DNA of 46,806 nucleotides from Xanthomonas arboricola (lineage in GTDB: Bacteria > Pseudomonadota > Gammaproteobacteria > Xanthomonadales > Xanthomonadaceae), in NCBI RefSeq assembly GCF_003353015.1, contig NZ_QREM01000009.1, positions 299,538 through 346,343 on the forward strand, given 5' to 3'. A model generated the notes under the pieces. The model was given only the letters and a program-made list of their open reading frames with translations, did no database searches and was not told the origin of the DNA. Within the stretch, counting starts at the first letter, position 1; every line of letters begins with the position of its first letter. This document shows positions 1 through 46,806 of the stretch, piece after piece. Both the position numbers and the translations under genes were made by a program.

Positions 1-1095
1 CTGTTCGCCGGCTCCAGCGTCGCGGTGGGCTGGTCGGCCTACCTCATCAGCTTCCTGACCGGCACGCTCGGGCTGCCGTTTCCCGCGGAACTGGCGGGTG
101 CGCCCCTGGCCTGGGACGGCCACGGCTTTGTCAGCTCCGGCAACCTCGTCAACCTGCCGGCGGTGCTGATCGTCGCGGCAGTGAGCATGCTGTGCTACGT
201 GGGCGTCACCCAGTCGGCATTTGCCAATGCGATCGTGGTGGCAATCAAGGTGGTGGTGATCTGCCTGTTCGTCGGCTTCGGCATCGCCTATATCGACCCG
301 GCCAACTGGCACCCCTTCATCCCGGAAAACACCGGCCCTGGCCAGTTCGGCTGGGACGGGGTGTTCCGTGCGGCGTCGATCGTGTTCTTCTCCTACATCG
401 GCTTCGACGCGGTCTCCACTTCCGCCGGCGAGACCAAGGATCCGCAGAAGAACATGCCGATCGGCATCCTGGTGTCGCTGGCGATCTGCACGGTGATCTA
501 CATCATCGTCTGCGCAGTGCTGACCGGCCTGCTGCCCTACACCCAGCTCGGCACCGCCAAGCCGGTGGCCACCGCGCTGGAAGCGCACCCGCAGTTGACC
601 TGGCTCAAGACCGCGGTGGAGATCGGTGCGATCGCCGGCCTGTCCTCGGTGGTGCTGGTGATGCTGATGGCGCAGCCGCGCATCTTCTACACCATGGCCA
701 AGGACGGGTTGATGCCCAGACTGTTCGGCAAGGTGCATCCGAAGTTCCACACGCCCTATGTCGGCACGATCTTCGTTGGCGTGGTCGCGGCGCTGCTGGC
801 CGGAGTGATCCCGTTGAACGTGCTGGGCGAACTGGTGTCGATGGGCACCCTGCTCGCCTTCGCCACCGTGTGCGCCGGAGTCATGGTGCTGCGTTTCACC
901 AAGCCGGACCTGCCGCGCCCGTTCCGGGTGCCGTTGGCGATGGTGATCTGCCCGCTGGGCGCGCTGGCCTGCCTGTTCCTGTTCTTCCAGGCCTTCCAGG
1001 AACACTGGAAGGTGTTCGTGGGCTGGACCGTGATCGGCCTGTTCATCTATTTCGGTTACGGCATTCGCCATAGCCGGCTGGCCCGCAGGGTTTGA
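1..1095 (+). CDS. APC-superfamily amino-acid permease, 5'-truncated
   Basis: The reading frame is open from base 1, so the N-terminus lies outside the window; the visible GTG at 25 is internal. The 364 visible residues are mostly hydrophobic helices with short polar loops, including the NWHPFIPENTGPGQFG loop and a helix containing FFSYIGFDAVST, which are typical of cationic amino-acid transporter (CAT/YhdG-like) members of the APC superfamily. Such proteins import amino acids across the inner membrane. The protein ends in a basic stretch and TGA. The next gene encodes a close paralogue in the same order and orientation, so this is a tandem duplication. The substrate cannot be read from the sequence. 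Confidence 0.85.
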   Translation: MFAGSSVAVGWSAYLISFLTGTLGLPFPAELAGAPLAWDGHGFVSSGNLVNLPAVLIVAAVSMLCYVGVTQSAFANAIVVAIKVVVICLFVGFGIAYIDPANWHPFIPENTGPGQFGWDGVFRAASIVFFSYIGFDAVSTSAGETKDPQKNMPIGILVSLAICTVIYIIVCAVLTGLLPYTQLGTAKPVATALEAHPQLTWLKTAVEIGAIAGLSSVVLVMLMAQPRIFYTMAKDGLMPRLFGKVHPKFHTPYVGTIFVGVVAALLAGVIPLNVLGELVSMGTLLAFATVCAGVMVLRFTKPDLPRPFRVPLAMVICPLGALACLFLFFQAFQEHWKVFVGWTVIGLFIYFGYGIRHSRLARRV

Positions 1096-1174
1096 CTGCG
1101 AGTCCCTCGCAAGCGTCCGCACATCTCGCACACGCCCGCACCGCCATGTGCAGGGATTCAACAGGAACCGCTGC

Positions 1175-2605
1175 ATGTTCAAGCAACTCTGGGCCACCAA
1201 ACACCCGCACGCCAGCCATGAGGCGGCCGACGGGCTGGGCCTGCAACGCGCGCTCGGCCCCTGGGGGCTGACCGCCCTGGGCATCGGCGCGGTGATCGGC
1301 GGCGGCATCTTCGTCATCACCGGCCAGGCGGCGGCCGACCATGCCGGTCCGGCGATCATGCTGTCGTTCGTGCTGGCCGCGGTGTGCTGCGCGTTCTGCG
1401 CGATGGCCTACGCCGAATTCGCCGCGATGGTGCCGGTGTCCGGCAGCGCCTACACCTACACCTACGCCACCTTCGGCGAGCTGGCGGCCTGGTTCATCGG
1501 CTGGATGCTGGTACTGGAATATGGCGTCTCCGCTTCGGCGGTGGCAGTCAGCTGGACCGGCTACTTCCTCAGCCTGTTGGAACATTTCGACATCCATCTG
1601 CCGGCCGCACTGGTCAGCGCGCCGCTGGACGGCAAGCTGCAGCGCACCGGCGCGATCGCCAACCTGCCCGCCGCCGGTATCGTGCTGCTGCTGACCTGGC
1701 TGTGCTACGTGGGCATCCGCAAGTCATCGGCGATGAACATGGCGATGGTGATCCTCAAGACCGGCTTGATCCTGCTGGTGATCGCGGTGGGCTGGAAATA
1801 CGTCGATACCGCCAACTGGCACCCGTTCATCCCGGCCAACGAAGGCCCGGGCAAGTACGGCATGGAAGGCGTGCTGCGCGGCGCGGCGATGGTGTTCTTC
1901 GCCTACATCGGCTTCGAGGCGGTGTCGGTGGCGGCGCAGGAATCGCACCGCCCGCAACGCGATCTGCCGATCGGCATGATCCTGTCGCTGGTCATCTGCA
2001 CCGTGCTCTACATCGCGATGGCGGCAGTGATGACCGGCCTGGTGCCCTACACCCTGCTCGGTACCGACGAGCCGGTGGTGACCGCGGTGGCGGCGCATCC
2101 GCAGCTGGCCTGGCTGCGCGTGGTGGTGGAAGTGGGCGCGCTGATCGGGCTGTCGTCGGTGGTGCTGGTGATGATCATCGGCCAGCCGCGCATCTTCATG
2201 ATCATCGCGCGCGACGGGCTGCTGCCGTCGATCTTCACCCGCATCCATCCCAAGTACCGCACCCCGCACGTCAATACCGTGATCACCGGCGTGGGCATTG
2301 CGCTGCTGGCGGCGGTGTTCCCACTGGATGTGCTGGGCGAACTGACCTCGATGGGCACGCTGATCGCGTTCGCCTCGGTCTGCGCCGGCGTGCTGATCCT
2401 GCGCCGTACCCATCCGGAACTGCCGCGTCCGTTCCGCATGCCGGCAGCCTGGCTGATCTGCAGCGCCGGCGTGCTGAGCTGCCTGGCGCTGCTGTCGGCG
2501 ATGACCCTGCACAACTGGATGTTGATGGGCCTGTGGACGCTGGTCGGGCTGGTGGTCTACTTCGGCTACGGCTACCGCCACAGCCGCCTGCGCGACGGTC
2601 GCTGA
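1175..2605 (+). CDS. APC-superfamily amino-acid permease (tandem paralogue)
   Basis: This 476-residue inner-membrane permease has about 12 hydrophobic segments. It opens with a short basic cytoplasmic tail and the first APC helix (GLTALGIGAVIGGGIFVITG), whose glycine-rich unwound segment binds the substrate amino group in this family. The NWHPFIPANEGPGKYG loop and the FFAYIGFEAVS helix match the upstream gene almost residue for residue. I chose the ATG at 1175 over the GTG at 1148 because AGGA lies about 9 nt before it and the family normally starts near this point. It is likely a cationic or broad-range amino-acid importer. The 79-nt gap from the upstream gene allows co-transcription. Confidence 0.88.
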   Translation: MFKQLWATKHPHASHEAADGLGLQRALGPWGLTALGIGAVIGGGIFVITGQAAADHAGPAIMLSFVLAAVCCAFCAMAYAEFAAMVPVSGSAYTYTYATFGELAAWFIGWMLVLEYGVSASAVAVSWTGYFLSLLEHFDIHLPAALVSAPLDGKLQRTGAIANLPAAGIVLLLTWLCYVGIRKSSAMNMAMVILKTGLILLVIAVGWKYVDTANWHPFIPANEGPGKYGMEGVLRGAAMVFFAYIGFEAVSVAAQESHRPQRDLPIGMILSLVICTVLYIAMAAVMTGLVPYTLLGTDEPVVTAVAAHPQLAWLRVVVEVGALIGLSSVVLVMIIGQPRIFMIIARDGLLPSIFTRIHPKYRTPHVNTVITGVGIALLAAVFPLDVLGELTSMGTLIAFASVCAGVLILRRTHPELPRPFRMPAAWLICSAGVLSCLALLSAMTLHNWMLMGLWTLVGLVVYFGYGYRHSRLRDGR

Positions 2606-2687
2606 GCGCGCGCGCCAGCAGCCACTGAAAGAACGACCGCCCGCCGATGTATGGCAGAGCGGGTGACAGTCTTCGGCTGCTGGGCGG

Positions 2688-2773
2688 CTGATCTGTGACC
2701 TGGTTGCAGGGCCCTGATCTGCTGATCTGCAACTTGGCTGCAGGGCCCTGATCTGCAACTTGGCTGCAGGGCC
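2688..2773. repeat. 26-bp tandem repeat, three units plus a partial
   Basis: Near-identical 26-bp units lie at 2688-2713, 2722-2747 and 2748-2773, with an 8-bp partial unit (CTGATCTG) at 2714-2721. Units 2 and 3 are identical; unit 1 differs at a few positions. Each unit contains CTGATCTG and GCAGGGCC. The repeat lies in the 623-bp spacer between the permease and mtnB, and no gene is credible in that spacer. It is probably a short variable-number tandem repeat. Confidence 0.85.
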
Positions 2774-2789
2774 CTTGCCCGCCCACCAT

Positions 2790-2845
2790 CGCGGGACACG
2801 CCGTGAATCCGTCCATGGAGGCTCCGGCGCGGCATCCATGCCGCT
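2790..2845 (-). repeat. Inverted partial copy of the dispersed repeat
   Basis: Read on the minus strand, this segment matches the distal part of the larger repeat next to it (3040-3096): a GGCATGGATGCCGC core followed by GGATTCACGGCGTGTCCCGC. The two therefore form a long imperfect inverted repeat around 2846-3039. No open frame across it has plausible coding content. Confidence 0.7.
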
Positions 2846-2852
2846 CAGGGTC

Positions 2853-3124
2853 CCGCGACGGTGAGCGGGCAAGGACCCGTCGAGATGGTCGGTGCGCATG
2901 GAAGAGCAGTGCTGGGTGCGCGTTGTTCGATCATGACGTATCGGCTCGATGTCTGATGCACACAGCACAACAGACAGCTTCTTAGATGAGCGCCGACCAA
3001 CTCTCTGGTGCGGTGTCCTCGCCGGTTGCGGGACCGCGTGGCGGCATGGATGCCGCCACCGAGCCCCCCCAGGGACGGGTTCACGGCGTGTCCCGCAAGC
3101 GGTGAGGGCACCGCGCCCTCGACC
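2853..3124 (+). repeat. Dispersed intergenic repeat, copy 1 (about 270 bp)
   Basis: This non-coding block runs from CCGCGACGGTGAGCGGGCAA to GCGCCCTCGAC. By eye it aligns along its whole length with the reverse complement of 46541-46806 at the other end of the window. Shared landmarks in the same order are GAGATGGTCGGTG, ATGTCTGATG, CGACCAACT, the palindrome GGCGGCATGGATGCCGCC at 3040-3057, and GGCGTGTCCCGCAAGCGG. It has no transposase and no obvious target-site duplication, so it looks like a miniature, non-autonomous or intergenic repeat family. It fills most of the spacer before mtnB. Confidence 0.75.
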
Positions 3125-3193
3125 GACCCAGCGTTTGATTTGTTAGCCATTCGCGACCCGGGCGTGGCAGCCACAAACCCTGCTGCGCTGCAC

Positions 3194-3222
3194 CTGACCG
3201 TAATCCGGCGGGGCAGTAGAAT
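3194..3222 (+). promoter_or_regulatory. Candidate promoter of mtnBDC (leaderless)
   Basis: CTGACC (3194-3199), a 17-bp spacer and TAGAAT (3217-3222) resemble a sigma-70 promoter. Only 6 nt separate the -10 box from the mtnB ATG, which puts the expected transcription start at or next to the A of the ATG. No clear Shine-Dalgarno sequence is present. This is inference from pattern only. Confidence 0.45.
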
Positions 3223-3228
3223 AGGTCC

Positions 3229-3882
3229 ATGAATGCGACCACTGCCCCCCTGCCCTATAGCGCCGCGCGTCTGCACGAGCTGGCGCACCTGCTGATCGGC
3301 AATATCCGCGAGCTGGCCCAGGCCGGCTGGACGCCGGCTACCAGCAGCAATTTCTCCCATCGCCTGGATGAGCAGCACGCCGCGATCACCGTGTCCGGCC
3401 GCGACAAGGGCCGCCTGGTCGAGGAAGACATCATGGTGGTGGACTTCGATGGCCTGGCTGTCGGCCGTCCGTTGCGCCCGTCCGCGGAAACGCTGCTGCA
3501 CACCCAGCTGTATCGCCGCTTCCCGGAGATCGGCTGCGTGCTGCACACGCATTCTCCGGTGCAGACCATCGCCTCGCGGCTGTATGCCGGCGCCGGCGTG
3601 ATCCGGCTGGAAGGCTATGAGCTGTTGAAAGCCTTCGAGGGCAACACCACCCATGAAACGGCAGTGGACGTGCCGGTGTTCGCCAATACCCAGGACATGC
3701 AGGTGCTGGCCGCGCAGGTGGAGGCCTTGCTGGACAAACAGAGCCTGTGGGGGTATCTCATCGAAGGACACGGTCTGTATGCCTGGGGCCGCAACATGGC
3801 CGAGGCACGCCGTCACCTGGAGGCCTTCGAATTCCTGCTGCATTGCGAACTCGAGCTGCTGAAGCTGCGCGGCCCGCGCTGA
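3229..3882 (+). CDS. mtnB: Methylthioribulose-1-phosphate dehydratase MtnB
   Basis: This cytoplasmic enzyme of the methionine-salvage pathway dehydrates 5-methylthioribulose-1-phosphate to the 2,3-diketo intermediate. The 217 residues form a class II aldolase/adducin fold. TSSNFSHR near residue 38, a [10 protein letters not shown] zinc-binding segment near residue 105, and a later [10 protein letters not shown] segment supplying another metal histidine are all visible. Length and motifs match bacterial MtnB. It is first in a mtnB-mtnD-mtnC set that covers three consecutive salvage steps; mtnA and mtnE are not in the window. The ATG follows a good -10 box by only 6 nt, suggesting a leaderless message. 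Confidence 0.92.
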
Positions 3883-5190
<1,308 letters not shown>

Positions 5191-5205
5191 GCACGCTCGA
5201 TTAGT

Positions 5206-5237
5206 CGGCTGCGCTCTCCTTCGGGTCAGCGCAGCCG
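5206..5237 (+). terminator. Hairpin after mtnC
   Basis: A perfect 10-bp inverted repeat (CGGCTGCGCT at 5206-5215, AGCGCAGCCG at 5228-5237) has a 12-nt loop and begins 16 bp after the mtnC stop. The following bases, TTGTCT, are only weakly T-rich, so it may be an imperfect intrinsic terminator or a 3'-end stabiliser of the mtn mRNA. Confidence 0.45.
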
Positions 5238-5289
5238 TTGTCTGGTGCTGCGCACGCTGCGGATAGGTGACGGTTCAAGCGCGCCATCC

Positions 5290-5323
5290 GCGCCTGCCTG
5301 ATGGCAGGCGCGCGCCGCCTTTT
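5290..5323 (+). terminator. Strong hairpin with a T4 tail
   Basis: GCGCCTGCC (5290-5298) and GGCAGGCGC (5303-5311) form a perfect 9-bp stem with a TGAT loop. A TTTT run at 5320-5323 comes 8 nt after the stem. It may be a second terminator for mtnBDC; the gap before the Ts lowers confidence. Confidence 0.4.
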
Positions 5324-5340
5324 GCCGGCTCGGGTCGGCC

Positions 5341-5368
5341 GGCCTCGCCGATGCGGATTGGCGAGGCC
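5341..5368. repeat. Perfect 9-bp inverted repeat
   Basis: GGCCTCGCC (5341-5349) and GGCGAGGCC (5360-5368) flank a 10-nt loop. It is the third perfect hairpin within 165 bp of the 322-bp spacer 5191-5512 between mtnC and the C13 lipoprotein. No gene is visible in that spacer, and the function of this dyad is unknown. Confidence 0.5.
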
Positions 5369-5512
5369 CGGCGTGAAAGGCCTGCTGCACGGAACGTAGC
5401 CTGCAAGATGTGCGTGAAGCACAGCGATGGACGTTGTGCCGCGTCACCGCCTGCGTTGCAATCATGGCGCCCAGGCGCTCCACCCGTCCCTCCCAGACCT
5501 CGGCGTTTTTCC

Positions 5513-6613
5513 ATGTCGCTGCATTCCACCTTCGGACCGAACGCCTTGCTGCGGCGACTCTCAGTGTTGACCGTCATCGTGGCCGTGATGGCCGGCTGTC
5601 ATCCCGATGCCGGTGCCGCATTGCCGAGCCAGGCGGCGGCGAGCAAGGACGAGGTCGATCCGGTCGACCACGCTGCGCTTGCGCAGGCCTTGAACGCGCT
5701 GCAGCCGCAGCGTCCCGGCGTGACCGATCTGTATGTGGTCGGCTTCGCTGGCGATGCCAGCGACGATGTGTTCCGCAACGAAACGCGCTACCTCAGGCAG
5801 CTGTTCGAACAGCGCTTCGATGCGCGCGGCCGCGTGGTCACGTTGGTCAACAACCCGGACAACCTGGGCGAGCAGCCGTACGCGCCGCTGGCGACCTACG
5901 ACAACCTCTACGACACGCTTGCGGCGGTCGGCAGGCGCATGGATCGCAAGGAAGACGCGCTGCTGCTGTTCGTCACCACCCATGGCACCGAAGACCACAC
6001 GCTGTACGTGCAGGTCGACCAGAACGAAGAGGATTTCATCAGCCCGCAGGACCTGCGCCAGGCGCTGGACGATGCCGGCATCGTCAATCGCATCATCGTG
6101 TTGTCGGCGTGCTATTCGGGTGGTTTCATCCCCGCACTGCGCTCGCCGGACACGCTGGTCCTCACTGCTGCGCGTGCGGACCGGCCTTCGTTCGGCTGCG
6201 GCAACACCTCCAATGCGACCTACTTCGGCCAGGCCTGGTTGATCGATGCGATGAACCGCAGCGATGACCCGTTGGCAGCGTTCGCCATCGCCAGAACGGC
6301 GATCACTGCGCGTGAGAAACAGGACGGCGAATTGTCGTCGTTGCCGCAGCAGTCGCTCGGCAGGCGCATCGCGCCGGTGCTGGCACGCTGGCGTGCGGGC
6401 CTGCATGCAGGCCCGGCGGTGGCCTATCCATATCCGCCGCTGGATGCCGTGCCGGAAGCCGGGCAAGACCGCGTTCCACAAAGCGATTCCGATATGAAAC
6501 CACTACATAGCCCGACGAACGCCAAGGCGCCGGCCGCTCCCACCCGTCCGCTGCCCGTGCCCATGCCAGTGCCCATGCCAGCGCCGGCGCCGCCGACAAC
6601 GACACCCCGATAA
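5513..6613 (+). CDS. Caspase-like (peptidase C13 family) lipoprotein
   Basis: This 366-residue protein begins with a basic then hydrophobic leader ending VAVMAGC, a plausible lipobox with C29, so a lipoprotein is predicted. Residues about 70-300 show the caspase-like C13 (legumain-type) fold: LYVVGFAGDASDDVF, then H157 in LFVTTHGTEDHTLYV, then C200 in IIVLSACYSGGF. These are the expected catalytic histidine and cysteine at strand ends. After about residue 300 comes a low-complexity tail of proline, methionine and valine. The ATG at 5513 is chosen because it gives the signal peptide directly; no good Shine-Dalgarno is visible. The substrate is unknown. It stands alone between the mtn genes and a convergent phosphoesterase. 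Confidence 0.8.
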   Translation: MSLHSTFGPNALLRRLSVLTVIVAVMAGCHPDAGAALPSQAAASKDEVDPVDHAALAQALNALQPQRPGVTDLYVVGFAGDASDDVFRNETRYLRQLFEQRFDARGRVVTLVNNPDNLGEQPYAPLATYDNLYDTLAAVGRRMDRKEDALLLFVTTHGTEDHTLYVQVDQNEEDFISPQDLRQALDDAGIVNRIIVLSACYSGGFIPALRSPDTLVLTAARADRPSFGCGNTSNATYFGQAWLIDAMNRSDDPLAAFAIARTAITAREKQDGELSSLPQQSLGRRIAPVLARWRAGLHAGPAVAYPYPPLDAVPEAGQDRVPQSDSDMKPLHSPTNAKAPAAPTRPLPVPMPVPMPAPAPPTTTPR

Positions 6614-6640
6614 CCCGATAACCCGATAACCCGATAACCC
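6606..6640. repeat. 8-bp tandem repeat (CCCGATAA)n at the end of the C13 gene
   Basis: Four perfect CCCGATAA units plus CCC run from 6606 to 6640. The first unit supplies the TAA stop codon of the C13-family gene, so changes in copy number would leave the protein intact and alter only its 3' untranslated region. Confidence 0.9.
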
Positions 6641-6770
6641 TCACGCACTGAGACTAATTCTCATTTCGTCAGCGCTTGCGCAGCCTCGCTACACTCGCCC
6701 GGCCAGCCAGCGCACGCCAGCCAGCATCGATCCCCGCCAGCGCGCCACCGCCTGCCAGCCCGGATCCCAG

Positions 6771-6800
6771 AACGCCTCCCTCGTGGAGGCGTTTGTGTTT
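6771..6800. terminator. Hairpin between convergent genes
   Basis: AACGCCTCC (6771-6779) and GGAGGCGTT (6785-6793) form a 9-bp stem with a 5-nt loop, followed on the plus strand by TGTGTTT. It lies between the convergent C13 lipoprotein and phosphoesterase genes and probably terminates the plus-strand transcript. The U tract is interrupted. Confidence 0.5.
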
Positions 6801-6843
6801 CTGCCGCCATGGAGTCAGCCGCGCATCCAGCCCACAACGCTCC

Positions 6844-6871
6844 CGTAGGAGCGCATTCATGCGCGAAGGGC
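6844..6871 (+). repeat. Single REP-like element
   Basis: CGTAGGAGCGCATTCATGCG followed by CGAAGGGC resembles one arm of the REP pair at 8564-8631, sharing GTAGGAGCGCA and the terminal GGGC. It is an isolated half of the GTAGGAGC family common in Xanthomonadaceae and Pseudomonas, and lies in the same convergent spacer as the hairpin. Confidence 0.6.
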
Positions 6872-6906
6872 CCTACACACACACCCGCGCAGCGCTGTCC
6901 TGTTCC

Positions 6907-8493
6907 TCAGGGATCGGCGCGCTGCAGGCGATACACCGTGCGTGCGCTGTACTGACCGGTCGGCAGCGACGCGCGCACGTCCACCTGGTGCTCGCCCACC
7001 TCCAGCGTGGTCGGCAGCGCGCCACGCCACAGGTGCGTGGACGGCGTAGCCTCGGGTGAGCGGTCGTAGCCGCGCAACTGCTCGGCCGCATCGTCGCGCA
7101 CGTTCTCGGCCAGCAGGCGCGGATCGGCGCGCTCCACCCGCTTCATCGGCTGCCATGCGCCATTGTCGATGCGCATCTCGACGAGGGTATCGTCCCGGCC
7201 CATGAACACATTGGCGTAGATGCCCCAGGCCGCATACGCACCCTGGCGCAGCACCTTGGGCGCGTGCAGCAGCAACTGCGTGTCATCGGCCGCGCGCGCG
7301 ACGTGATAGGCCAGCGTGTAGTCGCCACCGGGGGCCACCTGCAGCACCGCGTAGCCGTTGGGCGTGCCGTCGCTCATCGTCGCGTCGGGAATGCCGGCGG
7401 CGTCCTTGGCACCGGACCAGAACGCACCGCAGGCCGCGCCGACGTTGTATTCGTGCAGCGGGCGGGCGCCCTGCCAACCTTCGTCGGCGCCGTGATCGAC
7501 CTGTCGCTGGGTATGGCTATGCGCGCTCAGCACCAGCACATGCGGGAAATCCTTCAGCAAGGCGAACAGGCGGCGGCGATCGGCATGCCGGAAGGTCTCC
7601 TGCCCCGGCGCCGCGTCGAACAACGGAATATGCATGCCCAGCACCAGCAGCCGCTCGCGCGGCAGCTGCGCCAGATAGGCCTGCAGGAACGCGAACTGGT
7701 CCTCACGCAGGCCGCCGACATAGGCCGGTTTGCCGCCTGGCGTATAGATCACATCGTCCAGGAACACGAAGCTGGCGTTGGCCTCTTCCACCGCGTAGGT
7801 GTCCGGGCCGTAGACAGCACGCCAGCTGTCCAGCGACTGCACATCGTCGCCCGCGTCGAAGTTGAGATCGTGATTGCCCGGCACATGGAACCACGGCACG
7901 CCCAGCTGGGTGGTGACCTTGTTCAGGGCCGGGTACAGGCTCAGATCGTCGCTGACGATATCGCCCAGCGTGGTGCCCAGCCGGGCCGGGGTCTTGCCGA
8001 CGATCGGCGCGACGATATCGCGCTGGTAATACCCCACGTCGGTCAGGCTGGCGGTCTGGCTGTCGGCGAACACCAGCATCTGGAACCCATCCTTGCCGGC
8101 GCTGGCGCGCGGGGTCAGCGCGAAATCCCAGTGCCGGGTGGTGCGCCCGGTGGCGGCGATGCCTGGGTACTTGCGCTTGGCCGATCCCGTGGGTGCGTAG
8201 TGCCGCCAGAAACCCGGCAGTCCGTCCGCGCTTGGCAAAAAGCTGCGCTCGCCCGGCTTGATCACGAACACCGTCTGCCCGTCGCGTACCGGCAGGCGGT
8301 AGCGGCCTTGCGCGTCGGTGCGCACCAGCTGCGCGCCGTTGGAGACGGTCACGTCGCCGATGCCCGGCTCGCCGGCGCTGCGTCCGGCACGCCCGTCGCG
8401 CTCTTCGTAGACGATGCCATCGACGATGGCGTCACGTGCGTGCGCGCTCCCCGCGAGCACACCCAAAGCCAACAGAGCGAAGCGAAGCTGCAT
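6907..8493 (-). CDS. Secreted calcineurin-like metallophosphoesterase
   Basis: This 528-residue protein has a signal peptide (QLRFALLALGVLAGSAHA), so export to the periplasm is predicted. An N-terminal beta-rich domain (about 22-130) precedes a central calcineurin-like domain whose metal-site motifs run in order: FADSQ near 142, a GDI segment near 176, PGNHD near 206, HIPLF near 285 and SAHSHTQ near 325. A C-terminal beta domain follows. This three-part layout matches the MetallophosN/Metallophos/MetallophosC family; the natural substrate is uncertain. The ATG at 8493 is used because residues before it do not form a signal peptide. A TACAAT -10-like box lies at 8522-8527. It reads in the same direction as the his operon, beyond a REP pair. 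Confidence 0.85.
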   Translation of the reverse strand: MQLRFALLALGVLAGSAHARDAIVDGIVYEERDGRAGRSAGEPGIGDVTVSNGAQLVRTDAQGRYRLPVRDGQTVFVIKPGERSFLPSADGLPGFWRHYAPTGSAKRKYPGIAATGRTTRHWDFALTPRASAGKDGFQMLVFADSQTASLTDVGYYQRDIVAPIVGKTPARLGTTLGDIVSDDLSLYPALNKVTTQLGVPWFHVPGNHDLNFDAGDDVQSLDSWRAVYGPDTYAVEEANASFVFLDDVIYTPGGKPAYVGGLREDQFAFLQAYLAQLPRERLLVLGMHIPLFDAAPGQETFRHADRRRLFALLKDFPHVLVLSAHSHTQRQVDHGADEGWQGARPLHEYNVGAACGAFWSGAKDAAGIPDATMSDGTPNGYAVLQVAPGGDYTLAYHVARAADDTQLLLHAPKVLRQGAYAAWGIYANVFMGRDDTLVEMRIDNGAWQPMKRVERADPRLLAENVRDDAAEQLRGYDRSPEATPSTHLWRGALPTTLEVGEHQVDVRASLPTGQYSARTVYRLQRADP

Positions 8494-8563
8494 GCGTTTT
8501 CCCGCGCAAAGACCAGCGGAAATTGTACCTGCCACGGCCAAGCACACAGCACGCCCCCCTCAT

Positions 8564-8631
8564 CGTAGGAGCGCACCCGGGCGCGACGGGCATTACCGGT
8601 AAAGCCCGTCGCGCCCGGGTGCGCTCCTACG
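8564..8631. repeat. REP pair (REPIN-like), 28-bp perfect inverted repeat
   Basis: The arm at 8564-8591 (beginning CGTAGGAGCGCACCCGG) is perfectly complementary to 8604-8631, with a 12-nt loop (ATTACCGGTAAA). This is the doublet form of the GTAGGAGC repetitive extragenic palindrome. It starts 8 bp after the hisIE stop and precedes the phosphoesterase gene on the same strand, so it could stabilise the 3' end of the his mRNA or block readthrough. Confidence 0.9.
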
Positions 8632-8639
8632 GGGTGATG

Positions 8640-9260
8640 CTATTGGTGGCGCGACTCCAGCAGCGCCACCGCATCGGCCAGGCCCAGGCCGCGCGCACGC
8701 AACAGCACGATCAGGTGGTAGAGCAGGTCGGCCGACTCACCGAGCAACTCGGCATCGCCCTGCACCACGCCGGCCAGCGCGGTTTCCACGCCCTCCTCGC
8801 CCACCTTCTGCGCGATGCGGCGGATGCCCTGCTCGAACAGCCTGGTGGTGTAGCTGCCGTGCGGGCGCTCCTGCTCGCGCGTGGCGATCAAGGCATCCAG
8901 GCTGCCGAGGAACTGGCCGGGCGCGGTGGGGAAACAGCTGGTGCGGCCAAGATGGCAGGTCGGCCCATGCGGGCGCGCCTGCACCAGCAGCGTGTCGGCA
9001 TCGCAATCGGTCTGGATCGACACCACCCTCAACACATTGCCCGAGCTCTCGCCCTTGGTCCACAGGCGCTGCTTGCTGCGGCTGAAGAAGGTGACTTCGC
9101 CGCGTTGCTGCGTCACGGCCAGCGCTTCGGCATTCATGTAGCCCAGCATCAGCACGCGCAGGTTGTCGGCGTCCTGCACGACCACCGGCAACAAGCCATC
9201 GCCCTTGCTCCAGTCCAGTGTTGCGAGCGCATCGCCCGCTGCCGTCTCGTTACTGCCCAT
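8640..9260 (-). CDS. hisI: Phosphoribosyl-AMP cyclohydrolase / phosphoribosyl-ATP pyrophosphatase HisIE
   Basis: This bifunctional cytoplasmic enzyme carries out steps 2 and 3 of histidine biosynthesis, after HisG. The 206 residues contain an N-terminal cyclohydrolase domain with [31 protein letters not shown], the DCDAD metal segment and the cysteine-rich [13 protein letters not shown]. The C-terminal MazG-like pyrophosphatase helices follow ([20 protein letters not shown], then a [10 protein letters not shown] helix). The ATG at 9260 gives the normal family N-terminus and overlaps the end of hisF by 11 bp. It is the last gene of the his operon; a REP pair follows the stop. Confidence 0.95.
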
Positions 9261-10026
9261 CACGTACCTCGATCTGTTGCGCGCGCAGGAATTGCTTGAG
9301 TTCCGGGATCGGAATCGCGCCGCTGTGGAACACGCTTGCCGCCAGCGCGCCATCGACATCGGCCTGGTCGAACACGTCGGCAAAATGCTGCATGTCGCCC
9401 GCACCGCCGGAGGCAATCAACGGCACGTGGCACAGCGCACGCACCTGGCGCAGCTGCGCGATGTCGTAGCCGCGCCGCACGCCGTCGTTGTCCATGCAGT
9501 TGAGCACGATCTCGCCGGCGCCCAGGCGCTGCGCCTCGGCCACCCAGTCCAGCGTGCGCATCGGCAGGGCCTGGGTCTTGCTCGGATCGCCGGTGTAGCG
9601 GCGCACACGCCACTGCCCATCGTCCTCGCGGATCGAATCGATGCCGACCACCACGCATTGCACGCCGAAGGCATCGGCCAGTTCGGAGATCAGCTGCGGC
9701 CTGCCGAGCGCCGGCGAGTTGATCGAAATCTTGTCGGCACCGGCATGCAGCACCGCGCGCGCGGTTTCCACATCGCCAATGCCGCCGGCCACGCAGAACG
9801 GGATATCGATCAGCCGCGCGACCCGCTCGACCCAGGTGTAATCGACCGAGCGCCCTTCCGGGCTGGCACCGATGTCGTAGAACACCAGTTCGTCTGCGCC
9901 CTGGTCGCGGTAGCGCAGCGCCAGTTCGACGATGTCGCCCATGTCGATGTGGTCGCGGAACTTGACGCCCTTGACCACGCGCCCGTCGCGCACGTCCAGG
10001 CAGGGAATGATGCGGCGGCTCAGCAT
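9250..10026 (-). CDS. hisF: Imidazole glycerol phosphate synthase cyclase subunit HisF
   Basis: This (beta/alpha)8-barrel enzyme pairs with HisH to convert PRFAR and ammonia to imidazole glycerol phosphate and AICAR. The 258 residues start [19 protein letters not shown], which carries the catalytic aspartate of the first strand. [20 protein letters not shown] and [13 protein letters not shown] are the other barrel phosphate-binding and catalytic segments. The start at 10026 overlaps the hisA stop by 7 bp, which suggests translational coupling and stoichiometric synthesis with hisA and hisH. Confidence 0.96.
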
Positions 10027-10754
10027 GCCAGTGCCTCCTTCAACGCCAGATGCCCTTCCAGCAAGGCCTTGCCGAGCACGATGCCGGCGCAGCCGGCAGC
10101 CTTGGCGGCAGCGACATCGGCCAGGTTGCGCGCGCCGCCGGACACCTGCACCTGCAGCTGCGGCGCCAGCATGCGCAAGTGCGCGTACAAATCCATGTTT
10201 GGGCCGGACAGCATGCCGTCGCGGGCGATGTCGGTGCACAGCAGATGTTGCAGCCCGGCCTGCGCGTAACGTACGGCCAGCTGATCCAGCGTGGCGTCGG
10301 CCGCTTCGGTCCAGCCGTGCACCGGCAACTGCCATACGCCGTCGGCGTCCTGGCGCGTGTCCAGCGCGATGGTCAGCCGATCGGCGCCGAATTCCTGCAG
10401 CCAGCCGATGACGGTATCGGCCTGGCGCACCGCCAACGAGCCGATCACCACGCGTGCGGCGCCGGCATCGAGGATGCGTGCCACGTCCTCGCGTGAGCGC
10501 ACGCCACCGCCGGTCTGCACCTGCAAGCCGGTGGCACGGGCGATCTCGCCGAGCGTGCTCGCCAGCGTATAACCGCCGGCCTTTGCCGCATCCAGATCGA
10601 CCAGATGCATCCACTGCGCGCCGGCATCGGCAAATGCCTGCGCGCGTGGCAGCACATCGTCGCCGTACTGCGTCTCGCGCGCGTAGTCGCCTTGCAGCAA
10701 GCGCACCACGCGGCCATTGCGGATATCCAGCGCCGGGTAAACGGTGAAACTCAT
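10020..10754 (-). CDS. hisA: ProFAR isomerase HisA
   Basis: This is the 1-(5-phosphoribosyl)-5-[(5-phosphoribosylamino)methylideneamino]imidazole-4-carboxamide isomerase, which opens the ribose ring by an Amadori rearrangement. The 244-residue (beta/alpha)8 barrel starts [20 protein letters not shown], containing the general-base aspartate. VQTGGGVRS and the C-terminal [13 protein letters not shown] are the paired phosphate-binding sites, and [14 protein letters not shown] carries the second catalytic aspartate. The ATG overlaps the hisH stop as ATGA. Confidence 0.96.
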
Positions 10755-11353
10755 GGGAAGCTCATCTCAAGAAAATTGCGCAGGATGCGTGCACCGGTCT
10801 CGGCCGAACGCTCGGGGTGGAACTGCGCGCCGCAGCGCAGGCCTTGCTGCACCACTGCGGTGAACAGACCGCCGTGGTCGCAGGCGGCCACGGTGTCGGC
10901 CGTTACCGGCGCGGCATACCCATGCACGAAATAGGCACTGGCGCGCTCCGGCAAGCCGGCCAGCAACGCGGAGTCGCGCATCGGCACCAGCTGGTTCCAG
11001 CCCATATGCGGCACGCGAATGCCGAGCGCAGGCGTCATGTGCCGCACGATGCCCGGCAGCACGCCCAGGCAATCGACATTGCCTTCTTCGGAATGTTCGA
11101 ACAGCAGTTGCATGCCCAGGCAGATGCCGATCAGCGGCACCTGCAGGTGTCGCAACGGCTCGACCAGGCCCTGTGCGCGCAGGCGCGCCATCGCTTCGGG
11201 TGCGGCGCCGACGCCAGGCAGGATCACCCGCTGCGCCCCCTGCAGCCCGTCTGCATCGCGTACCAGGCGCGCTTCCACGCCCAGCCGTTCCAATGCGTAG
11301 CGCACCGAGCCCAGATTGGCGCCGCCGGCATCGATCAACGCGACATCGGTCAT
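10751..11353 (-). CDS. hisH: Imidazole glycerol phosphate synthase glutaminase subunit HisH
   Basis: This class I glutamine amidotransferase supplies ammonia to HisF. The 200 residues contain the oxyanion-strand region [13 protein letters not shown], the nucleophile cysteine in [13 protein letters not shown] and the catalytic His/Glu in [12 protein letters not shown] chose the ATG at 11353 because it overlaps the hisB stop as ATGA and starts the family's usual [19 protein letters not shown] segment. Confidence 0.96.
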
Positions 11354-12477
11354 AGCGCACCCTTGGTGGTGGGCAACGCAGTGCCTTCGCGACGGATCGC
11401 CTGGCGCAGCGCACGCGCCAGGGCCTTGAAGCAGGCCTCGACCTTGTGGTGGTCGTTCTCGCCACGCACGCTCAGGTGCAGGTTCAAACCGGAGGCATCG
11501 CAGATCGAGCGGAAGAAATGCGGCACCAGCTCGGTCGGCATGTCGCCGACACGTTCGCGCTTGAACTCGCCTTCGAACACGAAGTACGGCCGTCCGCTGA
11601 AATCCAGCGCGGCGCTGGCGATGGTTTCGTCCATCGGCAACGTGAAGCCATGCCGGGCGGTGTCGCCGGCCACGCGCCACGGGCTGTCGTCGGGATCGAA
11701 GCCGTAACGGCCGATGCCGCGCTTGTCGCCCAGCGCTTCGCGCAAGGCCTGGCCCAGCGCCAGACCGGTGTCTTCGATGGTGTGATGCTCGTCGATATGC
11801 AGATCGCCCTCGGCACGGATATCCAGCGCAAAGCCACCGTGCTTGCCGATCTGTTCCAGCATGTGGTCGAAGAACGGCAGGCCGGTGGCGGTCTTCGGTT
11901 CGGCCACGCGATCCAGATCCAGTTCGACGCGGATTTTGGTTTCCTTGGTGTTGCGCTGGACCACCGCACGCCGTGGCGCATCGGCCAGCTCGTGCGCAAT
12001 GCCTGGCCAGTCCCACTCGCCGCCGAATTCGTCGGTGCGCAGCTGGAAACCGCGGATATTGAGGTTCTGCGCGAACTGGATGTCGGTGATGCGGTCGCCC
12101 ACCATGGCCGAGCGTGCCCAGTCGATCGTGCGGTCCTGCAGGTAAGGCACCATCAGGCCGACACCGGGTTTGCGCGTGGGCGCGTTGTCGGCCGGCCAGC
12201 TGCAGTCGATCAACACCTCGCGGAACACGATGCCCTGGCTGGCGAAGATCTGCAGCATCAGGTTGTTCGGGCCATCGAAGGACGCGCGCGGATAGCTCTC
12301 GCTGCCCAGGCCATCCTGGTTGCTGACGATGACGAACTGATAGCCGGCGTCGCGCAGCTTGAGCATCGCCGGAATCACATTGTCGACCAGGCGCAGTTTT
12401 TCGTAGGCGTCGATCTGGTAATCGGCCGGCTCGGTGATCAGCGTGCCGTCGCGGTCGACGAAGAGAATCGGGGTCAT
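11350..12477 (-). CDS. hisB: Bifunctional histidinol-phosphatase / imidazoleglycerol-phosphate dehydratase HisB
   Basis: This cytoplasmic enzyme carries out two histidine-pathway steps. The N-terminal HAD-type phosphatase (about 1-170) has [10 protein letters not shown] with the nucleophile aspartate and [11 protein letters not shown]. The C-terminal dehydratase has [32 protein letters not shown] and the later HFFRS and [13 protein letters not shown] metal-binding segments. The 375-residue length is that of the fused gammaproteobacterial form. The start at 12477 overlaps the hisC stop by 4 bp. Confidence 0.96.
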
Positions 12478-13561
12478 GCAGCGGCCTCCTGCGTGCGTTG
12501 CAGCGCGCTCAGCACGCGCGCGTTCTGGTCGGGCGTGCCCAGGGTGATGCGCAGGGCATCGGACAGCTGCGGCACCGCGCGTTGATCGCGCACCACCACG
12601 CCGGCCTCCAGCAGCGCCTGGAATGCGGCTTCGGCATCGTCGAAACGCACCAGCAGGAAGTTGCCCTGCGAGGGATACACCTGACGCACGCCGGCCAGCT
12701 GTTCGAGCGCGGCATGTACGCGCGTGCGCTCGCTGCGCACCTCGGCGATGCGCCGGCGCGTGACCTCCAGCGCCGGCGCAGACAGGGCCTGCTCGGCCAT
12801 GGTTGCACATGGCGTCGGCACCGGATACGGCGCCTGGCAGCGCCGCAGCAGCGCGATCAGCTCGGCGCTGGCGATCAGGCTGCCGATGCGTGCCGCTGCC
12901 AGCGCATGCGCCTTGGACAAGGTGCGCAACACCGCCAGATTGTCGTAGCGCACAAGCAGGCTCGCAGCCGACGGCACATCGGAGAATTCGCCATAGGCTT
13001 CGTCGACGACCACCAGCGCCTTGCCCTGCAAAGCCTGCAGGGCGGTTTCGATCTCGTCCAGGGCAATCGCCGAGCCGGCCGGGTTGGACGGCGAGCACAG
13101 GAACACCAGCTTGGCCTGCGAGCTCAGCGCTGCTTCGACGATCGCCGGGATATCCGCGTGGAAACCGTCCGGTCCATCCACCAGCGGCACCTCGACCAGG
13201 GGGGCGTTCTGCAGGCGCGCGCAGACCGCGTACATGCCGAACACCGGCGGGGTCACCACCACCGCATCGCGCCCGGGCACGCACAGGCCACGCACCAGCA
13301 GGTCGATTGCCTCGTCGCTGCCACGGCCGATCAGCAGTTGCTCTGGCGCGCAGCCATACAGCCCCGCCAATGCAGCGCGCAGACCCTTGGGCTGCGGATC
13401 CGGGTAGCGCCGCGTGCTGCCGTCGGGATCGGCCGGGTTGCCCCAGGCCGATTCGTTGGCGTTGAGCCAGACATCGCCCTGCAAGGCGCTGGTGCGTGCC
13501 GACGAATAGCCGGCAAATGCACGCAGGTCTTCGCGCACCAGTTCCAGAATCGATGGCGTAC

Positions 13562-13565
<4 letters not shown>
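12474..13565 (-). CDS. hisC: Histidinol-phosphate aminotransferase HisC
   Basis: This PLP-dependent fold-type I aminotransferase converts imidazole acetol phosphate to histidinol phosphate using glutamate. The 363 residues show [51 protein letters not shown] and the Schiff-base lysine in [15 protein letters not shown]. The start at 13565 overlaps the hisD stop as ATGA; frames extending upstream lie inside hisD. Confidence 0.96.
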
Positions 13566-15777
<2,212 letters not shown>

Positions 15778-16104
15778 TCAGTGGGATTCGACAGGGCGCG
15801 CCGATTGCTCGCGCAGGGCCTCGGCATAGCCGCCGGCGCCATGTTCCAGGGTGCGCGCAACGCGCCCGATGGTGGTCACGCTGACCTGGGTCAGCTCGTG
15901 GATCTCGCGATACGGCACGCCCTTGATTAACAAGGGCACCACCCGCCAGCGGTCGGACATGGCCTCCAGCTCGGCGGGCGTGCACAGGTCGCGCAGAAAG
16001 GCCTCGACCGCACCGGGGTCCTTCAGGCACGCCAGCGCATCGGCCAGCATCTTGAGGGAGGCGGCGGCATCGGCACTTTCGCGGGGGGCAGGTCGTTGTT
16101 TCAT
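15778..16104 (-). CDS. TrpR-superfamily YerC/YecD-like regulator heading the his operon
   Basis: This 108-residue DNA-binding protein resembles TrpR. Helical residues 10-60 contain ADALACLKDPGAVEAFLRDL and LCTPAELEAMSDRW. A helix-turn-helix follows (LLIKGVPYREIHELTQVSVTTIGRVARTL, about 58-86), matching the YerC/YecD family. Its position as first gene of the his operon, plus a 12-bp perfect dyad over its own promoter and start codon, suggests a histidine-responsive autoregulator. That is inference; TrpR-like proteins have been proposed as his repressors, but I cannot verify a precedent here. The ATG at 16104 is preferred because the 43-residue in-frame extension crosses the dyad and lacks family similarity. 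No Shine-Dalgarno is visible. Confidence 0.85.
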   Translation of the reverse strand: MKQRPAPRESADAAASLKMLADALACLKDPGAVEAFLRDLCTPAELEAMSDRWRVVPLLIKGVPYREIHELTQVSVTTIGRVARTLEHGAGGYAEALREQSARPVESH

Positions 16105-16141
16105 TGCGTTAATGTAATAGCGTGTTAGCACATTAACGCAA
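16104..16141 (-). promoter_or_regulatory. Perfect 12-bp dyad, candidate operator of the his operon
   Basis: TTGCGTTAATGT (16104-16115) and ACATTAACGCAA (16130-16141) are exact reverse complements separated by 14 bp. The dyad begins at the A of the yerC ATG and covers the likely -10 and -35 boxes, so a bound protein would exclude RNA polymerase. The A+T-rich core stands out against the surrounding G+C-rich DNA. YerC itself is the obvious ligand, by position and family. Confidence 0.7.
16114..16141 (-). promoter_or_regulatory. Candidate his operon promoter
   Basis: On the minus strand TTGCGT (16136-16141), a 16-bp spacer and TATTAC (16114-16119) resemble sigma-70 boxes. The predicted start would lie within a few bases of the yerC ATG at 16104, giving a nearly leaderless transcript. 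Both hexamers lie inside the dyad. Confidence 0.45.
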
Positions 16142-16206
16142 ACACGGGCCATGGGACAAGCCCGGCGAGTGGAGCGTTCAGAGAAGTTCCAAACCGTGTG
16201 GCGAGT

Positions 16207-16245
16207 CAGAAACGACAAACCCACCGGCACCAAGGTGCCGATGGG
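16207..16245 (-). terminator. Intrinsic terminator of hisS
   Basis: On the minus strand CCCATCGGCACC and GGTGCCGGTGGG (16245-16220) form a 12-bp stem. Its only non-Watson-Crick pair is U-G in this orientation but a C-A mismatch in the other. TTTGTCGTTT follows. It lies 83 bp after the hisS stop and upstream of the yerC promoter, separating the two units. Confidence 0.7.
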
Positions 16246-16327
16246 CCTGTTTGTGCGTTGGCATGCGCCCAGCGCTGCGGGCTGCCTTCACCGACCTGGC
16301 GACGCCCTCCCGCTGCGTCCAGCGACA

Positions 16328-17764
16328 TCAATCGCCGCTGACGCCCCCGGCCACCAGCATCGCCCTGGCCTGCTCCAGCTCCACCAGCAAGGTGCTGGCC
16401 AGCTCGTCGCGGGCCACCTCGAACTGCTGCTCGCGCACCAGGTCCTTGACCGCCACCACCCCGCGCGCCAGCTCGTCGTCGCCGGCCAGCACCACGAAGC
16501 GGATGCCTGCGCGCGCGGCGTACTGGAACTGCTTGCCGATCTTCTTCGGCTCCATCTGCACTTCGGTATTGATGCCGCCGATGCGCAGCCGGCGCGCGAT
16601 ATCCAGCGCATCGCCCAGGCGTGACTCGTCCATCAGCGCCACCATCGCGTGCACGCTGCTCTCGGCGATGCCCTGGATCAGGCCGGCCTCGCGCAGCTGC
16701 CAGAACAGCCGGGTCAGGCCGATCGAAATGCCCACGCCGGGCAATTTGGACTTGGTGTAGTGGCTGGCCAGGCTTTCATAGCGGCCGCCCGAGCAGATCG
16801 AGCCGATCTGCGGGTGGTCGGTCAGCGTGGTCTCGTAGACGGTGCCGGTGTAATAGTCCAGCCCGCGCGCGATCGAGAAGTTCAGGCAGTACGCGCTCTC
16901 GGGCACGCCCAGCGCCTTGACCAGCTCCAGCACTTCGCGCAGCTCGGCGATGCCCTCGCCCAGGGTCGCGCTCGCAGCGACCGAGGCCTCCAGCGCCTGC
17001 AGCTGCGCCAGCGCATCGGCATGCCCGTTCGAGCGCACCGCCACGAAGGCCAGGATCCTGTCGACCTGCGCGGCGGCGATGCCGAAGCCTTCGCCCACCA
17101 GCGTGTCGCGCACGTAGTCGGCGCCGCGCTTGTCGATCTTGTCGACCTCGCGCAACACCGCCAGCTGCAGCTCGCCCTCGGCCACGCCCAGGCTTTCGAA
17201 GAAGCCGCGCAGCAGCTTGCGGTTGTTCAACTGCACCTTGAAATCGCCGATGCCCAGCTCGGCGAACACCGCGTGGATCACCGCCAGTACTTCGGCGTCG
17301 TAGCGGATGCTCAGCGCGTCCTTGCCGATCACGTCGATGTCGCACTGGTAGAACTCGCGGAAACGCCCGCGCTGGGCACGCTCGCCGCGATACACCCGCT
17401 GCATCTGGTAGCGGCGGAACGGGAAGCTCAGCTCGTGCTCGTGCTCGGCCACATAGCGGGCCAGCGGCACGGTCAGGTCGAAGCGCAGCGCCAGCTCCGG
17501 CAGGCCGCCACTCTCGGCACCCTCGTCGGCAGCGGCAGCGGCATTGGCCAGCGCGCCGGTGGACTGCACGAAGTACACCTGGCGCTCGGTCTCGCCACCG
17601 GACTTGGTCAGCAACACATCCGACAGCTCGAACACCGGCGTTTCGACCGGCAGGAACCCGAACCGCTCGTAGTTGCGGCGGATGACGTCCAGCATGCGCT
17701 GGAACGCGATCTGCTCGCGCGGCAGCAATTCCATGATGCCGGGCGGCGTACGGGGCTTGATCAC
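16328..17764 (-). CDS. hisS: Histidyl-tRNA synthetase HisS
   Basis: This class II aminoacyl-tRNA synthetase charges tRNA-His. The 478 residues show motif 1 near [34 protein letters not shown], motif 2 ([22 protein letters not shown]), the histidine-binding [11 protein letters not shown] and SICSGGRYE, motif 3 ([12 protein letters not shown]), and a C-terminal anticodon-binding domain. I chose the GTG at 17764 ([10 protein letters not shown]) because AGGAG lies 8 nt upstream and Xanthomonas HisS proteins start here. Its position beside the his operon is common in this genus. The protein is somewhat longer than E. coli HisS, with insertions. Confidence 0.96.
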
Positions 17765-17801
17765 GAGCGAAACTCCTGCAGGGCAATATGGCGAACGCGC
17801 A

Positions 17802-17807
17802 ATTCTA
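17802..17807 (-). promoter_or_regulatory. Candidate -10 box of hisS
   Basis: TAGAAT on the minus strand lies 37 nt before the hisS GTG and upstream of its AGGAG ribosome site. No convincing -35 box is visible 16-18 bp further upstream, so confidence is modest. Confidence 0.35.
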
Positions 17808-17872
17808 CCGGCTGGGCGGCCGCGCTGACCGCATGGCGTATCATTCACACGCATTCCAGCAGTGCGTGACTC

Positions 17873-18634
17873 ATGTACCGGCAGCTTCCAGACCCCAGCA
17901 CGACCTGCCCGGCGCCAAGCGCGGCCGGGAGCAGCGATGCGCGCGGTTCCGACTGCGCACAGTGCGCGGTCCGTGGCCGGGCCATCTGCGCGGCACTGTC
18001 GCCGCAGGAAATGGACGCACTCGACCAGGCCACCAGCGCCCAGTCGTATGCGCCCGGCAGCACCCTGGTGCGCGCCGGCGACACCCGCCAGCACGTCTAT
18101 ACGCTGACCTCCGGTGCGCTGCGCATGGTGCGCACGCTGGCCGACGGCCGCCGCCAGGTCACCGGCTTCGTGCTGCCCGGCGACTATGTCGGCCTGACCG
18201 AAACGCCGCAGCACCGCCACGATATCGAAGCCATCATCGACAGCCGGGTCTGCCGCACGCCGATGGCGCAGATGCGCCAGTTGCGTGAGCGCTACCCGCA
18301 GCTGGAACGCAAGCTGCTGCAGCGCGCCAGCATGGAACTGGCCGCCGCGCAGGACACCGGCCTGCTGCTGGCGCGCCTGCAACCGGGCGAACGGCTGGCG
18401 CATTTCCTGCTGCGCCTGGCCGCCCGCTCCACCCAGCCCGGCGCCAGCGGCGACACCGTCGCGCTGCCGATGAGCCGTAGCGATATCGCCGACCATCTCG
18501 GGCTGACCGTGGAAACGGTCAGCCGCACCTTCACCAAGCTCAAGCAACAGCAGTTGATCGCGCTACCGCAGCTCCACCTGGTGCAGATCCTCAACTACAC
18601 GGCGCTGCGTCGCCTGGCAGGCGATACCGTCTGA
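17873..18634 (+). CDS. CRP/FNR-family regulator of FNR type with an N-terminal cysteine cluster
   Basis: This 253-residue transcription factor has a cyclic-nucleotide-binding-like beta roll (about 45-150), a dimer helix and a C-terminal winged helix-turn-helix ([23 protein letters not shown]). The recognition helix carries E214, S217 and R218, the FNR/ANR pattern that reads TTGAT-type half sites. Cysteines at 28, 31 and 39 (C-X2-C-X7-C) plus C127 resemble the four oxygen-sensitive cluster ligands of FNR. The X7 spacing is the FnrN/FixK1 type; E. coli FNR has X5. An extra cysteine lies at 12. It probably activates microaerobic genes. It is divergent from hisS, starting 109 bp away. Confidence 0.85.
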
Positions 18635-18725
18635 AACCGGCCAGCCGGCGGGATCGCTGCGACGGGCAGGCAGGCACACCCACTGCTGACGCAGGCAATG
18701 CGGACGCTGGTCACCCCGTCACGCC

Positions 18726-19472
18726 TCAGCGCCCACCCACATCGGCACTGGCCACCGACGCACCGCATCCGCCGCCCAGCAGCCGCGATTGCCGCAGCCA
18801 GGCCCGATCCGGGTAGTAGGCGAACACGAAGGCGCCTTCACGCAAGGTATCGATCAACTGTCTGGCCACCGCCGGACGCACCGCCGGGCAGCCCAGGCTG
18901 CGGCCGAGCCGGCCCTGGGTGCGGATCACCGCCTCGCTGACGTAGGGCGCACCATGGATCACGATCGCGCGATCGCGCGCATGGTCGTTGAAGCCCGGCT
19001 CCAGGCCCTTGAGCCGTAGCGAATAACCGTTGTGGCCGGTATACGACTCCTGCGCGGTGAATGCGCCCAGGCTGGACTGGAAACTGCCGTCGTCATTGGA
19101 GAACTTGGCCGCCAGGTTGTTGCCGGTATTGCGCCCGTGCGCCACCCATTCCTGGAACAGCAGCCGCTGCCGCTCCAGGTCGAACACCCACAGCCGGCGC
19201 TCGGTCGACGGCCGGCTGTAGTCGATGACGCTGAGCACGCGCTCGGCACCCACCTGCTGGCGCTGCCGCGCGCATTGCAGGGCCTCGGCCGCCAGCGCGA
19301 GCACCTGGCGATCCAGCGACGGCGCCTGCCGCGCCAGTGCATCGACCAGCCCGATACGCGGTGCGCCCAGCCCAGGCAAGGGCGAGGCGGAAATGGCATC
19401 GGCCGCGCTGGCCGTTCCGGCCGTTGCCCATCCACACAACGCGGCGGCAACGGCGATCACTCGATAAGACAT
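18726..19472 (-). CDS. Murein L,D-transpeptidase catalytic-domain protein (YkuD-like)
   Basis: This 248-residue protein has a signal peptide (SYRVIAVAAALCGWATAGTA, cleavage near ASA-AD) and is predicted periplasmic. The catalytic domain carries H173 in AIVIHGAPYVSE and nucleophile C195 in GRLGRSLGCPAV, the H...S-x-G-C pattern of L,D-transpeptidases. The spacing and the surrounding YTGHNGYSLRLKGLEPG segment match the YkuD_2 branch. The ATG at 19472 is selected because it starts directly at the signal peptide. It probably modifies peptidoglycan cross-links or attaches proteins. It is convergent with the FNR-type gene and co-oriented with thrC upstream. Confidence 0.82.
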   Translation of the reverse strand: MSYRVIAVAAALCGWATAGTASAADAISASPLPGLGAPRIGLVDALARQAPSLDRQVLALAAEALQCARQRQQVGAERVLSVIDYSRPSTERRLWVFDLERQRLLFQEWVAHGRNTGNNLAAKFSNDDGSFQSSLGAFTAQESYTGHNGYSLRLKGLEPGFNDHARDRAIVIHGAPYVSEAVIRTQGRLGRSLGCPAVRPAVARQLIDTLREGAFVFAYYPDRAWLRQSRLLGGGCGASVASADVGGR

Positions 19473-19573
19473 GCAACAACCCACAGCGGACGCGGCGCCA
19501 CGCCGGGGCCGCACCCACTACAAATAGCCCCATGGGCGGCACTTTCCAAGCCCGATACCCTGAACACGTTCGG

Positions 19574-20881
19574 TCAGGCCGCATCCGCCAGCAGGCGCTG
19601 CCGGAACGCGGCGTAGTCCGGCGCCAGCGTTTCGGCATGCGCCGGACGCTGCAGCAGCGCGGCCAGCGCCGGTGGAACCTCCACTGCACGCCCGATCAGG
19701 GGCTCGACCACGCCTTCGAACTTGGCCGGATGCGCGGTGGCGGCCACCGCCCAGTCGCCGGTGCCGCCCTCGGCTCCTTCCGCGCGCAGCTGCTCCAGCA
19801 CATGCACGGCGGTGGCGGTATGCGGGCAATGCACTTCGCCATAGCGGGCAAAGCGCTGCTGCACGGTGTGGCGGATCGCCGCATCGTCCACCGAAAGCGC
19901 ACGGAAGGCCTCGCGCAACGCGGCATCGTCGCCGTCGTAGAGCCAGCGCAGCCGTTCGAAGTTGCTCGGCGCGCCCACGTCCATTGCATTGGCCAGCGTC
20001 GCCACGCTGGGCTGCGGCGCGTAATCGTCGCCGGCAAAATAATCCGGCAACACATGATTGGCATTGGACGCCAGCGCGATGCGGCCCAGCGGCACGCCGA
20101 GCGCGCGCGCCAGGATCGCCGCCAGCCCGTTGCCCAGGTTGCCGGTGGGCACCACCAGGTTCAGCGCGGCACCTGTGCCGGCATGGTGCTGCAGGGCGGC
20201 GTGCGCGTAGTAGCTCATCTGCGGCAGCAGGCGCCCCAGGCTGATGCTGTTGGCCGAACTCAGCGGCAGCTGCGCCTGCAGCGCGGCATCGTTCAGGGCC
20301 TGCTTGACCATCGCCTGGCAATCGTCGAACGAACCGGCCACGCGCAGGGCCTGGATGTTGTCGCCGAAGCAGCCCAGCTGATGCGCCTGGCGCGGCGACA
20401 CGCGGCCATCCGGATACAGCACCACCACGCGCAGGCCCGGCTGGCGATGGAAGGCCGCCGCCACCGCAGCGCCGGTGTCGCCGGAAGTGGCGACCAGGAT
20501 GGTGAGCGGCCGGCCTTCGGCACGCCGCAGGCGGGTCAGGCAGGCCGCAAGAAAGCGCGCACCGAAGTCCTTGAACGCGGCGGTCGGGCCATGGAACAGC
20601 TCCAGCGCGTAATCGCCGGGCGTGCCCAGGGCCACCAACGGCGCCGGGAAGTCGAACGCTTCGGCACAGATGGCCGGCAGCTCTGGCGCCAACGCATCGC
20701 CGTCGAAGAATGGCTGCAGCAACGTGGCGGCGGTGTCGGCCAGCGTGGCGCCTGCCGTCAGCGTGCGTGCCGATGGCAGGGACTGCGGCACGTACAGGCC
20801 GCCATCGGGCGCCAGGCCGGCGGCAATCGCCTGGCTCAGGCTTGCGGCGGGTGCGCCGCCACGGGTGGAGAGGAAGTTCAT
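19574..20881 (-). CDS. thrC: Threonine synthase ThrC
   Basis: This PLP enzyme converts O-phosphohomoserine to threonine, the last step of the pathway. The 435 residues start NFLSTRGGAPAASLSQAIAAG. The Schiff-base lysine K104 lies in ELFHGPTAAFKDFGARF, followed by LVATSGDTGAAVAAAF and the phosphate-binding VVPTGNLGNGLA. The start at 20881 gives the canonical N-terminus; the upstream in-frame extension is low-complexity. It is separated from thrB by 535 bp that hold an opposite-strand gene, so it may have its own promoter. Confidence 0.95.
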   Translation of the reverse strand: MNFLSTRGGAPAASLSQAIAAGLAPDGGLYVPQSLPSARTLTAGATLADTAATLLQPFFDGDALAPELPAICAEAFDFPAPLVALGTPGDYALELFHGPTAAFKDFGARFLAACLTRLRRAEGRPLTILVATSGDTGAAVAAAFHRQPGLRVVVLYPDGRVSPRQAHQLGCFGDNIQALRVAGSFDDCQAMVKQALNDAALQAQLPLSSANSISLGRLLPQMSYYAHAALQHHAGTGAALNLVVPTGNLGNGLAAILARALGVPLGRIALASNANHVLPDYFAGDDYAPQPSVATLANAMDVGAPSNFERLRWLYDGDDAALREAFRALSVDDAAIRHTVQQRFARYGEVHCPHTATAVHVLEQLRAEGAEGGTGDWAVAATAHPAKFEGVVEPLIGRAVEVPPALAALLQRPAHAETLAPDYAAFRQRLLADAA

Positions 20882-21027
20882 GATGACGACTCCAGACAAG
20901 ACGAAGACGGGGTATTGCCCGTGAATGAAAACACCGGACACTGCGGCATAGCCGCGCCGCGCCGCGGCGGCGCCCGGCAAGCGCGGCGCGGCGCTATGCT
21001 GCGCGCACCTTCCAGTGGAGCCGGCAG

Positions 21028-21342
21028 ATGATCAAGGTCAGCGTGATGTACCCCTACCGCGAAGGCGCCCGCTTCGACCACGCCTACTACCGCGACGCGC
21101 ACATGCCGCTGGTGAGCGCGCGGATGGGCGCGGCCTGCCTGCGCTACACGGTGGACAAGGGCATCGGCGGCGGCGAGCCGGGCAGCCCGCCGGCCTACAT
21201 CGGCATGTGCCACATCTTCTGCGAGTCGGTGGAGGCCTTCAACGCCGGCTTCGGGCCGCATGCGCAGGAAATCCTGGGCGACATTCCCAACTACACCGAT
21301 CTGGCGCCGGTGATGCAGATCAGCGAGGTCGTGGTCGGTTGA
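21028..21342 (+). CDS. EthD-family small protein
   Basis: This 104-residue protein of ferredoxin-like dimeric alpha+beta-barrel type starts IKVSVMYPYREGARFDHAYY, followed by HMPLVSARMG. The Y-Y-x-x-H-M-P-L segment is the EthD signature, seen in proteins accompanying some ether or sterol degradation systems and in many uncharacterised genes. It ends with a conserved NYTDLAPVMQISEVV strand. GGAG lies about 11 nt before the ATG. It is the only plus-strand gene in the thr block, between thrC and thrB, so it is transcribed separately. No enzymatic role can be assigned. Confidence 0.75.
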   Translation: MIKVSVMYPYREGARFDHAYYRDAHMPLVSARMGAACLRYTVDKGIGGGEPGSPPAYIGMCHIFCESVEAFNAGFGPHAQEILGDIPNYTDLAPVMQISEVVVG

Positions 21343-21416
21343 TGCGTGCCTTGCGCGCTGCACGGCCTGCCTGCCGTGTGCGGGCGATCGATCGACAGCG
21401 ATAGGCGCACGACGGC

Positions 21417-22400
21417 TCATGCGAGCAACCGCGCGGCCGGGCTGGCGATCGGAGACACCCAGTGCTGGCTGTCCAGGCCAACCCCTGCGAAGGCGGCCTT
21501 CACCGCTGCGGCGGCAGCGTCGGCGGCCGCGCGCGATGCGAACCAGGCAAACACGCTGGGGCCGGCGCCGGAAATGCTGGCACCCAGGGCATCATGATCC
21601 AGCGCGGCCTGCTTGGCTGCGGCGAACCCGGCGATCAACGGCGCGCGGCGTGGTTCGATCAGCACATCACGCAGGCCCGCACGCACCAGACCGGCATCAC
21701 CGGCATGGCAGCCGGCCAGCACCAGGGCCAGGTTGGTGCTCTGCGCGACGAACTCGCGCAGCTGATAGTCGCCGGCCAGGGCTTCGCGCGCGCGCCGCGT
21801 TTCCAGCACCGCGTCCGGATGCACCAGCAGGCTGTGCCACGCCGCCGGCACGTTGATCGGCACCAGACGCTCCAGCGTGCACAACACCAGGCCGCCTAGA
21901 AACAGCGGCCCCAGGTTGTCGCCATGGCGGCTGCCGCTGGCCACCGCCTCGCCATCGAGGGCGTGCTGATACAGCTGCTCGTTACTCAGCGGCGTATCCA
22001 GCAGCGCGTTGGCGGCAACCAGCGCCGCCACGCACGACGCCGCCGAACCGCCCATGCCCGAACTCAGCGCGATGCCTTTGTCGATTTCGATCTCGAAACC
22101 GAACGGCAGCGCCAGCGCCGCGCGCAACGACATCAAGGCCGCACCCGCGGTGTTGCGTTCGGCATCCAGCGGCAGGGCCACCGTGGTGCCGCGGATGGCG
22201 GCGATGCGCACCACGGGCGCGTCGATGCGCCGCACCGTGACGGTGTCGCCGACGCCGTCGATGGGATAGCCGAGCAGATCGAATCCCACCGCCACATTCG
22301 CCACCGAGGCCGGTGCGAAGGCACGTGCCTGGCCCAGCTCGCGCGCAGCAATCGCCACCTGCTGCATCTCCGTAGCCTGGTCTGCAACCGCCTGGTTCAC
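21417..22400 (-). CDS. thrB: Homoserine kinase ThrB
   Basis: This GHMP-family kinase phosphorylates homoserine, supplying the ThrC substrate. The 327 residues show [20 protein letters not shown], the ATP-binding loop [16 protein letters not shown] and the C-terminal [16 protein letters not shown] chose the GTG at 22400 because it overlaps the thrA stop as GTGA, a common coupling arrangement; the in-frame ATG at 22367 is a less likely alternative. Confidence 0.95.
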
Positions 22401-24904
22401 AAGCGTGCCCCCTCGCCCGCGGCCACCCGCAGCAGATCGGCGAACACGCCGGCCGCGGTAACTTCCGGGCCCGCACCGGGCCCCTGCACCACCAACGGGT
22501 TTTCGCAGTAGCGACGGGTGGTGAACTGCACCACGTTATCGGTCAGGCGCAGATTGGCGAAGGCGTGATCGGCCGGCAGCTCCACCAGGCCCACGCTGGG
22601 CGCGCGATCCGGCGGCAGCTGCGCGACATAGCGCAGCACATTGCCGCGCGCACGCGCATCGGCCAGGCGCTGTGCGAAGGTCGCATCCACTTCCTGCAGG
22701 CGTGCCATGAAGTCCTCCACGCTGGCCTGGCGCAGTGCTTCGGGCACCAGGCTCTCTACGTGCACATCCTCCAGGCTGATCTCGCGCCCGGCTTCGCGCG
22801 CCAGGATCACCAGCTTGCGCGCCACGTCCACACCGGACAGATCGTCGCGCGGATCCGGTTCGGTATAGCCCATGCCGCGCGCCTGCGTCACCAGTTCGGC
22901 GAACGGCACGCTGCCGTCGTACTTGTTGAACAGCCAGGCCAGGGTGCCGGAGAAGATGCCCTCGATCGAGGTCACCGCATCGCCGGTATCGACCAGATCG
23001 CGCAGCGTGGTGATCACCGGCAAGCCGGCGCCCACGGTGGCTTCGTAACGGAAGCGCGCGCCGCTGGCGTCGGCCGCCGCACGGATCGCCTGATACCGCT
23101 GCAACGGGCCGGAGCCGGCCTGTTTGTTAGGCGTCACCACGTGGATGCCGGCAGCCAGCCAGTCCGCATAGCGATCTGCCACTTCCGCGCTGCCGCTGCA
23201 ATCGATGATCACCGTATGCGGCAGATGCGCGGACAACAGATGCGTGGTGAAACGCTCCAGATCGGTCGCGGTGGCTGCGGAGGCGAAGGCATCGCGCCAG
23301 TTGCCGACCAGGCCGCGCTCGTCCAGCAGCATGCGGCCACGCGAGACCACCGCGCGCAGGCGCAGATCCAGGTTGGCCTTGCCCAGCAACTGCGGCTGCG
23401 CAATGCGCAACTGGTCCAGCAACGCCGCGCCCACGTTACCCGGGCCAATCACGCCCACCGAGAACGTCTGCGGCGACAGCCAGAAGCCGGCATGCGCCGC
23501 GCGCAAGGCCTTGGTCGCATGCGCCGCGTCGATCGCCACCGAGATGTTGCGCTCCGAGGAGCCCTGCGCAATCGCCAGGATATTGACCTGCGCACGCCCC
23601 AGCGACTCGAACAGCCGCGCCGCCACACCCGGCTGCCCGGCCATGCCATCGCCCACCGCCGCCAGCACGCTGATGCCGGTGGTCAGCTGCACGCGCTGCA
23701 CCTGGCCGACCGTGAGTTCATGCGCGAAGGCCTGCAGCAAGGCATTGCGCGCGCGCTCGGATTCATGCTGCTTGACCACGCAGCAGATCGAATGCTCGGA
23801 CGAGCCCTGCGAGATCATCACCACCGACACCTGCGCCGTGCGCAGCGCCGCGAACACGCGCTCGGCGGTGCCTGGCACGCCGATCAATCCAGTGCCTTCC
23901 AGATTCAGCACGGCCAGGTCGGGGCTGAGCGTCAGCCCCTTGATCGGCCCGCTCACCGCGCTGCTGGCGGTGATGCGCGTACCCGGATGTTCGGGCTGGA
24001 AGGTATTGCGGATGATGATCGGCAAGCCGCGCTCGATCGCCGGCGACATGGTCTGCGGGTGCACCACCTTGGCGCCGAAATAGGCCAGCTCGCAGGCCTC
24101 GTCGTAGCTCAGCGTTTCCAGCTGCACCGCTTCGGGCACCACGCGCGGATCGGCCGACAGTACGCCGTCAACGTCGGTCCAGATATGCAGCTCATCGGCA
24201 TCGAACAAGGCCGCGAAAATTGCACCGGAATAATCGCTGCCGTTGCGCCCCAACGTGGTGATGCGGTCGGCGCGGTCGCGCGCCACGAAGCCGGTGACCA
24301 CCACGCGCGTCTGCGGATGCGCCTGGCGCCAGCTCGCAAGCCGCTGCGCGCTGGTGTCCCAATCCACATCGACACCGAGTTCGCCGCGGTTGACCACCAG
24401 CACATCGCGCGCATCCAGCACCGCGCAATCCTCGCCAAGCGCGCGAAAATGATCGCCCAGCAACTGCGCCGAATACACCTCGCCCAGGCCTTGCACGCGG
24501 TCGAGCACCTCGCGCGGCAGCTCGCCGATCACCGCCAAGGCGCCGAGGATTTGCGACAGGTGCTCGAAGCGCTCGTCCAGCCACTCCACCGTCGGCCCGG
24601 AATGCTCGCCCAGCAGGGCTACCGCCGCACCGCGATGGCGCGCCCGCGTTTCATGCCAGCGCTCGCGCCATTCGGGGCGGTTCTGCGCGGCCAGTTCGGC
24701 CAGTGCGATCAACGCATCGGTCACCCCCTTCATCGCCGACACCACGGTGACCTGCACGGTCTCCTCGCGCGCCAGCAACAACTGCGCCACATGCCGGTAG
24801 CGCTCGGCATCAGCTACTGAGGTGCCGCCGAATTTGTGCACGACGGTGCGCGCAGAGGACGCGAGAACAGCAGCGGGTTCGAGTGAAACAGCAAGCGATG
24901 ACAT
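22397..24904 (-). CDS. thrA: Bifunctional aspartokinase I / homoserine dehydrogenase I ThrA
   Basis: This enzyme carries out the first and third steps from aspartate toward threonine. The 835 residues comprise an aspartokinase domain ([12 protein letters not shown] at about 22-33, later [11 protein letters not shown]), tandem ACT-like regulatory repeats at about 335-475 that bind threonine in the family, and a homoserine dehydrogenase domain with [13 protein letters not shown] near 485 and [10 protein letters not shown]. The ATG at 24904 has GAGG about 9 nt upstream. Preceding it are an attenuator and the thrL leader peptide, so threonine/isoleucine supply probably controls the operon by transcription attenuation. 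Confidence 0.96.
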
Positions 24905-24950
24905 CGACAGACCTCGTTGGGGAGGCCCCGTCCGCATCAGATGAGGGAGG

Positions 24951-25027
24951 AAAGCCCCCGCATCCTGATCCGGGTGCGGGGCCGTTGTTTTCGGAAGTTA
25001 CGCGAAGACGACGGGCCGCACCGGGCG
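24951..25027 (-). promoter_or_regulatory. thr operon attenuator (terminator and antiterminator segments)
   Basis: On the minus strand, segment 3 (GGCCCCGCACCCGG, within 24968-24983) can pair with segment 4 (TGCGGGG, 24956-24962) in a 7-bp G+C stem followed by GCTTTCC, a weak intrinsic terminator ending near 24951. Segment 2 (CCCGGTGCGGCC, about 25014-25026) lies just after the Thr/Ile codons of thrL and shares a 7-bp complement, GGTGCGG, with segment 3. A ribosome stalled on the Thr/Ile codons would leave segment 2 free to block the terminator. A ribosome reaching the stop codon would cover segment 2. Confidence 0.65.
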
Positions 25028-25129
25028 AATGGTGACGGTGGTAATGGTGGTGCTAATGCCGGCCACGCCCGCACCCGGCCGCAGCTGCGGCTGACAGGTA
25101 AGCGAAGCGGTGGCGAAAGCATCAGGCAT
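24998..25129 (-). CDS. thrL: thr operon leader peptide ThrL
   Basis: This 43-codon reading frame starts ATG CCT GAT at 25129 and ends TAA at 24998, 94 nt before thrA. Codons 25-34 encode ISTTITTVTI, holding five Thr and three Ile. The ISTTITT core is the same as in the E. coli thr leader. The downstream RNA can form competing hairpins, so this is the sensor peptide of an attenuator. An in-frame ATG at 25144 would add five residues. No Shine-Dalgarno precedes either ATG, so the message may be leaderless or poorly initiated. Confidence 0.8.
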   Translation of the reverse strand: MPDAFATASLTCQPQLRPGAGVAGISTTITTVTIRPVRPVVFA

Positions 25130-25136
25130 GGAGGCA

Positions 25137-25165
25137 AAAGACATCACCGGGGCGAAGGCTGTCAA
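25137..25165 (-). promoter_or_regulatory. Candidate thr operon promoter
   Basis: A perfect TTGACA -35 box lies at 25160-25165 on the minus strand. The region 17 bp downstream (GTCTTT, 25137-25142) is a poor -10 match. If used, transcription would begin close to the thrL ATG at 25129. From here to the tspO stop (25166-25425) I see no gene. Confidence 0.35.
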
Positions 25166-25425
25166 GCGCCGCGTATCACGCCTGCCTCGCGCAACACCAC
25201 GTCTGCACAGAAAGCCTTGCGGGACAAAGATTTAAGCAAGGCAGTCCCAAACGATTGATTGCCATGGAAACTTTTTATGCGCCGAGCCGAGCGGCGCTTG
25301 CGCAGCATCCTGTCGCGGAGACCTGGTGCCGGACGACGCCGGTTCCGGCTAACTCAGCGTAGCGACCACGCCCCTTCTCGCGCCGAACACACGGATGCAT
25401 CAGCCACTTTCGACCGATGCAGGAC

Positions 25426-25911
25426 TTAGCCAAGCACCTGCGGGTTGAGCTGCCACACCGCGTAGTTCAACGCAGCCGCGAAACTCACCCACAGCAGGTA
25501 GGGCACCAACAGCCACCCAGCAGTGCGCTGCCGCCTGGCGAACGCCGCAATCGTCAGCACCAACGTCAACCACAGCGCGACGATATCGGCAAACGCCCAC
25601 GCCCCCATGTGCCAGGCAAAGAACAACCAGCTCCACAAGCCATTCAAGCCCAGCTGCAGCAGGAACAGACCCAGTGCCCCACACGCACTGCTCCACCCAT
25701 CGCGGCGCCAGACCAGCCACACCGACACCGCCATCATCCCGTACAACACCGTCCACACCGGCCCGAACAACCAACCAGGCGGCGCCCAATCCGGCCGCTG
25801 CAACCCGGCGTAGAAGCTCGCCGCCTTGATCGACGCCGCCGCCCCCAGCGCCGCCACCAGATAGCACAGCACCAACCAGCCCAACAGCCCCAGCCATCGC
25901 GATTTACGCAT
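25426..25911 (-). CDS. TspO/MBR-family membrane protein
   Basis: This protein of about 160 residues with five hydrophobic helices belongs to the TspO/peripheral benzodiazepine receptor family, inner- or outer-membrane proteins that bind porphyrins and other hydrophobic ligands. Diagnostic segments are FYAGLQRPDWAPPGWLFGPV, WTVLYGMMAVSVWLVW, LNGLWSWLFFAWH and the C-terminal AALNYAVWQLNP. I use the ATG at 25911 (RKSRWLGLLGW); the in-frame GTG at 25926 adds five residues and cannot be excluded. It is co-oriented with thrA downstream, but 260 bp and a separate promoter lie between them. Confidence 0.85.
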   Translation of the reverse strand: MRKSRWLGLLGWLVLCYLVAALGAAASIKAASFYAGLQRPDWAPPGWLFGPVWTVLYGMMAVSVWLVWRRDGWSSACGALGLFLLQLGLNGLWSWLFFAWHMGAWAFADIVALWLTLVLTIAAFARRQRTAGWLLVPYLLWVSFAAALNYAVWQLNPQVLG

Positions 25912-26359
25912 CCGTTTCCCGTCCACTCTGATTTACCGCCTATCTTTTTTTCCTGAAAAATCGATGACCGCGGCACCGGTTCCCACACTTCCTCGGCACC
26001 AAACCGCATGACCCGGGACATCAAAGCAAGAAAGCGCCATCTCGATGGCAATGTTCACCTCACCGCATTTTCGGCGGCCTGCCCGATCCGTTTGCCTGTC
26101 TGCATGTTCAATAGTCCTGTCGACCCCAGTCCAAACCCATCACCTCACCAAACCGATTAACTCAACGCAAGATCAATCGACACTTCACGATTAAGCAGCA
26201 GTAACACCATTTCCGCGAAACCCGCCGACGGCAATGCCACGGGCAAGATCCTACCCACCCGGACGCTACGATCAGGTAGTCACGCTGGAGTCGTGCAAGT
26301 TGCAGCGTGAGATTGCCGATCACGGGCCGGCTCGTTTCGTTTCGCTTCCCCCGTCATAT

Positions 26360-26388
26360 AAAAAACCACCTCGTTCACCGATAGGTGG
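26360..26388 (-). terminator. Minus-strand intrinsic terminator with T6
   Basis: On the minus strand CCACCT (26388-26383) and AGGTGG (26371-26366) form a 6-bp stem with an 11-nt loop, directly followed by TTTTTT and ATAT. In the plus direction the same stem has no T run. No minus-strand gene precedes it within about 200 bp, so it may end a small antisense or regulatory RNA. Confidence 0.5.
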
Positions 26389-26416
26389 CGTTCTGATCGT
26401 CGAATTGGCACATAAA

Positions 26417-26432
26417 TGTGACTTACATCGCA
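26417..26432. promoter_or_regulatory. CRP/Clp-like binding site upstream of pgaA
   Basis: TGTGACTTACATCGCA matches the TGTGA-N6-TCACA consensus with one mismatch. It lies 138 bp before the pgaA start. Xanthomonas Clp uses this consensus, is inhibited by cyclic di-GMP and controls extracellular polysaccharide genes, so regulation of pga by Clp is a reasonable inference. Confidence 0.55.
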
Positions 26433-26569
26433 TTTCTAACGAACTGATCCGATGAAGGTAGCGTTAAATTGGTGATGACGTAGACTTTACATAGGCATAC
26501 GCAGTATCGCCGGTCGTCATACGCCTGGATCGCTAATGCACTGCCCCTTCCCCCAGCTTTCGCAACCAC

Positions 26570-28669
26570 GTGCGTCGCGGTTGTCCTGACCGCACGGGCG
26601 CACTCACTCCTCTGCTCAGCCTCGCCTTGATCGCCCTATGTGTGCCCCAGGCACACAGTGGCGAAGTGCGGCCGAACGGAGTGCCTGACGCCTCCATTGC
26701 CCTTACTCCCATGCAGCAGGCCGAGCACCTACGCGGCCAGCAGCGCTATGCGGATGCCTTGGCCCTTTATCAGCGGGTACTGCGTGCAGACCCACGCGAT
26801 CGCGGCGCCTACACCATGCGTGCGATCACGCTGAGCGACCTCGGTAGCGCACAGCTCGCGGCAGAGGCCGTGTGGCGGCATCCGGACTGGTTTTCGCAGC
26901 AGGAGCGCGAGCGCATCGAAAACGACCGCGTCGCCCGCATGATCGGTTGGGCCAGCGCCGAGCCCATTGATGCTGCGCACCGCTACGCGGAGACCGACCA
27001 GGCCTTGGCCAACGTCGCCCGCATCGAACGCGAATCACCGCCGAAGGCAGCGTGGGAAGCCACCCGGCTGCGTGTCGACAGCCTGGTCGCGCTCAACCAG
27101 CGCCAGCGCCATCGCGACGTGCTGGCCAACTATCAGGCATTGAAGGCGGAAGGCATCGACGTCCCCGCATACGTACTGCCCACGGTCGGCGATTCGCTGA
27201 TGGGCCTGCGCCGCCCGGCCGAGGCCGAGGCGGTGCTCCGGCAAGCCTTGCAGCACAGTCCCGATGACTTCAATACGCAGCTGTTGCTGGGCTATGCGTT
27301 ACTGGAACAGGAGCGCTTCGATCTGGCGATGCCGCTGTTCGAAAAACTCACAACCACGCAGGCACCGTGGCCGCGTCGCAATGGGGCGAGCAGCGGTTAC
27401 GAAAACTGGGATCGCTTCAGCGCAGACATCGCCCTGGCCACCGCACGCTCGGCGGCCAACGACAATCGCGGCGCGGACCGCCTGCTACGCGAGCGCGTGG
27501 CCATCGGCCCCGACAATGCGGAACTGCAGGCGGCACTGGCCTCGATCGAATTCCGCCGTGGTCACCCCGGCAAAGCGCTGCAGCGTGACGCGCTGGCATT
27601 GACGCTGGATCCGCATCAGAAGCAGGCGCGCAGTGGCATGGTCGAAGCACAGCGCGATCTGGATCGCCTGGATCTGGCCGAGGCGACCTTCGCGCCGCTG
27701 CGCAAGGAATATCCGGATGACGCCGGCCTGCAACGGCTGGGTGCTTCGCTGGAACGCCAACGTGGCTGGCAGGTGCATCTGAGCCATGCACGCGGACGCA
27801 GCGATAACGACACCCTGACCAACAGCACCTCGCCGCTGGGCAACGACTTCGGTAGTACGTTGCTGGAAGCCGAATCGCCGTTTCTCGGCCAAGGCTGGCG
27901 TGTGGGTTTGCGTGCACGCGACGATTGGGCCGATTTCCGGGACACGCGCGTGCGCTATCGCAGCTTCTGGCTGGGCACGCATTACCGCTACGACCGGCTC
28001 GATTTCAGTGCTTACGGCGGACGTGCGCTCGACGACTTCGATCGCGATGGCACCGCCTGGGCGCTGGATGCCGGCTGGCGGTTTTCCGATGCCTGGTACG
28101 GCAGCCTGGCCTGGCGCACACGCGATCCGGACGCCTCATTGCAGGCACGCCGTTTCGGCATCACTGGCGACAGCATCGGCGCCGCCCTGCGCTGGACACC
28201 AAACGACGAAAGCCGTTGGGAACTGCAGGCACGCCAGCTGCGCTACAGCGACGGCAATCGGCGCGATCAGCTGGATCTGTCCGGCAGCCAGCGCCTGTGG
28301 GCCAGCCCGCACGTGCTGCTCGATGGCCTGTTCACCGCTTCGGCCGGACGCGCCGAAGACGACCGCGCCGTCAATTACTTCAATCCGCGCCGCAACTCTG
28401 CGGTGGCCGCTGGCGTGCGCATCGATCAGATCGGCTGGCGTCGCTACGACTACGCGTTCCGGCAGCGGCTGGAGGTCACGGTCGGGCCGACCTATCAGTC
28501 CGGCTTCGGCAGCCAGTGGGTGCCCAGCGCGGCGTATCGACACCTGTGGTCGCTGGGCGACGGCAGTGCGCTGAGCTACGGCGTGAGCTGGTCGCGCCCG
28601 GTCTACGACGGTCAGCGCGAACAACAACTTGGATTCGACCTGGATTTCCGATGGGGAGGTACGCCTTGA
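26570..28669 (+). CDS. pgaA: Poly-beta-1,6-N-acetylglucosamine export porin PgaA/HmsH
   Basis: This outer-membrane exporter of the biofilm polysaccharide PNAG has 699 residues. A signal peptide (LTPLLSLALIALCVPQAHS) precedes TPR-type helical repeats (about 45-400, for example AEHLRGQQRYADALALYQRVL). These bind partially deacetylated PNAG in the periplasm. From about residue 415 to the end, alternating aromatic-rich strands such as WRVGLRARDDWADFRD and YRSFWLGTHYRYDRLDFSAYG form a predicted beta barrel. It is clearly shorter than E. coli PgaA (about 807). The GTG at 26570 is the only usable start after an in-frame stop at 26534 that includes the signal peptide; no Shine-Dalgarno is visible. 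Confidence 0.88.
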   Translation: MRRGCPDRTGALTPLLSLALIALCVPQAHSGEVRPNGVPDASIALTPMQQAEHLRGQQRYADALALYQRVLRADPRDRGAYTMRAITLSDLGSAQLAAEAVWRHPDWFSQQERERIENDRVARMIGWASAEPIDAAHRYAETDQALANVARIERESPPKAAWEATRLRVDSLVALNQRQRHRDVLANYQALKAEGIDVPAYVLPTVGDSLMGLRRPAEAEAVLRQALQHSPDDFNTQLLLGYALLEQERFDLAMPLFEKLTTTQAPWPRRNGASSGYENWDRFSADIALATARSAANDNRGADRLLRERVAIGPDNAELQAALASIEFRRGHPGKALQRDALALTLDPHQKQARSGMVEAQRDLDRLDLAEATFAPLRKEYPDDAGLQRLGASLERQRGWQVHLSHARGRSDNDTLTNSTSPLGNDFGSTLLEAESPFLGQGWRVGLRARDDWADFRDTRVRYRSFWLGTHYRYDRLDFSAYGGRALDDFDRDGTAWALDAGWRFSDAWYGSLAWRTRDPDASLQARRFGITGDSIGAALRWTPNDESRWELQARQLRYSDGNRRDQLDLSGSQRLWASPHVLLDGLFTASAGRAEDDRAVNYFNPRRNSAVAAGVRIDQIGWRRYDYAFRQRLEVTVGPTYQSGFGSQWVPSAAYRHLWSLGDGSALSYGVSWSRPVYDGQREQQLGFDLDFRWGGTP

Positions 28670-30549
28670 TCCGCCTGCCGCTGTTGCTGGTCGCCTTGCT
28701 GCTGATGACGTTCGCGTCGTCGGCGCAGGCGGGCCTGCTGGTGCTCAGCTACCACGATGTTCGCGACGACGTCGCCGCCAAGGGCGATCCCGATCGTTAT
28801 GCGGTGTCCACCAGCAACTTCGCCGCGCATCTGGACTGGCTGCGCTCGCACGCCTATCACCCGGTGAGTGTGCAGCAGGTCCTGGATGCACGTGCCGGCA
28901 GGCGCGCCCTGCCCTCCAGGCCGGTGCTACTGACCTTCGACGATGGCTTGCGCAGCGTCTACACGCGTGTGTTCCCCTTATTGCAGGCCTATGGCTATCC
29001 CGCGCTGGTCGCACCGGTCACCAGCTGGGTCGAATTGCCGGCCGACCAGGTGGTGCCCTACGGCCATCGCGATTTCACCCACGATGATTTCGTCACCTGG
29101 GCACAACTGCGCGAAATGCAGGACAGCGGCCTGATCGAAATCGGTTCGCACAGCGACGATCTGCACAAAGGTATCCCCGGCAATCCATTCGGCAATCAGA
29201 CCCCGGCAGCGGTCACCCGTCGTTGGGAAGCGGGCAAGGGCTATGAGAGCGAAGCGGATTATCGCCAGCGCATCCAGACCGATCTGCGCCATAGCCGCGA
29301 CGCCATCGTGGCGCACCTGGGCAAACCGCCGCGCGCCATGGTGTGGCCGTATGCCGCCTACAACCGCGCCAGCAACGCCATTGCCGCGCAACTGGGCATG
29401 ACGCTCAGCTTTGACCTGGAAGGCCGTTCGCACGAAGCCGATATCGGCCAGCAGGGCCGCGACCGCGTGGACGGGCAATCGCTGGCCAGCCTCGGCCGCC
29501 TGTTGCTGTTCAACAACCCCGATGTGCGCGACCTGGCCGGCGAACTGCGACGCGACCTGTCGCGCGATGGCCTGCGTGCGATCCAGATCGATCTGGATTA
29601 CGTCTACGACCCGGACCCGGCGCAGCTGGCACGCAACCTCGACATCCTGGTCCAGCGCGTCAAGGACATCGGCCCCAGTCATGTGTTCCTGCAGGCCTTC
29701 GCCGACCCTGATGGCGATGGCGCAGCCGATGCGCTGTACTTCCCCAACCGGCATCTGCCGATGCGCGCGGATCTGTTCGGGCGTGTGGCCTGGCAGCTGC
29801 GCACCCGTGCCGGCGTGCGCGTCTTCGCCTGGTTGCCGGTGCTGGGCTTCCATCTGCCCGATGCACGGCAGCAGGCCGCGCTGCAGATTCGCGGCAAGGA
29901 CCCGAAGGATGTGCCGCGCCTGGATCCGGGCAACCCGCGCACGCACCAGCTGGTCGCCGACATTTACGAAGACCTGGCTGCGAACACCTACTTCGAAGGC
30001 CTGCTGTTCCATGACGATGCCTACCTGCGCGACGACGAAGTGCCTGGCTACGGCAACGGCGATCCGGCCAGGCGCACGCAACAGCTGATCGGCTTCACCC
30101 AGGAGCTGAAAGCCGCCGCCGAACGCTGGCGCCCCAAGCTGGTGACGGTGCGCAACCTGTTCGCGCAGCCGGTGCTGGAACCGCACAGCGAAGCCTGGTT
30201 CGCGCAGCGCCTGGACGCGTTTGCTTCGGCCTACGACTACACCGCGCTGATGGCGATGCCGTACATGGAGCAGGCCAACGATCCGCAACAGTGGCTGCAG
30301 CAACTGGCACAGCGTGTCGGCCAGCAACCGCATGGTTTGGAGAACACCATTTTCGAACTGCAGACCGTGGACTGGCGCACCGGCAAGCCGCTGCCGGAAG
30401 GCGTGCTGCTCGACCACACCAAGTTGCTCCTGGCTGCGGGCGTGCGCCATCTGGCGTACTACCCCGACGACTTCATCGGCGGCCATCCGTCTCTTCCCGA
30501 AGCGCGCGAGGCCATGTCGGCTCGGCAATTCCCATATATCGAGCGGTAG
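28666..30549 (+). CDS. pgaB: PNAG N-deacetylase / glycoside hydrolase PgaB/HmsF
   Basis: This periplasmic enzyme partly deacetylates PNAG and has an endoglycosidase-like domain. The 627 residues begin with a signal peptide ending SSAQA. The NodB-type domain shows LSYHDV, TFDDG (D92, D93) and GSHSDDLH (H162, H167) for metal binding and catalysis. The C-terminal GH153-type domain includes IQIDLDYVYD and FHDDAYLRDDE, with D450/D451 near the expected catalytic acid. I prefer the TTG at 28666: GGGAGG ends 6 nt before it and it overlaps the pgaA stop as TTGA. The ATG at 28651 overlaps that ribosome site. E. coli PgaB is a lipoprotein, but there is no lipobox cysteine here. Confidence 0.88.
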   Translation: MIRLPLLLVALLLMTFASSAQAGLLVLSYHDVRDDVAAKGDPDRYAVSTSNFAAHLDWLRSHAYHPVSVQQVLDARAGRRALPSRPVLLTFDDGLRSVYTRVFPLLQAYGYPALVAPVTSWVELPADQVVPYGHRDFTHDDFVTWAQLREMQDSGLIEIGSHSDDLHKGIPGNPFGNQTPAAVTRRWEAGKGYESEADYRQRIQTDLRHSRDAIVAHLGKPPRAMVWPYAAYNRASNAIAAQLGMTLSFDLEGRSHEADIGQQGRDRVDGQSLASLGRLLLFNNPDVRDLAGELRRDLSRDGLRAIQIDLDYVYDPDPAQLARNLDILVQRVKDIGPSHVFLQAFADPDGDGAADALYFPNRHLPMRADLFGRVAWQLRTRAGVRVFAWLPVLGFHLPDARQQAALQIRGKDPKDVPRLDPGNPRTHQLVADIYEDLAANTYFEGLLFHDDAYLRDDEVPGYGNGDPARRTQQLIGFTQELKAAAERWRPKLVTVRNLFAQPVLEPHSEAWFAQRLDAFASAYDYTALMAMPYMEQANDPQQWLQQLAQRVGQQPHGLENTIFELQTVDWRTGKPLPEGVLLDHTKLLLAAGVRHLAYYPDDFIGGHPSLPEAREAMSARQFPYIER

Positions 30550-30552
30550 CCG

Positions 30553-31806
30553 ATGACGACCAGCCTCCTGTTGGGCGCCCTGTTCAACTTCGCGTTTTTC
30601 TATCCCATCATCATGGCGTTCTTCTGGATGATCGGAGGCACGTACTACTACCTGCGACGCGAACGCGGCACGCCCGGCCCCGGATCGCCGCCACCGCTGA
30701 CCAGCGAGCCGTTCGTGTCGTTGCTGGTGCCCTGCTACAACGAGGGCAAGCATGTCGGCGAAACCATCGCCGCGATGAGCGCGCAGAACTATCCGGATTT
30801 CGAGATCATCGCCATCAACGATGGCAGCAGCGACAACACCGCCCAGGCGCTCAACGATCTCACCCATCAGCATCCGCGCCTGCGCGTGGTGCATCTGGAA
30901 CAGAACCATGGCAAGGCCAACGCGCTGCGCGTTGGCACGCTGGCGTCGCGCTCGGACTATCTGGTGTGCGTGGATGCCGACGCCATCCTGGACCCGAACG
31001 CCACCCGCTGGATGGTCGGCCACCTGATCTCCGGCCCGCGCGTCGGCGGCGTCACCGGCAATCCGCGCGTGCGCAACCGCACCACGCTGATGGGCCGCAT
31101 GCAGGTGGGCGAATTTTCCGCCATCGTGGGACTGATCAAGCGTGCGCAGCGTGTCTACGGACGCCTGTTCACCGTATCGGGCGTGATCTGCGCGTTCCGG
31201 CGTTCGGCGCTGCACCACGTCGGCTTCTGGTCCGACAACATGGTCACCGAAGACATCGACATCTCCTGGCGTCTGCAGCTGGACGACTGGGATATCCGCT
31301 ACGAGCCCAACGCGCTGTGCTGGATCCTGATGCCGGAGACCTTCCGTGGCCTGTGGATGCAGCGCCTGCGCTGGGCACGCGGCGGCGTGGAAGTGCTGTT
31401 GAGCCATGGCCGCCGCGTGCTGTCCTGGCGCAGCCGCCGCATGTGGGGCGTACTGCTGGAATACGCACTCAGCCTGGCCTGGGCCTACACGATGCTGTTC
31501 ATCATCGTGCTGTGGCTGCTCGGCAAGGCGATGACGCTGCCGCCCCTGCTGTACGTCGACACCATCCTGCCGCGCTGGCATGGGCTGGTGCTGGCGGTGG
31601 TGTGCCTGATGCAGTTCGCCACCAGCCTGGTGATCGAACGCCGCTACGAAAAAGGCCTGGCGCGCCAGTTCTTCTGGGTGATCTGGTATCCGGTCGCCTT
31701 CTGGATGATCGGCATGCTCACTGCCGTCATCGCCTTCCCACGTGCCCTGCTCGCGCGTCGCAGCAAACGCGCCCGCTGGAAAAGCCCCGACCGAGGAATC
31801 CAATGA
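30553..31806 (+). CDS. pgaC: PNAG synthase, family 2 glycosyltransferase PgaC/HmsR
   Basis: This inner-membrane processive N-acetylglucosaminyltransferase polymerises UDP-GlcNAc into PNAG and exports the chain through its own membrane channel. The 417 residues have an N-terminal helix (about 7-33), the GT-A domain with INDGSSD (88-94), D141-A-D143, TEDID (232-236) and QRLRW (270-274), and two or three C-terminal membrane helices. These are the D, DxD, TED and QxxRW motifs of cellulose-synthase-like enzymes. The ATG lies 3 nt after the pgaB stop. Activity of homologues depends on PgaD and cyclic di-GMP. Confidence 0.95.
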   Translation: MTTSLLLGALFNFAFFYPIIMAFFWMIGGTYYYLRRERGTPGPGSPPPLTSEPFVSLLVPCYNEGKHVGETIAAMSAQNYPDFEIIAINDGSSDNTAQALNDLTHQHPRLRVVHLEQNHGKANALRVGTLASRSDYLVCVDADAILDPNATRWMVGHLISGPRVGGVTGNPRVRNRTTLMGRMQVGEFSAIVGLIKRAQRVYGRLFTVSGVICAFRRSALHHVGFWSDNMVTEDIDISWRLQLDDWDIRYEPNALCWILMPETFRGLWMQRLRWARGGVEVLLSHGRRVLSWRSRRMWGVLLEYALSLAWAYTMLFIIVLWLLGKAMTLPPLLYVDTILPRWHGLVLAVVCLMQFATSLVIERRYEKGLARQFFWVIWYPVAFWMIGMLTAVIAFPRALLARRSKRARWKSPDRGIQ

Positions 31807-32249
31807 CACCGCCCATCATCAACCTGCCGCAACGCCTCGGCCGCTCGCGCCGGCTCGCCTACGGCGCCGCCACCGCCGGCGCCTGGATGGTCTACTTCTA
31901 TCTGTGGGCACCACTGGCAACGCTGATCGCCTGGTTCTTCGGCCTGCGCAGCGCCTACATGGAGCTATATCTCAAGCACAACGCGCTGGACCCGTTCGCG
32001 CTGGGCGCGCTGCCGGTGATCGCACTGATGAGCGCCATCACCACCGTCGGCTGGGCCGAGTACAACCGCATCCGCTACGCCAAGGCCGACCGCCGCAAAC
32101 GGCGCCCCACCGTGCCCGAACCGGAAGTCGATCAGCGCCTGGGTGTCCCCGAGCAGCTCGGCAGCCTGCTGCGCCATAGCCGCATCTCGTCGGTGGCGAT
32201 GGACAAGTTTGCAAGACCGGTGGGGGTGCGGGTGGTACGGCATGGGTGA
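31803..32249 (+). CDS. pgaD: PNAG synthesis accessory membrane protein PgaD/HmsS
   Basis: This small 148-residue inner-membrane protein has two hydrophobic helices (about 22-48 and 63-84) and a basic cytoplasmic tail, the layout of PgaD. In E. coli, PgaD and PgaC together bind cyclic di-GMP and form the active synthase. AWMVYFYLWAPLATLIAWFFG and MSAITTVGWAEYNRIRY are the recognisable segments. The start overlaps the pgaC stop as ATGA, so it is the last gene of pgaABCD. The following 121 bp before the convergent HIRAN gene hold no clear terminator. Confidence 0.88.
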   Translation: MTPPIINLPQRLGRSRRLAYGAATAGAWMVYFYLWAPLATLIAWFFGLRSAYMELYLKHNALDPFALGALPVIALMSAITTVGWAEYNRIRYAKADRRKRRPTVPEPEVDQRLGVPEQLGSLLRHSRISSVAMDKFARPVGVRVVRHG

Positions 32250-32370
32250 GCTGGCGGGAGAATAATGATGTAACCCTGCCGATCAAACGGGCTATGCTTG
32301 CACAGAAAAAACTTAGGCCACCCTCAGAGCAGATGGCGGGAGCAAAGCCGCTCAGGTTCTAGCGAATAGC

Positions 32371-33126
32371 TTATGCAATGACGTGCATTGCTTTTGGCAC
32401 GTCAACCAAGGCGCGAAATTCATCCTCACGGCACGAATCGAAATCTTTTGGCCATGGGGCTACTAGCTCGCAAAGCACGCGAAAAGCAAACGGCGCACCG
32501 TCATTAACACGAATGACAGTCACTGTCACCTTGTCTTTCTGTGCTTTGAGTAAAGCACTGAACTCCATGGAAAAATAACGTGGCACGTATCCAATGAATT
32601 GACTATCACCTCCGCGATTTAGACGCAGCGCGTGGCCATCAAATTCATTTTCAGGCTCAGGTACTAATAACAACTGATCCCCGATCGCAAGCTGCAAAAA
32701 TTCTTCACGGGCACTCGGGGATAAATATCGGAAGCCATGAATGAAGAATGATGCTTGATATAGACCACTCTCGTTAATTTCCGGAACTGGAATGAGCTCA
32801 ATTGTGTCTGTACCTCGTAGACCACCGGTCACAGCAAGCTCATCAAAGGCAGATAGCGCTGACGCATCCTTGCCAAGCCAATCCGCGAATGCAGAGAAGT
32901 CAGCTCTATTGCGTGAGATAACCCGATTCTTCAGAAGAGGAAAAAGATCTCTTGAAAAGTAGACACAGTCCAACTTATTCATCCGACCAAAACCGGGGAA
33001 CTGCGGAAACTTCTCCACACCTTTCGTATAGTGAAGTACGTAAGAATCAGGAAGCTTTTCGACACGCGCGACGGGAAACCACGAACGAGTCCTGGGCTCT
33101 TGCAAGGCCAAAAAGATCTTATTCAT
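32371..33126 (-). CDS. HipA-N1/HipS-like domain fused to a HIRAN domain
   Basis: This 251-residue protein has two parts. Residues about 122-220 form a HIRAN domain: LYQASFFIHGFRYLSPSARE, a PEPENEFDGHALRL core and FIGYVPRYFS. HIRAN domains in SMARCA3/Rad5-type proteins bind 3' single-stranded DNA ends. Residues about 15-117 look like the N1 subdomain of HipA: a small beta sheet, YFSRDLFPLLKNRV, FADWLG, then FDELAVTGGLRGTDTIELIP, comparable in layout to the HipA FDLL...G...A...LIP region. HipS, the antitoxin of HipBST, is built from that subdomain. The ATG overlaps the kinase stop as ATGA. Codon use is A+T-richer than in the neighbours. The HipS comparison is mine, by eye, and needs structural testing. 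Confidence 0.7.
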   Translation of the reverse strand: MNKIFLALQEPRTRSWFPVARVEKLPDSYVLHYTKGVEKFPQFPGFGRMNKLDCVYFSRDLFPLLKNRVISRNRADFSAFADWLGKDASALSAFDELAVTGGLRGTDTIELIPVPEINESGLYQASFFIHGFRYLSPSAREEFLQLAIGDQLLLVPEPENEFDGHALRLNRGGDSQFIGYVPRYFSMEFSALLKAQKDKVTVTVIRVNDGAPFAFRVLCELVAPWPKDFDSCREDEFRALVDVPKAMHVIA

Positions 33127-34031
33127 AAATTAACTTCTAATAGCCTTTTCCGGTTTTCAACCAAAACACATACGCCAAATTTCCTACCAACCTCGGTTAT
33201 ATGCGTATCAGGAACCTCCTCAAAAATACCTCGAAAATATTCTTCATCAATTCCTCGAAGTTGTTGCAGCCAATACCTACACTCGCCCTTACAGTACTGA
33301 GAGAATTCTGTGAAGGCCTGAATCGTTGTCAATCGAGACCCACTCTTACTCGCATACAGCTGACTGAGCGCCTTACAGGCATATCCATAGACTCCATGTG
33401 CAGGATTTTTTGCATCAAGCTTCATTTTTCGACGATCGTCCCTGTTCTCTCGCCCAAGGCTAGACGCGTGATCGAATGTAGGGGCCAAATAAACTGCGCC
33501 ATCAGACACCAGTAAGCCCCAATTTTCCTCATGGCGATCCTGGTTTCCAATTAGCACATCTAACATCAGATATCCTGCCATGACGCCGATGGCAGTCATT
33601 GCGCTTGAGGGACGTTCCCAATTAAGTGGCGTCTTGATTTTCTTGAAACTCAATAGAGCAGCGACACGTAATGGGGTGTGAAATTGCCTGCGATCAAAGT
33701 AGGGCTTTCCGGTCTCATCAGAAGCGACTACGCCAATCAACTCGTTCCCCAAGACTAGCCGGCCACCCGGGGGGGTGAAGTTCGTACTACGCACGCCTCG
33801 CGGCTCTTTAAAATGAGCCACACCGACAGCTTCAGCCAAATCGTAGTGAGCGTGAGGTAGCCCAAGTCGTTCGGCCAACGAACAGCTCACTACTTCTGCC
33901 CAGTCCTCCCCGGATTCCGGCCGACGCGCCTTGAAGAGGTATCGACTTTCGTCGTACCAGAACTTCGGCTTCGTTCCTAGCTGCTCGAAATTCTCTAAGA
34001 ATGTCGCATCGACTTGAACAACCTCTAGCAT
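33123..34031 (-). CDS. Minimal HipA/HipT-like serine/threonine kinase
   Basis: This 302-residue protein has a HipA-type kinase core. LGTKPKFW (19-26) may be the nucleotide loop and K34 in RYLFKARR the ATP lysine. WAEVVSCSLAERLGLPHAHY is the family helix. The catalytic loop is IGNQDRHEENWG with D165, and FDHASSLG carries metal-binding D187. It lacks the N-terminal HipA domain and is close in size to HipT and CtkA. No HipB-like DNA-binding gene is adjacent. The ATG at 34031 is chosen because GGAGG lies 5 nt upstream; an in-frame TTG at 34049 is an alternative. The downstream HIRAN gene overlaps by 4 bp. Toxicity and target are unknown. Confidence 0.78.
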   Translation of the reverse strand: MLEVVQVDATFLENFEQLGTKPKFWYDESRYLFKARRPESGEDWAEVVSCSLAERLGLPHAHYDLAEAVGVAHFKEPRGVRSTNFTPPGGRLVLGNELIGVVASDETGKPYFDRRQFHTPLRVAALLSFKKIKTPLNWERPSSAMTAIGVMAGYLMLDVLIGNQDRHEENWGLLVSDGAVYLAPTFDHASSLGRENRDDRRKMKLDAKNPAHGVYGYACKALSQLYASKSGSRLTTIQAFTEFSQYCKGECRYWLQQLRGIDEEYFRGIFEEVPDTHITEVGRKFGVCVLVENRKRLLEVNL

Positions 34032-34138
34032 GTGAGCCTCCGAGGCCAATGCTCCTGCAAGATTACATCCAGGAACGCACGACTCAGTTGCTTACGCGCG
34101 TGCCAACTAGGCCAAGACCGCAGCCGAAACAAACTGGA

Positions 34139-34175
34139 TTGCGCCAACTAGCGCCAGAACATTTAAGTGGCGCAA
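34139..34175. promoter_or_regulatory. Inverted repeat upstream of the kinase gene
   Basis: TTGCGCCA (34139-34146) and TGGCGCAA (34168-34175) are perfect reverse complements 21 bp apart, with a third GCGCCA at 34151-34156. It lies about 108 bp before the kinase start and just after the tRNA-Arg 3' end. It could be an operator for the module or the edge of an insertion. Confidence 0.35.
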
Positions 34176-34190
34176 GCCATTGATTCCTTG

Positions 34191-34264
34191 TGACCCCGGC
34201 CCGATTCGAACGGGCGACCTTCCCCTTAGGAGGGGGACGCTCTATCCAGCTGAGCTACGGGGCC
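34191..34264 (-). tRNA. tRNA-Arg (anticodon CCT)
   Basis: The minus strand folds as a complete cloverleaf. The acceptor GGCCCCG pairs with CGGGGTC, with discriminator A at 34191. The D arm is GCTC/GAGC. The anticodon stem TCCCC/GGGGA encloses the loop CTCCTAA, which reads CCT (codon AGG). The T arm is GCCCG-TTCGAAT-CGGGC. CCA is not encoded. Such tRNA genes often serve as integration sites, and an A+T-richer insert lies directly beyond its 3' end. Confidence 0.95.
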
Positions 34265-34273
34265 AAGGGCGGT

Positions 34274-34301
34274 ATTGTCGCACGATCGTTGCGATTGCCA
34301 A
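34274..34301 (-). promoter_or_regulatory. Candidate tRNA-Arg promoter
   Basis: On the minus strand TTGGCA (34296-34301), a 16-bp spacer and GACAAT (34274-34279) lie 9 nt before the first tRNA base. This is good placement for a stable-RNA promoter. Confidence 0.5.
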
Positions 34302-34305
34302 GCCG

Positions 34306-34333
34306 TTGGGTAGTTGGCGGAGCCTGCTAAAAT
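34306..34333 (+). promoter_or_regulatory. Candidate promoter of the ALDH7-type gene
   Basis: TTGGGT (34306-34311), a 16-bp spacer and TAAAAT (34328-34333) lie 64 nt before the ATG. The promoter is back-to-back with that of the tRNA. Confidence 0.5.
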
Positions 34334-34397
34334 CGGCGGCTACCCGTGTCGCGGCGGCCCTGGCTGCCGCGCGACCGTCCCGACCTTTGGAGATCCC

Positions 34398-35930
34398 ATG
34401 TCCGCTGACCTGCTCAAGGCGCTCGACCTCGCCGCGTCCAATTCCGGTACCTATCTTGGCGAGGCGACCTGGTCGCAGGCCACCGGCGCCGGGGTGCTGC
34501 AGCCGCTCAATCCGACCACCAATGCGGTGATCGCCGAGGTGCAGGCGACCACGCCGGAGGACTACGAACTGATCGTCCAGCGTGCGCAGGCCGCCTTCAA
34601 GGTCTGGCGGACCACGCCTGCGCCGCGCCGTGGTGAGGCCGTGCGCCTGTGTGGCGAGGCGCTGCGTGCGCACAAGGATGCGCTCGGTTCGCTGGTGGCG
34701 CTGGAAATGGGCAAGAGCAAGCCCGAGGGCGATGGCGAGGTGCAGGAGATGATCGACATCGCCGACTTCGCGGTCGGCCAGAGCCGCATGCTCTATGGCT
34801 ACACCATGCATTCGGAGCGCCCCGGCCACCGCATGTACGAGCAGTACCAGCCGCTGGGCCTGGTCGGCATCATCAGCGCGTTCAACTTCCCGGTGGCGGT
34901 GTGGGCGTGGAATGCGTTCCTGGCCGCGATCTGCGGTGACATCTGCCTCTGGAAGCCGTCCAACAAGACCCCGCTGACCGCGATCGCGACGATGAAGATC
35001 TGCAATGCGGCGCTCAAGGACGCCGGCTTCCCGGACATCTTCTTCCTGATCAACGATGCCGGCACTTCCCTGTCGGAGAAGCTGGTCGAAGACACCCGTA
35101 TCCCGCTGATCAGCTTCACCGGGTCGACCCAGATCGGCCGCGTGGTTGCGGAAAAGGTCGCGCGCCGCCTGGGCCGTTGCCTGCTGGAACTGGGCGGCAA
35201 CAACGCCATCATCCTGGACGAAACCGCCGACCTGAAGCTGGCCATCCCCGGCATCGTGTTCGGCGCGGTCGGTACCGCCGGGCAGCGCTGCACCACCACG
35301 CGCCGCCTGATCGTGCATGAATCCATCTACGACAACGTGCTGGCCACGCTGGTCAAGGCGTACAGGCAGCTCGACAGCAAGATTGGCGACCCCACCGACC
35401 CGGCCAACCTGATGGGCCCGCTCAACAGCCAGGGCGCGGTGGAGCAGTTCCTGGCCTCGATCGCCAAGGCCAAGGCCGCTGGCGGCACGGTCGAAGTGGG
35501 CGGTACCGCGATCGATCGCCCTGGCAACTTCGTGTTGCCGGCGATCGTCACCGGGCTGCAGAACAGCGACGCGGTGGTGCAGCACGAGACCTTCGCACCG
35601 ATCCTGTACGTGATGAAGTACCGCACGCTGGACGAGGCGATCGAGCTGCAGAACGGCGTGCCGCAGGGCCTGTCGTCGTCGATCTTCACCCAGAACCTGA
35701 AGGCGGCCGAGAAGTTCCTGTCGGCGGCCGGCAGCGACTGCGGCATCGCCAACGTCAACATCGGCACCTCCGGTGCGGAGATCGGCGGCGCGTTCGGTGG
35801 CGAGAAGGAGACCGGCGGTGGCCGCGAATCCGGCTCGGATGCGTGGAAGGTCTACATGCGCCGCCAGACCAACACCATCAACTATTCCGATTCGCTGCCG
35901 CTGGCCCAGGGCATCAAGTTCGATCTCTGA
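34398..35930 (+). CDS. ALDH7-type aldehyde dehydrogenase (aminoadipate-semialdehyde/P6C dehydrogenase-like)
   Basis: This 510-residue NAD(P)-dependent aldehyde dehydrogenase has [14 protein letters not shown] (substrate/cofactor region), [11 protein letters not shown] (cofactor lysine), FTGSTQIGR, the general-base glutamate in [10 protein letters not shown] and the nucleophile cysteine in [13 protein letters not shown]. The GGNNAI and GQRCTTTRR variants and the C-terminal [18 protein letters not shown] are characteristic of the ALDH7 (antiquitin/AmaB) branch, which oxidises alpha-aminoadipate semialdehyde in lysine catabolism. GGAG lies 5 nt before the ATG at 34398. The exact substrate is inferred from family only. 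It appears to be monocistronic. Confidence 0.88.
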
Positions 35931-35941
35931 TGCGCAGTCCA

Positions 35942-35965
35942 GGCGCCGGGCTCAGCGCCGGCGCC
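35942..35965 (+). terminator. Hairpin after the ALDH7-type gene
   Basis: GGCGCCGG (35942-35949) and CCGGCGCC (35958-35965) form a perfect 8-bp stem starting 11 bp after the stop. No T run follows, so intrinsic termination is uncertain. The rest of the 352-bp spacer to 36282 shows no gene; a GATAAT -10-like box at 36232-36237 may serve the DUF4190 gene. Confidence 0.35.
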
Positions 35966-36282
35966 CGGGCTTGCCCGCGGACTGCGCAACAAGCTTGCCT
36001 TGCTGCCTCGATCCATCGTGATGCGGCCGCACCACGTTGTCGTGCTACTGGCGGACCGGCCCGGGACACGCCGCTGCAGACCGCCACGGCTCCTGCCCGG
36101 TCATGTTTCAGGCCCCGGATCACGCGCCGGCAGCGCGCCTTCGCCGCTCGCCGCGGCGTTCCAAACCGCTCGAACCCGGCCATCGGCCATGGTCCACCGC
36201 AACCGGCACGCCTTTTGGCCGGCGGCTCTGGGATAATCGGGCCACGCCAGCCGCCGGCTGCCGGCCCTTCAAGGAGTTCATG

Positions 36283-36567
36283 ATGAACGTTGTCGTTCGA
36301 CAGACCAGCGCCATGGCCATCGTCAGCCTGGTTGCCGGCATTCTCGGCTGGACGCTGATCCCCTTCCTCGGCAGCCTCTGCGCCATCATCACCGGCCACA
36401 TGGCGCGCGCGGAAATCCGCCGCAATCCACAGGGACTGGACGGCGACGGGCTGGCGATCGGCGGCCTGATCCTGGGCTGGCTGGCCGTGGCGCTGTGGGT
36501 GCTGGGCGTTGCAGTCTTCATTCTTTTCTTCGGTGGCATGGCGTGGCTGGCGGCCGCCAACAGTTGA
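36283..36567 (+). CDS. DUF4190-family small membrane protein
   Basis: This 94-residue protein has two hydrophobic helices separated by a polar loop. MAIVSLVAGILGWTLIPFLG and ITGHMARAEIRR, followed by GDGLAIGGLILGWLAV, form the DUF4190 pattern, found in small inner-membrane proteins of unknown function. AAGGAG (36271-36276) lies 6 nt before the ATG at 36283 and only 3 nt before the adjacent ATG at 36280, so I prefer the second. The next gene starts 2 nt after the stop, suggesting co-transcription with the methyltransferase and perhaps pyrD. Confidence 0.8.
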   Translation: MNVVVRQTSAMAIVSLVAGILGWTLIPFLGSLCAIITGHMARAEIRRNPQGLDGDGLAIGGLILGWLAVALWVLGVAVFILFFGGMAWLAAANS

Positions 36568-36569
36568 GC

Positions 36570-37337
36570 ATGGCCGCGCCCTCCTCGGCCCAGCGCTTCA
36601 ACGACCGGGTCGCGGCCTATGTGCGCTATCGGCCGGGTTACCCGCCGCAGCTGCTGCGCTGGCTGCACGACGAACTGGGCCTTACCCCGGCCACGCCGGT
36701 GGCCGATATCGGCGCCGGCACCGGCATCTCCAGCCGCCTGTTCCTGGAGGCCGGCTATGCAGTCACTGCAGTGGAACCGAACCCGGCCATGCGCGCAGCC
36801 GCGCAACAATGGCTGGCCGACTTTGCCGGCTTCCAGGCGATCGACGGCACCGCCGAGGCCACCGGGCTGGCCGATGCCAGCGTCGGCCTGGTGTCGGCAG
36901 CGCAGGCCTTCCACTGGTTCGACACCCAGGCCGTGCGCCGCGAGTGGGCACGCATCCTGCAGCCCGGCGGGCTGGCGGTGATCTACTGGAACAGCCGCGA
37001 ACTGGACACCACCGACTTCCTGCGCGGCTACGAACAACTGCTGCTGGACTACGGCACCGACTATTCGGCCGTGGCCGAACGCTATCAGGACGATGCCACC
37101 ATGCAGGCGTGGTTCGGCGACGGCTTCCGTGCGATGGCGCGCTTTCCCAACGTGCAGCGGCTGGATTTTGATGCCTTGCGTGGCCGACTGCTGTCTTCCT
37201 CGTATGCGCCGCTCGCGCACGACCCACGCCATGCCCCGATGCTTGCCGCGCTGCGCACGCTGTTCGATGCGCATGCACGCGACGGGCTGATCGACTTCCA
37301 ATACCAGACCCGCATCTTCGCCGGGGGATTGAACTGA
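36570..37337 (+). CDS. Class I SAM-dependent methyltransferase
   Basis: This 255-residue cytoplasmic protein starts with an [17 protein letters not shown] segment typical of small-molecule methyltransferases of the Methyltransf_11 type. SAM motif I is [19 protein letters not shown] (about 43-61), followed by AVEPNPAMR and an AAQAFHWFD segment. The substrate is not predictable. It starts 2 nt after the DUF4190 stop and ends 5 nt before pyrD, so it is probably in one operon with pyrD-murB. Confidence 0.85.
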
Positions 37338-37342
37338 CCTAC

Positions 37343-38398
37343 ATGTATTCGCTTGCCCGCCCCTTGCTGTTTTCCCTCGACGCCGAGCGCGCCCATGCGC
37401 TGGCATTGCGCTCCATCGATGTCGCCTACCGCACCGGCACCACGTCGCTGCTGGCCAGGCGCCCGGTGCCGCTGCCGACGCCGGCCTTCGGGCTGATGTT
37501 TCCCAATCCGGTCGGGCTCGGTGCCGGCCTGGACAAGAACGGCGAGCATATCGATGCACTGCTTGCGCTGGGCTTCGGCTTCGTCGAGATCGGTACGGTG
37601 ACCCCGCGGCCGCAGGAGGGCAATCCGAGGCCGCGCATGTTCCGCTTGCCGGAGTACCAGGCGGTGATCAACCGCATGGGCTTCAACAACCTGGGCGTGG
37701 ATGTGCTGGTGGCCAACGTGCAACGCGCGCGGCGGCGTGGCGGCCTGCTCGGCATCAACATCGGCAAGAACAAGGACACGCCCAACGAAGAGGCAACCAG
37801 CGATTACCGCTATTGCATGGAGCGCGTCTACGCGCTGGCCGACTACATCACCGTCAACATCTCCTCGCCCAACACCGCCGGCCTGCGCGAACTGCAGGAA
37901 GAGCAGGCGCTGCGTCGGCTGATCGCCGACCTGCGCGACACCCAGGAAGCCCTGGCCGCGCAACACGGCAAGCGCGTGCCGATGCTGGTGAAGGTGGCAC
38001 CGGACCTCAACGACCGCGACATCGATGCGGCCGCGCGCGTGCTGGCCGACCTGGCAGTGGATGGCGTGATCGCCACCAACACCACGGTGACGCGCACCTT
38101 GATCGCCAACCATCCGCTGGCCGCCGAAGCCGGCGGCCTGTCGGGCGCGCCGCTGCTGGGGCAATCCACGCTGGTGCTGCGCCGCCTGCGCGCCCGCCTG
38201 CCCGAGTCGATTCCGTTGATCGGCGTGGGCGGCATCAACTCCGGTGCGGATGCGGTGGCCAAGATGGCGGCCGGCGCGACCCTGGTGCAGTGCTACAGCG
38301 GCCTGGTCTATCGCGGGCCGCCGCTGATCGGCGACTGCGTGGATGCGATCCGCCGCCGCCGCGAAGCGCCCAGCGGCGGTGCGGTATCGCCGCTATGA
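37343..38398 (+). CDS. pyrD: Dihydroorotate dehydrogenase (quinone), class 2 PyrD
   Basis: This membrane-associated flavoprotein oxidises dihydroorotate to orotate in pyrimidine synthesis, using quinones. The 351 residues have the class 2 N-terminal helices ([20 protein letters not shown]), then [47 protein letters not shown] with the catalytic serine, LVKVAPDL, and the FMN-phosphate site [13 protein letters not shown]. The ATG lies 5 nt after the methyltransferase stop; the stop overlaps the murB start. Confidence 0.96.
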
Positions 38399-39447
38399 GC
38401 GCTGCAGCGCAGGCCGGCTGGCGCCTGAGCGAGCACGCGCCGCTGCGCGCGCTCAACACCTTTCATGTCGATGCCACGGCGCGCTGGTTGCTGGGCATCC
38501 ACGTACCCGATGCATTGCCGCAGGCGCTGGCAGCGCCGGAAATCGCCGGGCAACCGCTGCTGGTGTTGGGCAGCGGCAGCAACGTGCTGCTGGCCGGCGA
38601 CCCGCCGGGCTGCGTGCTGTGTTTCGAAAACCGCGACATCGCCATCATTGCGCACCACGCCGACCACGCCATCGTGCGCGCTGGTGCCGGCGTCAACTGG
38701 CATGCGCTGGTACTGTATTCGCTGCAGCAGGGGCTGTCGGGGCTGGAGAACCTGGCCTTGATTCCCGGCACGGTCGGCGCCTGCCCGATCCAGAACATCG
38801 GCGCATACGGCGCGCAGGTGGGCGACTTCATCCACGTGGTGGATGCCTTCGACCTGCAGGCCCAGCAATTCGTGCGGCTGACGGCGGCCGAGTGCGCCTT
38901 CGCCTACCGCGGCAGCGTGTTCAAGCAGCAGCCGGAGCGTTACCTGATCGTCGCGGTGGAATTCAATCTGCCGCTGCTGCACGAGTTGCGGCTGGACTAT
39001 GCCGGCATCCGCGAGGAACTGGCCAGCATGGGCGCCGACCTGGCCGGTGCCGCCGATGTGGCACAGGCGGTGATCAACATCCGTCGGCGCAAACTGCCGG
39101 ACCCGGATGTGCTCGGCAACGCCGGCAGCTTCTTCAAGAATCCGCTGCTGCCCAGCGAGCAGATCGCCGCGTTGCAGGCCACGTTTACCGACATGCCGGT
39201 GTATCCCGGCGAACAGCCCGGCCAGGGCAAGCTGTCGGCGGCCTGGTTGATCGAGCAGTGCGGCTGGAAAGGCCGGCGCGAGGGCGATGCCGGGGTGTCG
39301 CCGGACCATGCGCTGGTGCTGGTCAACCACGGTACTGCCAGCGGTGCGCAACTGCTGGATGTTGCGCGGCGCATCGCCGAATCGGTGCGCGAGCGTTACT
39401 CGGTGATCCTGGAGCCCGAGCCACGCATCATCGGAGCGCATTGGTGA
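38395..39447 (+). CDS. murB: UDP-N-acetylenolpyruvoylglucosamine reductase MurB
   Basis: This cytoplasmic FAD enzyme makes UDP-MurNAc for peptidoglycan. The 350 residues are the type I form: [12 protein letters not shown] (FAD binding), [34 protein letters not shown] with active-site tyrosine/arginine elements, and [14 protein letters not shown] with the proton-donating serine. C-terminal segments are [13 protein letters not shown] and [13 protein letters not shown]. The ATG at 38395 overlaps the pyrD stop as ATGA; the longer frame within pyrD is discarded. Confidence 0.96.
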
Positions 39448-40352
39448 CCGCAGCGCAGGCGTCGCGACGTGCCGCGCTGTGGATGCTCACCAGTACCTTC
39501 GCCTTCGGCCTGATGGCCATCTGCATCCGGCTGGCGTCGAGCGCGATCGCCACCACCGAGATCGCGTTCTTTCGCAATGCGTTCGGACTGCTGGCCTTGT
39601 TGCCGCTGATCCTGCGCCCCGGCAAGGCGCTGCCGCGCACGCGGCAATTGCCGCAGTACCTGGCACGCACCCTGATCGGCCTGGCCTCGATGCTGTGCGG
39701 GTTCTGGGCGATCGGCCACCTGCCGTTGTCGCAGGCGATCTCGCTGTCGTATTCCACCCCGTTGTTCGTCACCGTCCTTGCCGTGGTGTGGCTGCGCGAG
39801 CAGGTGCGCCTGCGCCGCTGGCTGGCGGTGGCGGCCGGATTCATCGGCGTGCTGGTGATCCTGCGGCCGGGCTCGTCCACCTTTACGCCCGGGCTGCTGA
39901 TTGCGCTGCTTGCAGCGGTGATCAGCGCCGTGGTGGCGATCCAGATCAAGCAGCTCTCGCGCAGCGACGACTCGGACACCGTGGTGTTCTACACCTATGT
40001 GTTCTGGGTGCCGATGTCGTTGATTCCGGCACTGTTCCAGTGGACCTGGCCACACGGGATCGACTGGCTCTGGCTGGCGGCCACCGGCATCTTCGGCACC
40101 GCCGGGCAGCTGTTCTGGACGCGCGCGCTCAAGCTGGGCGAAGTCTCCGCACTGCAGCCGATCAGCTTCATGCAGCTGCCGCTGGTGGCGTTGCTGGGCT
40201 GGTGGTTGTTCGGCGAGGCGATCGAACGTCACACCTTGATCGGCGCGGCCATCATCATCTGCGCCAACGTCTACATCGCCCATCGTGAAAGCGTGCTGGC
40301 ACGCCGCGCCGCCACGCATGCCCCGCTGGAAGGCGCAAAACCGGGCGAGTGA
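39444..40352 (+). CDS. EamA/DMT-family inner-membrane transporter
   Basis: This 302-residue protein has about ten hydrophobic helices arranged as two EamA repeats (about 10-140 and 155-290). [55 protein letters not shown] and [20 protein letters not shown] are typical of the drug/metabolite transporter superfamily, many of which export amino acids or other metabolites. I chose the GTG at 39444 because it overlaps the murB stop as GTGA. The substrate is unknown. Confidence 0.88.
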
Positions 40353-40524
40353 GCGCACCCGGCGCACACGCGCAGGCATGTCCGGAACACCGAAGCGCCC
40401 ACGCGGCCATGGCTGCGTGACGGAAACGGCATACCGGCCGGGGCCGCAGGACGCGCTAGCATTGGATGTCACGCCGCTACCGCTGTCGCGGCAAGGCGCG
40501 CCACCAACCGCAACCGGATGCAGC

Positions 40525-41826
40525 TGCATGAATACGCATAACGCTCCTGGCACCGTCGCAGCCCACAACCTCACGCGCCGCGACTACAGGACGCTGAGCC
40601 TGGCCGCGCTGGGCGGCGCGCTGGAGTTCTACGACTTCATCATCTTCATCTTTTTCGCGAAGGTGCTGGGCGAGTTGTTCTTTCCTCCGGGCATTCCGGA
40701 ATGGACGCGGCAGTTGCAGACCTTCGGCATTTTTGCGGCCGGGTACCTGATCCGTCCGCTGGGCGGCATCGTGATGGCGCACTTCGGCGATCTGCTCGGC
40801 CGCAAGCGCATGTTCGCGTTGAGCATCGGCTTGATGGCATTGCCCACGCTCGCCATCGGTGTGCTGCCGACCTACGCGCAGATCGGCCTGGCTGCGCCGC
40901 TGTTGCTGTTGACGATGCGCCTGCTGCAGGGGGCGGCCATCGGTGGCGAGGTGCCCAGTGCCTGGGTGTTCGTGGCAGAACACGTGCCTGTGCAGCGCAG
41001 GGGTCTGGCCTGCGGCACCCTGACCGCCGGCCTGGCCGCCGGCGTGCTGCTCGGCTCGCTCAGCGCCGGGGCGCTCAATCGCGTTTACACGCCGCAGGAA
41101 ATCAGCGACTACGCCTGGCGCCTGCCGTTCCTGACGGGTGGGATCTTTGGCCTGTTGTCGGTGTACCTGCGGCGCTGGCTGCACGAGACCCCGGTATTCG
41201 CCGAGATGGTGGCGATGCGCGCGTTGGCGCGCGAAACGCCGCTCAAGGTGGTGATGCGCGACCACCCGCGCAGCCTGGCGCTGTCATTATGGCTGACCTG
41301 GGTGGTGGCAGCGGCGGTGCTGGTGGTGTCATTGATGACGCCCACGCTGCTGCAAAGCACCTATGGCTATCCGGCCGCGGTCGCCCTCCAGGCCAATCTG
41401 CTGGCGGTATTGCTGCAGGCCATCGGCTCGGTCGTGGCCGGTGCGCTGTCCGATCGCTGGGGCAGCGGCCGTGTGCTGCTGGGTGGGAGCGTCGTCTTGG
41501 GCGTAAGCGCGTGGCTGTTCTATCGCCTTGCCGGCGACCCGCGACTGCTGTTTCCGCTGTACGGGCTGTTGGGCACCGCGCTCGGTGTCCTGGGCGCGAT
41601 CCCGCGCGTCATGGTCGAAGCGTTTCCACCGGTGATCCGCCTGTCTGGCGTGTCGTTCGCCTACAACCTGGGCTACGCCGTGTTTGGCGGGCTGACTCCG
41701 TTGGTGGTGGTGATGCTGCTCAAGCAGCATCCGATGGGACCGGCGTACTACATGATCCTGCTGGCCGTGATCGGCGGCGTGATCGGCCTGCGGCTATGGG
41801 GCGGCGAGCGCACACGCGGCCCTTGA
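40525..41826 (+). CDS. MFS transporter, metabolite:H+ symporter (MHS)-like
   Basis: This 433-residue inner-membrane transporter has 12 predicted helices. GGALEFYDFIIFIFFAKVLG is the first helix signature of the MHS family (ProP/KgtP/ShiA-like), followed by IRPLGGIVMAHFGDLLGRKR, the MFS loop 2-3 motif, and RLLQGAAIGGEVPSAWVFVAE. Members take up organic acids, osmolytes or shikimate with protons; the substrate here is not determinable. The ATG at 40525 is selected because residues before it are low-complexity and non-hydrophobic. A 172-bp gap from the EamA gene suggests a separate unit. Confidence 0.88.
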   Translation, partial: CMNTHNAPGTVAAHNLTRRDYRTLSLAALGGALEFYDFIIFIFFAKVLGELFFPPGIPEWTRQLQTFGIFAAGYLIRPLGGIVMAHFGDLLGRKRMFALSIGLMALPTLAIGVLPTYAQIGLAAPLLLLTMRLLQGAAIGGEVPSAWVFVAEHVPVQRRGLACGTLTAGLAAGVLLGSLSAGALNRVYTPQEISDYAWRLPFLTGGIFGLLSVYLRRWLHETPVFAEMVAMRALARETPLKVVMRDHPRSLALSLWLTWVVAAAVLVVSLMTPTLLQSTYGYPAAVALQANLLAVLLQAIGSVVAGALSDRWGSGRVLLGGSVVLGVSAWLFYRLAGDPRLLFPLYGLLGTALGVLGAIPRVMVEAFPPVIRLSGVSFAYNLGYAVFGGLTPLVVVMLLKQHPMGPAYYMILLAVIGGVIGLRLWGGERTRGP

Positions 41827-41913
41827 GTGCAGCGCCATGGCTCACCACGACGTGGGGGCCTCGAGCGCACGCCATCGTGGCCATCCGTGCAGAGCGCCGT
41901 GCAGCCTGCCGGC

Positions 41914-42360
41914 CTAGCCTGCATGCAGCCCATCGAGCTCTGGCAGCAGCACCACGCTTTCATGCATGTTCGGATCGGTTCGGGCCACCAGCACCACCGC
42001 CGGTTCCGTGCCATCGTTGTAGGGCTGATGCGGCGTGCCGGCCGGGATGTACAGAAAATCGCCCGGCGCCACTACGTCGTGATGCTCCAGTGCCGCGCCG
42101 TGCCAGACCTTGGACACGCCGGTCAGTGCATAGATGGCGGTTTCGTGCAGGGCATGCAGATGCGGTCTGGCACGCCCGCCTGGTGCAATCGTGACCACGT
42201 GCAGGCTGAGATGCGTCGCGCCCACGCTTTGCGCACAAATACCCATCGCGTAATGGACGCCCTGCTCCGCCAGCGTGGCCTCGCTGGCACGCAAGACCCG
42301 GCAGCGTGCCGACGGGCCAGCATTGGGTAAGACCCGGTCCATGTCCATGTCCTCACGCAT
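41914..42360 (-). CDS. Cupin-domain protein
   Basis: This 148-residue single-domain cupin has motif 1 PHLHALHETAIYALTG (candidate metal ligands H, H and E) and motif 2 PGDFLYIPAGTPHQPYN with a further His. Such proteins are usually metal-dependent enzymes or ligand sensors, but no reaction can be assigned. The start could be the ATG at 42360 or, with GAGG 8 nt upstream, the ATG at 42342. It is convergent with the MFS gene. The 283-bp spacer beyond its start shows nothing recognisable. Confidence 0.72.
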   Translation of the reverse strand: MREDMDMDRVLPNAGPSARCRVLRASEATLAEQGVHYAMGICAQSVGATHLSLHVVTIAPGGRARPHLHALHETAIYALTGVSKVWHGAALEHHDVVAPGDFLYIPAGTPHQPYNDGTEPAVVLVARTDPNMHESVVLLPELDGLHAG

Positions 42361-42643
42361 CCGGGTGTGGAGGGGGCCCGAGCGATTGCCGGATCAATCG
42401 CCGGATCGGTGCGACACAGCCTTCCCACCTGATCGGCGCACCGGCACGTCGCAGTCAGTGACGATAGTCCAGGGCAACGGCGCCCTCCCGCACGGACGCG
42501 AACCCGCTATCGACAATACGAAAGACCCAGGCGCCCTCCGCAAGCGGCACCGGAGTCCCACGCACGGCGCATGACGGACTACAGCCGCCACCGGCGGTTC
42601 CGCTGGTGGCGCTCAGCGATCGAGACAACTGGCCAGCCGCGAC

Positions 42644-43342
42644 TCAGGCAGAGGTGAGATGGCGACGCCAATGCGGTCGCCGTGCGCCGCGAAACATCAC
42701 CAGGTACAGCCCCACCACCCACACCAGCGCGGCCGACCAGCCGCCCAGGATGTCGGAGGGGTAATGCACGCCCAGGTAGATCCGCGAAACGCCCACCAGC
42801 ACCGCAAACAGGCTGGCAACAATGGTCGCCGGCCAGCGCCAGCGGGTATTCCAGGCCAGCGCAATGACCACCGCGGCGAGCGTCATCGAGCCCATCGCAT
42901 GCCCGCTGGGAAAGCTGAAGGTGCTTTCCGGGGCGATCGATTCCCACAGGCTGGGGCGGTTGCGCTGGAAGAACTGCTTGGCGCCCATGTTCAACAAGGC
43001 CGAACCACCGAAGCCGAGTGCGGCAAAGGTCCCTTCGCGCCAGCGCCGCAGCATCAGCAACACCAGCACGATGGCGATATCGGCCGGGATCACCCCGTAC
43101 TGGTAGCCGAGCTTGGAAATCACCCCGAAAAACGCATCCAGTCCCGGCGTGGCGATGCTGCGCATGCTCCACAGCAAGGGCTCGTCGAAGTAGACGTTTT
43201 CCAGCTCGTGGACTTCGTCGGCCAGGTCGACGAACAAGCCCAGCGGCAGCAGCACGCCGGCAAACAGCAGCGCCATGCGCCACGCATTACTGCGCAGCCA
43301 TCCCCTGAAACCGGCCGGCGATTCAGCCGGCGCGGCGAACAT
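42644..43342 (-). CDS. PAP2-family membrane phosphatase
   Basis: This 232-residue inner-membrane protein has five or six helices and the three PAP2 signatures in order: [15 protein letters not shown] and [12 protein letters not shown], which supply the catalytic histidines and phosphate-binding arginines on the periplasmic side. Family members dephosphorylate phosphatidic acid, phosphatidylglycerol phosphate or undecaprenyl pyrophosphate. The ATG lies inside the last codons of ispG (20-bp overlap), so the two are coupled. Pairing with an isoprenoid-pathway gene hints at polyprenyl-phosphate recycling, which is inference only. Confidence 0.85.
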
Positions 43343-44588
43343 AGGTGCGTTCGACGTATTGATCGATCAGATCGATGAACTCGTAGGCGATGTTTTCGCC
43401 ACGCAAGGTGACGCTTTTTTCGCCATCGATGAACACCGGCGCCGATGGCGCCTCGCCGGTGCCCGGCAAGGAGATGCCGATGTTGGCATGGCGCGATTCG
43501 CCCGGCCCGTTGACCACGCAGCCCATTACCGCCAGGGTCATGTTCTCCGCGCCGGGGTTGCTGATCTTCCACTCCGGCATCTTGGCGCGCACGTGGTTCT
43601 GCACCACGCCGGCCAGTTCCTGGAAGAACTCGGAGGTGGTGCGGCCGCAACCCGGGCAGGCGGTCACCATCGGGGTGAAGGCGCGCTGGCCGGTGGTCTG
43701 CAGCAGTTCCTGCGCGACCACCACTTCCTGGGTACGCGACTGGCCTGGCTCCGGCGTCAGCGAGATGCGGATGGTGTCGCCGATGCCTTCCTGCAGCAGC
43801 ACGCTCAGCGCCGCGGCCGAGGCCACGATGCCCTTGCTGCCGATACCGGCTTCGGTCAGGCCCAGATGCAGCGCGAAATCGCAGCGGCTCGCCATGTCGC
43901 GATACACCGCGATCAGCTCCTGCACGCCGGACACCTTGGCCGACAGGATGATGCGCTCGCGCGCAAGGCCCAGTTCCACCGCGCGCTCGGCCGAATCCAC
44001 CGCCGAGCGGATCAGCGCCTCGCGCAGCACGCGGCCGGCGTCCCAGGGCGTGTCGCGCTGCGAGTTCTCGTCCATCAGCTGCGCGGCCAGCGACTGGTCC
44101 AGCGAGCCCCAGTTGGCGCCGATGCGCACCGGCTTGTCGTACCTGATCGCAAACTCGATCAGCTGCGCGAACTGCAGATCCTTCTTCTTGCCAAAGCCGA
44201 CATTGCCCGGATTGATGCGGTACTTGGCCAGCGCTTCGGCGCAGGCCGGCTCGGCGGCAAGCAGCTGATGCCCGTTGTAGTGGAAGTCGCCGATCAACGG
44301 CACCTCGATCCCCATCATGCGCAGCTTGTCGACGATGCGCGGAATCGCCGCGGCCGACTCGGCGTTGTTGACGGTCAGGCGCACCATTTCCGAGCCGGCG
44401 CGCCACAGCTCGGCCACCTGCTTGACGCTGCCGGCGATGTCGGCGGTGTCGGTATTGGTCATCGACTGGACGACCACCGGGTGGCCGCCGCCAACAGTCA
44501 CGCTGCCGATCTTGACGGCCTGGGTGATGCGGCGCGGCCAGGCGGTGGCGTCGGCGGGAGGGGTTGGGCGAGTCACGGCATCGTACAT
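43323..44588 (-). CDS. ispG: 4-hydroxy-3-methylbut-2-enyl diphosphate synthase IspG
   Basis: This [4Fe-4S] enzyme of the MEP isoprenoid pathway reductively opens MEcPP to HMBPP. The 421 residues contain the TIM-barrel N-terminus ([45 protein letters not shown]). In the C-terminal part are the cluster ligands in [17 protein letters not shown] (two Cys) and [20 protein letters not shown] (third Cys). Length and the proteobacterial insert region fit. The start at 44588 is preceded by TAAAAT only 6 nt upstream, with no ribosome site, consistent with leaderless expression. It is divergent from regB. Confidence 0.95.
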
Positions 44589-44594
44589 CGCGGT

Positions 44595-44600
44595 ATTTTA
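44595..44600 (-). promoter_or_regulatory. Candidate ispG -10 box (leaderless)
   Basis: TAAAAT on the minus strand lies 6 nt before the ispG ATG, so transcription would start at about the ATG. No strong -35 box is visible, which may mean activator dependence or an extended contact. Confidence 0.45.
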
Positions 44601-44656
44601 GCCTGTCAGCGGTCCGCTCACAGCTGAAGCGCTGCGCGCGCCGTCTTCCAGGCCGA

Positions 44657-44673
44657 TGCGACGGTTTGTCGCA
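44657..44673. promoter_or_regulatory. RegA/PrrA-type dyad in the ispG-regB intergenic region
   Basis: TGCGAC-GGTTT-GTCGCA is a perfect 6-bp inverted repeat. It fits the GCGNC-Nx-GNCGC pattern described for RegA/PrrA regulators and ends about 22 bp before the regB -10 box, next to where the -35 would lie. The regulator gene that could bind it is the second gene downstream, so autoregulation is likely. Confidence 0.55.
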
Positions 44674-44695
44674 GGCCGCCACGCCCCCGAGCGCA

Positions 44696-44701
44696 TAGCA
44701 T
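44696..44701 (+). promoter_or_regulatory. Candidate regB -10 box (leaderless)
   Basis: TAGCAT lies 7 nt before the regB ATG at 44709, and no Shine-Dalgarno sequence is visible between them. The RegA-type dyad lies upstream at about the -35 position. Confidence 0.4.
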
Positions 44702-44708
44702 TGCCGTG

Positions 44709-45935
44709 ATGAATTCCTCAGACGCCTCCTTCCTGCGAACCCTGTGCAGCCTGCGCTGGCTGGCTACTGCCGGCCAGGCCGCCACCATCCTGGTCGCCAC
44801 CGGGCTGATGGGCCTGGATCTGCCGCAGCAACCCTTGTGGGCCGGCGTGGCCGCGCTGGCGGTGTTCAACCTGTACGCACAGCTGCGCGTGGCCCATCGC
44901 GGCGCGGTCAGCCCGGCCACCGAGTTCGGCCACATCCTGGTCGATGTCACGGTACTGACCTGGATGGTGGGCTGGAGCGGCGGTATCGCCAACCCGTTCG
45001 GCTCGTTGTTCCTGGTGCTGATCGCGCTGGCCGCGCTGGCCCTGCCGCTGGGCTGGGCGATGGCGGTGGCGGCGGCCTGCGTGGCCGGCTATGTGATCAG
45101 TGCAGCGTTTGGGTTGCCGCTGCCCTACGGCAGCTTCGACCCGCTCAGCCTGCACATGTGGGGCATGGCCGCCAACTTCCTGCTGTCCACGGTGGTGGTG
45201 CTGGCCTTCGCCACCCGGCTGGCCTTGTCGATGCGCGAACGCGAGCGCGAAATTTCCACGCTGCGCGAGCGCTTCGCGCGCAACGAGGGCATCGTCGCGC
45301 TGGCCACGCATGCGGCCTCGGTCGCGCATGAACTGAATACTCCGCTGGCGACGATGACCCTGCTGGTCGACGACATCGCCGACCAGTGCGACCAGAGCGA
45401 GTTGCGCGAGGATCTGGACACCTTGCGCGAGTTGCTGGTGCAGTGCCACGAGCGCGTCCTGGCACTGGCCGCGCCGGCCGACAACGGCCACCTCAGCCGC
45501 GAAGTGGCGGTCGAGGACGTGCTGGAACAATGGCGACTGGTACGCCCGACCATCGAACTGCGCCGCAACGACGATGCGCCGATGCGCCTGCTGCTGCAGC
45601 CGGGCGTCAGCCATCTGCTGATGGTGCTGCTCAACAATGCGGCCGATGCCGGCGAACGCGCCGGCCGGCCGCAGATCGACCTGAGCCTGCGCGTGGAGCA
45701 GGATCATCTCAGCGGCGAAGTCCGCGACTACGGTCCGGGCTTCGACACCTCGCAGGCCATGTTGCCCGGCACCCTGTTCAACAGCGGCAAGCATGACGGC
45801 ATGGGTGTGGGACTGGCGCTGTCGCATGCCACCGTCGAACGGCTGCAGGGCGAGTTGTGGATGCTGCCCGCCGAAGGCAGCGGCGCCCGCGTCGGTTTCC
45901 GTCTGCCGCTCTCCGAACACGAGGCACTCGCATGA
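44709..45935 (+). CDS. regB: RegB/PrrB-type redox sensor histidine kinase
   Basis: This 408-residue inner-membrane kinase has about six N-terminal helices (15-175). GGIANPF at 91-97 matches the GGxxNPF motif through which RegB senses ubiquinone. The dimerisation/phosphoacceptor helix holds H207 in SVAHELNTPLATMTLL. The ATP domain has LLNNAADAGE (N box), DYGPGF and GMGVGLALSHATVE. RegB-type kinases respond to the respiratory redox state. The cytosolic redox cysteine of RegB has no certain equivalent here. The ATG at 44709 is used; a GTG directly before it (44706) is an alternative. The gene overlaps regA by 4 bp. Confidence 0.88.
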   Translation: MNSSDASFLRTLCSLRWLATAGQAATILVATGLMGLDLPQQPLWAGVAALAVFNLYAQLRVAHRGAVSPATEFGHILVDVTVLTWMVGWSGGIANPFGSLFLVLIALAALALPLGWAMAVAAACVAGYVISAAFGLPLPYGSFDPLSLHMWGMAANFLLSTVVVLAFATRLALSMREREREISTLRERFARNEGIVALATHAASVAHELNTPLATMTLLVDDIADQCDQSELREDLDTLRELLVQCHERVLALAAPADNGHLSREVAVEDVLEQWRLVRPTIELRRNDDAPMRLLLQPGVSHLLMVLLNNAADAGERAGRPQIDLSLRVEQDHLSGEVRDYGPGFDTSQAMLPGTLFNSGKHDGMGVGLALSHATVERLQGELWMLPAEGSGARVGFRLPLSEHEALA

Positions 45936-46510
45936 CAAACACTCCCCTGCGCACCGGCCTGCTGGTCGACGACGACACCTTGTACCTGCGCACGCTGCAA
46001 CGCAGCCTCGCCCGCCGCGGCGTGGAAACGCTGACCGCCACCGATGCGGCCAGTGCGCTGTCGACCGCACGCAGCGCCCTGCCGGATTTCGCCTTGATCG
46101 ACCTCAAGCTCGGCCACGATTCCGGCCTGAACCTGATCCAGCCGTTGCGCGAGATCCGCGCCGACATGCGCATCCTGCTGGTCACCGGTTACGCGAGCAT
46201 CGCCACCGCCGTGGAGGCCATCAAGCTCGGTGCCGACGACTACCTGCCCAAGCCGGCCAACATCCCCACCATCATGCGTGCGCTGGGCGAAGAGGACGAC
46301 GAGCTGCCCGAGCCGGACGAAGAAGAAACCGCGCGGGAAATGATGACACCGCTCAGCCGCCTGCAATGGGAGCACATCCAGCAGGCGCTGCACGAAACCG
46401 GCGGCAATGTCTCGGCTGCCGCACGCCTGCTCGGCATGCACCGCCGCTCGCTGCAGCGCAAGTTGACCAAGCGGCCAAGCCCGGGGCCATTACGCGAGCC
46501 CGGACGTTGA
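45932..46510 (+). CDS. regA: RegA/PrrA-type response regulator
   Basis: This 192-residue protein has a receiver domain (LLVDDDTLYLRTL with D13-D15, phosphoacceptor D57 in ALIDLKLG, VTGYASIATAVEAIKLGADDYLPKP with the conserved lysine). An acidic linker (EEDDELPEPDEEE) is followed by a Fis-type helix-turn-helix, GGNVSAAARLLGMHRRSLQR. The MHRRSLQR recognition helix is the hallmark of the RegA/PrrA/ActR/RoxR family. The acidic linker replaces the usual proline-rich linker of rhodobacterial RegA. It starts as ATGA over the regB stop and should be phosphorylated by RegB. Confidence 0.92.
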   Translation: MTNTPLRTGLLVDDDTLYLRTLQRSLARRGVETLTATDAASALSTARSALPDFALIDLKLGHDSGLNLIQPLREIRADMRILLVTGYASIATAVEAIKLGADDYLPKPANIPTIMRALGEEDDELPEPDEEETAREMMTPLSRLQWEHIQQALHETGGNVSAAARLLGMHRRSLQRKLTKRPSPGPLREPGR

Positions 46511-46540
46511 GACGCGGCCAGTTGCCGTGAGGACAAATCG

Positions 46541-46806
46541 GTCGAGGGCGCAGCGCCCTCGCCGCTTGCGGGACACGCCTTGAGTCCAACCACAGGGACG
46601 CATTGGCGGCATCCATGCCGCCAACGTTCCGGCAACCGGCAAGGGCACGGCTCCAGCCAGTTGGTCGGTGCTCTTGTGAGAGCTGTCTGTCGTGCGGCGC
46701 CCATCAGACATGGAGCCCATGCGTCGTGAGCGAACGACGCATCCAGCACCGCTCTTACCGTGCACACCGACCATCTCAACTGGTCCTTGCCCGCTCACCG
46801 TCGCGG
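46541..46806 (-). repeat. Dispersed intergenic repeat, copy 2 (runs off the window)
   Basis: Read on the minus strand, this block aligns over its whole length with 2853-3124, from CCGCGACGGTGAGCGGGCAA at the window edge to GCGCCCTCGAC. It includes the palindrome GGCGGCATGGATGCCGCC. It begins about 30 bp after the regA stop and holds no credible gene. Orientation is opposite to copy 1. Confidence 0.75.

What the first reader, a model, noticed from the sequence alone, without database searches (positions are those of the whole stretch)
32371..34031. Two-gene module: minimal HipA/HipT-like kinase plus a HipS-like-HIRAN fusion
Seen: a 302-aa kinase with the HipA catalytic loop (GNQDRHEENW, D165) and D187, but no HipA N-terminal domain, overlaps by 4 bp (ATGA) a 251-aa protein. 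That protein has a HIRAN domain (about 122-220) preceded by about 100 residues that resemble the HipA N1 subdomain. Known: in HipBST the N1 domain is a separate protein, HipS, that neutralises the kinase HipT; HIRAN domains bind 3' ssDNA ends at stalled forks. Inferred: this is a HipST-like kinase/antitoxin pair in which the antitoxin-like part is fused to a DNA-damage or ssDNA sensor, with no HipB. It could release the kinase when replication is blocked, for example by phage or damage. I cannot exclude that this gene pair has been catalogued before.
Basis: partly seen in the sequence, partly recalled or inferred. Interest (0 to 1): 0.82.

Follow-up and report, generated by a model that had tools for sequence, protein, structure and literature searches.

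The report
Kinase toxin guarded by DNA sensor
A bacterium, probably a Xanthomonas, carries a likely acquired two-gene cassette of a catalogued family that also rides in phages: a kinase that is likely a toxin, and an overlapping partner whose front half is predicted to hold the kinase off and whose HIRAN half would release it when DNA ends from phage replication or damage appear; it is a new member of a known but, as far as I could find, untested kind.

The parts
33123..34031 (-). HipI-type core kinase, 302 aa (PDC-M03A)
33957..33986 (-). Gly-rich loop, residues 16-25 (E-Q-L-G-T-K-P-K-F-W); position 20 is T in 79 and S in 10 of 89 kinases, a possible autophosphorylation site
   Evidence: assignment and role by analogy with HipA/HipT, not tested
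33519..33548 (-). catalytic motif GNQDRHEENW (residues 162-171, D165)
   Evidence: N163, D165, R166, H167, N170, W171 each in 89 of 89
33471..33473 (-). D187, metal-binding aspartate by homology
   Evidence: 89 of 89
33123..33126 (-). 4-bp ATGA overlap of kinase stop and partner start
32371..33126 (-). HipN-type partner, 251 aa (PDC-M03B)
32782..33126 (-). HipS/HipA-N1-like domain, residues 1-115; W16, Y33, G36, R68, R74, G102, T106, D107 in 116 of 116
32416..32775 (-). HIRAN domain, residues 118-237; G179 and P182 in 116 of 116, N160 in 114, D163 in 113
32317..32337 (-). terminator-like hairpin with T run just after the partner gene
   Evidence: consensus scan only (6 such sites found in the region on both strands, 2.2 expected)
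34190..34264 (-). tRNA-Arg(CCT) directly upstream, same strand
32250..34180 (.). variable interval between the last conserved gene (stop at about 32248) and the tRNA; homology to 13 relatives stops at 32247-32260 and resumes at 34173-34190; GC 45-53% over the two genes against 63-69% in the flanks

Best explanation
This is a two-gene module of the catalogued hipIN family (PADLOC PDC-M03), in which a core HipA-like kinase is likely a toxin that the HipS-like domain of its overlapping partner is predicted to hold inactive and that the partner's HIRAN domain would release on binding DNA ends made by phage replication or damage. Shown here: gene pair, domains, motifs, predicted folds, adjacency, carriage by phages and a variable tRNA-side interval. 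Inferred: kinase toxicity, inhibition by HipN, DNA-end trigger, abortive infection as the purpose, and lateral acquisition (from GC and patchy presence). Not known: the substrate (a tRNA synthetase by analogy with HipA and E. coli HipT).
Confidence: 0.6

Rival explanations
1. An addiction module: kinase toxin and HipN antitoxin keep prophages and islands in the cell, with no sensing of infection; HIRAN merely lets HipN sit on DNA.
For: Found on phages and prophages, on 7 (kinase search) or 8 (HipN search) of 72,556 plasmids and behind tRNA genes: 9 of 77 loci have a tRNA within 600 bp upstream against 0.75 expected. A HipAB on an island is reported to stabilise it (PMC8978831, search listing with the start of its abstract only).
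Against: Position in a known antiviral cargo hotspot; a DNA-end-binding fold is an odd choice for a plain antitoxin; the validated sister pair HipAD defends against phage. In the window the pair stands alone in its interval, with no other element there to stabilise.
Confidence: 0.22
2. HipN is antitoxin and autorepressor in one: HIRAN replaces HipB as the operator-binding part and only regulates transcription.
For: No HipB-like gene in the interval; HipB proteins combine these roles in hipBA (PMC8262856). A short direct repeat lies between tRNA and kinase (34102 and 34143, 81% alike).
Against: HIRAN domains are described as binding DNA ends (PMC8262856) and as predicted to recognise damaged DNA independently of sequence (PMC11706625); toxin-first gene order; the fused HipL form has no separate antitoxin to titrate.
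Confidence: 0.1
3. A DNA-repair or stress kinase pair: HIRAN brings the kinase to damaged DNA to phosphorylate repair proteins, without cell arrest.
For: HIRAN occurs in eukaryotic fork-remodelling proteins (PMC8262856).
Against: Patchy presence (the pair in 1 of 99 other relatives) and phage carriage do not fit a housekeeping role.
Confidence: 0.06

Closest known systems
hipIN (HipI kinase + HipN; Gerdes, Baerentsen and Brodersen 2021, PMC8262856)
   Same: Short core kinase without N1, downstream two-domain partner HipS-like + HIRAN, no HTH protein
   Different: No anatomical difference found; the window's place in their tree was not tested
PADLOC PDC-M03A/M03B
   Same: Both proteins match nearly full length (E 1.2e-99 and 3.2e-78), adjacent
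   Different: A candidate label without a published test that I could find
HipL
   Same: Kinase, HipS-like and HIRAN domains in the same order
   Different: One polypeptide (519 aa in phage 899, 534-555 aa in the 31 long database proteins); two overlapping genes here
hipBST
   Same: Kinase lacking N1, N1-like domain encoded separately
   Different: hipBST has three genes with an HTH HipB, HipS stands alone and precedes HipT
HipAD / DS-6 / PDC-M66 (HipA-type kinase + DUF3037)
   Same: Two-gene HipA-type kinase and non-HipB partner; tested as phage defence with a toxic kinase
   Different: Partner is a DUF3037 (and DUF1829) protein, not HipS-HIRAN
Helicobacter CtkA
   Different: 18-20% identity; its partner gene was not examined
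Hachiman HamAB
   Different: HamB is a helicase and HamA a nuclease; no kinase

Membership tests
hipIN | short kinase (279-321 aa for the short families) with Hip motifs and no N1 subdomain | tested here: met
   302 aa; motif residues invariant in 89 of 89; model aligns to HipA from about residue 120
hipIN | downstream partner with N-terminal HipS-like domain | tested here: met
   [not shown]
hipIN | C-terminal HIRAN domain in the partner | tested here: met
   [not shown]
hipIN | HipI branch of main clade XI in the Hip tree | not tested
   their sequences and supplements were not available
hipIN | HipN neutralises a toxic HipI | not testable with these tools
   a proposal in the source paper too
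PDC-M03 (PADLOC) | adjacent M03A and M03B matches | tested here: met
PDC-M03 (PADLOC) | acts against phage | not testable with these tools
   no paper found
hipBST | HTH protein HipB in the operon | tested here: not met
   no other ORF of 70 aa or more in the interval except two antisense ORFs inside the genes
hipBST | stand-alone HipS upstream of the kinase | tested here: not met
   HipS-like part is fused to HIRAN and lies downstream
HipL | single polypeptide | tested here: not met
   two ORFs

The most novel reading that the evidence does not exclude
hipIN and HipL are one phage-borne immune switch: a Hip kinase whose inhibitor domain is welded to a DNA-end sensor, so that free 3' ends or single strands made by an invading phage pull the HipS-like plug out of the active site; it travels as a 1.7-kb cassette between phage cargo hotspots and tRNA sites, in split and fused form.
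Probability: 0.45. Interest if true: 0.7.

Novelty: new member of a known kind. Interest (0 to 1): 0.36.

Why it matters
If true, it would be a kinase toxin gated directly by DNA structure, joining persistence kinases to sensing of infection or damage. The hotspot data make a proposal in print since 2021 directly testable in laboratory E. coli with small pairs already carried by P2-like prophages, and the fused form gives a one-protein version for structure work.

Tried and rejected

Literature: searches. Seen: PMC8262856 abstract and Results and Discussion; passages of PMC11706625, PMC13092281, PMC12548924, PMC12409345, PMC9519451, PMC8790059 (irrelevant); PMC10627512 abstract and passages; PMC9122126 passages and section 10; PMC10653801 abstract and section 11; PMC12278908 one passage of its summary; PMC8978831 listing only. 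A subscription paper with a test of hipIN could have been missed.

Full report
WHAT IS THERE. The window holds a 302-aa kinase gene (34031 to 33123, minus strand) and a 251-aa gene (33126 to 32371) that overlap by ATGA. Pfam sees HipA_C in the first and HIRAN (126-220) in the second, both above the curated cut-offs. NCBIfam has no significant model for either. PADLOC has: PDC-M03A for the kinase (E 1.2e-99) and PDC-M03B for the partner (E 3.2e-78). A terminator-like hairpin follows the partner (consensus only). The genus is inferred: the best partner relative (93% identical) is named Xanthomonas nasturtii.

RESIDUES. In 89 kinases G19, K21, K23, K34, N163, D165, R166, H167, N170 and D187 never vary; position 20 is T (79) or S (10), a possible autophosphorylation site by analogy with HipA and HipT. 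In 116 partners W16, Y33, G36, R68, R74, G102, T106 and D107 of the HipS-like part and G179 and P182 of HIRAN never vary; N160 is kept in 114, D163 in 113, R183 is R in 98 and K in 11. The profile alignment to HLTF pairs the N-x-x-D-x-x-A stretch and the G-[YH] stretch. The HLTF phenylalanine tied to duplex binding (PMC8262856) falls, by my own reading and not by a tool, at P212 (115 of 116), which would favour single strands as that paper argued.

CONSERVATION OF THE PAIR. A scan of genome contigs with the kinase alignment found 340 loci and kept the best 80; one of viral contigs gave 67. The partner lies directly downstream in all 80 and all 67. A start codon at the 4-bp overlap exists in 33 of 80 and 15 of 67. 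These sets are the closer relatives, and many viral contigs are near-copies. Starting from HipN or HIRAN instead (60 loci), 21 have a full-length HipN, of which 18 have the kinase beside it; two of the 21 are the window itself, so 16 of 19 others. Of the three without, one is at a contig edge, and two (L172, L175) have over 1.3 kb upstream and no kinase. In a spread sample of the phylum the HipN profile matches 29 of 398 genomes at E <= 0.001, many of these HIRAN-only.

PHAGE CARRIAGE. In 29 of 67 viral contigs the pair lies between P2-type gpA and portal, in 4 more beside the portal, in 5 within 1.5 kb of an integrase, and 29 are elsewhere by these few probes. In E. coli 21 of 5,426 genomes carry a near-identical pair, at 22 places, all chromosomal; in the one record opened it sits between replication endonuclease and portal of a P2-like prophage. 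That place is the hotspot in which old and tin of P2 and several tested antiviral systems lie (PMC9122126; PMC9519451). Escherichia phage 899 has in the same place one 519-aa protein with HipA_C (E 6.6e-5, below the cut-off), HipA N-domain and HIRAN (both above) in a row, matching PDC-M03A then PDC-M03B; this form covers at least 80% of the query in 61 of 5,426 E. coli genomes, next to a portal gene in 19 of the 20 rows shown. All 31 proteins of 500 aa or more among 39 hits have this order and the GNxDRHxxNW motif. PM2-type Vibrio phages carry the pair next to the integrase (two of four near-alike records opened), as does C. difficile phage phiCDKH02. Phage records with a match: 4 of 50,697 by the kinase (E 1e-5), 6 by the partner (E 0.01); plasmid records: 7 and 8 of 72,556.

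THE SITE IN THE WINDOW. Of 100 genomes (own included), only the own one and one of the same genus (G032) have the pair; the latter's lies beside tRNA-Val. The window's pair alone fills the interval between the last conserved gene and tRNA-Arg(CCT). I examined 13 of the 34 other same-genus genomes, those with both flanks close together on one contig: homology breaks at 32247-32260 and resumes at 34173-34190, and none has the pair there; the interval is about 0.3 kb in G005 and G009, up to 13.8 kb in G010. GC is 45-53% over the two genes against 63-69% in the flanks. Of 35 ORFs scanned (of 48) in 11 filled intervals, two match PADLOC at 1e-8: an AbiL/AriA-type ATPase in G018 and the start of a 297-aa protein in G010 that resembles an Argonaute-linked nuclease; others are RHS, phage, transposase, regulator or unknown genes. 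More widely, a tRNA gene on the same strand ends within 600 bp upstream of the kinase in 9 of 77 genome loci (3 of 80 too short to test), 7 kinds of tRNA, against 0.75 expected from tRNA density; in viral contigs 1 of 62. This fits arrival by integration at tRNA ends; no integrase lies in the window's interval and no flanking repeat was found.

HOW IT LIKELY WORKS. HipS inhibits HipT by direct contact near the active site and Gly-rich loop, by a Trp in E. coli (PMC10627512) and by other residues in Legionella (PMC10653801). HipN's first domain has that predicted fold and its partner is a kinase that lacks N1, so the likely step is that HipN occupies the N1 place and holds the kinase off. HIRAN domains bind DNA ends (PMC8262856); with HIRAN on the inhibitor, DNA ends are the natural trigger. 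A working parallel is Hachiman, in which HamB restrains HamA on intact DNA and activates it on damage (PMC12278908). That a HipA-type kinase with a non-HipB partner can be a phage defence is shown for HipAD. None of these steps is shown for hipIN.

KNOWN OR NEW. The pair is hipIN, with the same domain reading and the same abortive-infection proposal in print since 2021, and PDC-M03. I found no experimental test of it in the searches listed under Tried and rejected; that library lacks most subscription papers. I do not know that each of these is unreported. I rate it a new member of a known kind.

Noticed in passing
L174 136-1857 and 1841-2728 (minus strand): A 573-aa protein whose start matches the HipS-like domain (HipN profile positions 6-118) lies directly after and overlaps a 295-aa kinase-like gene with the stretch GNDDRHGRN; by eye it also has HTH-like stretches and a further C-terminal region: a different HipS fusion.
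   Followed up: no
L297 683-2325: In relative G018 the same tRNA-Arg interval holds an AbiL/AriA-type ATPase gene followed by a 163-aa gene without a PADLOC match, another two-gene cassette.
   Followed up: partly
L292 12920-13810 (minus strand): In relative G010 the interval holds prophage genes and a 297-aa protein whose residues 9-138 match an Argonaute-associated nuclease profile (E 6e-19).
   Followed up: no
G001 C9 539477-591880: A 55-base copy of the tRNA-Arg end lies about 52 kb from the tRNA-side match, near the conserved flank gene, as if a large island sits at the same site (second copies of this end in 10 other relatives too).
   Followed up: no
window 33123-34031: The closest solved kinase is Helicobacter CtkA, described in its PDB title as proinflammatory; it may be a stray member of this kinase group. 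Its gene neighbourhood was not examined.
   Followed up: no
[not shown]
   Followed up: partly
window 26570-32248: By eye (recalled, not tested) the flanking genes look like a pgaABCD/hms exopolysaccharide operon.
   Followed up: no
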